A DNA stretch of 64,000 bases from Hyphomicrobiales bacterium (lineage in GTDB: Bacteria > Pseudomonadota > Alphaproteobacteria > Rhizobiales > Rhizobiaceae): positions 1 to 64,000 of the forward strand of contig JAJFHU010000051.1 of assembly GCA_021775455.1 (NCBI GenBank), given 5' to 3'. A program made the position numbers and the translations under genes. Under the pieces are notes generated by a model that searched no databases, was not told where the DNA came from, and was given only the letters and a program-made list of their open reading frames with translations. This document shows positions 1 to 64,000 of this stretch, in pieces (positions within the stretch are counted from its first letter, which is position 1; each line of letters begins with the position of its first letter).

Positions 1-68
1 ACTGGCAAAACTGATTCCAACACCAAGCTTCAGCGCATAACAGGTGCAAAAGCGAAGGTCGCACTCAT

Positions 69-287
69 TCAAATGCCTATCCAAAGCAAACAATCAGCCG
101 AGTTTTTCAACGGAATAGGACCTAAGCCCATCTCGCGGACATGCCCTCTTCGAGTCCAACGAAATACCCAGGACTTGCTGCCCGAGTGAGAGATGTTCAG
201 CCACAGGCCGCCACCGTCTGCGAAACGCCCACGGTTCTTGATTGCGTTGATCTGGGTAACAGAAAGTCGATTCGTTGCTCTAGCCAC
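69..287 (-). pseudogene. Phage/P4-type tyrosine integrase, N-terminal remnant
   Basis: The 72 codons encode only the arm-type DNA-binding domain (DUF4102) of P4-family tyrosine integrases: an FADGGGLWL stretch at about residues 22-30, KSWVFRW at about 38-44 and REMGLG at about 51-56 are typical. After GLGPIP the sequence loses resemblance to the family and stops within about a dozen residues, so the core-binding and catalytic (R-H-R-Y) domains are missing; the remaining bases to the left edge show no integrase-like frame. A GTG start at 285-287 fits the N-terminus. This is read as the decayed relic of an integrative element beside glpD. The AT-rich stretch from 288 to 518 holds no gene that I can support. 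Confidence 0.7.
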
Positions 288-518
288 AGTTCTTACTTTT
301 TTTCTTACTTTAAAAGCGGGATTATAGCGAATAACGACGAACAGTGAAAGACAGAAAATTAGATAAATTATAATATTAACAATGGCTTAGAAAATAATAA
401 CGAACGTAGAAAAACAGGGGTTCAAAGGTAGTATCGCCCACCATTTTATCCCCAAATAAGTGGTTCTTGAATATATTGCCGTGTTTACGGGTTGGCCAAT
501 TGACTGTACCAACGGCAG

Positions 519-2042
519 CTATTTCCAATTCTTATCCACCCACTCATTCAGTGCCGCAATTTGCTTTTTATCCATATGGATACCCAGCTTGGTGCGACGA
601 TACAGCATGTCTTCTGTAGTGCGTGCCCACTCACGCGTTTTCAAGAATTCCACTTCTGTCTGATACAACCCACAACCAAAATCTCTACCCATTTCTTCTA
701 TGCTGTGACGTCCATCAAGAATGGCCCTGGTTTCGGTTCCGTAATTTCTAGTCAAGCGCACTATGACCGAACGTTGGATAAATGGGTATTTATTGTGAAT
801 CTCCTTAACCAGCGCTTCAAAGCCATCCACGGGAAAATCGCCGCCAGGTAAATTTTGTATCGATGGTACTTTGCCTGATTTGGGAGAGAGGCGTTCCTCA
901 ACTTCCGACAGTACCGATTTTGAAAGTTTTCGAAAAGTCGTAATCTTCCCGCCAAAGATGTTTATCAGACTACCCTTGCCGGTTGTTTTTTCAGCCTTGA
1001 TCACATAATCCCGAGTAGCTTCCTGAGCCTTGGAAGTGCCATCATCAAACAATGGACGTACACCTGAGTAAGTCCACACAATGTCTTTTTCGCTAACGGG
1101 ATCCTTGAAATACTCACTCGCCATTTGGCACAGATAGCTAATCTCGCTTTGTGTGATTTTTGGTTTCTCTGAGATACCCGATTGCTCAGTATCTGTTGTG
1201 CCTATGAGTGTAAATTCCTCCTCATAGGGAATGGCGAATATGATCCGCTCATCGGAGTTTTGAAAAATATATGCCCGGTCGTGATCGAATTTTTTATTGA
1301 TTACAATGTGGCTCCCACGCACCAGCCTTACATTGTGTACATCGTATAATCCGAATACATGGTGAAGCACCTGATCAACCCATGGTCCAGTCGCATTAAT
1401 GACCAATGAAGCAGTAATTTTCTGCGTGTTTTTATTGCCTGTTTCGCCAATTTCCACCTGCCACAGGCCGTTTTTGTACGCGGCTTTCCTGACAGGAGTT
1501 CTTGGCCGAATATCAGCCCCCATTTGCTGTGCTGAACGGAGGTTAAGTATCACCAGTCTCGAATCTTCAACCCAGCAGTCAGAATACTCAAAGGCTTTCC
1601 TGTATTCCGGCTTCAGGGGTTTCCCGGCCTCATCCTGTGACAGGTTCAGGGTCTTGGTTGGTGGCAACAACTTTCGCCCGCCAAGGTTGTCGTAGAGGAA
1701 CAATCCCAGTCGAAGCAGCCATGCCGGGCGAAGACCCTTGTGGTGAGGCAATACAAACCGCATTGGGCGTATAATGTGTGGTGCCATCTTCCACAGAACT
1801 TCGCGTTCCATCAGTGCTTCACGAACGAGGCGAAATTCGAAATGCTCCAAATATCGCAAACCGCCGTGAATTAGCTTGGTTGATGCTGATGATGTGCCAC
1901 CACCAAAATCGCCGGCGTCACAAAGACAAACAGAGTAACCATGCTGTGACAATTCACGGGCAATACCAGCACCATTTATTCCGCCTCCAATAACAAGGAT
2001 ATCAAAGTGCGAGGGATCCTCTTTTGTGCCGGCCAGGTTCAT
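519..2042 (-). CDS. glpD: Aerobic glycerol-3-phosphate dehydrogenase GlpD
   Basis: This FAD enzyme of the inner membrane face oxidises sn-glycerol 3-phosphate to dihydroxyacetone phosphate and passes electrons to quinone. The 507-residue length is normal. A dinucleotide-binding GGGINGAG motif lies at about residues 19-26, followed by the family motif KLIHGGLRYLE at about 57-67 and a C-terminal cap domain from about 390. The ATG overlaps the stop codon of glpR by one base (TAATG), so the two genes are translationally coupled. Its product enters the triose-phosphate pool served by fba, pgk and pykA in this window. Confidence 0.95.
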   Translation of the reverse strand: MNLAGTKEDPSHFDILVIGGGINGAGIARELSQHGYSVCLCDAGDFGGGTSSASTKLIHGGLRYLEHFEFRLVREALMEREVLWKMAPHIIRPMRFVLPHHKGLRPAWLLRLGLFLYDNLGGRKLLPPTKTLNLSQDEAGKPLKPEYRKAFEYSDCWVEDSRLVILNLRSAQQMGADIRPRTPVRKAAYKNGLWQVEIGETGNKNTQKITASLVINATGPWVDQVLHHVFGLYDVHNVRLVRGSHIVINKKFDHDRAYIFQNSDERIIFAIPYEEEFTLIGTTDTEQSGISEKPKITQSEISYLCQMASEYFKDPVSEKDIVWTYSGVRPLFDDGTSKAQEATRDYVIKAEKTTGKGSLINIFGGKITTFRKLSKSVLSEVEERLSPKSGKVPSIQNLPGGDFPVDGFEALVKEIHNKYPFIQRSVIVRLTRNYGTETRAILDGRHSIEEMGRDFGCGLYQTEVEFLKTREWARTTEDMLYRRTKLGIHMDKKQIAALNEWVDKNWK

Positions 2043-2830
2043 TATATCACTTCAGAGAATTTGATTTCGTTTGCAACCACCAAATCTACTTCTGACTCTT
2101 CACAAATTTTGACAAACGCCCTTTCAGGCTTTTTATCCGTTACAAACATATCCAGATCATCCACGTGACCGATTTCAACTGGTGCGCGTCGTTCGAATTT
2201 GCTGCTGTCAGCAGCCAGAATTGTCTGGTGCGCCTGTTTGATAATCGCCTGTGTGACACGAACCTCGCGGTAATCGAAATCCAGCAAGGAACCGGACTGA
2301 TCAATGGCTGAAGTTCCGATTACGGCGTAATCGACCTTGAATTGTCTAATTAGATCGATTGCAGCGGCACCTACAATTCCACCGTCAGATTTGCGCACCA
2401 TACCGCCAGCGATAAATAGCTCAATATCTGGAGAATCTGAAAGAATATGCGCGACATTTAAATTGTTAGTGATAACCATCAAACCCTTGTGGTTTCGAAG
2501 AGACAGGGCGACCTGTTCTGTAGTCGTTCCAATATTCAGGATGAGTGAAGCATTATCCGGGATAATTGACGCCACAACTTCACCGATACGTTTCTTGCTA
2601 TCGGCGCTGATCTCGCGTCTTGCCTTGTATGCAACATTGACAGTATTGGAAGGAAACACTGCGCCACCGTGGACACGATTCAATTCTCCAAAATTGCAAA
2701 GATCGTTGAGATCCTTTCGGATTGTCTGAGGCGTTACTTCAAAATCCGACGACAACAGATCCACGGTCACATGACCTTTTCTGCGCGCAATCTCGAGTAT
2801 CTCCATTTGCCGGGGCGTCAGTGCAATCAA
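2042..2830 (-). CDS. glpR: DeoR/GlpR-family transcriptional repressor
   Basis: The 262-residue protein has a DeoR-type winged helix at residues 1-57, including TIRKDLNDL at 36-44 and RVHGGA at 52-57, and a DeoR C-terminal sugar-phosphate sensor domain with the IGTTTE loop. Family members of this kind repress glycerol genes and are relieved by glycerol 3-phosphate. It is the first gene of glpR-glpD and diverges from the glycerol transporter operon, which points to control of both. The start is a TTG: a GGAG lies seven bases upstream, whereas the nearby ATG at the CATG of 2833-2836 is out of frame and closes at once. Confidence 0.88.
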   Translation of the reverse strand: MIALTPRQMEILEIARRKGHVTVDLLSSDFEVTPQTIRKDLNDLCNFGELNRVHGGAVFPSNTVNVAYKARREISADSKKRIGEVVASIIPDNASLILNIGTTTEQVALSLRNHKGLMVITNNLNVAHILSDSPDIELFIAGGMVRKSDGGIVGAAAIDLIRQFKVDYAVIGTSAIDQSGSLLDFDYREVRVTQAIIKQAHQTILAADSSKFERRAPVEIGHVDDLDMFVTDKKPERAFVKICEESEVDLVVANEIKFSEVI

Positions 2831-2987
2831 ATCATGTCTCCAAGTTTATTTTCGCATATTTGCGTTTTTTTTCGGTTTTATCAATATACTTTCTATTGAC
2901 TTTCGTTTCTTTTCGTAATTTTGTTAACCAAGAACCGGCTTTGGAATAGATTTCCGATAACAGTTTAATTTTGGGAGGAGAAAAAGC
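2831..2987. promoter_or_regulatory. Divergent glpR-glpD / glpVSTPQU control region with CGAAA repeats
   Basis: The region separates the divergent glycerol operons. On the plus strand a TTGACT (2896-2901) can serve as a -35 box with a weak AT-rich -10 near 2919. The stretch 2901-2916 reads as repeated TTTCG units (ACGAAA direct repeats on the minus strand), lying in the promoter spacer. On the minus strand TTGATA (2884-2879) and AAATAT (2861-2856), spaced 17 bases, form a candidate glpR promoter, and further CGAAAA units fall inside its spacer. CGAAA-type repeats are common in operators of DeoR-family repressors, so GlpR binding here is inferred. The glpV Shine-Dalgarno GGGAGGAG precedes the ATG. 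Confidence 0.55.
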
Positions 2988-4721
2988 ATGAAAAAATTGC
3001 TCATGACAACCGTTGCAGTTGTTGCGTTGCAATTCGGCGCGGCTTCGGCATTTGCTGGAATGGATGAGGCAAAAAAGTGGATTGCAGATGAGTTTCAACC
3101 ATCAGCATTGTCTCAAGACGAACAGATGAAAGAAATGGAATGGTTCGTTAATGCTGCCAAGCCATTTGCCGGAATGGAAATTAACGTTCTTTCAGAAACA
3201 ATTCCAACGCATACCTATGAAAGCCAGACTCTGACAAAGGCGTTTGAAGAAATCACAGGTATCAAGGTAAATCACCAGCTGCTTGGTGAAGGTGAAGTGG
3301 TTCAGGCAGTTCAAACACAGATGCAAACTGGCCGTAACCTGTATGATGCCTATATTAACGATTCAGACCTGATCGGCACCCATTCACGACTGCAACTGGC
3401 CGTGAACCTTTCAGATTTTATGGCAGGTGATGGCAAGGATGTTACCAATCCAGGTCTTGATGTAGATGATTTCATAGGTAAATCATTTACCACCGGTCCT
3501 GACGGCAAACTCTATCAGCTACCTGACCAGCAATTTGCCAATCTTTACTGGTTTCGAAAAGACTGGTTTGACCGGCCAGATTTGAAGGAAAAATTCAAAG
3601 CAAAGTACGGCTATGACCTTGGTGTTCCTGTTAACTGGTCAGCTTATGAAGACATTGCCGAGTTCTTCTCAAAGGACGTAAAGGAAATTGACGGAGTCAC
3701 CGTTTATGGTCACATGGACTACGGCAAACGCGCACCTGACCTTGGCTGGCGCATGACTGATGCCTGGCTTTCAATGGCAGGTGCAGGTTCCAAGGGTAAA
3801 CCAAATGGTCGTCCAATTGATGAATGGGGCATTCGTATGGAAGAGGGTTCCTGTAATCCGGCGGGTGCTTCTGTCAGCCGCGGGGGAGGAACAAATGGCC
3901 CGGCTGCTGTTTATGCAATTCGCAAGTGGGATGAATGGCTGCGCCAATATGCACCTCCAGGAGCTGCGGACTACGATTTTTATCAGTCACTGCCGGCACT
4001 TTCACAAGGTAATGTTGCTCAGCAAATCTTTTGGTACACGGCGTTTACAGCTTCCATGGTTGCCCCGAAATCTGACGGTAATAATACCGTTGATGATGCG
4101 GGCGATCCGCTTTGGAGAATGGCACCGTCACCCCATGGTCCATACTGGGTGGAAGGTCAAAAACTCGGTTATCAGGATGCAGGTTCGTGGACCATATTAA
4201 AATCAACACCGGCGGATCGCGCCAAGGCTGCTTGGCTTTATGCTCAGTTTGTTGTTTCAAAAACAGTTGATGTGAAGAAAAGCCATACCGGGTTGACCTT
4301 TATTCGTGACTCCACAGTGAACCATGAAAGCTTTACTGAACGTGCACCGAAGCTCGGCGGGCTGATCGAGTTTTATCGCTCTCCCGACCGCGTGAACTGG
4401 TCGCCAACCGGCGTTAATGTACCGGACTATCCAAAACTTGCACAATTGTGGTGGCAGCAGATTGGTGATGTCAACTCTGGCGCCTTTACACCACAGGAAG
4501 CGATGGATCGCCTGGCCGGTGAAATGGACACTATCATGGGCCGCATGCAGCGAGCCGATGAGGCTAACGGCACGTATGGTGGTTGTGGCCCGCGCCTCAA
4601 CGACGAAAAGGATCCTTCCGAATGGCTTGGCAAGGGTGGCGCGAAGGCAAAACTTGATAATGAAAAGCCTCAAGGTGAAACTGTGAACTATGATGAGTTG
4701 GTGGCTCGCTGGTCACAGTAG
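2988..4721 (+). CDS. glpV: Glycerol ABC transporter, periplasmic substrate-binding protein GlpV
   Basis: This 577-residue extracytoplasmic solute-binding protein begins with a signal peptide (MKKLL, hydrophobic core, cleavage after AFA at about residue 23). Its large size and sequence style match the glycerol-binding GlpV component of the rhizobial transporter (glpSTPQUV genes, as named in Rhizobium leguminosarum). It is the first gene of a plus-strand operon followed by two ATPases, two permeases and GlpU, so substrate delivery to GlpP/GlpQ is the inferred role. A GGGAGGAG Shine-Dalgarno precedes the ATG. In R. leguminosarum, as I recall, glpV is placed last rather than first. Confidence 0.88.
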   Translation: MKKLLMTTVAVVALQFGAASAFAGMDEAKKWIADEFQPSALSQDEQMKEMEWFVNAAKPFAGMEINVLSETIPTHTYESQTLTKAFEEITGIKVNHQLLGEGEVVQAVQTQMQTGRNLYDAYINDSDLIGTHSRLQLAVNLSDFMAGDGKDVTNPGLDVDDFIGKSFTTGPDGKLYQLPDQQFANLYWFRKDWFDRPDLKEKFKAKYGYDLGVPVNWSAYEDIAEFFSKDVKEIDGVTVYGHMDYGKRAPDLGWRMTDAWLSMAGAGSKGKPNGRPIDEWGIRMEEGSCNPAGASVSRGGGTNGPAAVYAIRKWDEWLRQYAPPGAADYDFYQSLPALSQGNVAQQIFWYTAFTASMVAPKSDGNNTVDDAGDPLWRMAPSPHGPYWVEGQKLGYQDAGSWTILKSTPADRAKAAWLYAQFVVSKTVDVKKSHTGLTFIRDSTVNHESFTERAPKLGGLIEFYRSPDRVNWSPTGVNVPDYPKLAQLWWQQIGDVNSGAFTPQEAMDRLAGEMDTIMGRMQRADEANGTYGGCGPRLNDEKDPSEWLGKGGAKAKLDNEKPQGETVNYDELVARWSQ

Positions 4722-4744
4722 AGAAGATGTTCTTCCCAGCATTT

Positions 4745-4770
4745 GACCCGGCATGCGTTTGTGTCGGGTC
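4745..4770 (+). other. Intercistronic hairpin between glpV and glpS
   Basis: GACCCG (4745-4750) and CGGGTC (4765-4770) form a stem in the 107-base gap between glpV and glpS. Only a weak ATTTGTT follows, so it is not a convincing full terminator. Such a stem after a binding-protein gene usually stabilises the upstream message or attenuates transcription, giving more binding protein than membrane components; that role is inferred. Confidence 0.5.
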
Positions 4771-4828
4771 ATTTGTTATGTAGTTTAATCTTGCGTGATT
4801 TTTACCTGCTTTTGAGGAGAGGCTGAAA

Positions 4829-5887
4829 GTGCTTGAACTCAAGAATGTCCGGAAATCGGTCCTGGGTGAGGTTCATATTCATCCCACCGATCTGCTATTG
4901 GACACAGGCGGCTTTAATATTTTGCTGGGTACAACGCTTGCGGGAAAAACCACACTCATGCATTTGATGGCGGGTTTGGAAAAACCAACATCTGGCGAAA
5001 TCTGGTTCAACGGTTCAAACGTCACGGGGATGGCAGTCCAGAAACGCAACGTATCGATGGTTTATCAGCAGTTCATAAACTACCCCAACATGACCGTATT
5101 TGAGAATATTGCATCACCTTTAAAGGTGGGCTGCATACTTCCAGCTGAAATAAAGAGGCGGGTAGGCGAAATGGCAGAGCTGATGAAAATTTCTCCGATG
5201 CTCGACCGTCGGCCTTCTGAATTGTCAGGGGGACAACAGCAGCGCACAGCCATGGCGCGTGCGCTTGTAAAAGAGTCCGATCTTGTGCTTCTGGATGAAC
5301 CCCTGGCCAATCTTGATTTCAAGCTACGCGAGGAATTGCGGGATGAACTACCCAAATTGTTCAAAGAACGCAATTGTGTGGTGGTGTATGCAACAACCGA
5401 GCCGACAGAGGCATTGCTCCTTGGAGGTAAAACAGCAGCGCTGCATGAAGGAAGGGTTGTTGATTTCGGTGTAACTGGTGAGAAATACCGGCAACCCGTG
5501 GATCTCACAAGCGCCGGAGTTTTTTCCGAGCCACCGATCAATACAGTTTCGGTCACAAAAAGAGGGCAGGAACTACACCTGGATTACGGCACGTCATGGT
5601 CCATCGGGAAGAGCAAACTGCCCGATGGGAACTACACAGTTGGCATTCGGGCTCATAATGTGATTGTCGAAAGGTCTGCAAGAAAATCGATAAAGATTTC
5701 TGGTACAGTAAAGGTAGCAGAGATAAGCGGCTCGGAAAGCATGATCCACTTCGATGCTTTCGACAAGTCATGGATATCGCTTTCGCAGGGTGTCCATATT
5801 TATGAAAGTGGTGAAGACATCACGTTATACATGGATGCGTCTCACCTCATGTATTTCGACCAGAACGGGAAGTTGGTGGGGATATAA
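4829..5887 (+). CDS. glpS: Glycerol ABC transporter ATP-binding protein GlpS
   Basis: This 352-residue cytoplasmic ATPase belongs to the MalK/UgpC type with a C-terminal TOBE-like region. Walker A is GTTLAGKTT (34-42), the signature LSGGQ is intact (132-136) and Walker B ends in LLDE (about 154-157). The switch histidine, normally in a THD motif, is replaced: the sequence there is YATTEP with Thr at position 190. It pairs with GlpT, which has the opposite set of changes. The start is GTG with GAGGAG upstream; an earlier ATG in frame is absent. It ends three bases before glpT. Confidence 0.88.
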   Translation: MLELKNVRKSVLGEVHIHPTDLLLDTGGFNILLGTTLAGKTTLMHLMAGLEKPTSGEIWFNGSNVTGMAVQKRNVSMVYQQFINYPNMTVFENIASPLKVGCILPAEIKRRVGEMAELMKISPMLDRRPSELSGGQQQRTAMARALVKESDLVLLDEPLANLDFKLREELRDELPKLFKERNCVVVYATTEPTEALLLGGKTAALHEGRVVDFGVTGEKYRQPVDLTSAGVFSEPPINTVSVTKRGQELHLDYGTSWSIGKSKLPDGNYTVGIRAHNVIVERSARKSIKISGTVKVAEISGSESMIHFDAFDKSWISLSQGVHIYESGEDITLYMDASHLMYFDQNGKLVGI

Positions 5888-5890
5888 TTC

Positions 5891-6961
5891 ATGGCTCGTA
5901 TTACGCTTTCCAACTTGCGTCATAGCTATCTGGATAACCCGGTATCAGAAGATGATTGGGCCCTGAAACAACTGGATATCAATTGGGAAGATGGAGGAGC
6001 TTTTGCGCTTCTGGGCCCTTCAGGATGCGGGAAGACAACGCTGCTCAATTTAATCTCGGGACTGTTGGTGCCATCGCAAGGTGATATTCTGTTCGACGGG
6101 GAAAGCGTAACCAATCAAACTCCCGAAGAGCGCCACATAGCACAGGTGTTCCAGTTTCCGGTCGTTTACGACACTATGACCGTTTACGATAATCTGGCGT
6201 TTCCCTTGCGAAACCGGAAAGTGTCCGAAGATATTATTGCCCAACGTGTTGCCGAAGTAGCCGAGATGACCGATCTGACCGGAATGCTGAACAAGCGTGC
6301 TTCCGGACTAACGGCTGACGGTAAACAAAAGATATCGCTGGGACGCGGGTTAGTTCGCACGGATGTGAACGCAATCCTGTTTGACGAACCACTTACAGTT
6401 ATTGATCCTCATCTGAAATTCCAGTTGCGGGCAAAATTGAAGGAACTGCACTCTCGGGTCAGCAATACGATGATCTACGTTACCCACGATCAGACAGAAG
6501 CACTGACATTCGCAGATACGGTTATAGTAATGAATGCAGGAGAAGTGGTTCAAGTTGGTACGCCGAAGGATTTGTTTGAAAAACCGGCACACACTTTTGT
6601 AGGTCATTTCATTGGGTCACCGGGTATGAACATTTTGCCGTGCAATATCGACAACGGCAAGGCTTATCTTGGTAGCAGTCAAATCAAGACCGATAACCGG
6701 GCAACCAAAGGTGTAACCAACGCAGAAATCGGCGTCAGACCAGAGTTTGTCAGTTTCGAATCCAAGGGCCTGGATGTAAAAATTACCAAGGTAAACGATG
6801 TGGGCCGATTCAAGATTGTTGAGGTTGATTTAATGGGGCATTCGGTAAAATTGCTTATGGGCGAGGAGCAATCCATTCCAGCCGAGAACGCAAAAATTGA
6901 ATTCAATCCGAAGTTTACGAGAATATATGCAAACAGTCATTTGTGTGAGCAGGAGCGATGA
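5891..6961 (+). CDS. glpT: Glycerol ABC transporter ATP-binding protein GlpT
   Basis: This is the second ATPase, 356 residues. Walker A is canonical (GPSGCGKTT, 42-50), Walker B reads LFDEP (163-167) and the switch His199 is present in THD. The signature is degenerate: LTADGKQ (140-146) instead of LSGGQ. Paired with GlpS, whose signature is intact but switch His is lost, this predicts one working and one degenerate nucleotide site. Glycerol/polyol import from the periplasm is the inferred role. Its TGA overlaps the glpP ATG by four bases. Confidence 0.88.
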   Translation: MARITLSNLRHSYLDNPVSEDDWALKQLDINWEDGGAFALLGPSGCGKTTLLNLISGLLVPSQGDILFDGESVTNQTPEERHIAQVFQFPVVYDTMTVYDNLAFPLRNRKVSEDIIAQRVAEVAEMTDLTGMLNKRASGLTADGKQKISLGRGLVRTDVNAILFDEPLTVIDPHLKFQLRAKLKELHSRVSNTMIYVTHDQTEALTFADTVIVMNAGEVVQVGTPKDLFEKPAHTFVGHFIGSPGMNILPCNIDNGKAYLGSSQIKTDNRATKGVTNAEIGVRPEFVSFESKGLDVKITKVNDVGRFKIVEVDLMGHSVKLLMGEEQSIPAENAKIEFNPKFTRIYANSHLCEQER

Positions 6962-7821
6962 ACAAGACCGTCAATCAAAAAGCATGGTTTTTCGTTTTAC
7001 CAGTTTTAATTCTGGTGGCATTCAATGCCTTGATACCATTAATGACTGTCGTCAATTATTCGGTTCAGGAGACTTTCGGGAACAATGCCTTCTTCTGGTC
7101 CGGGCTTACCTGGTTTCAGGAAATCCTGACATCAGACAGATTTCACGCTTCTCTTGGCCGACAGTTGTTTTTCACTTTTACCATACTCGCCATTGAAGTG
7201 CCTCTCGGCGTGATGATTGCGCTCGCAATGCCGCGAAAAGGCATTTGGGTTTCTGTATGTCTGGTGCTGATGGCCATGCCGCTTTTGATTCCCTGGAACG
7301 TGGTCGGCGCTATGTGGAACATATTCGGGCTTCCCGAAATCGGTTTGTTGGGAAAGACGCTCAATACGCTCGGATTTGATTACAATTACACCCGCCAGCC
7401 TGGGGATGCGTGGTTTACACTCATATTGATGGATGTCTGGCACTGGACTTCACTGGTGGTACTGCTTGCCTATGCCGGTCTGGTTTCAATTCCGGATGAC
7501 TATTATCAGGCTGCAAAGATTGATGGTGCCAGTTCCTGGGCGGTTTTCCGTTATATCCAGTTACCTAAAATGAAAAGGGTACTGACAATTGCAATCCTGC
7601 TTCGGTTCATGGATTCATTCAATATATATACGGAACCTTCGGTGCTAACAGGCGGCGGGCCCGGCAACTCCACAACGCTTTTGTCGATTGATCTTGTGAA
7701 AATAGCCCTGGGCCAATTTGACCTCGGCCCGGCTGCGGCAATGTCATTGATCTATTTTCTCGTAATCCTGCTTACCAGTTGGGTTTTCTATGCCGTCATG
7801 ACACGTGATGAGGAGGACTAG
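6958..7821 (+). CDS. glpP: Glycerol ABC transporter permease GlpP
   Basis: This 287-residue inner-membrane permease of the MalF/UgpA type has a first membrane helix at about residues 10-32 and a run of further helices. An EAA-like loop is visible around residues 185-215 (YQAAKIDGASSW then the IQLPKMK region), which contacts the ATPase. It overlaps glpT by ATGA and is three bases from glpQ, so the two permeases are co-translated. Together with GlpQ it should form the translocation pore for glycerol. Confidence 0.9.
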   Translation: MNKTVNQKAWFFVLPVLILVAFNALIPLMTVVNYSVQETFGNNAFFWSGLTWFQEILTSDRFHASLGRQLFFTFTILAIEVPLGVMIALAMPRKGIWVSVCLVLMAMPLLIPWNVVGAMWNIFGLPEIGLLGKTLNTLGFDYNYTRQPGDAWFTLILMDVWHWTSLVVLLAYAGLVSIPDDYYQAAKIDGASSWAVFRYIQLPKMKRVLTIAILLRFMDSFNIYTEPSVLTGGGPGNSTTLLSIDLVKIALGQFDLGPAAAMSLIYFLVILLTSWVFYAVMTRDEED

Positions 7822-7824
7822 GTT

Positions 7825-8625
7825 ATGAGAAGGCACACTTGGATTATTCCCACAGTTTACATCATTTTCCTGATGCTGCCGATTTATTGGCTTGTCAGCA
7901 TGTCATTCAAGACCACAAATGAAATTCTGGGTTCGTTTACACTGTGGCCACAAGATTTCACTCTGGAAAATTATCGTACAATATTTACCGATCCGACCTG
8001 GTATAACGGGTACATAAACTCAATTATCTATGTTTCCATAAACACAGTGTTATCCGTCGCAGTTGCCTTGCCAGCCGCTTACGCGTTCTCAAGGTATCGC
8101 TTTTTAGGCGACAAACATCTGTTCTTTTGGCTTCTAACGAACCGCATGGCCCCGGCGGCAGTGTTCGCGCTTCCATTCTTCCAACTTTATTCTGCCGTTG
8201 GAATTTTTGACACCCATCTGGCAGTTGCGCTTGCACACACGCTTTTCAATATTCCGCTGGCGGTATGGATATTAGAGGGCTTCATGTCCAGTGTGCCAAA
8301 ACAACTTGATGAAACCGCCTACATAGACGGATACTCGTTCCCGGCATTTTTCACGAAAATTTTCATTCCGACCATTGGTGCCGGGATTGGTGTAGCGGCT
8401 TTTTTCTGCTTCATGTTTTCATGGGTGGAATTATTGTTGGCAAAGACGTTGACGGCAGTTGCGGCGAAGCCAATTGCAGCGACCATGACAAAGACAGCCT
8501 CTTCATCCGGCTATGAATTGGGATTGCTTGCGGCAGCAGGAACCCTCACAATAATTCCCGGAGCAATAGTCATATATTTTGTCCGAAACTACATCGCCAA
8601 GGGTTTTGCCCTTGGGCGGGTTTAG
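7825..8625 (+). CDS. glpQ: Glycerol ABC transporter permease GlpQ
   Basis: This 266-residue permease is of the MalG/UgpE type: an N-terminal helix, the periplasmic segment LENYRTIF, and an EAA-like loop (LDETAYIDGYSF, about residues 164-175) for ATPase docking. It is the partner of GlpP in the heterodimeric channel. The name GlpQ follows rhizobial transporter usage and is not the glycerophosphodiester phosphodiesterase of the same symbol in enteric bacteria. Confidence 0.88.
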   Translation: MRRHTWIIPTVYIIFLMLPIYWLVSMSFKTTNEILGSFTLWPQDFTLENYRTIFTDPTWYNGYINSIIYVSINTVLSVAVALPAAYAFSRYRFLGDKHLFFWLLTNRMAPAAVFALPFFQLYSAVGIFDTHLAVALAHTLFNIPLAVWILEGFMSSVPKQLDETAYIDGYSFPAFFTKIFIPTIGAGIGVAAFFCFMFSWVELLLAKTLTAVAAKPIAATMTKTASSSGYELGLLAAAGTLTIIPGAIVIYFVRNYIAKGFALGRV

Positions 8626-8634
8626 GATCTGCCC

Positions 8635-8967
8635 ATGATGCTGATGTTTCAATCTGCCCTGTTCAGCGTTGACTGGTGGACCGAGCCGCTGGGCTCCTGG
8701 ATGGCCTGGACTCGCGCAACAGCAGCGTTTTTCATTTTTATATTTGCCTGCATCGCAGCAATGGGGATTTGGGAATACAAAGTGCCAGGTGGAAATCCTC
8801 GACGTGGTGTATTTGCCTTGGACACAACCAGGGGAGACAGGCTCTTCTTGTCACTGCTTGGTAGTGCGTTTATTTTTATTGCGTGGATTTTCTTTGTCAG
8901 CACCACTTTATGGTGGCCATTGCTGATTTGTATCCTGTGGGCAGTGTTTGTGTTCAGAAAAGTGTGA
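8635..8967 (+). CDS. glpU: GlpU, small DUF2160 membrane protein of the glycerol transporter
   Basis: The 110-residue protein has about three hydrophobic segments (near residues 25-45, 70-88 and 92-107) and the Trp-rich start typical of DUF2160 proteins that accompany glycerol ABC transporters. Its biochemical job is not established; an accessory or stabilising subunit is usually assumed. It closes the operon, ten bases after glpQ. ATG codons at 8635 and 8638 are both possible starts. Confidence 0.8.
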   Translation: MMLMFQSALFSVDWWTEPLGSWMAWTRATAAFFIFIFACIAAMGIWEYKVPGGNPRRGVFALDTTRGDRLFLSLLGSAFIFIAWIFFVSTTLWWPLLICILWAVFVFRKV

Positions 8968-9120
8968 TGCGTGCGTTGGAAACACCGGTTTTCGAACATT
9001 TTTCAGTGATTGTATGAATTGCAGTGTGGCTGCCCGTTAAGTGCAAATTATCACATCATTCGAGATCATTTGCGCTAATGTGCAGAAAAATCCAGAAGGA
9101 AAATTCAGGCAGGATTGGGC

Positions 9121-10239
9121 ATGAAACCAGAAATTGTTGAAGCCACTTCAAAGGATGATCGGCTTAAAGTTTTCAAATTCAGATACGATACATACGTTGA
9201 AGAAATGGGGCGGTATCGTGCTGTCGCAAATCATGAAGACAGAACTTTTGTTGAAGACGAAGATCAATCCGCCCGACTATACATGGCGATCGACAATGGG
9301 CGTGTAGTTGGATGTATGCGCCACAATTGGGGTGGAGATGCTTCATTTTGTAATCGGCATGTTTCGCAATACAGCATGGGTGATTTTTTAGAGAAGATAG
9401 CTGCCGAACAATGCATTGTCGGTGAACGTTTCATGGTTGCGCCAGAGTTTCGCGGAACCGATCTCATTTTCCGGATGTTCAAACGCTATTTGAACTTTGC
9501 AAATGAAAAACGCATCCAGTTGATATTCGGTGATTGTGAACCGCACCTGTTAAACCTCTATTTGGGAATGGGGTTCAGGACTTTTGCAGCGAGGAATGTG
9601 AACAGCAGGGAGACCGGATATCTGATTCCGCTCGTCATGGTGCCGGAAGATCTCGACTATATGCGGCAAATCCGATCCAGCATTCTTGGAATATTGGAGG
9701 ATTTTGGCTCCGATTCAAAAACTCCTGAGTGTTTGAAGAAACTGTTGGCAGATAGCGGAGCTGTTAAAAGCGCAACACTTTCTTCACCTGACGAGTATTC
9801 AGCAGGGATAATCCAACAAATCCAATTGGCACAACCCTCTACGCACCTATTCGACGGTTTGAGTGAGGAAGAACGGCAATTGTGCCTCAAGAAAAGTAAT
9901 TCAATTGAATGTCAGGCAGGTGATCACCTCATCAAAAAGGGAAATGTAACCCAGAACATGTTTGTGGTTTTGTCCGGAGTTTTGGAGGTTCGGGTGGGTG
10001 ACAGGGTAGTTAGTGTTTGTGAAAGTGGTGATACGGTCGGCGAAATGGCTTTCCTGCTGGAAAATCCTCGAACTGCGGACGTATATGTCGCTGTAGATGG
10101 CACCCGTGTCTTGTCGTTGAGTGAAAGCAATCTGAAAAAATTATCCGCAGAGGAACCGGCAATTGCGGCAAAGATTCTTCTCAACCTGTCAAAGCTTCTA
10201 TGTCGGAAGATGCTTCGTTCGAGCAATGCGAACAGATAA
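9121..10239 (+). CDS. GNAT-like acyltransferase fused to a C-terminal cyclic-nucleotide-binding domain
   Basis: Residues 1 to about 185 look like a GNAT/N-acyl amino acid synthase fold, with a RYDTY motif near residue 21, a GERFMVAPEFRG stretch near 100 (the acyl-CoA loop region) and a YLGMGFRTF end. After a linker, residues of about 255-370 form a CAP/CRP-type cNMP domain: GEMAFLLENPRTADV resembles the phosphate-binding cassette with its Arg. Ligand-gated acyl transfer is inferred. Mycobacterial cAMP-dependent acetyltransferases have the two domains in reverse order. The ATG at 9121 is preferred to the TTG at 9115 because AGGA lies six bases upstream of it. Confidence 0.75.
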   Translation: MKPEIVEATSKDDRLKVFKFRYDTYVEEMGRYRAVANHEDRTFVEDEDQSARLYMAIDNGRVVGCMRHNWGGDASFCNRHVSQYSMGDFLEKIAAEQCIVGERFMVAPEFRGTDLIFRMFKRYLNFANEKRIQLIFGDCEPHLLNLYLGMGFRTFAARNVNSRETGYLIPLVMVPEDLDYMRQIRSSILGILEDFGSDSKTPECLKKLLADSGAVKSATLSSPDEYSAGIIQQIQLAQPSTHLFDGLSEEERQLCLKKSNSIECQAGDHLIKKGNVTQNMFVVLSGVLEVRVGDRVVSVCESGDTVGEMAFLLENPRTADVYVAVDGTRVLSLSESNLKKLSAEEPAIAAKILLNLSKLLCRKMLRSSNANR

Positions 10240-10346
10240 TGCGAAGGTTGTTATTTTCGTATGACCGTTGTTGCAATCCAATGTTGCAGTGAAATGACCC
10301 GTGCGTATACTCTCGAAAATTTCGATCAATTGGAAAGATTCTGATA

Positions 10347-13088
10347 ATGGCATTAGGGTTCTTGTTTGTTGCGATTGTCCTGGCGCTGATTGTTTGTTGC
10401 GTTCTTGCGGTAGTTAGTTTCATACGCACCGGGTACTTAATGAAACGGTTGAGCAGTCTTGAGGAGCAATTCAACTCAGTAAGGCGGGAACTTGCAAGCT
10501 TGACTGACAATTTGAATTGGACAGGAACGGGTACAGCAGATGAGTTGCAGGCTGACAACAAACCAGTCAACGAAGAGTCACCGCAGGAAGAAACTGCTGA
10601 TACGCCTTCTGAACAGGAACAGACACCGGATCAAGAACCTGCTGTTGCTGCCTCCACTGCAAATGCAGAAGATGTCAGCGAGCCAGTCCCCAAACGTAGC
10701 TGGAAAGATTTTGAGGAAAAAATTGGTGCCCGCTGGTCTGTTTTGCTGGGCGGAGTCGCGATGGCGCTTGGTACAGTCTTTCTCGTAAAGTACTCCATTG
10801 ATGCGGGGCTGCTGGGTCCGGCGCAGAGGGTCATCGCCGGATTTGTAGTATCTGCAGGACTGCTAGCGGCAGGTGAATGGCTGCGTCGTCGTGATCAAGT
10901 ACTTTCACTTCCGGTGTTTGAAGGCGCCGATATCCCCGGTGTGTTAACTGGAGCCGGGGTAATCGGAGCATTTGCAACTCTTTATGCCGGGCATGCGCTC
11001 TATGGATTTTTCGGCCCTGCTGCTGCTTTTGTGGGTTTGACTGTCATTGGATTGGCAAGTCTGTTGCTGTCTTCCATTCATGGACCCAAACTTGCAGCGA
11101 TTGGTGTCTTGGGTGCGTATGCAGTGCCTGTGCTGGTAGCGAGTACTGAACCCAATCCAATTGCGTTGGCGATGCACGTGCTCGTGGTTACGGCCAGTGT
11201 GATGGTTGTATCGCGTTTGCGGTCATGGTTGTGGCTGGCATTTGCAGGAGTTGCCGGTTCAGTATTCTGGACAATGTTGGCTGCCAATATTAACGATCCT
11301 GCCAATGCGATTGCAGGAACTGCAATGATTTTGGGCACGGCTGCAATTTTTATTGGCACATTTGGGTGGCAACTGGCTGAACAGCCATCTCCGTTGGAAG
11401 ATCGTCCGTTCGACAAGCCAACACTCTTTGCATTTTCTGCCCTCGTATTCGCTTTTGCCGTCCAGCTAGCGCTAAATCAACATATCCCGGAGATTTTGAC
11501 AGGAACCTTACTTGCTGCCCTTGTAATGGGTTCATGTATTGTTTGGCCATCGTTTGGTCCGGTAGCAATTGCAGCTGCCACAATAATCATGCTTACCAGT
11601 GCGAAAACCGGGCTACCGGTCCTTGAACAATTGGGTCTCGACCAGACAAGCGACATACTAAGTGCAATCAGACCGGCGGATATTTCATCTTATCTCCTGA
11701 AGGTAGCGGTGGTAATGTTTCCCGCTACTGCAATCGGATTGTATGGGAGCAAACGCGCTGCGGCGGCGGCACCAGGAATAGCCGGTTGGCTTTCAAGTGG
11801 CGCGGGCATTGCTGTTTTTCTGACGCTGTTGATAGTCTACATCCGAATTGCCCCCTTTGAAACGAGACCGCTGTTTGGACTGCTGGCGCTTGGGGGTGCA
11901 TTTGGATTTGCGATATTCGCCGAGTTGCTGATTAGAGATCGCCCAGATGACATGACTGCGCCTGGACCAGCGGCACTGGCAGTAACCGCAATCTCGCTGG
12001 TGTCCTTTGCAATCGGGGTGTCACTCAGCAAGATTTGGCTACCATTTGGCTTCGCATTGACCGCTGCAGGAATCGCCGCAGTATTTATCAAGCGGCCCGT
12101 AACTGTACTACCGTGGCTGACGGTAATTGCTGCAGCGCTTGGCGGGTTTTCTCTTTGGTTTAGCGTGCCTTTTCATGGTGTGGACATTGGAACTACACCA
12201 TTGTTCAACAGCCTGATCATACTTGTGGGTCTGCCTTCACTGGCAATTCTGGCTGGCGGTGAACTTCTCCGCCAGCGTGAGGCCGAACCCCACGCAAGTA
12301 TAACAACATCAATCGGGTTGGCTGCCCTTGCCCTGTTTGTAGCGCTGGAGCTTCGCCACTGGATCAATGATGGCGATATTATTGGTGGGTATTTTGGATT
12401 GGCAGATATGTCTGTGCAGACGATTGCTGCGCTTGGCTTCTCCATTGGTCTTCAATTTGTCAATCGTCGCACAGGAGCAGAAATCTTCAATCGCGCGTCG
12501 CTTGTTGTAGGGATAGTGAGTATCGGTGCGGCGGTTATTGGCTTGCTTCTGGTTTTCAATCCGCTGTTCACTCGGGATAGTGTTGGTGACACAGTACTTA
12601 TCAATCTATTGTTGCCTGGCTATCTAATCACTGCAATTCTCGCTGCTGCTGTTGCCTGGTTCGCGCGTCCGGTACGCCCACGCTGGTACACGCTTGGTTA
12701 TGCGGGGTTATGCGGATTGTTGCTTTTCGTATTCGCAACCGGCACCACAAGGCACGCCTATCAGGGGGGTGTCCTGGATATTGGAAGATACACAGGCGAA
12801 TTGGAATTCTGGACCCATTCAGCAGTTTGGCTTGTTTTGGGAGTATTGGTTCTGGGAATTGGTTTCCGCCTTCAGTCCCTTCCTGTGAGGCTTGCGGCGG
12901 CTGCACTAATTGCCCTGACCATATTGAAGGTATTTCTGCTGGATATGGCGGAGCTTACCGGTGCCCTGCGTGCATTGTCTTTCCTGGGCCTCGGTGGATT
13001 CCTGATCCTCATCGGCCGGTATTATCAAAGAATTTTATTCGGATTGGCCAAAGCTGGTGACGGAGAAACGAAACAAGACAACGCTTAA
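10347..13088 (+). CDS. DUF2339 polytopic membrane protein
   Basis: The 913-residue protein has an N-terminal membrane helix, a short coiled-coil (RLSSLEEQFNSVRREL, about 33-48), an acidic Glu/Gln-rich linker, then an FEEKIGARWSV entry motif followed by more than twenty hydrophobic segments to the end. This architecture is that of DUF2339 membrane proteins. Function is unknown; roles in envelope or small-molecule transport have been guessed for the family. It is separated by about 107 bases from the GNAT-cNMP gene and converges with the SCO1 fusion gene 13 bases downstream. Confidence 0.8.
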   Translation: MALGFLFVAIVLALIVCCVLAVVSFIRTGYLMKRLSSLEEQFNSVRRELASLTDNLNWTGTGTADELQADNKPVNEESPQEETADTPSEQEQTPDQEPAVAASTANAEDVSEPVPKRSWKDFEEKIGARWSVLLGGVAMALGTVFLVKYSIDAGLLGPAQRVIAGFVVSAGLLAAGEWLRRRDQVLSLPVFEGADIPGVLTGAGVIGAFATLYAGHALYGFFGPAAAFVGLTVIGLASLLLSSIHGPKLAAIGVLGAYAVPVLVASTEPNPIALAMHVLVVTASVMVVSRLRSWLWLAFAGVAGSVFWTMLAANINDPANAIAGTAMILGTAAIFIGTFGWQLAEQPSPLEDRPFDKPTLFAFSALVFAFAVQLALNQHIPEILTGTLLAALVMGSCIVWPSFGPVAIAAATIIMLTSAKTGLPVLEQLGLDQTSDILSAIRPADISSYLLKVAVVMFPATAIGLYGSKRAAAAAPGIAGWLSSGAGIAVFLTLLIVYIRIAPFETRPLFGLLALGGAFGFAIFAELLIRDRPDDMTAPGPAALAVTAISLVSFAIGVSLSKIWLPFGFALTAAGIAAVFIKRPVTVLPWLTVIAAALGGFSLWFSVPFHGVDIGTTPLFNSLIILVGLPSLAILAGGELLRQREAEPHASITTSIGLAALALFVALELRHWINDGDIIGGYFGLADMSVQTIAALGFSIGLQFVNRRTGAEIFNRASLVVGIVSIGAAVIGLLLVFNPLFTRDSVGDTVLINLLLPGYLITAILAAAVAWFARPVRPRWYTLGYAGLCGLLLFVFATGTTRHAYQGGVLDIGRYTGELEFWTHSAVWLVLGVLVLGIGFRLQSLPVRLAAAALIALTILKVFLLDMAELTGALRALSFLGLGGFLILIGRYYQRILFGLAKAGDGETKQDNA

Positions 13089-13101
13089 CTGTGGGTGATA
13101 C

Positions 13102-14502
13102 TTAGTTCTGCTGAACCTGGGAATGGCGTGAACCTTTGCCTTCAACGAGGGCTTGCACCTTGCGAACCGCAGATTCACTATCTTCCATAAAGGCAATGGT
13201 GTCGACGATTTCACCGTTTTGATTGATCAGAAATGCCTGGGAGCTGTGATCCATGGTGTAGCCACCATCATCCAGTGGAACCCGTCTTACCTGAACATCA
13301 AAACGCGAGGTCAATTTTGCGACTTCCTCTGGTTTGCCGGTCAAAGCAACGATTCGGTCAGAAAAGTGGTTTACATATGTGTCCAGGATTTCAGGCGTAT
13401 CGCGCTCCGGGTCGATTGATACAAATGCGAAAACCGTACCGTCTGCATTTTTACCAATTGCCTTTTGCCAATGGGACATTTCAAAAAGGGTTGTTGGGCA
13501 AACTTCAGGACAATGTGTAAATCCAAACATAATGACCAGATTTTTCCCAGCGAATATCCGTTGATCTACTTCAGATCCCTTGTTGTTTGTCAGTTTGAAT
13601 GAAAATTCGGAATATGATGGAGATTCTGTTGTTTCGTTTGAGGACTGTCCAGCTGCCTCTTTACCAACCCGGGTTATGCCTACAGACGATTGTGCACTTG
13701 CAAGCAGCGTTTGCAGTTTTTCTGCCTCCGCGCCAGCTTTTAAACCTGCCTTTAATCGGTCACGCAATTCCTCAAATGTCGGCACAGGAAGATCCTGCCG
13801 GTCAGTAAACCAGACTGCATGACAATTGACACCGTTTATTATCTTGTGGGGTGTATTCTCATCAAGCCCTTCAAGCTGAGGTCCATATCCGAAAGCAACA
13901 TGCCGGGTCATCAAAAACCCGACCTCGCCGCGTAACTCCGCAAGCTCCGGATCAACGTGATGTTCTGCTGCAACGCGCTGAAAATCCACCAGTGTCTTGA
14001 TGTTCTCAAATTGCGTATCGCAGGTTTCTCGGTCCTTGAAGCTGATGTCGTATAGCGTTACGTGCTCACCACCGAGATTGGGTTTTGTGGATTCATAGTA
14101 AGCCCTTGCATCTTCATCGGATACTTCAATACCAGCCTGTATCTGAACTTCGATAAGTTTTTGAACAATTGCGCCCTTTACTTCGTCACGCCATGACGGA
14201 TCTCTGGCAAGTTCCTTAAGTGCATACTGGAACAAAATTTCCTCGCGAATTACGCTTTCCAGAAACTCGTCTGTCCTGCTACGAACATCGATCTGATCTC
14301 CCAAATTGAGGGCGCGAATGGAGCGCTGTACGTAACTTTCGTGAATTGGTTGAGTGCCAACAATTGCCAAAACAGGGTCAGGATCATTGCTGCCTTTCGC
14401 TTCCTGCGCGGTCACAACGATTGGTGAGAGAAAAAGTCCAGCAGCGGAAGCCAGCAAGACTTTGCGAAAATTGCGTAAGAAGGTGGTTTTGAAATCAGGC
14501 AT
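13102..14502 (-). CDS. Fusion of a parvulin-like (PpiC/SurA-type) domain and a SCO1/SenC copper chaperone
   Basis: A hydrophobic N-terminus (about residues 12-32) ends in a TAQ-like cleavage site, so the protein is periplasmic or membrane-anchored. Residues of about 40-275 resemble SurA/PpiC chaperones, with a parvulin-type core near 147-235. Residues of about 295-455 form a SCO1/SenC domain: FTHCPEVCP supplies the copper ligands Cys331 and Cys335, and His419 in the MDHSS motif the third. SCO proteins deliver copper to cytochrome oxidase CuA sites. The gene overlaps the TlpA gene by eight bases, so thiol reduction and copper delivery are probably coupled. Confidence 0.82.
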   Translation of the reverse strand: MPDFKTTFLRNFRKVLLASAAGLFLSPIVVTAQEAKGSNDPDPVLAIVGTQPIHESYVQRSIRALNLGDQIDVRSRTDEFLESVIREEILFQYALKELARDPSWRDEVKGAIVQKLIEVQIQAGIEVSDEDARAYYESTKPNLGGEHVTLYDISFKDRETCDTQFENIKTLVDFQRVAAEHHVDPELAELRGEVGFLMTRHVAFGYGPQLEGLDENTPHKIINGVNCHAVWFTDRQDLPVPTFEELRDRLKAGLKAGAEAEKLQTLLASAQSSVGITRVGKEAAGQSSNETTESPSYSEFSFKLTNNKGSEVDQRIFAGKNLVIMFGFTHCPEVCPTTLFEMSHWQKAIGKNADGTVFAFVSIDPERDTPEILDTYVNHFSDRIVALTGKPEEVAKLTSRFDVQVRRVPLDDGGYTMDHSSQAFLINQNGEIVDTIAFMEDSESAVRKVQALVEGKGSRHSQVQQN

Positions 14503-15040
14503 TTTGTTCCATGATTTTTGTGAAAAAACTCAGAGCAGATTCAGTGTGCCAAACCCGTTCACCCTTTGCTGCGGCCACAACCTCGCCAACGGGATTTATG
14601 AGGTAGGTTGATGGAAACTCGCGAGCACCGTAAGCCCTGGAAATCACACTGTCGCTATCATGGGCAACAGAGAAGCGCAGACCCAGGTCTTCGACGAATT
14701 TCTTGACCCGGTCCCGATCCTTCCAGGCGTCCGACGAAATAGCGAGTACTTGAAAATTGACTGGGTCCATTTGGTCCTGAAGGGCTTGCAAAGAAGGCAT
14801 TTCGTTGATGCATGGAGGGCACCAGGTTGCCCAAAAATTGAGCAGTATGAACTTGTGATCCTGGCCTTCGCCAACAATATGCTGTTTCCCTTCAATTCCG
14901 ATTATGTCAATGTCGGGAGCAGGAAAGGGTGGCTCGAATTCGACCATGTCGAATTCCTGATCCGATGTCTGTGCTAGTGCGACTGCTGGCATGGATACTG
15001 CGAGCATCGTCAAAAATTCACGTTTTGATACGGTGTTCAT
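14495..15040 (-). CDS. TlpA/ResA-like periplasmic thiol-disulfide oxidoreductase
   Basis: The 181-residue thioredoxin-fold protein has the active site WCPPC (Cys74 and Cys77) preceded by NFWAT, and a cis-Pro region (FPSTYL). The N-terminus SKREFLTML followed by a hydrophobic stretch and an ALA site resembles a signal peptide, perhaps Tat-like with KR instead of RR. The start is placed at the ATG of 15038-15040; the longer open frame upstream reads through a hairpin and is not protein-like. Family members reduce Cys pairs for heme or copper-site assembly, which suits the coupled SCO1 gene downstream. Confidence 0.85.
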   Translation of the reverse strand: MNTVSKREFLTMLAVSMPAVALAQTSDQEFDMVEFEPPFPAPDIDIIGIEGKQHIVGEGQDHKFILLNFWATWCPPCINEMPSLQALQDQMDPVNFQVLAISSDAWKDRDRVKKFVEDLGLRFSVAHDSDSVISRAYGAREFPSTYLINPVGEVVAAAKGERVWHTESALSFFTKIMEQNA

Positions 15041-15082
15041 TGATGATTCCAATTGCTTCAACCCAAAATCTTTCAAAAAGAA

Positions 15083-15108
15083 GGGCTGCGAAAAATTTTC
15101 CGCAACCC
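15083..15108 (-). terminator. Probable intrinsic terminator after the Cys-tailed secreted protein gene
   Basis: Read on the minus strand, a GGGTTGCG / CGCAGCCC stem (one mismatch) with an A/T-rich inner stem is followed by TTCTTTTTGA. It lies 54 bases past the stop codon at 15162 and before the TlpA gene, so it may end or lower transcription into tlpA-sco. Confidence 0.5.
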
Positions 15109-15161
15109 CCCAATTGTCGTAGTTTCTACAACGGTTATCAACCCGCTTACATTCGTATGCT

Positions 15162-15800
15162 TTATGCACCAGCCTTGATGCATGCCGAGTATTTTTGACG
15201 GCATTTGCAATCATAACAGGTTTGTTTGTCAGGAGCTGCGGCATAGAAAAAGTCTTTGCCGTGGCCGCAGAAGTGTTGCTCGGTTTGAGCGCCAGGCAAC
15301 GCCCCAAACAGATAAAATGCCGGGCTTGGAACTTTCTTGGTTCCGGCAGGTTCGGATGGCGCTGCCAGTACGTTGAACACTTTTCCCTTTTTCTCAAGAA
15401 CGCTGTCTTCCTCGTAGGTGAAACCCAATACCTCGTAGGAACCGAAGTCACCATTCTTGAACTTCTCTGGCAGGGCGATGGAAAACTTTCCAGAAGCGTT
15501 TTTTGGATTGAGAATAGTTACGCCGCCAACCAGTTCTGATTTCTGATTTACAGTGTCATGAACCCAGGCCAATACCGCTGTGCGACCTTCAACAGCTTTC
15601 ATACCCTTGTAGCCGCCAGTGATCGCACCTTTTTCCAAGTCTACCTTAAACCGGCCCTTGGCACCGGCGTCAGTTTTGGTGCTGTAGCCTTCAATCAGGT
15701 TGGAACCTGTCATTGGAATATGTGATGGTTCAGCGTGTCCTGCAGTAACAAAAGCAATCCCAAGAAATAGGGCCGAGATTGCTGCAATTAATCGAGTCAT
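15162..15800 (-). CDS. Secreted protein with a cysteine-rich C-terminal tail, function unknown
   Basis: I do not recognise this 212-residue protein. It has a clear signal peptide (MTRL, hydrophobic stretch, AGHA cleavage at about residue 23). The middle is beta-rich in style, with the repeated GKF/GRF pattern of small periplasmic beta proteins. The last 36 residues hold five Cys in a tail with HFCGHGKDF and a CYDCKC cluster, suggesting metal or disulfide chemistry. It sits upstream of the TlpA-like and SCO1-fusion genes on the same strand, which supports a link to copper or thiol handling; this is inference. AGCTCCTCC-type Shine-Dalgarno complement is visible just upstream. Confidence 0.7.
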   Translation of the reverse strand: MTRLIAAISALFLGIAFVTAGHAEPSHIPMTGSNLIEGYSTKTDAGAKGRFKVDLEKGAITGGYKGMKAVEGRTAVLAWVHDTVNQKSELVGGVTILNPKNASGKFSIALPEKFKNGDFGSYEVLGFTYEEDSVLEKKGKVFNVLAAPSEPAGTKKVPSPAFYLFGALPGAQTEQHFCGHGKDFFYAAAPDKQTCYDCKCRQKYSACIKAGA

Positions 15801-15971
15801 GGATTAGCTCCTCCGTTTTTGCTGTCAAAATTGCCGGAAACCTATGCACCCAAAGGTCTTGGGCCATCGGCAATATTGCAAATAGATGCATCAAAATTGG
15901 ATTGTAGACAGATTATGACCAACGCAAAAATCACATTTACGTAATTGCAATGTCAGCAGGTGCTGAAGTGT

Positions 15972-16700
15972 CTAGGACTTCTTGCTTCTGCGTTTTTTGG
16001 TAAGCGAAATTATGTGCTGTATCGTTTTGGCCTGAAGTTTGTGATTTTTTTCAACGTTCATGTGGGTAACACCCGACATTTTTGTAACATTCACATTCTT
16101 CAAGTTGCCTTTGAATCCGGGCGCCTTGTAAATCAGGTTGTTGTTATCATCGTTTGGCAGGTAGTAGTTGGTTACCTGCTTTACGTTTTTGCCAACCTTG
16201 GTAGGCACTGTAGGATCAAACGCTACAACGTAACGTACGGGCACGCCATTATCGCCAAGGTATTTTGCCATATGCGCAGAAGCATTGGCACCGAGTGAAT
16301 GGCCGAGGATGATAACCGGATAGGAAACCTTTTTTACCTTGGAGCGGGCGATAATATTGTCGGCAAGACCTCTCCAGGCAGCATGGTTGTAAACGCGGGC
16401 ATCAAGGCCACTTCTTACGAGGCGGGCACCCATGGCATCCATACCGCGGGAAAACACGTTGGCCAAACCGCGCAGCAGGTAAACTTCACCTGTCCGTGTG
16501 ATTTTCCCGGTAATTGAAACATTAATATCGGTAGGACGCTGCTCCAGAGCCGCGACCTGCTTTTTGGCAGTTGAATTTTTTTCGACTGAAGCTTCACTCT
16601 GGCTGCTGGAAGACCCGGATGTTGCGCATCCAGCCAATGCCAACGATGAAACTATTGCAAGCGTTGCCGCTAATCTGAAAGGAGAGGAAGCCTTGTACAT
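15972..16700 (-). CDS. Lipoprotein with alpha/beta-hydrolase (lipase-like) motif
   Basis: The start is set at the ATG of 16698-16700, giving MYKASSPFR, a hydrophobic stretch and the lipobox LALAGC; the longer frame adds 17 residues that do not fit a signal peptide. The mature protein has a GHSLGA nucleophile elbow, a FDPTVP strand end and a late HMNVEKN histidine, consistent with a serine hydrolase triad. The C-terminus is Lys/Arg/Ser-rich. A membrane-anchored esterase or lipase is inferred; the substrate is unknown. Confidence 0.7.
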   Translation of the reverse strand: MYKASSPFRLAATLAIVSSLALAGCATSGSSSSQSEASVEKNSTAKKQVAALEQRPTDINVSITGKITRTGEVYLLRGLANVFSRGMDAMGARLVRSGLDARVYNHAAWRGLADNIIARSKVKKVSYPVIILGHSLGANASAHMAKYLGDNGVPVRYVVAFDPTVPTKVGKNVKQVTNYYLPNDDNNNLIYKAPGFKGNLKNVNVTKMSGVTHMNVEKNHKLQAKTIQHIISLTKKRRSKKS

Positions 16701-16882
16701 CCGATATGTGCCCTGGATCAACAAAAATACGTTGCCAAAATTATCCGGCACTTATGATGAATCATTTGTAAATTTACAAGCTACTTTGCATGAAAATATT
16801 CAATGTGTACGGATGACAGACGAATTTATGATTTCAGTGTTGCAAGAATGCCGCAAAAGGTGGAAATTGCACTTTGAATTTG

Positions 16883-17476
16883 TCAGTAGATGCTGGGAAA
16901 CACCCGCTTTGTGCGGTTTACATAGTCATCATATTCACTACCAAATTCTCCGCGCATCATTTCTTCTTCCTGACCAACCCGAAGAAAAAACAAGGTTCCA
17001 AATCCGACAATCCCGGCAAAACCTGCAAACCAGTTTGAAAGCAGAAAAGGTTGGGCAAAGGCCCACATCCAGAACGCCGTATACATGGGATGCCGGACAT
17101 GCTGGTAAATGCCACTTGTAACAAGCTTGTGATCCTCTCGCAGATCCAGGCTGTGCGACCACATTTTACCAAGCGCCTTGTGGGTTTTGCGAAACAGCCA
17201 AAGTGAAACAATGAAAATTAGAGCACCGATTATAACAGCAGCCGGATAGGTTGTGCGATCCAGAGACTGGGGGAAACCGGTGAAAACCCAAATTGCAGGT
17301 AATATCCCAAGTCCCATTTGAGAAATGAGCATTGAAAACCGCTCTTTAAGAGGACGTTTTGTAGTTGTGATAGTGGTTTTTCTGGATTTCACATTCGGCC
17401 GGAATCGAATGATACCCCAGGAAATGATGCCAATGCCCCAGATGATCATTCCGGAGAGTTCCCAATCAATATTCAT
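16883..17476 (-). CDS. Isoprenylcysteine carboxyl methyltransferase (ICMT/PEMT-like) membrane protein
   Basis: The 197-residue protein has about four to five membrane helices and the family signature in its C-terminal half: TSGIYQHVRHPMYTA (about 120-134), then a VGQEEEMMRGEFG segment and DDYVNRTKRVFP at the end, which bind S-adenosylmethionine. In bacteria these enzymes methylate varied small or lipid substrates, not prenylated proteins. Its ATG overlaps the stop of the upstream hydrolase gene (ATGA), implying coupled translation and a shared pathway. Confidence 0.8.
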   Translation of the reverse strand: MNIDWELSGMIIWGIGIISWGIIRFRPNVKSRKTTITTTKRPLKERFSMLISQMGLGILPAIWVFTGFPQSLDRTTYPAAVIIGALIFIVSLWLFRKTHKALGKMWSHSLDLREDHKLVTSGIYQHVRHPMYTAFWMWAFAQPFLLSNWFAGFAGIVGFGTLFFLRVGQEEEMMRGEFGSEYDDYVNRTKRVFPSIY

Positions 17477-18666
17477 TTTAAGCTCTTTATTGCATCCACA
17501 GACTCGGGATAGCTTTCAATCCACTTTGAATTCAAGGCCAGGTCACGTGCGAAAAACTGGCCAAAACACCTGAACTGAAAATCAAATGCTACCCGCTTGT
17601 CCGCGTACAGGATATATTGGCGGTGGGCAAGATACATTGATTTTCGCATTTTTCGGAGGCGCACTTTATCGAGTGCCCTTGAAAAATTCACACGATGGAT
17701 TTGGAAACCGCAAGCCGGGTCTGTGATTCCCAATTGTTCAAGTGGATCTGCCTTGTAGAACGAGATGAAATCAGTCTTGGTTTGTATTTCATGCCAGAAG
17801 ATTGATTTTTGACTTGTGATGTCACGAATGTAATTCCGCAAAAATTTTGCTTCTGGTACAAGTGCAATTTTCAACAGGCTAGAACCAAGGGCCAGAAACG
17901 TGACGTTCTTGTTCTTGATGAGTTTTGGTTTCTTCTCAAATGCTTTTGCTAACGCTGTTACTGCCCATACCGCACCAAAACTGTGCCCGACTACCAATAT
18001 TTCATCGTGAGACGAATTTTGAATTTCCTCCAGGATACAATCGGCAAAATCTTCGTACCGTTTCTCTATTTCCTGATTGGACTGATTGCACATATCTCTG
18101 GCAAATCCCCAATCATTGATTGAGAGATTTACGTATATCCAGTCTCCCGGATATTTGCCGAATATGAAAAAGAGCAGAAATGCGATGGGTAATGACCAAA
18201 TCCATCCGAGCGACAGGTATGTCGCCGCGATGGAGCCTAGAAACCAGGCCGCAATGCCGGCAACGATCAAGTAAAGCAGCGGATAAATGGTGAACCCCCA
18301 ATACCGTTTACTCGCCTTGAAGTACCGGCCGACGGAACCATCCCAAAAAAAGGAAAGAAACTTCGGGAAATTTTCGAAGAAACTTTTTGGGTAGGCGGAA
18401 TCTTCATAACGGGAGATTATGTCTTGCCAGGAAAACTGGACATATCGTACAGAAGCTTCCCATCCTTCACCGCTTGATGCAAAGTTCGCTGTCGCCTTGT
18501 GTTCTTCAGGAACTTCAACAGCATCAAGTCGTTCCAGATCAAATTCCCAAAGTGCTGCTGTTTTATGCCCGCCATAGGTCAGACGGTCAATCTGGCGCAT
18601 CGCCCTGGTCGGCTCGAAACCTGGAAAGTTCAGTATCAAACGGCTAAGTTTTTTCTGGCGTGGCAC
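17473..18666 (-). CDS. Membrane-associated alpha/beta hydrolase-like protein
   Basis: The protein of about 397 residues starts with a NFPGFEP strand, has two adjacent membrane helices in the middle (about residues 125-170) and a GHSFGA nucleophile motif at about 225-230, typical of lipase-like serine hydrolases. The family name is not recognised. A GTG at 18666 is preferred because GAGG lies seven bases upstream; the ATG at 18672 would sit directly against that Shine-Dalgarno. It is translationally coupled to the ICMT-like gene, so an ester hydrolase working with a methyltransferase is a reasonable guess. Confidence 0.65.
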   Translation of the reverse strand: MPRQKKLSRLILNFPGFEPTRAMRQIDRLTYGGHKTAALWEFDLERLDAVEVPEEHKATANFASSGEGWEASVRYVQFSWQDIISRYEDSAYPKSFFENFPKFLSFFWDGSVGRYFKASKRYWGFTIYPLLYLIVAGIAAWFLGSIAATYLSLGWIWSLPIAFLLFFIFGKYPGDWIYVNLSINDWGFARDMCNQSNQEIEKRYEDFADCILEEIQNSSHDEILVVGHSFGAVWAVTALAKAFEKKPKLIKNKNVTFLALGSSLLKIALVPEAKFLRNYIRDITSQKSIFWHEIQTKTDFISFYKADPLEQLGITDPACGFQIHRVNFSRALDKVRLRKMRKSMYLAHRQYILYADKRVAFDFQFRCFGQFFARDLALNSKWIESYPESVDAIKSLK

Positions 18667-18735
18667 AGGCATACCTCAGGAAGGATTGGGACGGGCCTCC
18701 CGGTTTTATGCAAAAGGCCAATTTACCTCTTTTTC

Positions 18736-19278
18736 CTACGCGGAACGGGTCGCGTCTACCAGAAATTTCCAGACATAGTCGGAAAATGACCGCCAGCATT
18801 CCACATGAAATTCCTGATTTCCCGTCCGCCACAGAATAATTTCCGCCTTGCCAAGGACTGTCCGTGAGCAGGATTTGACAGGGAATGCATCCAAAGAAAG
18901 ATCACGCGGGCAACCGCTATTGAGAGCTTCAACTGCTTTTGCACCGGATACTGTGATTGCAGTATTGCGATGGCTGATGTCGGTTGCTGAATAGACTTGC
19001 CGCCCGACTTTCTCAAGCGCCTTGGCCATCGAACCATTATCCGGGCCGATCAGCAGCCACTCATCGGGACCAATCCAGAATGCTGACTTGTTACCCTTGG
19101 TGGTTACACCAGTCGGTTTGGTTGGAAGATTCAATCCAATAGCCGTGCCGAGTGCCTTTGCCGTAGTTGGGTCAGCTCTCAGACTGATGCGCTCGCGGCT
19201 TTCAACCGGGGATAAAATTACGCCATTACCGGCAGAAAGACGGTCTGCCAACGGGTGAATTCGTGCTGGGTTAGGCAT
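18736..19278 (-). CDS. soxG: Sarcosine oxidase gamma subunit SoxG
   Basis: The 180-residue protein is the small GcvT-like gamma subunit of heterotetrameric sarcosine oxidase, with the family pattern FWIGPDEWLL (about 67-76), DISHRNTAI and a SCSRTVLGKAEIIL stretch near the end. It overlaps soxA by eight bases and is last in the soxBDAG order typical of this operon. Neither flavin nor folate is bound by this subunit alone; it stabilises the complex. Confidence 0.92.
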   Translation of the reverse strand: MPNPARIHPLADRLSAGNGVILSPVESRERISLRADPTTAKALGTAIGLNLPTKPTGVTTKGNKSAFWIGPDEWLLIGPDNGSMAKALEKVGRQVYSATDISHRNTAITVSGAKAVEALNSGCPRDLSLDAFPVKSCSRTVLGKAEIILWRTGNQEFHVECWRSFSDYVWKFLVDATRSA

Positions 19279-22200
19279 TCACACGCCCTCCTTCCGGGTC
19301 ATAGAAGACCGGGCTGCAAATTTCAGCGGCGATCACTTCGTCCTTCATTGGAACGTATACAGTTTCACCCATGCGCTTGTGGCCATTGTCAATCACGCCC
19401 ATGGCAATTGAATGCCCAAGACTTTCAGACCAATAAGAAGAAGTCACAAAACCGATCATCGGCACGGGGACCGGATGGTTTGGATCTTCGACAATCTGCG
19501 CGCCTTCCTCGATGACATAATCAGGTTGTCTGGTTTTCAGGCCAACCAATTGTCTGCGGCCTTCAGCTACAAGATCCTTGCGCTTCAAGCCGCGAATTCC
19601 AACGAAATCAGTCTTTTTCTTGCCGATGGCCCAGTCTACAGCGGCATCGTGTGGAGTGACGGTGCCGTCTGTATCCTGACCAACAATGATATAGCCTTTT
19701 TCAGCCCGCATCACGTGCATGGCTTCAGTTCCATAGGGAACCATGCCCAGCGGTGCACCACGCTTCCAGACAGCTTCCCAGACAGATCTACCGTAGTCGC
19801 CATGCACGTTGATCTCAAAGCCGGTTTCACCGGTGAACGACATGCGGAATAATCGGGTTGGAACACCACAAATCTTTCCTTCACGCACACTCATGTGAGG
19901 CAAACCCTCTGATGAGAGATCAATACCTTCGACAAGCGGTTCAATAATTTCGCGCGCCTTTGGACCCTGAACACCAATAACTGCCCATTGTTCTGACGTC
20001 GAAGTCAGCCAGACTTTCCACTCGGGAAATTCGGTCTGCAGGTAATCTTCCATCATGTTCAAGACACGGGGTGCGCCACCTGTGGTGGTGGTAACATGAA
20101 AACGTTCCTCAGAGAGTCGTCCGACCACACCATCATCGTAGATGAAGCCATCCTCGCGACACATGATCCCGTAGCGACAACGACCAACAGCCAGCTTGTC
20201 CCACGGGTTAGTGTACATGAGGTTCATGAACTTGACCGCATCTGGCCCTACAACTTCAATCTTGCCGAGAGTGGAGGCATCAAAGATACCGGCAGCTTCG
20301 CGGGTTTGCTTGCATTCTCGGGCAACGGCGGCATGCATGTCTTCACCAGCCTGCGGGAAGTACCAGGCTCGTTTCCAGTTGCCGACATCTTCAAAGACTG
20401 CACCTTGATCGACCGCCCACTCATGCATCGGGGTTGTGCGGGTTACATCAAACAGGTCTCCTTTGGCATGACCAACAAATGCGCCAAATGTTACTGGAGT
20501 ATATGGTGCACGGAAGGTGGTCAGTCCAACTTCCGGTATCGGTTTGTCCAGTGTTTCGGCAGCAATTGCCAACCCATGCATGTTGGACATCTTGCCCTGA
20601 TCAGTCGCCATACCTGTTGTAGTGTAACGCTTCACATGCTCGATTGACTGGAAGCCCTCGCGGACGGCTAGTCGAATGTCTTTGGCCGTGACATCGTTTT
20701 GGAAGTCAATGAATGCTTTCACAAAATCATCTGGTCCAGCACCCTTGGCGGCTCCGATCAGGAAACCATGCATGGATGGTGAATCTTCCACTTTCGGAAG
20801 TTTAGCCTTGCGAGCCTTGGCGCCAATGTCACCTAAAGCAGTTTCGGTTGCAGTTGCTGCTTCGGCAATAGCGTCGGAAAGATCATAAGTCCCGTTGCAC
20901 GATCCAACGCTTGTGCATTCTTCCATGTAAACATCAGGCAGGAAGATGCCGCGTTCCGCATCAAATTTTACCCGGCCCCGAGATTGGGAGAACAGGTGTA
21001 CAGAAGGTGTCCAGCCACCGGACATCAACAGGCAATCCACCGCAATTACAGTTTTGTTTTCACCGTTTACCGGCTGAACCGTCATGGAGTTTATTCGTAG
21101 GCGGCCGGATGTGCTGGTAACCGCATGGTTTACCATGGTTTTGATTCCAAGTTCGTTTGCTTGATTTATCAAATCCTGATTAACCGTTTCCCTGCAATCA
21201 ATCAGTGCGACAATAGAAACGCCGGCTTTCTTCAGGTCAAACGCTGCGTGCCATGCTGAATCACAGGCCGTGTAAACACCAATGCTTCTACCTGGAGTAA
21301 CGCCATACTGGTTGAGATAGGTTTGTGCGGCAGACGCAAGCATGATGCCTGGGCGATCATTGTCAGCGAACACCAGGTGCCGTTCAATTGCGCCAGTAGC
21401 CAGAATTACCTTTTTGGCACGGACCTGCCACATGCGTTCCCGTGGCAAATTCGAACCCGGTTGGGCAAGGTGATCGGTGATCTGCTCAACCAGATTGACC
21501 ATGTTGTGAGACTGGTAACCGAAAGCTGTCGTTCTTGAAAGCAACGTCACATTGTCCATTGCAGCAAGTTCAGTGACCTTGTTTTTGGCCCAATCCTGAC
21601 CGGATTGTCCATCAATCCGCGAAGTGGAATCAGAAAGAAGTGAGCCGCCAAATGATGCGTTTTCATCAACAAATATAACATTTTTACCAGATTTTGCTGC
21701 GATGCTCGCCGCAGTTAATCCGGCAGCGCCGCTGCCAACAACCAAAACATCGCAATGGGCAAACCGGCTTGCATAATGATCAGGATCAGCTTCTTTCGGA
21801 GCAATACCAAGGCCTGCGGCACTGCGAATTACAGGTTCATATAGTTTGTCCCAGGCTTTACGTGGCCACATGAAAGTCTTGTAGTAGAAGCCTGCCGGAA
21901 TAAAGCGGCCAAGATAGTCGTTCGCAACACCTACATCGAATGAAAGCGAAGGAAATCGGTTCTGGCTTTTGGCGATCATGCCATCGTAAACTGTTTGAAC
22001 TGTTGCCCGAACGTTTGGCTGTCGGCGAGCCGAATCTCGGGAGATGTCTATCAGCGCGTTTGGTTCTTCAGGTCCAGCGGCGAGAATTCCACGAGGACGG
22101 TGATACTTGAACGACCGACCGACCAGATGAATGCCATGGGCAAGCAGGGCGGATGCAAGCGTGTCGCCTTCAAGAGCGGTCAGGGTTTTCCCGTCAAAAG

Positions 22201-22282
22201 TAAAAGATACGGTTTTGGCTGGGCTGAGGCGGCCTTTCCCGGCAATGCGGTTGGCGCCAGTATTTTCTGTTGAAGTGCTCAC
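19271..22282 (-). CDS. soxA: Sarcosine oxidase alpha subunit SoxA
   Basis: About 1003 residues, normal for the family. The N-terminal part holds a ferredoxin-like/SoxA module (TFDGKTLTALEGDTLASAL, then SFKYHRPRG), followed by an NAD-binding Rossmann motif VVGSGAAGLTAA near residue 165 and, from about 600, a GcvT-like folate-binding domain. The complex oxidises sarcosine to glycine, passing the methyl carbon to tetrahydrofolate. The GTG at 22280-22282 is chosen as start: it follows the soxD stop by four bases, has AGGG upstream and gives the usual short lead; the longer frame to 22327 overlaps soxD by 41 bases. Confidence 0.92.
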   Translation of the reverse strand: MSTSTENTGANRIAGKGRLSPAKTVSFTFDGKTLTALEGDTLASALLAHGIHLVGRSFKYHRPRGILAAGPEEPNALIDISRDSARRQPNVRATVQTVYDGMIAKSQNRFPSLSFDVGVANDYLGRFIPAGFYYKTFMWPRKAWDKLYEPVIRSAAGLGIAPKEADPDHYASRFAHCDVLVVGSGAAGLTAASIAAKSGKNVIFVDENASFGGSLLSDSTSRIDGQSGQDWAKNKVTELAAMDNVTLLSRTTAFGYQSHNMVNLVEQITDHLAQPGSNLPRERMWQVRAKKVILATGAIERHLVFADNDRPGIMLASAAQTYLNQYGVTPGRSIGVYTACDSAWHAAFDLKKAGVSIVALIDCRETVNQDLINQANELGIKTMVNHAVTSTSGRLRINSMTVQPVNGENKTVIAVDCLLMSGGWTPSVHLFSQSRGRVKFDAERGIFLPDVYMEECTSVGSCNGTYDLSDAIAEAATATETALGDIGAKARKAKLPKVEDSPSMHGFLIGAAKGAGPDDFVKAFIDFQNDVTAKDIRLAVREGFQSIEHVKRYTTTGMATDQGKMSNMHGLAIAAETLDKPIPEVGLTTFRAPYTPVTFGAFVGHAKGDLFDVTRTTPMHEWAVDQGAVFEDVGNWKRAWYFPQAGEDMHAAVARECKQTREAAGIFDASTLGKIEVVGPDAVKFMNLMYTNPWDKLAVGRCRYGIMCREDGFIYDDGVVGRLSEERFHVTTTTGGAPRVLNMMEDYLQTEFPEWKVWLTSTSEQWAVIGVQGPKAREIIEPLVEGIDLSSEGLPHMSVREGKICGVPTRLFRMSFTGETGFEINVHGDYGRSVWEAVWKRGAPLGMVPYGTEAMHVMRAEKGYIIVGQDTDGTVTPHDAAVDWAIGKKKTDFVGIRGLKRKDLVAEGRRQLVGLKTRQPDYVIEEGAQIVEDPNHPVPVPMIGFVTSSYWSESLGHSIAMGVIDNGHKRMGETVYVPMKDEVIAAEICSPVFYDPEGGRVNA

Positions 22283-22286
22283 GTGT

Positions 22287-22655
22287 TCAACCCTTTTGCT
22301 TTGCGCCATCGGTGTAGACGGGCTCATTGGCTGGTGTGTTTTTTGCTGGTGGCAAGACTGCCTCTATTTCAGCCTTGGTGAGCTTTGGTTTTTTCTCACC
22401 GGCCTTGTAAGTCTTGATGAACTTGTCAGAAACCGAATGACGTACGGCATTAAAAAACCGCCCGCACCCGTGAATGTGCCTCCAGCGCTCATAAACAAGG
22501 CCTTTTTGGTTTTCACGAATGAAGAAGAATTTTTCAAAATCCTCGTCGGAAATGTCGGCCATGTTTTTCGGGCGCTCGATATGAGCTTCGCCAGCGCCGG
22601 CAAATTCCAGTTCCGGGCGCTCTTCTTCACAATAGGGGCAGTGGATTAGTAGCAT
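22287..22655 (-). CDS. soxD: Sarcosine oxidase delta subunit SoxD
   Basis: The 122-residue zinc-binding subunit has the CPYCEEERPELEF start (Cys6 and Cys9) and the WRHIHGCGRFFNAVR motif supplying further ligands. The family norm is about 90-115 residues; the C-terminus here is Lys/Pro-rich and slightly long. It lies between soxB and soxA, eleven bases from soxB, matching the standard operon order. Confidence 0.93.
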   Translation of the reverse strand: MLLIHCPYCEEERPELEFAGAGEAHIERPKNMADISDEDFEKFFFIRENQKGLVYERWRHIHGCGRFFNAVRHSVSDKFIKTYKAGEKKPKLTKAEIEAVLPPAKNTPANEPVYTDGAKQKG

Positions 22656-22666
22656 CTTTTTTCTCC

Positions 22667-23920
22667 CTAATGCGCAACGGCTGCAGCAGCAGCCTCGTCA
22701 ATCAGGCGACCGTTGCGGAAACGCTCAAGCGTGAAACCGGCGTTGATCTTGTGGGGTTCATCGTTGGCAATGGTATGGGCAAACACATTGCCCGAACCTG
22801 GTGTTGCCTTAAACCCACCGGTACCCCAGCCGCAGTTGACGTAGAGGCCTTTTATCGGTGTTTTTGCCAGGATTGGCGAACGATCCGGTGTCACATCAAC
22901 GATACCGCCCCAGCTTCTCAGCATTTTCATGCGGGCAAACATCGGGAACAATTCACAAATCGCTTCAAGTGTGTGTGTGAGGATGTGAAGACCACCGGTC
23001 TGGGAAAAAGATGTATACTGATCAGTACCGGCTCCGATCACCAGTTCACCCTTGTCGGACTGGGAAATGTAGGCGTGAACCGTGTTGGACATGACCACGC
23101 ATGGGAAAACCGGTTTGACCGGCTCTGAAACTAGTGCCTGAAGGGGATAGCTTTCAAGCGGCATGCGAACACCGGCCATATCCATGATCTGTGTGGTGTG
23201 ACCTGCTGCGACCACACCAACTTTCTTGGCGTTTATTGCTCCACGGCTTGTGTCCACACCGGTTACGGCACCCTTTGCATCTCGTTTGACGCCAAGTACT
23301 TCGCATTGCTGAATAATGTGGACACCCATGTCAGAAGCAGCACGGGCATAACCCCAGGCAACCGCATCATGGCGGGCAACGCCACCACGTCGTTGCAGCG
23401 CTGCACCCATAACCGGGTAGCGTGCGGAACGAGAAATGTTCAACGGTGGGCAGAAATCCTTGGCTTCTTCCGGGGCAAGCCACTGATTGTCGACACCATT
23501 GAGGCGGTTTGCATGAATATGACGCTGGGCAACCTGGCAGTCATGAACATTATGCTGCAACATCATTACTCCACGTTGGGAAAACATGATGTTGTAGTTC
23601 AATTCCTGGCTCAGGCCTTCCCACAGATTAATCGCATGATTATAAATCCCAGCTGATTCATCGTAGAGGTAATTGGAGCGGATAATGGTAGTGTTTCGGC
23701 CGGTATTACCGCCGCCCAGCCAACCTTTTTCCAGGACAGCGATATTGGTAATGCCGTGCTCTTTTGCCAGATAGTAGGCAGTTGCGAGGCCATGACCGCC
23801 GGCACCCACGATAATGACATCATAGCTGGAGCGCGGTTCAGGATTGTCCCATTGCTTTTCCCAGCCCTTGTGGGATTTCATCGCTTCTTTGGCGAGAGCA
23901 AAAACGGAAAATTTCCGCAT
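22667..23920 (-). CDS. soxB: Sarcosine oxidase beta subunit SoxB
   Basis: The 417-residue flavoprotein carries the FAD-binding motif [12 protein letters not shown] (about 35-46). The [17 protein letters not shown] stretch at about 179-195 holds His184, the position that carries covalent FMN in known SoxB proteins. It is the sarcosine dehydrogenating subunit. It begins the soxBDAG operon; about 100-130 bases upstream are phased TTAGCGAC repeats that may bind an activator. Confidence 0.95.
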
Positions 23921-24014
23921 TGTTGGATACCTCAGTGCAATAATTTGTTGAAGGATTCAGCAGGCCGTCCGGCGATCTGAAGCCTGCAATACAAAACGCC
24001 CGTTTTTGAAATTT

Positions 24015-24053
24015 GTTGCGACTTTTAGCGACCGTTATGAGATAATTAGCGAC
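24015..24053 (-). promoter_or_regulatory. Phased direct repeats upstream of soxB
   Basis: The 8-mer TTAGCGAC occurs at 24025-24032 and 24046-24053, exactly 21 bases apart, and a variant GTTGCGAC sits at 24015-24022, ten bases from the first. One and two helical turns place all copies on the same DNA face. The cluster is 95-133 bases upstream of the soxB start. Paired half-sites 21 bases apart are usual for AraC-family activators such as those that control sarcosine genes in other bacteria; the regulator here is not in the window. Confidence 0.5.
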
Positions 24054-24086
24054 ATTTGGAGATTTTGTAAGCTGTCCGCTTGTAGT

Positions 24087-24115
24087 TTGACATTTTTCCA
24101 CATTCGGACTATTAC
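24087..24115 (+). promoter_or_regulatory. Sigma-70-type promoter of rpmJ
   Basis: TTGACA (24087-24092), 17 bases, then TATTAC (24110-24115): a near-consensus vegetative promoter reading toward rpmJ about 100 bases upstream of its start codon. Confidence 0.65.
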
Positions 24116-24128
24116 CGCGCTCATTATC

Positions 24129-24154
24129 ACGCGCCTGCTTAATTGCTGGCGCGT
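24129..24154 (+). promoter_or_regulatory. Hairpin in the rpmJ 5' leader
   Basis: ACGCGCC (24129-24135) and GGCGCGT (24148-24154) are perfectly complementary and lie in the transcribed leader between the promoter and rpmJ. No U-run follows, so it is not a terminator. It may stabilise the message or serve as a control element; only the stem is seen. Confidence 0.45.
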
Positions 24155-24217
24155 TAATTATTGGAAGGGCCAGCGAAATAAGGACCCGTAACCTCGAGAT
24201 TGTACGGAAATAGTACC

Positions 24218-24343
24218 ATGAAGATCAGAAATTCACTCAAGTCCCTTAAGGGCCGTCACCGTCAAAACCGCATAGTGCGTCGTCGTGGCCGGGTTTATAT
24301 CATCAACAAGACCAACCCACGGTTCAAGGCTCGTCAGGGCTAA
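24218..24343 (+). CDS. rpmJ: 50S ribosomal protein L36 (zinc-free form)
   Basis: The 41-residue protein [14 protein letters not shown]... ending [12 protein letters not shown] is the alternative, Cys-free type of L36 usual in alphaproteobacteria, lacking the four zinc ligands of the C+ form. It is shorter than most gene predictors' cutoffs. A strong promoter is present upstream. It precedes a TPR gene and pykA, a rhizobial order. Confidence 0.95.
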
Positions 24344-24421
24344 CTGTTACAAAGCGCGGATTTCAACAAATTGTAACTCATATGCGATTGACCTTTACAC
24401 AAGGGACGTTACCCTTGGTGC

Positions 24422-25063
24422 ATGAGGTTTATTACGCTAGTTCGCTTGTTGGCTGCATCTGTATTTTTGTTGGGTGCTGTAAATTCATTTGCAGCTACTG
24501 AGGAAGATGCTGAAGCCAATCAGCCAGCAAAAGCGCTGGAATCGGATAATTCTTCAAATACATCTGATGGTGATGCTCTGGATTTATCCAGGCTGGATGA
24601 TTTGTTTGCCAAGCTCAAAAAGCAAACAAACTATGGTGCCGCGAATGCCACCGCTGTGCAGATCTGGACCGCATGGACCGATTCTGGTTCCGATACCATC
24701 AACTTGTTGATGGATCGTGCCCTGCAGGCGATGCAGGGGAAAAACACTTCCCTTGCAGAAGATCTTCTGAACCAAGTCGTAGTTCTTGCGCCAGATTATG
24801 CCGAAGGGTGGAACCGCAGGGCGACTTTCTATTTTACGATTTCTGATTTTCCGCGTTCGATTTCCGATATCGAAGTGACCCTGGCTCTTGAACCCCGACA
24901 CTTTGGAGCGCTTTCTGGTTTAGCCATGATATTGCAGCAGCTGGACCGAGACGAGGAGGCACTGACCACTTGGTATCGGGTGCTTGAGGTTTATCCCGCT
25001 AACAAACAGGCTCAAAAATCTGTAATTGATCTGGAAGAAAAACTCTCCGGTCGGCGAACCTGA
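24422..25063 (+). CDS. Periplasmic tetratricopeptide-repeat protein
   Basis: The 213-residue protein has a signal peptide (MRFITLVR, hydrophobic core, AAT region near 25), a Ser/Asp-rich linker, then two to three TPR units from about residue 100 to 190 (LAPDYAEGWNRRA, LALEPRHFGALSGLA). It lies between rpmJ and pykA as in other Rhizobiales. TPR proteins of this kind mediate protein contacts; the partner is unknown. A CAAGGG/CCCTTG hairpin at 24401-24418 sits right before the ATG and covers the expected ribosome-binding region. Confidence 0.8.
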   Translation: MRFITLVRLLAASVFLLGAVNSFAATEEDAEANQPAKALESDNSSNTSDGDALDLSRLDDLFAKLKKQTNYGAANATAVQIWTAWTDSGSDTINLLMDRALQAMQGKNTSLAEDLLNQVVVLAPDYAEGWNRRATFYFTISDFPRSISDIEVTLALEPRHFGALSGLAMILQQLDRDEEALTTWYRVLEVYPANKQAQKSVIDLEEKLSGRRT

Positions 25064-25070
25064 CGCTCAG

Positions 25071-26507
25071 CTACACTCCAGACTTTCCGTCACCACTGAT
25101 AAAAGCGATGCGCAGCATGTTCGTGGCACCAGGTGTTCCAAGCGGCACACCGGCAGTAATGATCACCCGGTCGCCGGGCTTGGCAAAATTTTCAGAACTG
25201 GCAATGCCACAAGCGCGATCCACCATGTCATCGAGGTCGCTTGCATCTTTGGTAACTACACAGTGCAACCCCCAAACCAATGCCAGTTTTCTTGCTGTTC
25301 GCAATACCGGTGAAAGCGCGATAACCGGCAATTGCGGGCGTTCGCGGGCAGCCCGCAAGCCGGTGGTGCCTGAACCAGTATAGCAGACGATGGCTGCAAG
25401 GTTGAGTGTTTCCGCAATCTGGCGCGCGGCAAGTGCAATTGCATCGGCACCGGTTGGATTCGGCTCTCCACGTTGGGCCGCTATGATATCTGCGTAATTT
25501 GAGTCTATTTCAATTTGTTGGGCAATCTTGTCCATCATTTCGACCGCTTCAACCGGATATTTTCCAACGGCGGATTCCGCTGAAAGCATAATTGCATCTG
25601 CGCCTTCAAACACTGCGGTGCCGACATCGGACACTTCTGCGCGGGTGGGGAAAGGGGCATTGATCATGGATTCGAGCATTTGGGTTGCAACTACAACAGG
25701 CTTGCCTGCCCGCCGACAGGCTCGGGTGATGCGTTTTTGGATTCCGGGGACCTTTTCAATGGGCATCTCCACACCGAGGTCTCCGCGTGCAACCATAACC
25801 GCATCGGCCAGATCGATAATGTCATCAAGACCGTTCAGCGCTTGTGGTTTTTCAATCTTCGCCAGAACTGCTGCACGACCCTTTGCGATCTTTCTAACTT
25901 CAGCAACGTCGGCCGGTCGCTGGACGAATGAAATGGCAATCCAGTCCACATCTGCATCCAAAGCCGCATCCAAATCACGATAGTCCTTTTCCGTCATGGA
26001 ACTGGTTGCGAGTTCTGTATCGGGCAGACTTATACCTTTTCTGCTGGAAAGTGTTTCACCGCTTACCACTTCCGCAATTGCCTGGAGTGCCGAAGACTCC
26101 AATACTTTCAGGACAACTTTACCGTCGTCGACCAGGATACGGTCATCCTTTTCCAGGGCTTCAAGAACTTCAGGATGAGGAACTGGTACCCGGCTCCTGG
26201 TTCCCGGTGTATCTTTGAGATCCAGGGTAATCTTGTCACCGACATTGATCTTGATTGAATCTTCCGCAAATACGCCCAACCTCAATTTCGGGCCTTGAAG
26301 ATCGGCCAGGATTCCAATCGGCCTTCCGACATTTTTTTCGACAGTTCTGATTGTCTTGACCAGACTGTTCAGGGTTTCGTGATCCGTGTGGCTCATGTTG
26401 ATACGAAATACATCTGCTCCCGCCACATGAAGTTGCCGAATCATTGCTTCGGACGTTGAAGCAGGACCCAATGTGGCAAGAATTTTGGTCCGGCGAGATC
26501 TATGCAT
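25071..26507 (-). CDS. pykA: Pyruvate kinase
   Basis: The 478-residue enzyme converts phosphoenolpyruvate and ADP to pyruvate and ATP. RRTKILATLGPAS opens the TIM barrel, and the MVARGDLGVE and PVVVATQMLESM motifs mark the active site with the K/Mg ligands; a C-terminal allosteric domain follows. The ATG overlaps the upstream DUF1036 stop by one base (TAATG), so the genes are coupled. It converges on the TPR gene with a seven-base gap. Confidence 0.97.
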   Translation of the reverse strand: MHRSRRTKILATLGPASTSEAMIRQLHVAGADVFRINMSHTDHETLNSLVKTIRTVEKNVGRPIGILADLQGPKLRLGVFAEDSIKINVGDKITLDLKDTPGTRSRVPVPHPEVLEALEKDDRILVDDGKVVLKVLESSALQAIAEVVSGETLSSRKGISLPDTELATSSMTEKDYRDLDAALDADVDWIAISFVQRPADVAEVRKIAKGRAAVLAKIEKPQALNGLDDIIDLADAVMVARGDLGVEMPIEKVPGIQKRITRACRRAGKPVVVATQMLESMINAPFPTRAEVSDVGTAVFEGADAIMLSAESAVGKYPVEAVEMMDKIAQQIEIDSNYADIIAAQRGEPNPTGADAIALAARQIAETLNLAAIVCYTGSGTTGLRAARERPQLPVIALSPVLRTARKLALVWGLHCVVTKDASDLDDMVDRACGIASSENFAKPGDRVIITAGVPLGTPGATNMLRIAFISGDGKSGV

Positions 26508-26968
26508 TACTGAACCGTTGCTGGCTGTGCAGTTTCTGTTAGCCGAACCATCCAGCTGTTGCGTCCACCGGTGTCAATTTCAAAAAAACCGGTACGCAGA
26601 TGACCACGTTTGAAACAATCCTTGACGCCTGCGATACGGAATTCCCGCTCATTGGTGCACATAAAAATTTTACCCCTCCATTGCCCGCCGCGCTCGGCTT
26701 CCTCTGCGTAGATGTAATAAAATCTTGAACCCAGATCGCCCTCAATCAGAGATGCACAATTATTGCCTGCGATCTGGAACCAGCCTTCCGATATCCACTC
26801 ACCATCTTCCCTGTATCCAAGTGCTGCGCCTACGAGGTTTTCCGTGTCATTACAAATTCGAAAATCCGCATGCGCTTCATCTGTCTGGAGATACAGGAAC
26901 AATGCACCGGCAAGCACAAGCAGGCGGCAAAATCTTAAAAGTATGGCGGCTTTCGTTATGCGTGGCAT
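26507..26968 (-). CDS. DUF1036 secreted protein
   Basis: A signal sequence (MPRITKAAILL, hydrophobic core, cleavage near DEAHA) precedes the DUF1036 domain: FRICNDTENLVGAALGYREDG, then four Cys in total and a WRGKIFMCT stretch. DUF1036 proteins are small periplasmic domains of unknown role found upstream of pyk in Rhizobiales. The start at 26968 is chosen because it gives a proper signal peptide; an in-frame ATG at 27031 would add 21 polar residues. Confidence 0.82.
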   Translation of the reverse strand: MPRITKAAILLRFCRLLVLAGALFLYLQTDEAHADFRICNDTENLVGAALGYREDGEWISEGWFQIAGNNCASLIEGDLGSRFYYIYAEEAERGGQWRGKIFMCTNEREFRIAGVKDCFKRGHLRTGFFEIDTGGRNSWMVRLTETAQPATVQ

Positions 26969-27096
26969 CAAATCAATTCCATCAATGGACCGTTTGTTGC
27001 CTACTGGCATTTTCATGTCAATGACCTGCATATTTTAGTGCAGATTTACAGCGTAAGTTTGTGTATCGAACAAGGCGTTGTTGTGAACTTGTGATC

Positions 27097-28008
27097 TCAA
27101 CTTTTGGGTCGGGCGATCCACACTCCGCCGAGGATCATCAATCCACCAAATATCTGAAAAATGGATAATTGTTCGCTATAGACCAACCAGCCAAAGTATG
27201 CCCCTGCAGCAGCTTCTACAAAAATCACCAGGGAAGAAAATGCAGCTGTTAATGAACCGAGCGCAATAGCCAAAAAGCCTTGCCCTCCCGCATGACATAT
27301 CACACCCAGAACAATTAGTGACCCTATCCCGGTCCAGGTGGCAGGAAGCATGGTATTGCTGGAAATGATTGCTACAACCAACAGAATTGCTGCGGTCACG
27401 ACAGTCGAAAAAAATGTAATTTCTGCACCATTGTGTGTACGGCGGGCAACGCGAACAGACAGAAAATACAAACCGAAAAAGATTGAGGTGACGAAACCGT
27501 ATATATCACCCAACAACCGTTCAGGTGCCAGTTGATAGCTGGAGCCAAGCAAAAGAAAAGCGCCGGTTAAACAAATTCCGAGCCCGAGGAACGAATTGCG
27601 CGGAACCTTTTCACCAATAGCAATACCGGAAAACATGGCAACCCAAACTGGTGCCAGACAAGCCATAAGTGTGGCATTGGCCATTGTAGTCTTCAAAATG
27701 GAAAGGTGCCAGAACAACAGATCACCGGCAAAAAACAACCCGCTCAACAATATCGGATTAGTCATCGCAAAAGATAGCGGCTTGCCACGGCGCCGATTTT
27801 CTGCCCATGCCCAGATGAACAAAACCGGAAGGCTTAACCCCACACGCCAAAACGCACTGGCGAATGGCCCAACTTCGGATTCGCGAACAAAGATCGGAGA
27901 AGAGCCCATTGCGACTGCACCGATGAACAAAAGCGCGAATGCCGGTGCAAACCCAAGTTGCAGTGGGCCGGTAGCATCTTTTGTTGATTTGTTGCTCGCC
28001 TGGTTCAA
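27097..28008 (-). CDS. EamA/DMT-family exporter
   Basis: The 303-residue protein has ten membrane helices in two EamA repeats, with the typical first-repeat entry MGSSPIFVRES and a FWRVGLSLPVLFIWAWAE segment, and an LGVICHAGGQGFLAIAL second repeat. Family members export metabolites or amino acids; the substrate cannot be told. The start is TTG. It faces away from the DUF1244 gene. Confidence 0.85.
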   Translation of the reverse strand: MNQASNKSTKDATGPLQLGFAPAFALLFIGAVAMGSSPIFVRESEVGPFASAFWRVGLSLPVLFIWAWAENRRRGKPLSFAMTNPILLSGLFFAGDLLFWHLSILKTTMANATLMACLAPVWVAMFSGIAIGEKVPRNSFLGLGICLTGAFLLLGSSYQLAPERLLGDIYGFVTSIFFGLYFLSVRVARRTHNGAEITFFSTVVTAAILLVVAIISSNTMLPATWTGIGSLIVLGVICHAGGQGFLAIALGSLTAAFSSLVIFVEAAAGAYFGWLVYSEQLSIFQIFGGLMILGGVWIARPKS

Positions 28009-28113
28009 TACTCGATTCCCACGATTGTTCGGCTGAGCATTGATTGATTGATCGTGTTATGACAAGAGGCGGTAAGCATATTGTTGATTTACCAAAATCC
28101 AATGGAGCAAGAA

Positions 28114-28410
28114 ATGGACAAAGAACGAAAAGAGGCGCTGGAGGCAGCTGCATTCCGACGTTTGGTTGCCCACCTGAGCGACAGAACGGATGTCCAGAAC
28201 ATAGATATGATGAACCTTGCCGGGTTTTGTCGAAATTGTTTGTCTCGCTGGTATCAGGAAGCGGCGACTGAGCAGGGTATTGATATTGACATGGCTTCTG
28301 CCCGCGAACTTGTTTACGGCATGCCGTACGATGAATGGAAAGTAAAGTTTCAAACTGAAACCACAGAAGAACAGCTTAACGCGTATAAATCTGCGCAAAA
28401 GCATGATTGA
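28114..28410 (+). CDS. DUF1244 protein
   Basis: The 98-residue protein matches DUF1244: AAFRRLVAHLSDRTDVQNIDMMNLAGFCRNC, then LSRWYQEAA and a GMPYDEWK C-terminal motif. The structure of the family is a small helical domain; function is unknown. The ATG at 28114 is chosen because GGAG lies six bases before it; an in-frame ATG at 28102 overlaps that site. It precedes the DUF2312 gene by 48 bases, the usual rhizobial order. Confidence 0.88.
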   Translation: MDKERKEALEAAAFRRLVAHLSDRTDVQNIDMMNLAGFCRNCLSRWYQEAATEQGIDIDMASARELVYGMPYDEWKVKFQTETTEEQLNAYKSAQKHD

Positions 28411-28458
28411 CCGGGATGTATTGAACTCCCACCAGCCATTGAAACTCAGGAGAAATTG

Positions 28459-28740
28459 ATGTCAGACAGCATGGTTGCACGTGAACAACTCAAGTCCATT
28501 GTGGAGCGTATTGAAAGACTTGAAGAGGAGAAGAAGGCAATCGCTGACGATATCCGCGAAGTTTATGGCGAAGCGAAAGCAAACGGGTTCGATGCCAAGG
28601 TGCTTCGCCAAGTGGTGCGAATACGCAAGCTGGATATGACCGAGCGACAAGAGCAGGAAGCAGTCCGGGATTTGTATTTGCAGGCCCTTGGAATGCTACC
28701 TGAATTTTCAGGCGAGCCTTCGGAAAGCGCAGACCAGTAA
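28459..28740 (+). CDS. gapR: DUF2312 protein, GapR-like nucleoid-associated protein
   Basis: The 93-residue protein is a coiled-coil (about residues 5-40, [20 protein letters not shown]) with the family signature [14 protein letters not shown]. GapR of Caulobacter binds overtwisted AT-rich DNA ahead of forks and polymerases and helps topoisomerases; homology suggests the same here. The ATG at 28459 is preferred over the adjacent TTG because AGGAGAA precedes it at proper spacing. Confidence 0.88.
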
Positions 28741-28744
28741 GACT

Positions 28745-30883
28745 CTACTCAAACTTCGCAAATGCAAGAAATTCGACCGAACTTCCGGTAAAGCGATCTG
28801 CCGAGCGGTGGATGCTTTCCCGTGCAAAACCCCTGGTAAGAACCGTCGAAGGCAACTGGCGAATTGCATTGCGGCCATATGCTGGCAAGCGTATGTCGGC
28901 AATACGCGATATGGAGTTATTAGCAGCAAGCGCCCATTTTCCTACTGTATTTCTGTTTAAATCAGGCATTGACAGTTTTTCCAAAGAGATGGCTCTTGGT
29001 GCCAATGACGGAATTTCTTGTGTAAGCGCTGCAACTACAATTGAAGTATCAAGAGTTTCTGCTCGATTTGGATTTTGCTGTGGAACTGGAATACCGGCAA
29101 CAATCAGGTTTTCTGCCAGTTTTTCTGCGATCGGATCGTTTGCCGGTTCGTCCACACGTTGCGGATTTGGTATTGGGAATGCAGGCCCTGCACTTGATTG
29201 CAGGTTTTCGTCCATCGGTTCAAGCGCAGCAACTTCAACAATTTCTTCCGGCTCGATTGATCGTTCCGGATTGGAAATCGGAATTGCGATTTCACCAGTT
29301 TCCCTTGTATCGGGTTCTATTGGCAGCAGCGCGGTTACCAACGTTGGTTCCTCAATTTCTGTTGGGCGATTGGGATTGATCAACGGAACTGCAATTTCAC
29401 CACTGGACCGGGTCCCGGGTTCAAGTGGTTGGATTGTTTCCGGGTTAAGTGCAGCAACCACCACTTCTTCAGCACTTTGTTGACCAGGGCGAGGCTCGGG
29501 CCAGTTCGGGCTCTCAGTAGAGAATGATTCAGGTTCTACGGGATCAAGTTTTGCGATCTCCATCTGGTTTTCTTGAACTTCTGGTTCACTGGATTCCGCA
29601 AATACAATGCTTTCCTCAACCTGGGGAATGATTTCCTGTGGTTCAGGGACTTTAACCAGTGGTTGAGCCGCGCGTGTTGGAGTGGTTTCGAGTGCAGCAT
29701 AAACCTGCTGTCTTAGGTCCTGAATTTCTGTTGGCGACAACAGCGGAGTAACGATCCGGGTACTTGTCCGGATTTCCGGTTCCTCAGGCTGCTCGGGATT
29801 GGCCAATGCCACCTCGACACTTTCAGCGTTACCCGTATTTGCCGCGGACGCAACTGTAGTTTCCCCGATGGCGATTTCGGGTCGCGGTTTTGGCACCGGG
29901 ATCAAGAGGCTTGACGGTTCTTCTGCAAATTGACTGGATTCTTCAGTCAGTGATGCAACAGCAAATGGCTGATTGTCCTGACGCGTTCTTGGCGCCTGCA
30001 CAGGAACGGGAATGCTTGCAATCTCAATGGTTTTAACTGGAGTAGGAGCAGGTGTCGAATTTGCGTACGTATCCTCTGCTTCATCAATTGTATTGCTATC
30101 CTCTTCTTTATCCTTGCCGAGTAAACGTTTGAAGAAATTTGGTTTCTTGGCCGTAGTTCCAGCCTTGGCAATCACAATCTGACTGGCTTTGGATGCATAA
30201 CTTTCATACTTGCGCTTTGCTGTAGTGTAGCCAGAAAATGGTTTTCCATCGCTCGGTACATGCAATGTATTTCCGTTCGGGAAAATTTTTGCCAATTTGG
30301 ATCTCGACATCTTGGGCCAATGGCGGACACTTCCGGTATCCATGTGCACAAATGGCGATCCTGATTTTGGATAGTATCCAACTCCACCATACTGCTTGCG
30401 CATACCTATCCTGTGAAGGTTGCTCAATTTTACATCGGGGAGATAAAAATCGAGTGCTTTGCCCTTGATGTGTTGGCTTTTTGAGGCGACCCCACGGCCT
30501 CTTTTTCTGAGCAGTTTGTTGGTTGCCGGAGACCTGTAACCGGAGATGACGTGAATATAAGCCTTTGATCCACTTTCTTCATAAACTTCCCAAACAAGAT
30601 CGAGAAGTCGGGGGTCCATTTCCGTTGGCTCATTACGTCGCCAGTCTCGCAGAAACCGGTTTACCTTTTTCAAACCGTCTTCAAGAAATTTTCCATCCTG
30701 TTTGTAGGCAATTGTCGCTTTTTCACCAGTATGAAGGTAGTAGAGTTTCAGGCTGCGGGTTTCCGCCAATCCGGTTTCACAAAGTATAAACAGCCCGATA
30801 ACCGCCAAGAATAATACTTCTTGAAGGTTTTTCAGAAAACCCAGAGGGCTCTGTAACAGTCTGGTTGAGTGGCTTTTGCTCAA
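28745..30883 (-). CDS. DUF882 (peptidase M15A/YcbK-like) with long repetitive Pro/Glu-rich tail
   Basis: A signal anchor covers about residues 15-40. The DUF882 catalytic domain lies at about 43-230, with the metal ligands of LAS-type peptidases in SQHIKGKALDF and FVHMDTG; these enzymes cleave peptidoglycan peptides. The rest, to residue 712, is low-complexity: several degenerate repeats of the form GEIAVPLINPNRP followed by an acidic EIEEP stretch and VVAAL/VTALLP. Such a tail could bind the cell wall or span the periplasm; this is inference. The start is TTG with no strong Shine-Dalgarno. Confidence 0.82.
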   Translation of the reverse strand: MSKSHSTRLLQSPLGFLKNLQEVLFLAVIGLFILCETGLAETRSLKLYYLHTGEKATIAYKQDGKFLEDGLKKVNRFLRDWRRNEPTEMDPRLLDLVWEVYEESGSKAYIHVISGYRSPATNKLLRKRGRGVASKSQHIKGKALDFYLPDVKLSNLHRIGMRKQYGGVGYYPKSGSPFVHMDTGSVRHWPKMSRSKLAKIFPNGNTLHVPSDGKPFSGYTTAKRKYESYASKASQIVIAKAGTTAKKPNFFKRLLGKDKEEDSNTIDEAEDTYANSTPAPTPVKTIEIASIPVPVQAPRTRQDNQPFAVASLTEESSQFAEEPSSLLIPVPKPRPEIAIGETTVASAANTGNAESVEVALANPEQPEEPEIRTSTRIVTPLLSPTEIQDLRQQVYAALETTPTRAAQPLVKVPEPQEIIPQVEESIVFAESSEPEVQENQMEIAKLDPVEPESFSTESPNWPEPRPGQQSAEEVVVAALNPETIQPLEPGTRSSGEIAVPLINPNRPTEIEEPTLVTALLPIEPDTRETGEIAIPISNPERSIEPEEIVEVAALEPMDENLQSSAGPAFPIPNPQRVDEPANDPIAEKLAENLIVAGIPVPQQNPNRAETLDTSIVVAALTQEIPSLAPRAISLEKLSMPDLNRNTVGKWALAANNSISRIADIRLPAYGRNAIRQLPSTVLTRGFARESIHRSADRFTGSSVEFLAFAKFE

Positions 30884-31075
30884 GCTTGAAAATTTCTCTT
30901 ACTGTGGACAGTCCCTAGCATTCTACGATGATCGCAGATGGCCGTTTCCGGTATTTATGGTTAACAGATATTAACAAACCTTATAATCCCCGAAAATCAA
31001 GCACGAATTTTCAACCTCAAAAATGAGGTGACAGCATGGCAGTGTGGAAAATTTTTACGGGAAACAACCGGGTGG

Positions 31076-32596
31076 TTAACCAATCATTTCAGATGCTTCT
31101 TCTGCAACATCAGAAAGACCGTACTCACGCAGCTTTCTGTAAAGCGTGGAGCGCCCAATTCCAAGTTTTCGAGCAACTTCGGACATTCTGCCTTTATAAT
31201 GCTCAATAGCATGGCGAATTATTTCCCGTTCTGCGCTCTCGAGACTCACAACTTCGCCAACCTCATCCAACAGGAGAAGCACATTTGGGTCTGAAACGAG
31301 CACGTTTCTTTCAATTTCATTGCACCCAATATCAAGGGAAGGAATTTGATTTGGTATGATCTGCGTAAGGTCTTGTGTACCACCAAATTCTGTCGGCTGG
31401 AGGTCAACCCCAGTCTGGATTGCGATCTGCGGGAACTCGCCAATCGACAGTTCATCGCCATCGCACAAGATCACGGCACGAAAAACTGCATTTTCCAATT
31501 GGCGAATGTTTCCCGGCCAGTCGTAGTTGCAGAGCATTTCCACTGCCTTTGGTTCGATAGCCTTGATATGGCTCCTGCCTTCCTCGGTGGCGATCCGGGC
31601 AAGAAAATGCCGCAGAAGTGCGGGAATATCCTCCCGGCGTTCCCGCAACGGCGGAACATTCAGCGGAAGAACATTGAGGCGATAGTATAAATCTTCTCGA
31701 AAATTTCCGACCTTTACTTCATCGATCAGATTTCGGTTGGTCGCAGAAATAAGTCGGAAATTTGTCTTTACCGGTTTTCTCGAGCCGACAGGGTCAATTT
31801 CACCTTCCTGAATTGCGCGAAGCAGTTTTACCTGTATGTCGAGAGCTAATTCACCCACTTCATCGAGGAACAGAGTTCCGTTGTTTGCTTCCTGGAATTT
31901 GCCGATGTGTTTGTCGGACGCACCAGTAAACGCACCCTTTTCGTGGCCAAAAAGGATGCTTTCCACCAAATTTTCCGGCAATGCGCCGCAATTGACAGTT
32001 ACGAAGCTCTTGGATTGACGATCGCTCATACCCTGAATGGCGCGAGCGATCATCTCCTTGCCGACACCGGATTCTCCCTCGATCAGGACGGGAATATTGG
32101 AACCGGCAGCTTTTGAAGCCATCTGCTTGACACTTGCCATATTGGGGCTGGCAGAAATGATTTCATCGAGTGACAGTTTGCCTGAAGCTGACTTGTTGAT
32201 CCGTTTCAATTCACCTTCAAGCGCTCCCAGTTTCAGTGCGTTTTGAAGTGAAACTTTCAAGCGTTGTGGATTGGCGGGTTTGACGACGAAGTCAGATGCT
32301 CCGGCACGCATTGCCTTGACGGCGGTTTCAACACCGCCCTGTGCAGTCTGGACAATTACCGGCAGACGGATTTTCTGAGTGGCCATTGCTTCCAGGACTT
32401 CCATGCCATCCATATCGGGCATGACCAGATCAAGCACCAGGCAGGAAATTCGATGCGCGTTATCGCCACAAAGATGATCGAGTGCTTGTTGCCCACCTTC
32501 AGCCAGAAGGGTTTTATAGCCAAACTTGGAAAGCGTTCCGTCCAGCAAACGGCGTTGAACCGGATCGTCATCGACTATCAGCACCAGATCGTTCAT
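31076..32596 (-). CDS. NtrC-family sigma-54-dependent response regulator
   Basis: The 506-residue protein has a receiver domain (residues 1-120; VDDDPVQ, phosphoacceptor Asp about 56 in VLDLVMP), an AAA+ core with GESGVGKE Walker A and the GAFTGA sigma-54 contact loop, and a Fis-type helix-turn-helix at the end (MSEVARKLGIGRSTLYRKLREYGL region). It drives open-complex formation at sigma-54 promoters on phosphorylation. No kinase gene is adjacent, so it is an orphan. The ATG at 32596 is preferred to the one at 32611 as it gives the standard MNDLVLIVDDD start. A TGTCC...GGACA inverted repeat at 32650-32666 sits in its promoter region. Confidence 0.9.
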   Translation of the reverse strand: MNDLVLIVDDDPVQRRLLDGTLSKFGYKTLLAEGGQQALDHLCGDNAHRISCLVLDLVMPDMDGMEVLEAMATQKIRLPVIVQTAQGGVETAVKAMRAGASDFVVKPANPQRLKVSLQNALKLGALEGELKRINKSASGKLSLDEIISASPNMASVKQMASKAAGSNIPVLIEGESGVGKEMIARAIQGMSDRQSKSFVTVNCGALPENLVESILFGHEKGAFTGASDKHIGKFQEANNGTLFLDEVGELALDIQVKLLRAIQEGEIDPVGSRKPVKTNFRLISATNRNLIDEVKVGNFREDLYYRLNVLPLNVPPLRERREDIPALLRHFLARIATEEGRSHIKAIEPKAVEMLCNYDWPGNIRQLENAVFRAVILCDGDELSIGEFPQIAIQTGVDLQPTEFGGTQDLTQIIPNQIPSLDIGCNEIERNVLVSDPNVLLLLDEVGEVVSLESAEREIIRHAIEHYKGRMSEVARKLGIGRSTLYRKLREYGLSDVAEEASEMIG

Positions 32597-32813
32597 CAAT
32601 TTTCCCGTCATTTTGTCATGGCCGACAAGAATAAATCAAGCTATGACGCTGTCCCAATTTTGGACAATTTAACATTGATGATTAAATACCGAATTAAGGG
32701 ACAAGGTTAACCGCAGGTACTCAAATTGCTGACAAGAATTGAGAATCTGAAAAGAACTGGTTTACCAGTTTGGTGACACAGAATGCATAACTGAAAATAC
32801 AAGGGCCAACAAA

Positions 32814-34664
32814 ATGCCAGTGAGTGCGTATCAAAACGGCAATTCTACCACGAAATTGCCTGCTGCAGAGGGCAGCGAACAAATTGAAATGGGTGAACTG
32901 CCAGAATGGAATTTGGCTGATCTTTATCCAGATATGGATAGCGATGAATTCAGAAATGATGTGCAGCGTTGTCTTGAAGACTCGATAAAATTTGAAAATG
33001 TGAACGCCAGAAAATTGACACAGATTTTGGAGAAAAACCCCCGGGATCTGGCGCTTGCAATTGCCGAATATGAAGCCATTGAAGAGCGAATGGGACGTAT
33101 CATTTCCTATGCAGGCCTGTTGTATGCAGGTGACACGTCAGATCCGGTAAAAACCAAATTTTATGGCGATGCACAGGAAAAAATAACAGAGGCAAGTTCA
33201 CACCTTCTATTCTTCACCCTCGAACTCAATCGTCTTGACGATGGTGTTCTGGACCGGGCGATCGGTGAAGATGCTTCGCTTGCTTACTACAAACCCTGGC
33301 TTACCGATTTGCGCGCAGACAAGCCTTACCAACTTGATGATCGCACCGAGCAACTGTTTCACGAAAAATCGGTGACAGGCCACTCTGCGTGGAACCGCCT
33401 GTTTGACGAAACCATGACGTCACTGGAATTCAATCTTGATGGCGAGAAACTAAGCCTGGAGCCAGCCCTAAACCTGCTGCAGGACAAAGACCGGCAAAAA
33501 CGGGAAAATGCCGCCAAGGAAATTTCACGTGTTCTTACCGCAGAAGAACGTACTTTTTCGCTGATTACAAACACCTTGGCCAAGGACAAGGAAATTTCTG
33601 ATCGGTGGCGGGGTTTCAACGATGTCGCAGACTCTCGTCATCTGGCAAATCGTGTGGAGCCCGAAGTGGTTGATGCTTTGGTCAACGCAGTTGAAAAGTC
33701 GTTCCCTTCGCTTTCACACAGATATTATCAAATGAAAGCCGGATGGCTTGGTCTGGATATTATGGAGTTCTGGGATCGCAATGCTCCGCTCCCGGCAGTA
33801 AAAGAGCGGGTTTTTGACTGGCAAGAAGCACGTTCCACAGTACTGGAAGCTTATTCTGGTTTTGCTCCCGGCATGGCAGAGATTGCTGAACGCTTCTTTG
33901 ACCGAGGCTGGATAGATGCGCCGGTACGCAAGGGTAAATCACCTGGTGCGTTTGCCCATCCGACTGTGCCTTCGGTTCATCCCTATGTCATGCTGAACTA
34001 TCTTGGTAAACCGCGGGATGTCATGACACTTGCACATGAATTGGGTCATGGCGTGCATCAGGTGCTGGCGGGAGGTCAAGGTGCTTTGATGGCGCAAACA
34101 CCTCTGACACTTGCGGAAACAGCAAGTGTGTTTGGTGAAATGCTCACGTTCCGGTCGTTGCTTGAAAAGTGCTCTACTGTGCAAGAACGCAAGATCATGC
34201 TGGCCCAGAAAATCGAAGACATGTTGAATACCGTTGTTCGGCAGATTGCATTTTACCTGTTTGAGCGCAAGGTTCACCTAGAACGCAGAAACGGCGAACT
34301 TACATCCGAGGCTCTGGGAGATTTATGGATGTCAATTCAGGGAGAAAGCCTTGGACCAGCATTCAGATTTGCCGATGAGTACCGCCCATACTGGTCCTAC
34401 ATTCCGCATTTCATTCATTCACCGTTTTATGTGTATGCTTATGCTTTTGGGGATTGTCTGGTGAATTCGCTTTATGCCGTATACGAGAACGCAGAGACCG
34501 GATTTCAGGAAAAATATTTTGAATTGTTGAAAGCCGGTGGCACCAAGCATCACAGTGAACTGCTGAAACCATTTGGCCTTGATGCATCCGACCCGGATTT
34601 CTGGAACAAGGGGCTTTCGATGATCACAGGGTTGATCGATGAACTTGAAGGTTTGGAGTCCTGA
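32814..34664 (+). CDS. pepF: Oligoendopeptidase F (M3 metallopeptidase)
   Basis: The 616-residue enzyme has the zinc motif HELGH at residues 408-412 and downstream the E of the M3 family (TASVFGEML), with the family N-terminal domain LPEWNLADLYPDM. It hydrolyses short peptides in the cytoplasm. It diverges from the NtrC-like gene across a 200-base gap. No signal peptide is seen. Confidence 0.93.
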   Translation: MPVSAYQNGNSTTKLPAAEGSEQIEMGELPEWNLADLYPDMDSDEFRNDVQRCLEDSIKFENVNARKLTQILEKNPRDLALAIAEYEAIEERMGRIISYAGLLYAGDTSDPVKTKFYGDAQEKITEASSHLLFFTLELNRLDDGVLDRAIGEDASLAYYKPWLTDLRADKPYQLDDRTEQLFHEKSVTGHSAWNRLFDETMTSLEFNLDGEKLSLEPALNLLQDKDRQKRENAAKEISRVLTAEERTFSLITNTLAKDKEISDRWRGFNDVADSRHLANRVEPEVVDALVNAVEKSFPSLSHRYYQMKAGWLGLDIMEFWDRNAPLPAVKERVFDWQEARSTVLEAYSGFAPGMAEIAERFFDRGWIDAPVRKGKSPGAFAHPTVPSVHPYVMLNYLGKPRDVMTLAHELGHGVHQVLAGGQGALMAQTPLTLAETASVFGEMLTFRSLLEKCSTVQERKIMLAQKIEDMLNTVVRQIAFYLFERKVHLERRNGELTSEALGDLWMSIQGESLGPAFRFADEYRPYWSYIPHFIHSPFYVYAYAFGDCLVNSLYAVYENAETGFQEKYFELLKAGGTKHHSELLKPFGLDASDPDFWNKGLSMITGLIDELEGLES

Positions 34665-34700
34665 CATTCAAAACTTTCATTTCGTTTCAGTTTCGGCTAC

Positions 34701-34730
34701 TTGACCGGTTAGGGCAGTGTTTCATACACT
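34701..34730 (+). promoter_or_regulatory. Candidate promoter of the lipoprotein gene
   Basis: TTGACC (34701-34706), 18 bases, TACACT (34725-34730), upstream of the 34760 ATG. The match to consensus is moderate. Confidence 0.4.
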
Positions 34731-34759
34731 TCGCGAAATCCAGATATGGGAGCAGTTTC

Positions 34760-35137
34760 ATGAGCAACGAGAGGTCCTTTTGGAATTGGGACAAACTTGT
34801 TCTGCTTGGCGCTGTCATGGTTGGGATTTCTGCCTGCCAGTCCAACAAGGAAAAGGCTGGCCCGCCGCTTCTCAACGGCAGTTGGGCGTCGAGTGACGGA
34901 GTTTATGTTGCTGAACTGCGAAATGGTGATTTCAAGGCAGTTGCCAATGACACCGGCGGTGTTATTTCGCAAGGTCGGTACATTGCTATTTCCGAAGAAA
35001 AGGTGAAGCTTGAGTGGTACGGGGTTGTCAGTGGAAAATCCAATTCAGCTCAATGCCTCAAGCCGTCAACAGAGCAACTCGATTGTGTTGATGAAAATGG
35101 CAACAAATTTTCATTGCGCCGTACAAGTCAGAATTAA
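34760..35137 (+). CDS. Small outer-membrane-type lipoprotein
   Basis: The 125-residue protein has a short hydrophobic stretch ending in the lipobox GISAC at about residue 26, then a small beta-sheet domain (NGSWASSDGVYVAEL, YIAISEEKVKLEWYG) with two later Cys that may form a disulfide. Comparable lipoproteins occur near the pnt genes in Rhizobiales; the function is unknown. It is followed by a 133-base gap before the cox subunit gene. Confidence 0.65.
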   Translation: MSNERSFWNWDKLVLLGAVMVGISACQSNKEKAGPPLLNGSWASSDGVYVAELRNGDFKAVANDTGGVISQGRYIAISEEKVKLEWYGVVSGKSNSAQCLKPSTEQLDCVDENGNKFSLRRTSQN

Positions 35138-35270
35138 AAATTGGACGGTTATCTTGTGGTACCGCAAACCGGTTTGGACAATTGGTCACGGTGCTTAGAA
35201 TAGATATTCTGGATATTAGACGACAAGAAGAATTATGATTATTGCAGTTTTGATCTGAGGAGCGCATTCA

Positions 35271-35483
35271 ATGGCAAAGAGAGCAGCAAAAACAGCGAAT
35301 GCTATGGATTATTCCGAGCACGAGAAAACCTATGACGCTTTCTTGAAGCTTTTTGTCTGGGGAACTGCGGGTTGTGTAGCATTGCTGGTGGCCATGGCAT
35401 TTGGCTTCTTTGGCGGCGGTGGATTGATCGGTGGTGGGTTATTGTTCATAGTATTGCTGGCAACATTTTATTTCGCACTTTAG
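35271..35483 (+). CDS. aa3-type cytochrome c oxidase subunit IV
   Basis: The 70-residue protein shows the Cox4-prokaryotic type: a short charged N-terminus (YSEHEKTYDAFLKL) and two tight hydrophobic stretches rich in Gly. This small subunit lies beside the catalytic subunits in alphaproteobacterial aa3 oxidases. It is commonly found, as here, just upstream of pntAA rather than with the main cox operon. A GAGGAG ribosome-binding site precedes the ATG. Confidence 0.85.
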   Translation: MAKRAAKTANAMDYSEHEKTYDAFLKLFVWGTAGCVALLVAMAFGFFGGGGLIGGGLLFIVLLATFYFAL

Positions 35484-35576
35484 TGCAAATTTGTTTGGAG
35501 ACTGAAAACGGAAGCCGATGGGCTTTACGTGCCATGAAATTATACGGTTTAACCAAGATATCCGAAGGTAATTGAA

Positions 35577-36800
35577 ATGAAGCTTTTTGTGCCCAAGGAG
35601 ACTACTGCTGGAGAGACCCGGGTGGCCGCATCCCCAGATAGCGTGAAAAAGCTTACCGGGTTGGGAATTCAGGTTTATGTGGAAAAAGGCGCTGGAAATG
35701 CGTCGCGTATTGGCGACAAGGATTTTCAGGAAGCCGGTGCCATAGTTTCAGAATCCAATTCCGCTTCAATTGCTGATGTTGTATTGAAGGTTCTTCGGCC
35801 AACTCCTGCCGAGGTTAAGGGTTACAAAAAAAGTGCCTTGGTCTTTGCAATGATGGACCCTTACGGGCATGAGGCAGATGTCAAAGCCATGGCTGCAGCG
35901 GGAATATCTGCGTTTTCGATGGAATTCATGCCGCGCATAACCCGTGCCCAGTCAATGGATGTACTTTCTTCTCAGGCAAACCTTGCTGGCTATCAAGCTG
36001 TTGTTGAGGCAGCGACCATTTTCGATCGGGCATTGCCAATGATGATGACGGCGGCCGGAACTGTCCCGGCTGCAAGGATTTTTGTCATGGGTGCAGGTGT
36101 TGCCGGTCTTCAGGCGGTTGCTACAGCGCGCAGGCTTGGTGCTATCGTATCTGCAACCGATGTGAGACCGGCGGCAAAGGAGCAGGTTGAATCATTGGGT
36201 GCCAAGTTCATCGCGGTTGAAGATGACGAGTTTCGCGAAGCCGAAACAGCTGGCGGATATGCCAAGGAAATGTCCAGGGAATATCAGGCAAAGCAGGCTG
36301 AACTGGTTGCGACCCATATCGCAAAGCAGGACATTGTGGTTACAACAGCACTAATTCCTGGCAGACCTGCACCGAAATTGATCTCCGGTGACATGGTGAA
36401 ATCGATGAAAGCCGGTTCGGTTATCGTGGACCTGGCAGTTGAACGAGGCGGCAATGTTGAAGGTGCAAAACTGGATAGTGTTGCGAAAGTCGGGGGCGTT
36501 TCAATTGTAGGATTTTCCAATATGGCGGGACGCATCGCGGCGTCTGCTTCACAATTGTATGCGCGAAATCTTGCAGCTTTTTTGCAAACGATGGTTGATG
36601 ATGAAAGTGGCAAGCTTGCTGTCGATTGGAATGACGAGCTGGTAAAGGCGACTCTCCTAACCCGCGGTGGAAAAATTGTCCATCCGGCGTTTGCAGAGAA
36701 ACCCCCATCCAAGGCAACTACCAAAAAGAGGGTAACGCCCAAGAAAACTGCAACAAAGTCTACATCCACCGCAACGAAGTCTGGCGGGAGCAAATCATGA
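35577..36800 (+). CDS. pntAA: NAD(P) transhydrogenase subunit alpha, part 1
   Basis: The 407-residue protein is the soluble NAD(H)-binding domain I of proton-translocating transhydrogenase, with the [20 protein letters not shown] motif near residue 165 and the PGRPAPKL loop. In this split form the membrane part is a separate gene. The last 33 residues are Lys/Thr/Ser-rich, probably a flexible tail. Stop and pntAB start overlap (ATGA). Confidence 0.95.
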
Positions 36801-37282
36801 GTGAACAAAACCAGGAATTGACCGAAGGTGCTGAAGCCTGGGCGGAAAAAGCCAGGCAATTGTTTGAGGAAGCACGTGAAGCTGCTGAAACTGCCGCACA
36901 GCTGGCTCGCGAAGCAAGAGATGCTGCGATCGGTGGAGATGCTGCTTCAACGGAAGCTGCAGGTGTTGCAATGAGCGCTGCAACGGGTGGTGCAATTGAC
37001 CCGTTTGTTTTTCAGTTTGCTATTTTCGTGATGGCAATTTTTGTAGGGTACTACGTTGTTTGGTCGGTCACTCCGGCACTGCACACACCGCTAATGTCGG
37101 TCACAAATGCAATTTCTTCGGTAATTGTAGTTGGTGCATTGCTGGCAGTTGGTGTTCAGGCTGCCGGGTTTGCCGCGACGAGTTTTGGTTTTATTGCACT
37201 GGTACTGGCAGCGGTTAATATTTTTGGCGGTTTTCTTGTCACCAGTCGAATGCTCGCTATGTACAAGAAAAAGGAACGGTAA
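36797..37282 (+). CDS. pntAB: NAD(P) transhydrogenase subunit alpha, part 2 (membrane)
   Basis: The 161-residue protein has an amphipathic, Ala/Glu-rich N-terminal segment (about 1-50) and four hydrophobic segments at about 70-157 forming the first part of domain II of the proton channel. The N-terminal helical extension is longer than the minimal pntAB and may bind pntAA. It is six bases from pntB. Confidence 0.9.
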
Positions 37283-37288
37283 GTATCC

Positions 37289-38680
37289 ATGGAAAACATT
37301 GCCGCATTCCTTTATCTCGTTTCAGGCGTCCTGTTTATTCTGGCGCTTAGAGGTCTTTCACATCCTGTAACCTCAAGGCGTGGCAATACGCTTGGAATTG
37401 CAGGTATGGCAATTGCCATACTCACCACGCTCTTTCTGGTCGCACCCTCCTTTGGTGGTTGGTTGCTCATAATTCTCGGGTTGGGCATTGGTGGTGGTGT
37501 CGGCGCTTATATTGCCCGTCAAATTCCGATGACGGCCATGCCGCAACTGGTTGCAGCATTTCATTCGCTGGTTGGGTTGGCCGCTGTTATGGTTGCAGCT
37601 AGTGCACTTTATGCGCCAGACGCGTTCGGAATTGTTAAAGATGGGAGCATTAAAACTGCATCGCTTGTCGAAATGACAATTGGTGTGGCGATTGGGGCAA
37701 TTACATTTACCGGTTCTGTTATTGCATTTGCCAAACTTGATGGCCGCATGTCCGGTGCACCGATCATGCTTCCGGCTCGCCACGCAATCAACATGGTGCT
37801 GGCAGTTTTACTTGTCATACTGGTCGTCATGTTTGTCAGGACAGAAAGCCCTTTCATCTTCTGGGTCATTACATTGCTTTCATTCCTGATTGGTGTGTTG
37901 TTGATCATCCCGATCGGTGGCGCAGACATGCCCGTAGTGGTATCCATGCTGAATTCCTATTCCGGCTGGGCAGCAGCGGGCATTGGTTTTACCCTTGGTA
38001 ATCTTGCACTGATTATCACCGGTGCGTTGGTGGGTTCATCTGGTGCAATCCTTTCATACATCATGTGTAAGGGGATGAACCGGTCATTCATTTCGGTCAT
38101 ACTTGGCGGATTTGGTGGTGAAGCTGTGGCGGTCAGCGACGATGGGATCGAGCGGACTGTAAAACAGGGTTCGGCTGATGATGCTGCATTCCTGATGAAG
38201 AATGCCTCCAAGGTTATCATTGTGCCTGGTTACGGAATGGCGGTTGCGCAAGCACAGCACGCCCTTCGTGAGATGGCCGATGTGCTCAAGGCTGAGGGCG
38301 TTGAAGTAAAATACGCCATCCATCCGGTCGCCGGCCGTATGCCGGGTCACATGAACGTACTGCTTGCCGAAGCAAATGTGCCTTATGACGAAGTTTTTGA
38401 GTTGGAAGATATCAACTCCGAGTTTGCGCAGGCTGACGTGGCTTATGTGATAGGTGCAAACGACGTAACCAATCCGGCAGCACGTGATGATTCCACATCT
38501 CCGATCTATGGAATGCCAATTCTTGATGTGGACAAGGCAAAGACCTGCCTGTTCGTTAAGCGCTCACTTGGATCAGGATATGCCGGCATCGACAATACGC
38601 TTTTCTACAAGGAAGGCACCATGATGCTGCTTGATGATGCCAAGAAAATGACTGACGATATAGTCAAGGCATTGGCATAA
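37289..38680 (+). CDS. pntB: NAD(P) transhydrogenase subunit beta
   Basis: The 463-residue protein has about nine membrane helices (domain II) and a C-terminal NADP(H)-binding domain III from about 290, with GYGMAVAQAQHAL and IGANDVTNPAA motifs. The complex couples proton influx to reduction of NADP by NADH. Spacing and overlaps with pntAA/AB indicate one operon. Confidence 0.95.
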   Translation: MENIAAFLYLVSGVLFILALRGLSHPVTSRRGNTLGIAGMAIAILTTLFLVAPSFGGWLLIILGLGIGGGVGAYIARQIPMTAMPQLVAAFHSLVGLAAVMVAASALYAPDAFGIVKDGSIKTASLVEMTIGVAIGAITFTGSVIAFAKLDGRMSGAPIMLPARHAINMVLAVLLVILVVMFVRTESPFIFWVITLLSFLIGVLLIIPIGGADMPVVVSMLNSYSGWAAAGIGFTLGNLALIITGALVGSSGAILSYIMCKGMNRSFISVILGGFGGEAVAVSDDGIERTVKQGSADDAAFLMKNASKVIIVPGYGMAVAQAQHALREMADVLKAEGVEVKYAIHPVAGRMPGHMNVLLAEANVPYDEVFELEDINSEFAQADVAYVIGANDVTNPAARDDSTSPIYGMPILDVDKAKTCLFVKRSLGSGYAGIDNTLFYKEGTMMLLDDAKKMTDDIVKALA

Positions 38681-38703
38681 GGTATTCTTGTCATGACCGG
38701 CCA

Positions 38704-39513
38704 ATGCTGTTTCTAAAGAAGATGCTCATTGTCCCAATCTATACACTTCTAATTGGGTACATTGGCTTGGTTGGCATCATGTATCTGCTCCAGGACAAGT
38801 TGCTGTTCCCGGCGCCGGGTCCGGTCCAGGTCGCCTTGCCTGAAGGTGTCGAAGCGGTTGAAATAGAGGCTAGTGATGGGGCTTTGCTAAGAGCGGTTTA
38901 TATTCCTGCTGATCCCCAAGCCGCGCAGATTGTGTTCTTTCATGGAAATGCGTCCAGTGCGATTCATGAGTTAGATCGCGGAACATTGCTACGGAGTGCA
39001 GGTTTTGGCGTACTGATCGCAGAGTACCCGGGATACAATGGGAGTACCGGAAAACCTTCGGCAACCAGTTTGCTGCAGGCAGCACTAGACAGCCATGATT
39101 GGTTAATATCCAAATCCAATGCTCCAATACACGTCTATGGACAATCGCTTGGGTCCGGATTGGCGATATACGTTGCCAGCAAGCGGGATGTGGCAAGCGT
39201 CATATTGGAAGCTCCCTACAATTCATTGAAGGAAGTCGCAAAGGCCGCGTATCCCTATTTACCAGTTGAGATGCTGTTTAGGCATGAGATTAACTCAACC
39301 GAATTCGCCAAGAATGTACGTGCGCCCGCCTTGCTGGTTCACGGAAGTGAAGATCAGATAATTCCGGTCGAGATTGGTAAAAAACTGTTTGAAGTGATGC
39401 CAGCTGATACGCAATGGCGACAAATTGACGGTGCTGGCCACAATGACCTTGCGGCCCGCGGGTCATTGAACCTTGCAATCGATTTTTTTCAATCGATTTC
39501 GCCGCCTGAGTAG
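38704..39513 (+). CDS. Membrane-anchored alpha/beta hydrolase (BEM46/ABHD13-like)
   Basis: The 269-residue protein has an N-terminal membrane helix (about 8-30), the FFHGNASS oxyanion region, a GQSLGS nucleophile motif (about 146-151), Asp in HGSEDQIIP and His in GAGHNDL. This set matches the BEM46-like serine hydrolases. Substrate is unknown. It follows pntB by 23 bases, so it may be co-transcribed. Confidence 0.82.
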   Translation: MLFLKKMLIVPIYTLLIGYIGLVGIMYLLQDKLLFPAPGPVQVALPEGVEAVEIEASDGALLRAVYIPADPQAAQIVFFHGNASSAIHELDRGTLLRSAGFGVLIAEYPGYNGSTGKPSATSLLQAALDSHDWLISKSNAPIHVYGQSLGSGLAIYVASKRDVASVILEAPYNSLKEVAKAAYPYLPVEMLFRHEINSTEFAKNVRAPALLVHGSEDQIIPVEIGKKLFEVMPADTQWRQIDGAGHNDLAARGSLNLAIDFFQSISPPE

Positions 39514-39535
39514 AAAGATTTAATTCTTTGAAAGT

Positions 39536-40363
39536 CTAGCCACCGCGAGTGCGATTCATGCCTTCCTTGGCTGGCGAGTATTTTGAGTCCAGATTAAAAG
39601 CCCGGGAGAATGCCTGGAAGGCCTTTTTTTTGCTTCCCCTGCGTTCGTATATCAATCCCTGGTTTGCCCAGGCTTCGGCATTCTTGTCATCAATCAGAAG
39701 AGCGCGGTTTACATCCGTTAGCGCATTTTCCAGATCACCCTTGACCAGATATGAAAAACCCCGTGCGTTGTAGGGTTCATCTGCTGTCGGCGAGAGAGAA
39801 ATCGCATTGGTGAAATCTTCAATTGCCTGATCATGCTTGTTGTTTGACTGGAGGATCAGGCCGCGTGAATGGTAAGCGCGGGGATTGGTGGTACCCAACC
39901 TGATTGCCCGCTCGTAATCACGAAGAGCCTGTGTAGGCTTGCCAGCGAAGCGATAAACATTACCGCGACCAATGTATGCAACGTCATACTGTGGATTGAT
40001 TTTAAGCGCTTTTGAATAGTCAATAATTGCTTGCGCCGGATCACCGAGTGATCGATGTATCAAAGCGCGGTTTGCAAAAGCCTGATAGAAACGGGGATTG
40101 AGTTCGATTGCCCGGGTAAAATCAGCAAGAGCTTCCCGGTTTCTGCCCGCCCGTCCGAATGCAGTTCCGCGTACGTTGTACACCTCTGGTGAAGTCGGAT
40201 TATTCTCTACTACCTTGTTTAGAGATTCCAGATTGGAATCTGAACCCTGCGCAGGGTCGATATCGACTGCCTGTTCCAGTGGTGTGCTTTGGCATGCAGT
40301 CAAAACCAATGCCGAGGTTACCAGCAGGAATGCCATGGAGCATATTCGGGCAGGTGAATTCAT
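39536..40363 (-). CDS. TPR lipoprotein (NlpI-like)
   Basis: A signal peptide with lipobox LTAC (about residue 24 from the ATG at 40363) is followed by six TPR units (about residues 45-260) with the usual W/L-A-G-Y-A-F-P pattern and a NPRFYQAFANRA repeat. NlpI-like lipoproteins adjust peptidoglycan hydrolases; this is inferred from domain type. An in-frame GTG at 40378 is a possible but less likely start. Confidence 0.8.
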   Translation of the reverse strand: MNSPARICSMAFLLVTSALVLTACQSTPLEQAVDIDPAQGSDSNLESLNKVVENNPTSPEVYNVRGTAFGRAGRNREALADFTRAIELNPRFYQAFANRALIHRSLGDPAQAIIDYSKALKINPQYDVAYIGRGNVYRFAGKPTQALRDYERAIRLGTTNPRAYHSRGLILQSNNKHDQAIEDFTNAISLSPTADEPYNARGFSYLVKGDLENALTDVNRALLIDDKNAEAWANQGLIYERRGSKKKAFQAFSRAFNLDSKYSPAKEGMNRTRGG

Positions 40364-40459
40364 GCTCCTGCCACCCACTCATAATTGAAATTTTGCATAT
40401 AAATCCGCATCCCGGCTGGAAACCAATCGTCCAGCCTTGGATACATGATAAAACCGGGC

Positions 40460-40485
40460 AAAAAAAGGGCGTTTAGCGGCGACCC
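40460..40485 (-). terminator. Possible terminator overlapping the rpsU stop
   Basis: On the minus strand a short GGGT/GCCC stem spanning the rpsU stop codon is followed by seven T. The stem is weak; a second GGCTGG/CCAGCC stem follows at 40414-40436 without a T-run. Confidence 0.4.
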
Positions 40486-40697
40486 CTGCCGACGATCAAG
40501 CCTTCACGCTGTGCTTTTTTGCGAGCCAGCTTGCGAGCGCGGCGAATAGCTTCAGCTTTTTCGCGTGCGCGTTTTTCTGAAGGTTTTTCGTAGAAATTCC
40601 GTAATTTCATTTCACGGAAAACGCCTTCGCGCTGAAGTTTCTTTTTCAAGGCGCGCAAGGCCTGATCAACATTGTTATCGCGTACAAGTACTTGCAA
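40473..40697 (-). CDS. rpsU: 30S ribosomal protein S21
   Basis: The 74-residue protein [19 protein letters not shown]... is S21, with the basic [12 protein letters not shown] tail usual in alphaproteobacteria. It contacts the 16S 3' end region and supports initiation. The start is TTG with GGAA upstream, which is uncommon for a ribosomal gene. Confidence 0.95.
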
Positions 40698-40920
40698 GTT
40701 ACTTATTCCGTTTCATTGTGTGCGAGATCAGTTCAATCCCGAGGGTATCTGGAGATATCCAGCATTGGCCAACATCTGGAAAAGCCGCTTACCCATGTTT
40801 TAGATTTGGCAAACCAAAATTGCTCCGCAAATTGATCTTTGCCGATTGCTTGGGTGAATAACAAAGAAATGGCAACTTGTCCAGCCTGACACACAGCGGT
40901 TTACTAAAAATTTGGACTTT

Positions 40921-42000
40921 TCAGGCTTGTTTTGGAGAAAGGCGGGTGATGTGACCCATCTTTCTCCCTGGGCGTGTTTCACTCTTACCGTATAGATGGA
41001 TTAGAACATTGGAATCCCCGAGAAATCCAGGGACCTTATCCATATCGTCACCGATCAGGTTTTCCATAATGCAATCGCTGTGACGTCCCGGGTGCGCCAG
41101 CCGTAAACCCGACACAGCGCGAATATGTTGCTCAAACTGGGATACAGCACAGGCAGCTTCGCTCCAGTGTCCTGAATTATGAACCCTTGGCGCAAACTCG
41201 TTGACTATCAGTTCACCGTTATCCATTACGAAGAATTCGATACCTGTAACGCCAACATAATCCAGTGCAGCAAGTACTTGTTCCGCTATATCAGTGGCTT
41301 TTGCAGCCGTCTTCGACGTTATGTTGGCAGGCACAGTCGAGGTTCGCAGAATTCCTTCCCGATGCACATTTTCAGCAGGTTCAAAGCACACGGTTTGGCC
41401 ATCCGTTCCGCGTGCGGCGATTACCGAAACTTCTCGCTCAAATCCCACCATTCCCTCCAGAATGCAAGGAACGGACTGAACGAGTTCACCAGCTGACTTG
41501 AGGCTGGTTTGATCCTCCGGGGCAAGGCGAATTTGACCCTTTCCATCGTATCCCAGCCGACGGATTTTTACGATTCCCTCGCCGCTCGTACTGGAAAGTG
41601 CATTTTTCAATGAACTTACATCGTTGATATCGAAGTAGGGTGCAGTTGCTATTCCAAGTTCGTTAAAGAAATTTTTTTCGATCAACCGGTCCTGGCTGAT
41701 CTCGAGTGCCCTGAGACCGGGATATACAGGTAAAGTGGTTCCCAGTTCGCGAAAAGCGGTTACCGGAACATTTTCAAACTCATAGGTAATTACGTCGCTC
41801 AACTCAGCAAGTTTTTGCAGACCAACAATATCGTCATAAGGTGCTACGATCCGGTGTAATGCCTGTTGAAAGGCAGGGGCATTTTCCTGCGGGTCAAGGA
41901 TCGCAGTGCGAAAACCCAGCCGCGAAGCTGCCATTGCCAACATACGCCCCAACTGGCCACCGCCAACTATGCCGATAGTTCCAAGAGGTTGGAGAGCCAC
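40921..42000 (-). CDS. purK: 5-(carboxyamino)imidazole ribonucleotide synthase
   Basis: The protein of about 359 residues is an ATP-grasp enzyme making N5-CAIR from AIR and bicarbonate. GIVGGGQLGRM at the N-terminus and EFAPRVHNSGHWS in the C-terminal half are clear markers. It follows purE with the stop four bases upstream. GTG at 42000 is preferred because GAGGA lies eight bases before it; TTG at 42003 is the alternative. Confidence 0.95.
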   Translation of the reverse strand: MALQPLGTIGIVGGGQLGRMLAMAASRLGFRTAILDPQENAPAFQQALHRIVAPYDDIVGLQKLAELSDVITYEFENVPVTAFRELGTTLPVYPGLRALEISQDRLIEKNFFNELGIATAPYFDINDVSSLKNALSSTSGEGIVKIRRLGYDGKGQIRLAPEDQTSLKSAGELVQSVPCILEGMVGFEREVSVIAARGTDGQTVCFEPAENVHREGILRTSTVPANITSKTAAKATDIAEQVLAALDYVGVTGIEFFVMDNGELIVNEFAPRVHNSGHWSEAACAVSQFEQHIRAVSGLRLAHPGRHSDCIMENLIGDDMDKVPGFLGDSNVLIHLYGKSETRPGRKMGHITRLSPKQA

Positions 42001-42004
42001 CAAG

Positions 42005-42499
42005 TCAATCCTCGTCCGGGGTAAGTTTGACTGAAGCAGTATGGTTGCCCCGCCAAGCGTCCAATCGTTTTGCGATACCCGCGTCTCCTAGCGCCAAAAT
42101 AGCTGCGGCCAACAGTGCAGCATTCTTCGCACCTGCTGTCCCGATTGCCAGCGTTCCAACTGGAACACCCGTGGGCATCTGGACAATTGATAGCAGGCTG
42201 TCCTGACCAGAAAGCGCTTTGGATTGAACCGGTACACCAAGTACCGGCAATGGGGTAAGAGATGCCGTCATTCCCGGTAAATGAGCAGCACCGCCCGCAC
42301 CGGCAATAATGACCTTGTATCCGTTGTCTCGCGCATTTCTGGCAAACTCATACATTCTTTCCGGTGTTCGATGGGCTGACACAATCCGTGATTCGTGCGA
42401 AATCTGCAGTGCTTCGAGTATTTCTGCAGCGTGTCGCATGGTTTCCCAGTCTGACTGGCTCCCCATGATGATTGCGACGTCACTGGTGGTCGTTGTCAT
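42005..42499 (-). CDS. purE: 5-(carboxyamino)imidazole ribonucleotide mutase
   Basis: The 164-residue protein converts N5-CAIR to CAIR in purine synthesis. The [10 protein letters not shown] motif (about 12-21) and [11 protein letters not shown] (about 66-76) are diagnostic. It is the first gene of purEK. Its leader contains a terminator-like hairpin at 42554-42573. Confidence 0.96.
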
Positions 42500-42553
42500 T
42501 TATTTTCCCCGTATTCAAACTGAGTCTGTTCACTCAACCGGTTCGACATTATT

Positions 42554-42573
42554 AAAAAAGGCCCAAAAGGGCC
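42554..42573 (-). terminator. Terminator-like hairpin in the purEK leader
   Basis: On the minus strand GGCCC-TTTT-GGGCC is followed at once by TTTTTTAATA, the classic intrinsic terminator form. It lies about 55 bases upstream of the purE start and no minus-strand gene precedes it, so it would stop transcripts heading for purEK. A second stem AATCCAT/ATGGATT lies farther upstream near 42630-42652. Attenuation is inferred. Confidence 0.55.
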
Positions 42574-42769
42574 GATTGTTGACTCCCAATCTAGCAGTTT
42601 TTGAGGTTCGGATAAATGCCTTAATCCATCGAATTTGTATGGATTTTTGTAATATCATGAGATTAGTTTGATCAATCCCGGTTTTTCACATGGTAAATTC
42701 GACAATTTTCAAAATTTGTGGTGATATCCTTGAGTGAACAGAGAAGATGAAAATTACGGAGGGTGAAGC

Positions 42770-42949
42770 ATGCCATTGGAATCTCATATTCATTCATTGG
42801 AAGAACGCCACAAGGAGCTGGAAGGCAAGTTGGAAGAGTTGCAGTTGAGCCCCGGTGTGAATGATTATGACATTGCCGATATCAAGCGGCAGAAGCTTTT
42901 GCTTAAAGACCGGATTGAACAGTTAAAAACTGAACCGACCGCAAGCTGA
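42770..42949 (+). CDS. DUF465/YdcH-like small helical protein
   Basis: The 59-residue protein is a predicted helical hairpin: SLEERHKELEGKLEELQ, a short NDYDIADIK turn and QKLLLKDRIEQLK, matching DUF465 (YdcH). The family role is unknown. GGAGGG eight bases upstream supports the ATG. It lies opposite purEK, as in other Rhizobiales. Confidence 0.88.
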   Translation: MPLESHIHSLEERHKELEGKLEELQLSPGVNDYDIADIKRQKLLLKDRIEQLKTEPTAS

Positions 42950-42971
42950 ACCAACACTGGATTAGTATATC

Positions 42972-43622
42972 ATGAATGTGCCTGCGCGCGCACGGCTAGT
43001 GCTTTTTGTATCTGCTGGCGACCGGGATCCAACAGTGGTCTTTGAAGCACTTGCCGGAGGAGATGTTGCCACCGTGATTCTTTATTCCGGAAGTAATGAT
43101 CAGAATCAATTTTCAGATTATTGTGAATCAATTGTTCCAAAAATTCAGACAGAAAATGTGGCCACCTTGGTGGTTGACGATACACAAACTTTTGGCCGCA
43201 GCCGGGCAGATGGACTAATGGTCGAGAAAAAACGGTCTAAGTTGAAAGATATCATTGCCCGTTTTTCGCCACAGAATATTGTAGGTTGTGGCGGTATAAA
43301 AGATCGTCATACAGCGATGGTGATTGGTGAGCTAAATCCGGATTTTGTGTTTTTTGGCAAGATCGGGGGGGACATACGCCCGGAGCCACATCGAAAGAAC
43401 CTTGCATTGGCAGACTGGTGGACTGACCTGTTTGAAATTCCGGCGATTTTACTAGGTGGTAATGAAGTTAGTAGTGTAACTGAGTGCGTAGCTAGCGGTG
43501 CTGAATTTGTTGCGCTGGATGCTGCGATTTTTGAACATCCCGATGGAGCTGAAAAAGGTGTCGAAATTGCTAATCAGCTGCTTGAGGAGAGTTTCAGGGC
43601 AATTGAACAAACCGCTTCCTAG
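42972..43622 (+). CDS. ThiE/TenI-like TIM-barrel protein
   Basis: The 216-residue protein follows the thiamine-phosphate synthase fold order (strand RLVLFVSAG, VVDD, VGCGGIKDRHTA, PDFVFFGKIGG, PAILLGG, GAEFVALDAAIF). Several ThiE catalytic motifs are altered, so thiamine-phosphate synthesis is doubtful and a TenI-like or other role is possible. It overlaps the Sel1-repeat gene by 20 bases. Confidence 0.7.
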   Translation: MNVPARARLVLFVSAGDRDPTVVFEALAGGDVATVILYSGSNDQNQFSDYCESIVPKIQTENVATLVVDDTQTFGRSRADGLMVEKKRSKLKDIIARFSPQNIVGCGGIKDRHTAMVIGELNPDFVFFGKIGGDIRPEPHRKNLALADWWTDLFEIPAILLGGNEVSSVTECVASGAEFVALDAAIFEHPDGAEKGVEIANQLLEESFRAIEQTAS

Positions 43623-44580
43623 ATTGTGGAGAACCGCAATATCGATCCTGATTGTCGGTTGTCTGGCCTCGGGTGCTCACGCAACTGATGAAGTAGTTAC
43701 TCCTGAAACTCAAGAAACAACAATAAGTGGAACCTCGGAAACAAAATCTGCTGATCTTGCCTATGGAGCTTATCAGAGGGGATTGTATTTGACGGCCTTT
43801 AATTTGGCTCTGCCAAGAGCAAAGGCAGGTGATTCGGCTGCGCAAACCCTGATTGCCGAGCTTTATGAGAATGGTTTGGGTGTCGCACGGGACACCAAAG
43901 AAGCAGCAGCCTGGTATGAAATCGCCGCGAAATCCGGAAATCGCGAAGCTCAATTCTCTTTTGCTGTCAAGCTACTCAAAGGTACCGACGTTTCTCTGGA
44001 TCTCGACCGGGGCCACGAAATGATGGCTTTGGCAGCCGAGGCAGACCATCCAGTTGCGATGTTCAATCGCGCGCAATACATAATTGATCAGCGGCCAACC
44101 AGTGCAAGTTATCGAAAGGCATTACCACTATTGGAAGGAGCAGCGGAGCAGGGTGTCGCTGATGCATTTTACAGCCTGTACCAAATTTATCGTGATGGGT
44201 TGGCGAATGGTATTCAGGATCCGGAAAAGGCGCGATACTGGTTGGAGCGGGCGGCAAGAGCAGGCGTAGAAGGCGCGCAAGTTGAACTCGGAGTTGCCTT
44301 GGCTGGCGGAGTTGGTGGCCCCAAAGACCTGCAACAGGCGGCCAGCTGGTTCAAACTGGCGGCAAATGCAGGAAACGTCGTTGCCCAAAACCGCCTGGCG
44401 CATTTACTGTCGCAAAATATTAGCTCGGATGAGATAATTGTTGAGGCAGCAATGTGGCATATACTGGCAAGGCGTGCCGGGAGAAGTGATCTCGTACTTG
44501 ATCAATTTTTGCTAGCAATCGATGACAAACTGCGAACAAAGGCTCTCTCGTTGGCCAATCAATGGCCAGCTATAAGATAA
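43603..44580 (+). CDS. Secreted Sel1-repeat protein
   Basis: Using the TTG at 43603 gives a 325-residue protein with a fitting signal peptide (LPRLWRTAIS, hydrophobic core, AHA site near 25). The longer frame back to 43498 gives an implausible basic lead inside the ThiE-like gene. Four to five Sel1 repeats follow (LYENGLGVARDTKEAAAWYEIAA, then ARYWLERAARAG and ASWFKLAANAG). Sel1 proteins act as scaffolds; the partner is unknown. Confidence 0.75.
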   Translation: MNKPLPRLWRTAISILIVGCLASGAHATDEVVTPETQETTISGTSETKSADLAYGAYQRGLYLTAFNLALPRAKAGDSAAQTLIAELYENGLGVARDTKEAAAWYEIAAKSGNREAQFSFAVKLLKGTDVSLDLDRGHEMMALAAEADHPVAMFNRAQYIIDQRPTSASYRKALPLLEGAAEQGVADAFYSLYQIYRDGLANGIQDPEKARYWLERAARAGVEGAQVELGVALAGGVGGPKDLQQAASWFKLAANAGNVVAQNRLAHLLSQNISSDEIIVEAAMWHILARRAGRSDLVLDQFLLAIDDKLRTKALSLANQWPAIR

Positions 44581-44614
44581 GGCAAGATTGAACTGACCAT
44601 ATGGGATATCGAAA

Positions 44615-45949
44615 TTGAGCAGAGTAACGTTCTTTCAAGAAATACTTTCAAACATATTTGATCAAAGTCGAAAGCTCACCTCGGAGCGCGATGACCGCAA
44701 GATTTGCGCGATCTGTGACGCGCTCTTGTCTGAAAGTGGGGAGGTGTCCGGTACAAGGCTTGCAGCTGCGTTACTGGCAAAATACCAGTCTCTGAATGGC
44801 GAAAAGCGAATCGCTTTCTTTCATGATTTGGCAGAACGTTACGACCTTGATACCGGGATACTTGTAGAAGCAGCAAAAATTTATTCAAAAGATCGCTCCG
44901 CCGAAAAATTCAGCAATCTGTTGGAGGTCGCTGAACCCCAACGACTGGAATTGTTCCGCCGTATCAATCAGGTTCCAGGCGCAACCGAGAAACTTGTCTG
45001 TATGCGTGAAGATTTGATTGCAGCGCTTGCTGAAAATCCTGCTTTGGGCAGGGTGGATGAGGATTTCAGGCGAACATTCTCAGCGTGGTTTAATCGGGGT
45101 TTTCTGGTTTTGAAGCCAATTGACTGGAAAACACCAGCGAACATTCTTGAAAAGATAATTGAGTATGAAGCTGTGCACGCGATCAATGACTGGGATGATT
45201 TGCGTCGTCGGCTGGAACCGGAAGACCGGCGTTGTTTCGCATTCTTTCACCCGGCAATGCCTGAGGAACCTCTGGTATTCGTGGAGGTTGCTCTAACGAG
45301 AAAAATAATGACTTCCATTGATGATGTTCTGGCTGAAACCCGGAATTCGATCTCACGGGATGATGTCAGAACCGCAGTATTTTATTCGATTTCGAATTGC
45401 CAAAAAGGCCTGAAAGGCGTGTCGTTTGGTAGTTTTCTTATCAAGCAGGTTGTTACGCAATTATCGCTTGAACTTCCAAGGTTGAAAAATTTCGTGACCC
45501 TTTCACCAGTCCCCGGGTTTGCCCGTTGGTTCAAAGCTGAACATGGCGAGGCAGTAACTGAAGAGCTGCAGGCCATCAATTCATTTTTGGAAACCGATGG
45601 TAAAATCTTGGATGAAGAAGCCCAGCAGGTAACAGATCTGAAAAAATCGATCAAAGCTTTTGCTGCTCAATATTTTCTGGAGGCCAAGCGTCTTGATGGT
45701 GCACCGATTGATCCGGTTGCCCGCTTTCATCTTGGAAATGGCGCGTCATTACATCAAATCAACTGGATGGCGGACCGTTCTTCCAAAGGGCGCGCACAAT
45801 CAGGGGGATTGATGGTGAATTATCTCTATGATCTGGATACGATTGAAGCCAATCATGAGGCCTTTGCCCATAACCTGGAAGTTATTGCAAAACGGGAAAT
45901 CAAGTCTCTGATCAAAAATCTTCCAGTACCCCAAAAACCTGCCGCCTGA
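44615..45949 (+). CDS. Malonyl-CoA decarboxylase
   Basis: The 444-residue protein resembles malonyl-CoA decarboxylases (MatA/MCD), with HPAMPEEPLVFVEVAL (about 211-226), a SNCQKGLKGVSFG stretch, TLSPVPGFARW and the late RFHLGNGASLHQINW motif carrying the catalytic His. It yields acetyl-CoA from malonyl-CoA. The usual partner malonyl-CoA synthetase (matB) is not adjacent. The start is TTG with GGGA upstream. Confidence 0.88.
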   Translation: MSRVTFFQEILSNIFDQSRKLTSERDDRKICAICDALLSESGEVSGTRLAAALLAKYQSLNGEKRIAFFHDLAERYDLDTGILVEAAKIYSKDRSAEKFSNLLEVAEPQRLELFRRINQVPGATEKLVCMREDLIAALAENPALGRVDEDFRRTFSAWFNRGFLVLKPIDWKTPANILEKIIEYEAVHAINDWDDLRRRLEPEDRRCFAFFHPAMPEEPLVFVEVALTRKIMTSIDDVLAETRNSISRDDVRTAVFYSISNCQKGLKGVSFGSFLIKQVVTQLSLELPRLKNFVTLSPVPGFARWFKAEHGEAVTEELQAINSFLETDGKILDEEAQQVTDLKKSIKAFAAQYFLEAKRLDGAPIDPVARFHLGNGASLHQINWMADRSSKGRAQSGGLMVNYLYDLDTIEANHEAFAHNLEVIAKREIKSLIKNLPVPQKPAA

Positions 45950-46070
45950 ATATCTGTGATGATGTAACCCTATCAGGGCTTGCACAATGTTGTCATTTGT
46001 GGTCAATCCGCCAACAGTTTCCGCTTACAATCAACTGGGGACCAACCTGCAACATGGTTTGGCATTTTTC

Positions 46071-46634
46071 ATGAAAATCAATGGTAACGAAATCAAACCC
46101 GGAAATGTGATTGAGCATAAAAACTCATTGTGGGTTGCGGTAAAGGCTGCGGCAGTGAAACCGGGGAAGGGTGGTGCGTTTAACCAGGTAGAACTTCGCA
46201 ATCTTCTGGATGGCTCCAAGCACAATGAACGGTTTCGTGCAACTGAAAGCGTTGAAAAAGTTCGCTTGGAACAAAAGGATTTTCAATACCTTTATGAAGA
46301 AGGTGACGCCCTGGTTTTCATGGATACCGAATCCTATGAGCAACTTGAATTGCAAAAGGAGTTTGTTGGTGAACGAGCTGCATTTCTTCAAGATGGGATG
46401 ACGGTCACTGTGGAACTCTATGAAGAAAAGCCAATCGGTGTGACATTGCCTGATCAAGTTGTGCTTGAAGTGAGTGAAGCAGATCCCGTTGTGAAAGGTC
46501 AGACTGCCACGGCTTCCTACAAGCCTGCTGTTATGGAAAATGGAATTCGGGTAATGGTGCCGCCATTTATTGAATCCGGCACAAAAATTGTAGTTGATAC
46601 CAATGAAGTAGCTTACCTGCGGCGCGCTGATTAG
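46071..46634 (+). CDS. efp: Translation elongation factor P
   Basis: The 187-residue protein has the three-domain EF-P layout. Lys33 in KPGKGGAF is the position that is beta-lysylated or otherwise modified in other bacteria, and it is conserved here. EF-P relieves stalling at polyproline. The ATG at 46071 is chosen; the longer frame adds 28 residues without merit. It is 41 bases before suhB. Confidence 0.95.
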
Positions 46635-46675
46635 ATCGTTCTGCAAACCGTTCCATTTAACAGGAGAATCCAACC

Positions 46676-47479
46676 TTGGCTCGCTCGGCGCTATTGAATG
46701 TGATGACACAGGCTGCAATGAAAGCCGGGCGGTCTCTTTCCCGTGATTTTGGTGAAGTGCAGAACCTGCAAGTGTCCATGAAGGGGCCGGGTGATTTTGT
46801 CACAAACGCGGACCTCAAAGCTGAAAAAATTGCCCGGCAGGAGCTGGACAAGGCGCGCCCCGGTTTTGGGTTCCTTATGGAAGAAAGTGGCGAAACGAAG
46901 GGGCGGGATCTACAGAACCGGTGGATTGTCGATCCACTGGACGGTACATCAAACTTCCTGCACGGATTGCCGCATTATTGCACTTCCATAGCGCTGGAAC
47001 GTGAAGGTGAAGTGGTGGCCGGGGTAATTTACAACCCGATCAATGATGAATTGTTTGTGGCTGAACGCGGACAGGGAGCATATGTAAACGATACGCGAAT
47101 GCGTGTTGCAGCGCGACGCAACCTTTCTGAATGTATTGTTTCCACGCACATTCCTCACTGGGGTAAAGAAGGTCATTTGGATTTTCTTGCCCAGGAAAAG
47201 AAAATCATGAAGTCGGTTTCCGGTATTCGGTGTACCGGCTCAACCGCTCTCGACCTTGCATATGTTGCTGCGGGGCGGATTGACGGTTGCTGGCAAGTGG
47301 GTCCTGATCCGTGGGATTTTGCGGCTGGCATGATACTGATACGTGAAGCTGGCGGTTTTGTTACCGACATCGAAGGCGGCAAGAACATGTTCTCAACCCA
47401 TTCAATTCTTGCCGGTAACGATTATGTCCACGCCGCACTTAAAGAACGCATCGAGGAAGCAAAAAGTACCACGGCGTGA
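46676..47479 (+). CDS. suhB: Inositol monophosphatase family protein SuhB
   Basis: The 267-residue metal-dependent phosphatase has the motifs EESGET (about 66-71), DPLDGTSNF (about 88-96) and WDFAAGMILIREAGG (about 209-223). It may act on inositol phosphates and, as SuhB in other bacteria, in rRNA antitermination. The start is TTG with AGGAGA eight bases before it. It follows efp in the same direction. Confidence 0.92.
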   Translation: MARSALLNVMTQAAMKAGRSLSRDFGEVQNLQVSMKGPGDFVTNADLKAEKIARQELDKARPGFGFLMEESGETKGRDLQNRWIVDPLDGTSNFLHGLPHYCTSIALEREGEVVAGVIYNPINDELFVAERGQGAYVNDTRMRVAARRNLSECIVSTHIPHWGKEGHLDFLAQEKKIMKSVSGIRCTGSTALDLAYVAAGRIDGCWQVGPDPWDFAAGMILIREAGGFVTDIEGGKNMFSTHSILAGNDYVHAALKERIEEAKSTTA

Positions 47480-47614
47480 GACCGAGATAATCCGGTGCAT
47501 TGTTCAGGTATTGTATATGGTTCAACGCTTTCAATTTCCGGTTATCCAGTATAGCCTTACCACTGACCAAATTTGCTTGAATAACAAGAATATCCTTTAG
47601 TCTGGAGGGGTGAC

Positions 47615-48601
47615 GTGGCCCGGGAATACGATCCGCACAAGCTTTCAAATCCAGGTGTATTTCTGGCGTCCATGATCATTTTTTTGATTATCGTCGGATT
47701 TTTGGCAGCGATACTGTATCGTCAGATTGCAACTGCATTTGTCACAAATCCCGGACTAAACGGTTTGATAATCGGCGTACTCCTTGTTGGTATCCTGCTG
47801 GCTTTGATTCAGGTTCTGCGCCTCATCCCAGAAGTCAAATGGGTCAACAGCTTCCGAAAAGGCAATGCCGAATTGGAAGAAAGTCGCGAACCAGTCATGC
47901 TTGCGCCCATGAAGGCACTGTTGGGTCAATCCGGACAAGATATGACCATTTCAACGCATTCAATGCGATCCATACTGGACTCAATCGGCAACCGTCTGGA
48001 TGAAACCCGGGATATCTCCCGATACCTCATTGGACTGCTTGTTTTTCTTGGTCTGCTCGGAACTTTCTGGGGGCTGTTACAAACGATTGGATCAATCGGT
48101 GAGACCATTCAGTCGCTTGATCCCGGGTCAGGAGACACAAATGATGTGCTCAATTCTCTCAAGACGGGGTTGAAGGCTCCGCTGGATGGTATGGGCACAG
48201 CTTTTTCATCCTCGCTTTTCGGTCTTTCAGGTTCACTGGTTCTTGGATTTCTTGATCTGCAGGCAGGTCGCGCGCAGACCCGTTTTTATACCGAGCTCGA
48301 AAACTGGTTATCGACTGTAACCGATTTGGGGTCAGAGTTATCCTTGGCTCCAGGTGCCAGTAGTGAGGAAATTCGTGCATATATGGACGCAATAACAAAG
48401 CGCTTGCAAGGTACCGACAATTCCAAATCCATGGCAGCAATGGCAAGTCTTGTGGGAAGCATTCAGGAAATGGTTAAACACATGCGCTCCGAACAGCAGA
48501 TCACGCGTGATCAGTTAAAACAGCATGAGGCTCAACAAAAGCAACTTCTAAAATTGATGGAGCAACTCAACACGTTTTTTAGGCGTGCTTCAAAGAGTTA
48601 G
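47615..48601 (+). CDS. MotA/TolQ/ExbB-family stator channel protein
   Basis: The 328-residue protein has two N-terminal membrane helices, a cytoplasmic segment, and a helix pair (RYLIGLLVFLGLLGTFWGLL, then MGTAFSSSLFGLSGSLVLGF) that matches the MotA/ExbB proton-channel motif. A long C-terminal region includes a QEMVKHMRSEQQITRDQLKQ coiled-coil. Start GTG with GGAGGGG. The next gene codes an OmpA/MotB-like partner, so it should form a proton-driven stator; the load is unknown. Confidence 0.85.
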   Translation: MAREYDPHKLSNPGVFLASMIIFLIIVGFLAAILYRQIATAFVTNPGLNGLIIGVLLVGILLALIQVLRLIPEVKWVNSFRKGNAELEESREPVMLAPMKALLGQSGQDMTISTHSMRSILDSIGNRLDETRDISRYLIGLLVFLGLLGTFWGLLQTIGSIGETIQSLDPGSGDTNDVLNSLKTGLKAPLDGMGTAFSSSLFGLSGSLVLGFLDLQAGRAQTRFYTELENWLSTVTDLGSELSLAPGASSEEIRAYMDAITKRLQGTDNSKSMAAMASLVGSIQEMVKHMRSEQQITRDQLKQHEAQQKQLLKLMEQLNTFFRRASKS

Positions 48602-48627
48602 ATTACCAGGGAGATTATTTCTGTTCG

Positions 48628-49659
48628 ATGGCCGGAGTAGGAGCACGATACCGAGAGCGTAGCCTGAACTACTGGCCGGGATTTGTTGACGCGCTGGCGA
48701 CACTGCTGTTGGCAATCATGTTCCTGCTGTCAGTTTTTGTGCTTGCTCAGTTTCTACTGAGTCAGGAAATTACCGGCAAGGATGCGGTGCTCAATCGGCT
48801 CAATTCACAAATTGATGAGTTGACCGCTCTGCTGGCTCTGGAAAAATCCAACAAGCAAAGCTTTGAAGATTCCATTGCTGAATTGCAGGCCTCGCTGGTA
48901 GCGTCGGAAGGGGAAAAGTCACGGCTCCAGCAATTGCTGGAAAGCGGTGCAGGAGAAAGCGATGCAGCTCAAGCGAAAGTTGGGGCGCTAAATTCCAAAC
49001 TTGAGGAAGAACAGCAAATCAGCCAGCGGGCGCTATCCCAGATTGAACTTCTGAACCAGCAAATTTCTGCACTTCGTCGACAAATTTCTGCTCTGGAAGT
49101 TGCGCTGGGTGCATCGGAACAAAGGGATCGGGAAAGCCAAACCAAGATTACTGACCTTGGCAAGCGCCTTAATGTGGCTCTTGCCCAACGCGTTCAGGAG
49201 TTGAATCGTTACCGTTCTGATTTCTTTGGGCGACTGCGCGAAATCCTGGGTGGAAGATCGGACATTCGCATCGTTGGTGACCGGTTTGTTTTCCCGTCGG
49301 AAGTACTGTTTTCTTCAGGTGATGCAGAATTGAATGAAAGTGGCAAGGCAGAGATGCTGAAAGTCGCCAGGGCATTGCTGCAAATAGGGTCAGAAATTCC
49401 AGATGATATAAGTTGGGTTCTACGAGTTGATGGACACACCGATAACATCCCGCTTTCCGGTACTGGGCGAATTCGTGACAACTGGGAACTTTCATCGACG
49501 CGTGCGATGTCTGTTGTTCGTTACTTTATTGAACAAGGTATACCCGCTGGCCGACTTGTCGCTGCCGGTTTTGGAGAATTCCATCCGCTGGAAGAAGGCG
49601 ACACAAATGAGGCTCGGGCAAAAAACCGGCGTATTGAATTAAAACTCACTGAACGCTAA
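48628..49659 (+). CDS. MotB/OmpA-family peptidoglycan-binding stator partner
   Basis: The 343-residue protein has one N-terminal membrane helix with the protonatable Asp21 (FVDALATLLLAIMF), a long coiled-coil (about 45-195), and a C-terminal OmpA-like peptidoglycan-binding domain (about 210-340; VDGHTDNIPL and NRRIELKL). This layout matches MotB, and the pair resembles ZorA-ZorB of Zorya. It lies 26 bases after the channel gene. Confidence 0.87.
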   Translation: MAGVGARYRERSLNYWPGFVDALATLLLAIMFLLSVFVLAQFLLSQEITGKDAVLNRLNSQIDELTALLALEKSNKQSFEDSIAELQASLVASEGEKSRLQQLLESGAGESDAAQAKVGALNSKLEEEQQISQRALSQIELLNQQISALRRQISALEVALGASEQRDRESQTKITDLGKRLNVALAQRVQELNRYRSDFFGRLREILGGRSDIRIVGDRFVFPSEVLFSSGDAELNESGKAEMLKVARALLQIGSEIPDDISWVLRVDGHTDNIPLSGTGRIRDNWELSSTRAMSVVRYFIEQGIPAGRLVAAGFGEFHPLEEGDTNEARAKNRRIELKLTER

Positions 49660-49686
49660 TGCGTTCATTTGAACAACTCGGAAAAC

Positions 49687-51471
49687 TCAGTTGCTGGTTA
49701 TGTTGGCGGTATCAAATTGAAGCTTTGCCAGGCTGGCATAAATTCCTTTCTTGCTGATTAGCGCTTTGTGCGTGCCTTCTTCTGCAATTCTTCCTTGATC
49801 CATAACGAGGATTCGATCTGCCTTCAAAATGGTTGCCAACCGGTGGGCAATAATCAACGTGGTTCGACCTTCCATTAGATGGTCCAGTGCGTCCTGAACC
49901 AGCTTTTCGCTGTGTGCATCGAGTGCACTGGTTGCCTCATCCAGAAGCAAAATTGGCGCGTTCTTCAGTATTGCCCTGGCGATAGCTAAACGCTGGCGTT
50001 GTCCACCGGAAAGCGTAACGCCGCGTTCCCCAAGTTCGGTTTCATAGCCATCTGGCAGCTTGTTGATAAACTCATCCGCATAGGCTGCTTTTGTAGCAGC
50101 AACCACTTCATTCCGGCTCGCTTCGAAATTTCCGTATGCGATATTGTTGTGGGCTGATGTAGCAAAAATTATGCTGTCCTGGGGAACAAGGGCAAATTGC
50201 TGGCGCAGTTCGACTGGATCCAGCTTTTTGATCTCGGTGCCATCAATTGAAATTTTTCCTTTGGTGGCATCATAAAAACGCAGCAGCAGTGAGAACAAAG
50301 TGCTTTTTCCAGCCCCCGAAGGTCCCACAACAGCAACGGTTTCACCCGGATTGATCTTGAATGAGACATTCTCAATAGCCCTGTCCCCGGGTCTGGTCGG
50401 GTAATTGAACGACACAGATGAGAAACGGATGTTACCGGTCACTGGCTCTTTTAGCGTTGAGGGATTTTCCGGTGCTGCAATTGCCGGTTTTTCAGTCAGA
50501 AGTTCAGTTAGCCGTTCGGCTGAGCCTGCGGCTTGTGAAAGCTCTCCCCAGACCTCTGAAAGACCGGCCATGGCGCCGGCTGCAAACACGGCATAAAGCA
50601 AAAACTGCCCCAATGTTCCTGGGGTCAGTTTATTTTCCAGTACGTCCCAAGCCCCAATCCACAAAACTGCTACAACGCTGGAGAACACAAGAATAATTGC
50701 AAATGCGGTCAGAAATGCACGGGTTCGGATCGCCAATCTTGCGGCTTCAAACGCGTATTCAACAGTGTCGGAGAAATTTTGGGAAACACGCTCACCATTT
50801 GTGAAGGCTTGCATGATTCTGACCGATGAAACGGCTTCTGATGCATATGCAGTTGCGTCTGCAAGTTTGTCCTGCGCATTTCGTGCCCGGCGACGGACTG
50901 CACGGCCAAAGGCGACAATGGGCAATACAATCAATGGAATCGCGCCTATGACAATCAATGAAAGGCGTGGCGATGTGTACATCATCATGATGAGTGCACC
51001 CAATCCCAATATTGAATTTCTGAGAGCCAGTGATGCCGTTGCGCCTACGGCAGACTTTATTTGAGTGGTGTCAGCAGTCAGTCGTGAAATAATTTCACCA
51101 GACCGGGCTGTATCATAAAATTCCGCACCCAATTTGGTCAGGTTGGAAAAAACATCCTTTCGCAGGTCTGAGACAACCCGTTCGCCCAGCCAAATGACAA
51201 AATAGTAACGACTGGCACTCGCGACAGCCAGGACCAGTGAGATCAACATCAATACAGCGAAATAGCTGTTTACCAGTTGTGGGTCATTTTCGAAAAAACC
51301 CTTGTCGATCACGCGACGAACCGCAAGGGGCAGTGTCAATGTGGTTGCAGCGGCAAGCACCAAGAAGAACAGGGCTGCGGCTACCCTTAGCCGATAACGG
51401 GAAAGATATGGATAAAGCTGAGCGAGGGGGCGCAGCGCGCGGCGGCGATCTTCTGTATCAGGCTTACTCAT
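49687..51471 (-). CDS. MsbA-like ABC exporter (transmembrane domain fused to ATPase)
   Basis: About 594 residues: a six-helix ABC transmembrane domain (to about 320) and an ATPase domain with Walker A GPSGAGKST, signature LSGGQRQR, Walker B LLLDE and switch His in IAHRL. Half-transporters of this type dimerise to move lipids or drugs. The ATG at 51471 gives the standard start; a GTG at 51486 adds five residues. It faces away from rpmE. Confidence 0.9.
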   Translation of the reverse strand: MSKPDTEDRRRALRPLAQLYPYLSRYRLRVAAALFFLVLAAATTLTLPLAVRRVIDKGFFENDPQLVNSYFAVLMLISLVLAVASASRYYFVIWLGERVVSDLRKDVFSNLTKLGAEFYDTARSGEIISRLTADTTQIKSAVGATASLALRNSILGLGALIMMMYTSPRLSLIVIGAIPLIVLPIVAFGRAVRRRARNAQDKLADATAYASEAVSSVRIMQAFTNGERVSQNFSDTVEYAFEAARLAIRTRAFLTAFAIILVFSSVVAVLWIGAWDVLENKLTPGTLGQFLLYAVFAAGAMAGLSEVWGELSQAAGSAERLTELLTEKPAIAAPENPSTLKEPVTGNIRFSSVSFNYPTRPGDRAIENVSFKINPGETVAVVGPSGAGKSTLFSLLLRFYDATKGKISIDGTEIKKLDPVELRQQFALVPQDSIIFATSAHNNIAYGNFEASRNEVVAATKAAYADEFINKLPDGYETELGERGVTLSGGQRQRLAIARAILKNAPILLLDEATSALDAHSEKLVQDALDHLMEGRTTLIIAHRLATILKADRILVMDQGRIAEEGTHKALISKKGIYASLAKLQFDTANITSN

Positions 51472-51675
51472 GGACGCATACTGCACATGTTTTTGAATGA
51501 TGCCTAGAATAACAAGTCCGGCCTTGTTTCATCGCCAATGGTGATGTATAGGCAGGCGCAAGAATTATTGGTCAATGGTTTCGTTGCATGGCATATCGGA
51601 TGCCGGAAAGCAAAACAAAGTCATTGTGGTGCGCAAATCGCCACAGCCGTAGCAAGATACAGACTGGAACAAACG

Positions 51676-51897
51676 ATGAAAAAAGACATTCACCCGGATT
51701 ATCACACGATCAAAGTTGTGATGACTGACGGCACGGAATATGAAACCCGCTCGACCTGGGGTGCTGAGGGCGATACCATGAACCTTGATATCGATGCTGC
51801 ATCGCATCCTGCATGGACTGGTGGAAACCAACATCTGATTGACCGTGGTGGTCGCGTCTCCCGGTTCAAGAAGAAGTATGAAGGCCTCGGCATCTAA
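51676..51897 (+). CDS. rpmE: 50S ribosomal protein L31 (zinc-free form)
   Basis: The 73-residue protein [19 protein letters not shown]... is the Cys-free alphaproteobacterial L31. It has no CxxC zinc ligands. The ATG at 51676 is clear. A strong terminator follows 21 bases later. Confidence 0.94.
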
Positions 51898-51918
51898 TTT
51901 TCGAGTAATTAAATTAGG

Positions 51919-51943
51919 AAAACCGGCTTTAGGCCGGTTTTTT
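51919..51943. terminator. Bidirectional terminator between rpmE and DUF1465
   Basis: AACCGGC / GCCGGTT stem with a TTTAG loop is followed by T6 on the plus strand and preceded by A4 (T4 on the minus strand), so it can end both rpmE and the convergent DUF1465 gene. Confidence 0.85.
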
Positions 51944-51974
51944 GTTGTCGGAAACAATCTCGAATTTGCCCTGG

Positions 51975-52487
51975 TCAGCTTCTGTGACGCTTTGCACCCA
52001 AAGCAGTTGAAATGAGATCAATTTGTTGGTCTACCGGATTGTTCATGTCAGCAGTAATTCTCGGTTTTTGGCCGTATAACTCCATATCCAGCTTCATAAC
52101 CCGGTTTTGCAAAGTAATAGAACGGGCAATAAGGTCCAGAAATTCAGGCGGCAATGTCACCCAAGCCGGATTTTCGGATGGATTGGACGGAGGTTCCAGT
52201 TTTATTTTTTTCTTTTCTTCAAGAATTTGATCTCGGGACATTTCGCCTTCATTGGTTGCTCGTTGCAAAAGCAACCAGGAAGCGATCTGCATCAACCGGG
52301 TTGTAAGCCGCATCGACTCGGTCCCGTACAACATGGCGGAATTTCGTGGAAGATCTTTCGCATTTCTGCGCCCTTCACCGTCCAAATATCCGGCACACTC
52401 CTCGACCAGACTCATGCCATCCTGAAACAGTTTCTTGAAACGCCCAGAATGAGCAAACCGTTCAGCCAGATTTACGGTGTTAGACAA
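51975..52487 (-). CDS. DUF1465 protein
   Basis: The 170-residue mainly helical protein matches DUF1465: RFKKLFQDGMSLVEECAGYLDGEGR near the start and ESMRLTTRLMQIASWLLLQRA. Function is unknown; the gene sits next to rpmE and DUF1192 in many Rhizobiales. The start ATG is at 52485-52487. Confidence 0.85.
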   Translation of the reverse strand: MSNTVNLAERFAHSGRFKKLFQDGMSLVEECAGYLDGEGRRNAKDLPRNSAMLYGTESMRLTTRLMQIASWLLLQRATNEGEMSRDQILEEKKKIKLEPPSNPSENPAWVTLPPEFLDLIARSITLQNRVMKLDMELYGQKPRITADMNNPVDQQIDLISTALGAKRHRS

Positions 52488-52686
52488 GGCCTGCTTCCTT
52501 GGTGTTGTTGGTGACGTGCTGGCCGAAACCTAAATCAAAATTGCAGAACCGTAAAGGATGGAGGTCGGTAAGGGTTAACGTTTTGTCGAAGGGATGGATA
52601 CCCGGATTTAGTTGAAATATTGATAACTACGCACAGTTGAGCTTTTGGCTACACATTTGAAATTAAAGGTAATTTTTAAATACAGT

Positions 52687-52800
52687 AAAAAAAAGAGCCG
52701 CATAAGCGGCTCTGAAGAGTTAACAGGGAGGCGTCAAACAGAGTGGACAAACCACTCAGAATGAATCCAGAAAAGTCTGGATATCCCATTAATCCCCCAT
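52687..52800 (-). ncRNA. Candidate structured small RNA or 3'UTR RNA
   Basis: On the minus strand three stems follow each other: CCAGA/TCTGG (52780-52767), GAGTGG/CCACTC (52757-52741) and a perfect GAGCCGC/GCGGCTC terminator (52712-52695) with eight T (to 52687). Between the last two, CCTCCC (52731-52726) lies unpaired and could bind Shine-Dalgarno sequences. It may be a free small RNA or the 3' end of the DUF1192 message (stop at 52891). The 5' end is not fixed. The rest of the 52488-52890 gap shows no gene that I can support. Confidence 0.45.
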
Positions 52801-52890
52801 AAACCTTAATTTAGGGTTAACAAAGAGAAGAAAGCTTTAGCGCGATGGTTTAGATTGCATTAGGTTATCGGAATCTCGTGGAGCATGCAT

Positions 52891-53079
52891 CTATTTTTTG
52901 GCGAAAAGCTCTTCTGCTTTGCTCAAATGTGTAGTCTTTTCTGACCTTGCATGTTGCAGGCGATCAATCTCGACTTTTAAAAGTTCGATTGTCTTTTCAA
53001 GCTCCTCAACCGACAGCAAGGAAAGATCCTGACCAATTGCATAGGCAGACTTCGATTTTTTGATTTCTTCATCTTCCAT
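52891..53079 (-). CDS. DUF1192 small coiled-coil protein
   Basis: The 62-residue protein has the DUF1192 pattern: YAIGQDLSLLSVEELEKTIELLKVEI region and a basic helix with many Lys/Glu. It is likely a coiled-coil; function is unknown. It diverges from trcR and is conserved beside it in Rhizobiales. Confidence 0.85.
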   Translation of the reverse strand: MEDEEIKKSKSAYAIGQDLSLLSVEELEKTIELLKVEIDRLQHARSEKTTHLSKAEELFAKK

Positions 53080-53172
53080 CTTTTGAACCCTTCCAGCGCA
53101 AACACCCCAATTAATTCAGTTTATGATTGTCTGGAAAAAATGCAATTCCCACGGCTCTTACGCCGGTTTTCG

Positions 53173-53201
53173 TTGCAAGAAGATTTACAGACCGCTATAA
53201 G
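53173..53201 (+). promoter_or_regulatory. Promoter of trcR
   Basis: TTGCAA (53173-53178), 17 bases, TATAAG (53196-53201): a good sigma-70-type promoter about 100 bases upstream of the start. Confidence 0.65.
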
Positions 53202-53231
53202 AGGCAGAATTCCACCACAATATGGTGTCCT

Positions 53232-53245
53232 CTCCCGAAAGGGAG
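53232..53245 (+). promoter_or_regulatory. GNRA-loop hairpin in the trcR leader
   Basis: CTCCC-GAAA-GGGAG lies in the transcribed leader; the GAAA loop is a very stable tetraloop. A CCCGGG palindrome follows. No terminator T-run is present. Function is unknown. Confidence 0.45.
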
Positions 53246-53300
53246 CCCCCCAAAACCCGGGCGGGCAAAGGCTCCAAATTTGCTTCAGGAGATGCAATCC

Positions 53301-54026
53301 ATGGCTAATGTACCCCTCATGCCGAAAGCTACCGCAGTTTGGCTGGTAGATAACACTTCGCTGACTTTCGAGCAGGTCGCCACATTTTGCTTCTTGCATC
53401 CGCTGGAAATCAAGGCAATTGCTGACGGTGAAAGTGCCCAGGGTATTAAGGGTATGGATCCGATATCAACCGGGCAACTTACTCGTGATGAAATCCAAAA
53501 AGCGCAAGACGATCCGAACCACAAATTGAAGATGGCTGAACCCAAAGTGTCGGTGCCAACGTTGAAACGCAAAGGTCCAAGATATACACCTTTGTCCAAG
53601 CGGCAGGATCGACCCAATGCAATTTTGTGGTTGGTACGCAGTCATCCTGAATTGAAGGATGCGCAGATTATTCGATTGATCGGGACGACGAAAAACACCA
53701 TACAGGCTATTAGGGAACGTACGCATTGGAATTCAAACAATTTGGTACCAATGGATCCTGTAACCTTGGGTCTTTGCACGCAAATTGCGCTGGATGCTGA
53801 AGTTCAAAAGGCTGAAAAATGGGCACCCAAAAAACCGGAAAGCGAGGAAGATACAGGATTGCAGCCGGCTGAAGAAACGCAGAATTATGGTGCAACAAGT
53901 GCTGCCGACGAACCGCAGGGAAAAGTCAGCGCAGAAGATGTTTTTGCGAACTTCACTGATGGTGAATCTTCAGATGGCGAAGATAATGCTGGTGATGGCT
54001 CTGCAGAAGATACCAACCAGAACTGA
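53301..54026 (+). CDS. trcR: TrcR-like (DUF1013) cell-cycle transcriptional regulator
   Basis: The 241-residue protein matches DUF1013: LMPKATAVWLVDNTSLTFEQVA, FCFLHPLEIKAIADGE, the long basic middle (KRQDRPNAILWLVRSHPEL) and an acidic tail. DUF1013 proteins (TrcR) are essential-type regulators in alphaproteobacteria such as Caulobacter. The ATG at 53301 has AGGAG upstream; the frame back to 53127 overlaps the promoter and is rejected. Confidence 0.85.
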   Translation: MANVPLMPKATAVWLVDNTSLTFEQVATFCFLHPLEIKAIADGESAQGIKGMDPISTGQLTRDEIQKAQDDPNHKLKMAEPKVSVPTLKRKGPRYTPLSKRQDRPNAILWLVRSHPELKDAQIIRLIGTTKNTIQAIRERTHWNSNNLVPMDPVTLGLCTQIALDAEVQKAEKWAPKKPESEEDTGLQPAEETQNYGATSAADEPQGKVSAEDVFANFTDGESSDGEDNAGDGSAEDTNQN

Positions 54027-54042
54027 TTGGTGAGTCCTGACG

Positions 54043-54462
54043 CTAATTTGTGATCTGGCGTTCGATCCACATGCCAAATATCATTGCTGCGATGAAAACC
54101 ACAATACCCAAGTTGGCAATCAGAATTGAGGTAACAGCCGGGCCTGGGCACAAGCCGCCGAGGCCCCAACCAACACCGAACAGTGCTGCACCGACAAGCA
54201 ATCTGTAATCGATTTCTGTTTTTGTTGGCAGATGAAACACATCCGCAAAAAGCGGTGCTGAGCGTTTCTTGAGCAGTTGAAACCCAACCAGCGTGGTCAC
54301 AACCGCGCCACCGATTACCAGCAACAGACTAGGATCCCAAATTCCCGCAACATCCAAAAAATTCAAAACCTTTGCTGGATTGGTCATTTGTGAAACCAAC
54401 AGACCCAGGCCGAGGACAAAACCTGCAATCAAGGCGGAAAGTATCTGCATGTTACCCTCCAA
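54043..54462 (-). CDS. YeeE/YedE family membrane protein, C-terminal half
   Basis: The 139-residue protein has about four hydrophobic segments and the second-half YeeE/YedE motif GVGWGLGGLCPGPAV with its Cys. With the preceding half it would form a complete thiosulfate or sulfur-compound transporter. It overlaps its partner by eleven bases. Confidence 0.85.
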   Translation of the reverse strand: MEGNMQILSALIAGFVLGLGLLVSQMTNPAKVLNFLDVAGIWDPSLLLVIGGAVVTTLVGFQLLKKRSAPLFADVFHLPTKTEIDYRLLVGAALFGVGWGLGGLCPGPAVTSILIANLGIVVFIAAMIFGMWIERQITN

Positions 54463-54889
54463 TCATGTGTCGGGTTACATACACGGTCGCCATCGCTGTG
54501 GCGACAAAAGTGATTGTTGCAATGATAGAGCGCCAGGAAAGACGTGCGATGCCGCAAACTCCATGACCGCTTGTGCAACCGCTACCCAATCTACTTCCAA
54601 AGCCAACCAACATGCCAGCCGCTCCAAGTAGCCACAAATTTGATGACATGGTTTGTTCAGGAGTGCCTCCAGGGAACACTGAATAGGCAATTGGTGAAAT
54701 CGCAAGCCCTGCAACAAATGCCAGATTCACACCGACTCCAGGCGAAAATGGTGGGATCAATCCGGAAACAATGCCGCTAACACCGGCAATTCTTCCGCTG
54801 GACAGCAAGAACCAAACGGCTGCAAGTCCAATCATTACGCCACCTGCGAGTGCAGAAAGTGGGGTGAATTCGGTAGCTGGAATATACAT
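54452..54889 (-). CDS. YeeE/YedE family membrane protein, N-terminal half
   Basis: The 145-residue protein has four to five hydrophobic segments and the first-half motif GSRLGSGCTSGHGVCGIARL, with two Cys that handle sulfur in YeeE. Split versions (PmpA/PmpB-like) are common in alphaproteobacteria. It overlaps the next gene and lies 11 bases after prpE. Confidence 0.87.
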   Translation of the reverse strand: MYIPATEFTPLSALAGGVMIGLAAVWFLLSSGRIAGVSGIVSGLIPPFSPGVGVNLAFVAGLAISPIAYSVFPGGTPEQTMSSNLWLLGAAGMLVGFGSRLGSGCTSGHGVCGIARLSWRSIIATITFVATAMATVYVTRHMIGG

Positions 54890-54900
54890 GCATCCTGACC

Positions 54901-56805
54901 TTAAACCATGCCCCGACTTTTCATGGCTTCAGTTATTTCGTCCAGGATCGCAGGATCATCGATGGTCGCGGGCATTTTCCATTCCATCCCGTCTGCGATC
55001 TTCTGCATGGTGGCACGCAAGATCTTGCCGGACCGGGTTTTTGGCAGGCGGGGAACCTGTATGGCAGTCTTGAAGGCTGCAACCGGTCCGATTTTTTCTC
55101 GAACAAGTGCTACCACTTCTTTCTCAATTTCTGATTCATCTTTCGACACACCGGAATTGATAATCATAAAGCCGACAGGCTTTTGTCCCTTCAGTTTGTC
55201 GGCTACACCAATAACAGCGCATTCGGCAACATCGGGGTGAGAAGCGATTACTTCCTCCATTCCGCCGGTGGAAAGTCGGTGACCTGCAACATTGATGATG
55301 TCATCGGTACGAGCCATGATGAACAGATAACCATCTTCATCTATAATGCCGGCATCTGACGTCTTGTAATATCCCGGGAACTCTTCGAGATATGCTTCAT
55401 GGAACCTCTTTTCAGCATTCCAAAGTGTTGGGAGGCAGGAAGGTGGCAGAGGCAGTTTGACAACCACATTGCCGAGTGTTCCAGCTTGAACCTGATGGCC
55501 TTCATCATCGACGACCTGAATATCATATCCTGGCATTGCAACAGTAGGGGAGCCGTACTTTACCGGTAGTGCACCGAGGCCAACGGGGTTGCCAGCGATG
55601 GTCCATCCGGTTTCGGTTTGCCACCAATGGTCATAAACCGGTACGCCCAGTTTTTCTTCTGCCCAGTGAATGGTGTCAGGATCTGCTCGTTCGCCCGCGA
55701 GGAAGAGTGTTCGGAATTTCGACAAGTCGTACTTTTTGATGAACTCGCCATTCGGGTCTTCCTTCTTGATCGCCCGAAATGCAGTTGGTGCTGTGAACAG
55801 GCTAACCACATTATGTTCTGAAATTACCCGCCAAAATGTGCCTGCGTCCGGCGTTCCGATTGGTTTTCCTTCGAACAGGATGGTGGTGGAGCCGTGCAGG
55901 AGCGGGGCATAGACAATGTATGAGTGACCAACAACCCAACCTACATCAGATGCAGCCCAATACACTTCACCGGGGTCAATGTCATAAATGGCCTTCATCG
56001 ACCATTTTAATGCCACCATGTGGCCGCCGTTGTCCCGAACCACTCCCTTCGGCTGGCCGGTCGTGCCTGAAGTATAAAGAATATATAGTGGATCAGTGGA
56101 AGCTACTTCTACGCATTCAATTTTTGTACCGGACTTGCGGTGTGGATCGACAACCGCCTCATAATCGAAATCTCGTCCATCAATCAGGTCACAGGTGTTT
56201 TGTTCCCGCTGGAGAATGATAGTTGCGTTTGGTTTGCTGCTTGCCAGTTCAATCGCTTCGTCCAGCAAGGGTTTGTAGGCAATTACGCGGCCCGGCTCGA
56301 TACCGCAGGAAGCGGAAATGACTAGTTTGGGCTGGCAGTCGTCTATTCGGGTTGCCAATTCCCGCGCAGCGAAACCGCCAAAAACAACTGAGTGTATTGC
56401 CCCAAGCCGTGCGCAGGCCAACATTGCAATCGCTGCCTCAGGGATCATTGGCATGTAGATGATTACGCGGTCACCCTTGTTTACACCGCGCTCGCGCATT
56501 GCCGCTGCAAGGGCCTGCACTTCTGTTTTCAGCTGCGAATATGTAATCGTGCGTTGGTTTCCGGTAATCGGACTATCGTAAATGATCGCTGGCTGGTCAG
56601 TGCGACCACCGTCTGCGTGGCGATCCACGCAATTGTAACAGGTGTTGCAGGTGGCACCGGAAAACCAGCGTCCATAAACATCAAGGTTTGGATCAAACAC
56701 GCTTTCCCATCTGGAAAACCAATCGATCCCAGCGGCTGCCTCTTCCCAGAATTTTTCTGGTTCTGATTTCCAGGACTTATATATTTCAGCGTATGTTGAC
56801 GACAT
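54901..56805 (-). CDS. prpE: Propionyl-CoA synthetase
   Basis: The 634-residue AMP-forming enzyme has the YTSGTTGQPKGVVR ATP motif, a GWVVGHSY stretch typical of PrpE/Acs and the C-terminal Lys in RLPKTRSGKIL. PrpE-specific features include SGATCNTCYNCVDRH. It activates propionate or related short acids. The ATG has a GGAGACGGG Shine-Dalgarno. The following YeeE genes may be co-transcribed. Confidence 0.93.
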   Translation of the reverse strand: MSSTYAEIYKSWKSEPEKFWEEAAAGIDWFSRWESVFDPNLDVYGRWFSGATCNTCYNCVDRHADGGRTDQPAIIYDSPITGNQRTITYSQLKTEVQALAAAMRERGVNKGDRVIIYMPMIPEAAIAMLACARLGAIHSVVFGGFAARELATRIDDCQPKLVISASCGIEPGRVIAYKPLLDEAIELASSKPNATIILQREQNTCDLIDGRDFDYEAVVDPHRKSGTKIECVEVASTDPLYILYTSGTTGQPKGVVRDNGGHMVALKWSMKAIYDIDPGEVYWAASDVGWVVGHSYIVYAPLLHGSTTILFEGKPIGTPDAGTFWRVISEHNVVSLFTAPTAFRAIKKEDPNGEFIKKYDLSKFRTLFLAGERADPDTIHWAEEKLGVPVYDHWWQTETGWTIAGNPVGLGALPVKYGSPTVAMPGYDIQVVDDEGHQVQAGTLGNVVVKLPLPPSCLPTLWNAEKRFHEAYLEEFPGYYKTSDAGIIDEDGYLFIMARTDDIINVAGHRLSTGGMEEVIASHPDVAECAVIGVADKLKGQKPVGFMIINSGVSKDESEIEKEVVALVREKIGPVAAFKTAIQVPRLPKTRSGKILRATMQKIADGMEWKMPATIDDPAILDEITEAMKSRGMV

Positions 56806-56900
56806 GATTCCCCGTCTCCTGCTATTCCCCTCGCTCTAGCGCTTGGATGTTGCAAACTCTAATCAATTGTGTGGAAATTTGTCTATCAGACTATTGGCCG

Positions 56901-57647
56901 CTATTGTTTGACACGCATCAAAGTGCCTATGAATTCCGCCAGTGCTTCTGCCCATTCACGATAGCCCTGCGATGACGCGTGGAATCCGTCTTCTGCAAAA
57001 TTTTCCCTGACTGTGCGCTAGGTGGATTTTGGAGCAAGGACACCTCGTTCTGCGCATAGTATCCGGCCGTTTCGATTGATAATTCGCGAACGAATGCCAA
57101 GGACTTTGTTCAGAGGGGCTGGCAAGGCAGGCACCCTCTCAAGGTCAATCACACCTGCCCATATGATTGTAGCCTTTGGAAACCTCGCTTTCAGCGCATA
57201 TAACAGCGTGCCGAAATCGCGGCAGAAACGGTTTCCGGTATGAAAGTTCTTGGAGTCATTGGTGCCGATATTGAGGGCAATGAAATCGAATGCATTTGGT
57301 TCAATGTGTGGTGTCACATGGTCGCGTATTTCGCTTGCCGTCGCAGAGTTCATTCCGGCAACGCGTATTGATACAGGTTGATGAACTTCCTGTGCCAGGA
57401 GGGGTGCGAGATGTCCGGCCAGGCTTTCATGGATATCTTTCACACCTACACCTGCGGCAGAAGAATCTCCGATCACCAGGACGCGTAGCGGCTCTTTGTT
57501 AGATGTTTCCCCTTTTGGTTTCCCTTCGATACAGCCAGTGTGGCGCGGTGGCATCATCCGCACGATGCCGTTGCGGATCTTCAAGCCCTGCCACGCATAA
57601 ACGGGAAAGCCTAACCAGGAGCAGAGAATTTCAAACCGGGTAACCAT
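56901..57647 (-). pseudogene. SGNH/GDSL hydrolase interrupted by an in-frame amber codon
   Basis: Reading from the ATG at 57647, block I (IGDSSAAG) and block III (IGTNDS) are intact. The frame stops at a TAG (57018-57020) after LAPKST, but continues in the same frame for 38 sense codons to a second TAG (56901-56903), and those codons hold the catalytic DGFHASS block V and a family-like end (YREWAEALAEFI). One base change explains it. Without the Asp-His block the short form should be inactive. An alternative longer start at 57740 overlaps the flavoprotein gene. Confidence 0.85.
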
Positions 57648-57711
57648 GAAATGAGCTATATAAAGCAGCCTTGGCAAATGGAAAGGGTAAACGGTGAAAT
57701 CCCTTGCCGGA

Positions 57712-58917
57712 TCACAGTGCCTGCCCAGCTGCCCATCCACTGGACCAGGCCCATTGAAAGTTGTAACCGCCCAACCAACCAGTGACGTCGACCGCTTCCC
57801 CGATTATGTAAAGTCCGGATATATTTTTGCTTTCCATGGTCTTTGATGAAAGTTCAGTCGTGCTTATGCCGCCCTTTGTTACTTCCGCCTTGGCAAACCC
57901 TTCCGTTCCATTTGGCATGAAGACCCAATTGGCCAGTTTATGTTCAATTGTTTGTAGGGTTTGATCTTTCAAGTTTGCCAGTTCACATTCGGCAACTTCA
58001 GCCTGAACCAGCTTGTCAGCCAATGTCTCAGCAAGGCGGGTTGGCAATATCTTGGACATGGCGGATTTCAATCCAGCGCGTGGTTGGTTTTCCTTCATTT
58101 TCAAAAACCAACCGGGAGAAAAATTTGGAAGAAAATTTATCGAGACTGCTTCCCCAGGATCCCAATAGGAGGATATTTGCAGAATAGATGGCCCGGACAA
58201 ACCCTTGTGAGTAAAGAGTGCAGCCTCGCGAAACTCCGCATTGCTGCACCTGGCAATAATTTCAGTTGATACTCCACTAAGCGAACGAAAAAGCGCTTCA
58301 TCCTGACCAAGCGTAAGTGGAACCAGTGCTGGACGCGGTTCCACGACTTTCAGGTGGAATTTCCGCGCGAGATTGTAGGCAAAACTTGATGCACCCATTT
58401 TCGGAATTGAAGGCCCGCCTGTGGCGATTACCAATGCGTGGGTGGTCGCGGTACGGTTTCCGAACTTTACCTGAAATGTATTTTCGGCATGGGTTACATC
58501 CGATATGCTTTCTCCGAGGGATAGCTCAAAATCTCCCCGGTTACACTCATTCAACAGCATCTCGACAATCTGCTTCGCTGGACCATCACAAAACAATTGG
58601 CCGAGCGTTTTTTCATGCCAGGCAATCCTGTGTTGATCGACCAGTGCAATGAAATCTTGCGGCGTGTACCGCTGCAATGCAGATTTGGCAAAGTGTGGAT
58701 TTTTCGAGATGTAGCATTCAGCCGGGGTGGAAAGGTTGGTAAAGTTGCAGCGGCCTCCGCCGGAAATCAGGATTTTCTTGCCCGGCTCATTGGCGTGCTC
58801 GATCAACAGAATTTTCTTGCCACGTACCCCTGCAATCGCTGCACACATAAGGCCTGCTGCACCGGCGCCAAGGATTATCGCATCAAACTTCAATCTGTCT
58901 TTCTCCAATGCGATCAT
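57712..58917 (-). CDS. HI0933-family FAD-dependent oxidoreductase
   Basis: The 401-residue flavoprotein has the LGAGAAGLMCA FAD motif, the family-specific GKKILISGGGRCNFTN, and ends with the YIIGEAVDVTGWLGGYNFQWAWSSG region, typical of HI0933/YhiN proteins. The substrate is unknown. It lies downstream of the aldolase terminator, so it has its own promoter. Confidence 0.92.
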   Translation of the reverse strand: MIALEKDRLKFDAIILGAGAAGLMCAAIAGVRGKKILLIEHANEPGKKILISGGGRCNFTNLSTPAECYISKNPHFAKSALQRYTPQDFIALVDQHRIAWHEKTLGQLFCDGPAKQIVEMLLNECNRGDFELSLGESISDVTHAENTFQVKFGNRTATTHALVIATGGPSIPKMGASSFAYNLARKFHLKVVEPRPALVPLTLGQDEALFRSLSGVSTEIIARCSNAEFREAALFTHKGLSGPSILQISSYWDPGEAVSINFLPNFSPGWFLKMKENQPRAGLKSAMSKILPTRLAETLADKLVQAEVAECELANLKDQTLQTIEHKLANWVFMPNGTEGFAKAEVTKGGISTTELSSKTMESKNISGLYIIGEAVDVTGWLGGYNFQWAWSSGWAAGQAL

Positions 58918-58924
58918 AACAACG

Positions 58925-58953
58925 AAAAAAGCCCGGACAATTGATCCGGGCTT
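58925..58953 (-). terminator. Intrinsic terminator of the aldolase gene
   Basis: On the minus strand GCCCGGA-TCAATTG-TCCGGGC is followed by TTTTTTCG, 26 bases after the fba stop. Confidence 0.88.
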
Positions 58954-58978
58954 CCAATCAATCCAGTTGCATCACAAT

Positions 58979-60007
58979 TTACGCAGCTTGCTCAAGTTCC
59001 TTGTTCCACTTTCCGGTTGCCGCCATACCGTTCATTTTGGCGCGATGGGCAAATGCCCGTTGAGCCGCAGCGACATTTTCAGATTTTCCCTGCCATGCTT
59101 TAAGAGCTGCTGCTTGCAGTGCCCGACCGTAAGAGAAAGTCAGCTTCCACGGCATGTCGTACATGGCATTCATAGCCGACAAATGTGCAGTTGCAAGCTC
59201 GTCGGATTGGCCGCCGGACAGGAATGCGATGCCAGGAACTGAAGCAGGCACTGTTGATTTGAGGCAGCGAACCGTCTTTTCAGCAACTTCTTCAACACTT
59301 GCCTGCTTGGTACAGGATTGACCTGCAACTATCATGTTTGGTTTCAAAACCATGCCTTCGAGATTTACACCTGCATCGTAGAGCTCAGCAAACTGGGTTT
59401 TGAGTGCCCATTCAGTCACTTCAAAACATCGATCAACTGTATGAGAAGAAAGTTCACCATCCATCAAGACTTCAGGTTCAACGATAGGTACGATACCGGC
59501 TTCCTGACAAAGCGCTGCATAACGGGCGAGCGCATGGGCATTGGCCTTGATGCAGTTCCAGCTCGGCGTATCCTCAGTGATTGTGATCACCGCACGCCAT
59601 TTGGCAAAGCGTGCACCAGCTTCATGGTATTTTGCGAGGCGGTCACGAAGGCCGTCCAGCCCTTCGGTTACCTTTTCAACGGAGGTGCCTGGCAACGCTT
59701 GGGCACCCTTGTCTACCTTGATGCCCGGAACCGCACCTGCTGCCTTTATCAGGTCGACCAGTGGAGTGCCATCTGCACCCTTTTGAAAAAGGGTTTCTTC
59801 AAAAAGAATGACACCGGAAACGTAGTTCTTCATCGCTTCCTCAGCGCGGAACAGCATCTCACGATAGTCACGACGGTTATCTTCGGTTGATTCCACATTG
59901 ATAGAATCAAACCGTTTCTTGATTGTGCCGGTGCTTTCGTCTGCGGCAAGGATTCCCTGTCCTTCCGCAACCATGGCAATGGCGATATCTTCAAGGCGTT
60001 CACTCAT
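58979..60007 (-). CDS. Class I fructose-bisphosphate aldolase
   Basis: The 342-residue enzyme has the class I features: AADESTGTIKKRF at about 22-34, the EGMVLKPNM stretch with the Schiff-base Lys, and SGGQSDELATAHL. It cleaves fructose 1,6-bisphosphate to triose phosphates. The ATG at 60007 is used; the longer frame to 60364 has no merit. Class I aldolase near pgk is common in Rhizobiales. Confidence 0.93.
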   Translation of the reverse strand: MSERLEDIAIAMVAEGQGILAADESTGTIKKRFDSINVESTEDNRRDYREMLFRAEEAMKNYVSGVILFEETLFQKGADGTPLVDLIKAAGAVPGIKVDKGAQALPGTSVEKVTEGLDGLRDRLAKYHEAGARFAKWRAVITITEDTPSWNCIKANAHALARYAALCQEAGIVPIVEPEVLMDGELSSHTVDRCFEVTEWALKTQFAELYDAGVNLEGMVLKPNMIVAGQSCTKQASVEEVAEKTVRCLKSTVPASVPGIAFLSGGQSDELATAHLSAMNAMYDMPWKLTFSYGRALQAAALKAWQGKSENVAAAQRAFAHRAKMNGMAATGKWNKELEQAA

Positions 60008-60176
60008 CAAACAACTCCCGGGATGATGTGATAGAATTCTTTGATTTTTAATACCAAATGAAGTGATGAAATTAAACATGTTAAGAGCATATTTGATTGC
60101 GAAAACACGCAATATGCCCAGTTTTCCACCCCTATACATTTTTTGGGCCGTATAACTGGATTTAGGAGACAAGCGG

Positions 60177-61373
60177 ATGGAATTTACCGGCCAGTCATTC
60201 ATGCGCAATCCGGTGCCGGGACTGGAGAAACTGCGGCTCGAGGGCCCTTTGGTGCGTCGGAAAGTTCCGATCATCGGCAATATCTGGATCACAACCACCC
60301 AGGAAGCAGCGAACCTGGTTTTGAAAGACAATGACCATTTTTCCATGCGGCGCGCCGATGGCAAGGTGACGGGCGTTCAATGGTGGATGCCACGAATAAT
60401 TACCCGCCTTACCAGCAACATGCTGACGATGGATGAGCCGAATCATACACGACTGCGAAGCATTGTAGATCAGGCATTTCATCGCCGCAATATTCTGGAA
60501 CTGGAAACGCGGATCAACAAGTTGGCTACACATTTGGCAGATGCACTTTTTAGTGAGCCGAATGGTGGAGAGTTGGTCGAAAAATTTGCCCGCGTTCTAC
60601 CACTTGCGGTTATCTGCGAGGTGCTGGGCTTGCCGCAGGAAGATCATGCGCTGTTCAGCAAATGGGCTTCATCCCTCACACAGGTCAGCGGTGTTTGGTC
60701 GTTTGTCCGGCTCACCTTCGCTCTGCGTCCTTTAACTGCATATCTGGAACGAAAAATTGAGGAAGCGCGCTCTGGCAATGGAAATGGTCTTATTCGGGAA
60801 CTCGCGGAAGTACAAAGCAAAGGAAACTCATTCAGCAGTGACGAAATATTGTCCATGGTGTTCTTGTTGTTGATGGCAGGACACGAAACGACAACGCACG
60901 CAATCAGCGGCGGTGTTCTGGCTTTACTGCAAAATCCTGATCAAAAGGAAAGATTGTTGGCAGACTGGTCGCGGCTGGATTTGGCAGTTGAAGAAATATT
61001 GCGATTTGCATCCCCGGTTCAGTTTACCAAGCCTCGCAATGTTAAACGGGATTGCACGATCTGCGGTGTTTCCTTGTCAAAGGGTGAGAAGGTCATGCCG
61101 ATGTTGTTGGCTGCGAATTTTGATCCTGCAATTTTTGATAATCCTGAAAGCTTTGACATTGAGCGAAAACCAAATCGACACATGGAGTTTGGGACCGGAA
61201 TACATTTTTGTCTGGGCCATCAACTGGCGCGAATAGAATTAAAGGCGGCGATCAGGGCGTTGTGGGAGCACTATCCCAATCTGGAACTGGCTGTTGATGA
61301 GCGGGATATCCAATGGGTTGACCGCTTTGGATTGCGGGCTTTACGGGAGTTAAGAGTAAAGAAGGGTGGGTAA
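60177..61373 (+). CDS. Cytochrome P450
   Basis: The 398-residue protein has the I-helix motif AGHETTTH, an EEILRFASPVQ (ExxR) stretch and the heme loop FGTGIHFCLGHQLAR with Cys345 as axial ligand. It is a soluble bacterial type; no ferredoxin or reductase gene is adjacent. The substrate is unknown. Start ATG with TAGGAGA upstream. It faces away from fba. Confidence 0.93.
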   Translation: MEFTGQSFMRNPVPGLEKLRLEGPLVRRKVPIIGNIWITTTQEAANLVLKDNDHFSMRRADGKVTGVQWWMPRIITRLTSNMLTMDEPNHTRLRSIVDQAFHRRNILELETRINKLATHLADALFSEPNGGELVEKFARVLPLAVICEVLGLPQEDHALFSKWASSLTQVSGVWSFVRLTFALRPLTAYLERKIEEARSGNGNGLIRELAEVQSKGNSFSSDEILSMVFLLLMAGHETTTHAISGGVLALLQNPDQKERLLADWSRLDLAVEEILRFASPVQFTKPRNVKRDCTICGVSLSKGEKVMPMLLAANFDPAIFDNPESFDIERKPNRHMEFGTGIHFCLGHQLARIELKAAIRALWEHYPNLELAVDERDIQWVDRFGLRALRELRVKKGG

Positions 61374-61385
61374 AATTACCCACCC
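61364..61385. terminator. Inverted repeat across both convergent stop codons
   Basis: GGGTGGGTAA and TTACCCACCC (61364-61373 and 61376-61385) are perfect complements. Both stop codons are inside the repeat, and the arms encode the Gly-Gly ends of both proteins. No T-run is present. Confidence 0.5.
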
Positions 61386-61546
61386 ATGCGGGACAAGAAT
61401 GCTGCTGCTGAAACTTTCAAAGCTTCTTCGTATTGCTCATGATAAACCTTTACGATTGTTTCGGCCGGAAAGCCTTTTCGCGATGGGTCATTGAATGCAA
61501 GTGCTTTTGGATGCCGTGCTTCAGTCGTTGTTGGTTGAGGTCTCAT
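61376..61546 (-). CDS. Small orphan protein (56 residues)
   Basis: Not recognised. The ATG at 61544-61546 has AGGAG eight bases upstream, which supports real translation. The protein starts polar (RPQPTTTEARHPKA), has a helical, amphipathic second half (IVKVYHEQYEEALKVSAAAFL) and ends in MGG. The longer frame to 61657 lacks support. It may be linked to the convergent P450. Confidence 0.6.
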   Translation of the reverse strand: MRPQPTTTEARHPKALAFNDPSRKGFPAETIVKVYHEQYEEALKVSAAAFLSRMGG

Positions 61547-61804
61547 GTTCTCGCTCCTGATTAAGTAATTCACAACATCTTCAATATCAGGCGAGGGAAA
61601 TTTAACTGTGCAATCGCGCACATTTGGCAAGGTGGCCCCAGAAATTTCCGACCGCAATTGCAGTCATAAACCACGGCGTACTTGTAAGCTATTGAAAAAT
61701 ATTAGTTATTTTTAGAAACAGAGGTTAGGATCGAAAATCCGGCAATTGCTCATGGTGTGTATTTATGCACGGGCAGCGGGTAGTCCTGACAAGGGTTGTC
61801 TGGA

Positions 61805-63001
61805 TTATTGTTGCTCCAAAACTTTTACACCAGGAAGCTCCTTGCCTTCCATCCATTCCAAAAATGCACCACCGGCGGTAGAGATATAGGTAAAGTCATT
61901 ACCCACACCTGCATGGTTGAGTGCTGCGACCGTGTCGCCGCCGCCAGCAACTGAAACCAGTTTTCCGCCCTTGGTGAGACTGGCTGCCTTTTTGGAAGCG
62001 GCAACCGTTGCCGCATCAAAGGGCTCAATTTCGAACGCCCCGAGCGGGCCGTTCCAAACCAGCGTTGCCGCCTCATCAAAAGCTGCTTCAATCTCCTTCA
62101 CAGATTGAGGACCTGCATCAAGGACCATGGCACCTTCAGGAATCGCATCAATTTTGGCGACCACGTTTTCCGCGTGTGCCTTGAATTCCGTGGCGCATAC
62201 CGCATCGACCGGCAGAAGAATTCGGCAATTCTGCTTTTCCGCTTCGGCCAGAATCTCGCGCGCGGTTTCTGCCAGATCATGCTCGCAAAGTGATTTTTGA
62301 ACATCATGTCCTTGTGCAGCGAGGAACGTATTGGCCATACCCCCACCAATCACCAACATATCAACTTTGGAAACAAGGTTCTTCAGGAGATCAAGCTTGG
62401 TTGAAATCTTTGCGCCACCGACAACTGCAACAACCGGGTGCTTGGGATTTCCCAAAGCCGCGTTCAGAGCTTCAAGTTCCGCTTGCATGGTTCGTCCGGC
62501 AACAGCGGGCATGTGACTGGCCAAACCAACGGTGGAAGCGTGGGCCCGGTGGGCGGCAGAGAATGCGTCAGAAACAAATACATCTCCGTTTGCTGCAAGC
62601 TCTGCCACGAAGTCAGGATCATTTAATTCTTCACCGGGGTGAAAACGGGTGTTTTCCAAAAGCAGAATATCCCCATTGTTCATTTGGCCTACGGCTGCCT
62701 CCGCCATCAGCCCAATACAATCGGTACCAAATGCAATCGGGCGACCCAAAACTTCCGCGACAGTTGATGTGATTGCCGATAGCGACATTGCCGGGACTAT
62801 GTCTCCATTTGGGCGACCAAAATGAGCAAGGAGAATTACCTTGCCGCCATTATCGGCGATTTCGGTGATCGTCGGCCTTACCCGTTCAATACGGGTGGTG
62901 TCGGTTACCTTTGCGCCATCCATCGGGACGTTCAAATCAACCCGAACCAGACAATTTTTGCCGGAAACATCAATATCATCGAGTGTTTTGAAAGTGGTCA
63001 T
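61805..63001 (-). CDS. pgk: Phosphoglycerate kinase
   Basis: The 398-residue enzyme has [15 protein letters not shown] at the N-terminus, [11 protein letters not shown], and the C-terminal GGGDTVAAL nucleotide loop. It makes ATP from 1,3-bisphosphoglycerate. gap is not in the visible neighbourhood on the other side. The P450 and small gene separate it from fba. Confidence 0.97.
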
Positions 63002-63130
63002 GCGAACTCCAAAATGGTCTGTGGGGTCTACCGTGATTCAATGTTTGGCACTTAACACTACAGTTGATCAATTTCGCTTGCGGAAATGGTCGCAGGTGAA
63101 ATCAGCAAGCTTCAAATTGTAAATTCAGGT

Positions 63131-63721
63131 TCAATCAAGCTTGATGATTGCCGGGATGTTGCTGTAATTGGGGTGAGCTTGCGGGCGTATATACCCAACC
63201 AGTTCATTGGCGTCAGTTAGTTCAAACCTGCCAACAATTCTTCCGCGATTGAATTCCACAATTCCTCCGCGAATAAATATTGCCTCAGTTGGCCTGCATT
63301 CGCCCCTGTCAAAGGATATGCAGCCTGCATCCCGATTTCTGTGAATGACTTCGCGAGAGTAAACTCCTGAATATTCTTCAATGAATTTCTTGTCTCCCGG
63401 TTTCAATTTTTTGGAGTCACTTAATTCAACGTCTATCCGCGGACGTTGCATCAATGCTTCAAACAAAATTTGGTGTCGAACCAAAGGGTCCGAAGAAGAC
63501 TTCAACCCTTCACGGATTGCGTAAGCCCGAATGGTTGGTTTGGAGGAACAGGCGAGGTTTTCAAACGCAAAGAGCCGGTCCAGGGGGTCAGCATTCGACT
63601 GTATTAGCTTGTCTCGATACTCTTTAACTTCCTCGCTGGATAATTCGATTAATTCTTCGCATGCAAAAGTGTCCGGCATACTGATGACCAAGGCAAGAAA
63701 AACAATAATCAATCGTATCAA
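63131..63721 (-). CDS. Secreted protein of unknown function
   Basis: I do not recognise this 196-residue protein. It has a signal peptide (MIRLIIVFLALVIS, cleavage near FAC at 20), a helical middle with DPLDRLFAFENLACS and RAYAIREGL stretches, and a beta-rich end (IFIRGGIVEFNRGRIVGRFEL). Four Cys could form two disulfides. The TTG start overlaps the TGA of the preceding partial gene, with GGGAG eight bases upstream, so the two are probably coupled. Confidence 0.65.
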   Translation of the reverse strand: MIRLIIVFLALVISMPDTFACEELIELSSEEVKEYRDKLIQSNADPLDRLFAFENLACSSKPTIRAYAIREGLKSSSDPLVRHQILFEALMQRPRIDVELSDSKKLKPGDKKFIEEYSGVYSREVIHRNRDAGCISFDRGECRPTEAIFIRGGIVEFNRGRIVGRFELTDANELVGYIRPQAHPNYSNIPAIIKLD

Positions 63722-64000
63722 CGTGCCAACTCCCTGACTGCAAAAACAATGCGGTTTATATTAGCGGTTTTGACAACAGTTGCCATCACAATACATCCGG
63801 GCCAAAGAGTAGTTGCAGACTTTTGCGGGATATTTTTTTCAAACCCGCGAAATGGGATATCCGGGATTGAGCGGTCCCGGCTTTTCAGGCTGATTTCACC
63901 ATTGCCGCTGGTGGTCGATTGCAACCTGGCCTTGAATTTAGTGTAACCGCAAAGTCCAAATTCTTCTTCTTCAAAAATTCCGAACGTAGTTTCAAGGTAG
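63718..64000 (-). CDS. Partial gene at the right edge, unknown function
   Basis: The minus-strand frame is open for 94 codons from the window edge to the TGA at 63718-63720. It is polar with an acidic start (FEEEEF), a LKSRDRSIPDIPF segment, and a hydrophobic end (CIVMATVVK, NINRIVFAVREL). It is not recognised. It overlaps the secreted protein gene by TTGA, so they likely form an operon. The 5' part lies beyond the window. Confidence 0.5.
   Translation of the reverse strand, partial: YLETTFGIFEEEEFGLCGYTKFKARLQSTTSGNGEISLKSRDRSIPDIPFRGFEKNIPQKSATTLWPGCIVMATVVKTANINRIVFAVRELAR

Follow-up and report, generated by a model that had tools for sequence, protein, structure and literature searches.

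The hydrolase locus

The 64,000-nucleotide stretch analysed here, hereafter the window, is part of contig JAJFHU010000051.1 of a Hyphomicrobiales bacterium (assembly GCA_021775455.1). On its minus strand, at 57647-56901, lies the reading frame of an SGNH/GDSL hydrolase, which runs from an ATG through 209 residues to an amber codon, TAG, at 57018-57020, carries on in the same frame for a further 38 residues and meets a second TAG at 56901-56903, the point at which orthologues end. Profile match and alignment place block I (GDSS), the Gly of block II and block III (GTND) in the 209 codons ahead of the amber (57021-57647; block names after PMC9487903), and the 38 codons past it (56904-57017) hold block V as DGFHASS, with the catalytic Asp and His, and a family-like end. 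This tail reads RTVRENFAEDGFHASSQGYREWAEALAEFIGTLMRVKQ, and the readthrough sequence behind the amber includes the stretch VRENFAEDGFHASSQGYR. The initial annotation had described a frame halted by the first TAG with DGFHASS and a family-like end in the next 38 codons before a second TAG, and the sequence reads exactly so.

The gene is flanked on the same strand by two intact genes, identified by reading frame, profiles and relatives: upstream that of an HI0933-like FAD-binding enzyme (57712-58917) and downstream an acetate/propionate--CoA ligase-like gene (54901-56805), with 95 bases between the second TAG and the ligase ATG. A ligase homologue is found downstream on the same strand in all 21 of the nearest relatives described below, not always adjacent, and in two of them (L076 and L079) the hydrolase and ligase genes abut or overlap. 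As to the class of the ligase, the propionate--CoA ligase models give the higher scores, 757 and 709 bits, without reaching their cut-offs, and the acetate--CoA ligase subfamily gives 657.9 bits against a cut-off of 657, which it just passes.

Membership of the hydrolase family is clear from Pfam PF13472 (Lipase_GDSL_2), which gives 46.2 bits without the tail and 52.9 bits with the tail when the amber is written as X, exceeding the curated cut-off of 32.9 both ways, and with the tail the match extends to profile position 177 of 178. The Lipase_GDSL profile likewise rises from 25 to 36.3 bits once the amber is written as X and the tail is included. Matches to PDB profiles are distant (the best being 4k3u, 6.3e-06), NCBIfam has no name for the gene, and a Pfam search with the 38-residue tail by itself found no family at E 0.001. 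An open run of 38 codons has a chance of about 0.14 given the base composition and is unremarkable by itself, so the significance of the tail comes from homology beyond chance and not from its openness.

In SGNH hydrolases, as described in PMC9487903, block V contributes an Asp and a His that stand three residues apart. The block I Ser, block II Gly and block III Asn, assigned following the same source, are S62, G98 and N130 in the window gene, which retains them at columns that are invariant in the alignment of relatives (A1, below). With blocks I, II and III before the stop and block V past it, the gene resembles other SGNH/GDSL hydrolases of PF13472, and it differs from them in that the product translated to the first stop falls short of block V and would lack the catalytic Asp and His. 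These are D220 and H223, which occur only in the readthrough frame, and the amber thus separates them from the rest of the protein as had been proposed.

The amber position in relatives

The gene is matched in 22 of 61 whole genomes near the window, and setting aside the window itself, a weak match in G055 (E 5.7e-5, covering residues 47-137 only) and a frame-broken copy in G010 leaves 19 genomes with a match that contains no internal stop. The sequences from these 19 genomes together with the window make up alignment A1, from which the G055 match was kept out. A scan of the contigs of named genomes with the truncated protein as query yielded no relatives; with A1 it yielded 262, the best 80 of which were used. 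Nine of the loci (L075, L079 and L084-L090) are on contigs that are also in the 61-genome set, and the named and 61-genome sets are therefore not independent.

The best 80 of the 262 relatives are Hyphomicrobiales, and the nearest are for the most part metagenome bins, marine or environmental, that carry the labels Rhizobiaceae, Nitratireductor or Salaquimonas. At the amber column these 80 have Pro in 57, Trp in 21, Asp in one and Gln in one, or Pro in 56 and one gap if a relative with a stop of its own (L133) is taken to end there, and none of the 80 has a stop. The 21 nearest (L072-L092), which are only about 50-62% identical to the window protein, are all uninterrupted and all have Trp at this column.

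A broader sample of the family comprised 297 genomes searched at a threshold of E 1e-20, at which 133 have the gene and 164 have no match. These gave 138 match rows, some of them pieces at contig ends, and an internal stop is present in the window row only (0 of the 137 others). As far as these collections show, the stop is thus private to this genome, and since the near relatives have Trp in 21 of 21 cases and no other row carries an internal stop, the site of the amber is not conserved. A stop inside the gene at a codon that is sense in its orthologues is what marks a nonsense pseudogene, and that is the situation here.

Two of the best 80 of the 262 relatives were flagged as ending early. 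One of these, L102, was rejected as an interrupted copy, its stop being at the natural end of the gene. The other is L133, from Mesorhizobium sp. B2-3-4 (about 2501-3187), which has an internal TGA of its own at a column where 56 of the 80 other aligned sequences have Trp, as does the copy in Mesorhizobium sp. B2-3-12 (L123). Judged from the alignment, this TGA is a second, independent internal stop in an orthologue. In G010, a genome of the same genus, the gene (L070, in G010:C18:50500-57500) is split over three frames with a TAA. The ligase gene of that genome is frame-broken too, so the G010 copy was not counted as a natural pseudogene, and its breaks are probably assembly noise in the form of indels.

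State of the gene and age of the stop

To describe the state of the gene a column was called conserved where one residue is shared by 20 or all 21 of the near relatives. The window gene retains 57 of 59 such columns in the part up to the amber and all 12 in the tail, among them those of the catalytic Asp and His, which is within the range of the intact relatives, as these depart at 0 to 5 conserved columns in the first part and at 0 to 1 in the second. Identity to the 21 near relatives is similarly 0.50-0.63 before the amber and 0.43-0.61 after it. The gene has one stop and no frame break, and the claim made for it at the outset, that no other decay is visible, stands.

The undecayed tail places the event within about 0.086 neutral substitutions per site, a rough 95% bound that assumes equal rates and is not a date. 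It rests on the 29.0 nonsynonymous sites in conserved codons of the tail and its 5.67 nonsense sites, and on a 95% chance of their being hit if unselected. Recency is bounded only loosely by this value because the nearest relatives are no more than about 50-62% identical. The 12 retained tail columns and the bound fit youth and continued selection alike.

Decoding machinery and the rest of the window

The genome, which is in 62 contigs and is estimated by a completeness tool to be 99.99% complete, encodes release factor 1 (prfA; 490 bits, above the family cut-off), and a search of it for PylS gave no match. A tRNA search in which 150 of 177 candidates were scored gave 42 places, and none of the 38 tRNAs that ARAGORN read among them has a CUA anticodon, a result that is not airtight as the tRNA set is incomplete (the isoleucine tRNA with GAT was not seen). 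Four of the 42 tRNA-like places (L066, L067, L068 and L069) received no ARAGORN reading; L066 and L067 were rejected as suppressor tRNAs, being partial copies of tRNA-Arg(CCG), and L068 and L069 are below Rfam's gathering score. Of 18 further window genes that were read in phase, three end with TAG.

Interrupted genes were also sought across the window by comparing it with the proteins encoded on four 20-kb stretches from relatives, two from G008 and one each from G004 and G012. This gave 63 rows of which 26 contain stops, and two of the 26 are the hydrolase gene itself. Four others were rejected on inspection, three as 5' over-extensions and one as an antisense shadow, and the remaining 20 lie over genes that also have an uninterrupted match. 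Window positions 1-36796 gave no rows. Of twenty intervals then read through, that of the hydrolase is interrupted, 18 are clean and one is open over its gene. Apart from the hydrolase, the 19 window genes set beside relatives in this way, all of them beyond 36.8 kb, show no interruption. A mobile or viral origin of the locus was considered and rejected, as a search of viral contigs gave no relative and a distant blastn search matched no plasmid.

Interpretation

It is highly probable, in our judgement, that a nonsense mutation has recently struck what is otherwise a well-preserved orthologue of an SGNH/GDSL hydrolase, one that is widespread but dispensable in the Rhizobiaceae in the broad sense. 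The most likely outcome is a shortened and inactive protein, brought about by ordinary gene decay and not by a recoding system. Trp codons are one substitution away from TAG. Ribosomes would terminate at 57018-57020 by means of RF1 and release a protein of 209 residues without block V, which should be dead as an esterase because D220 and H223 of the triad lie past the stop. The tail would be undecayed for the reason that too little time has elapsed. The data show directly the stop, its confinement to this genome, the sense codon in relatives, the retained tail and RF1, and we infer the truncation in the cell, the loss of activity and the recency of the event. That the gene can be lost follows from the 164 genomes without a match among the 297 sampled from the family and from the Mesorhizobium orthologue with its own stop, which makes a nonsense mutation of recent date the plainest reading. 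The retention of conserved columns, 57 of 59 ahead of the amber and all 12 past it, is a counterpoint to decay, as a functional readthrough gene would also show it.

The initial annotation had left the choice between a very recent nonsense mutation, an assembly error and programmed readthrough or recoding. The uninterrupted Trp-bearing copies in all 21 near relatives and the absence of a stop from the 137 other rows best support the mutation, and the last option is unsupported. A dedicated recoding of UAG, be it by pyrrolysine, a suppressor tRNA or a change of code, has the open frame past the TAG in its favour and nothing beyond; set against RF1 being present, PylS absent, the 38 tRNAs read without a CUA anticodon, TAG ending other genes of the window and a site that is unconserved, it can be given hardly any credence. 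An error of the consensus, or a population assembly that has caught a minority allele while most cells of the species have the gene intact, is rather unlikely, although it would account for a hydrolase with no second lesion among compared window genes that are otherwise all intact, as a single wrong or polymorphic base predicts. Metagenome bins are numerous among the near named relatives, and this genome may be one too. Nothing positive points towards an error, however, and a lone substitution that yields exactly a stop is unlike the indel-type noise of long reads, of the kind that is seen in G010.

It would also seem very unlikely that the amber is tolerated through leaky termination, in which a small share of full-length protein suffices for selection on the tail and the stop perhaps acts as a short-lived lowering of expression. 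The intact tail would agree with this, as would the report by Belinky et al. 2021 (PMC7918605) that in-frame stops are widespread in bacterial genes, are mostly short-lived and have dN/dS under 1. The same authors, however, assume that the vast majority of these are without functional recoding; moreover the stop is shared by no relative, no suppressor tRNA is among those read, and youth alone predicts an intact tail equally well. The specific proposal that the amber is a young, tolerated expression throttle, with leaky termination giving a little full-length esterase and keeping the catalytic tail under selection, would accordingly be a long shot. If it were true that leaky termination keeps the tail selected, the gene would illustrate on a small scale how stop codons can tune expression in bacteria.

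The case in the window fits the picture that Belinky et al. 2021 (PMC7918605) give of nonsense-interrupted bacterial genes. Like the nonsense-interrupted orthologues treated there, which are young pseudogenes or in-frame stop polymorphisms, the window gene has one in-frame stop, no other decay and is confined to one lineage. No general difference from them is evident, but it is unlike their Paenibacillus example in that the TAG of the latter is common to several species and that of the window is found in none of the relatives seen. As it stands the case matters little, being that of one lineage which has lost or is losing a gene that over half of the family genomes sampled lack. It is a clean one, in which the intact tail past the stop can mimic recoding yet probably means only youth. 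Early termination in the hydrolase might also lower expression of the ligase by polarity.

Finally, the two partial copies of tRNA-Arg(CCG) lie outside the window, near contig ends or on short contigs. One (L066:120-169, plus strand, on contig C25) matches 50 bases of the 3' part of the tRNA with an alignment score of 100, that is with no mismatch, and the other (L067, minus strand, on contig C3) matches 49 bases of the 3' part with a lower score. Both look like the attachment-site duplicates of integrative elements.
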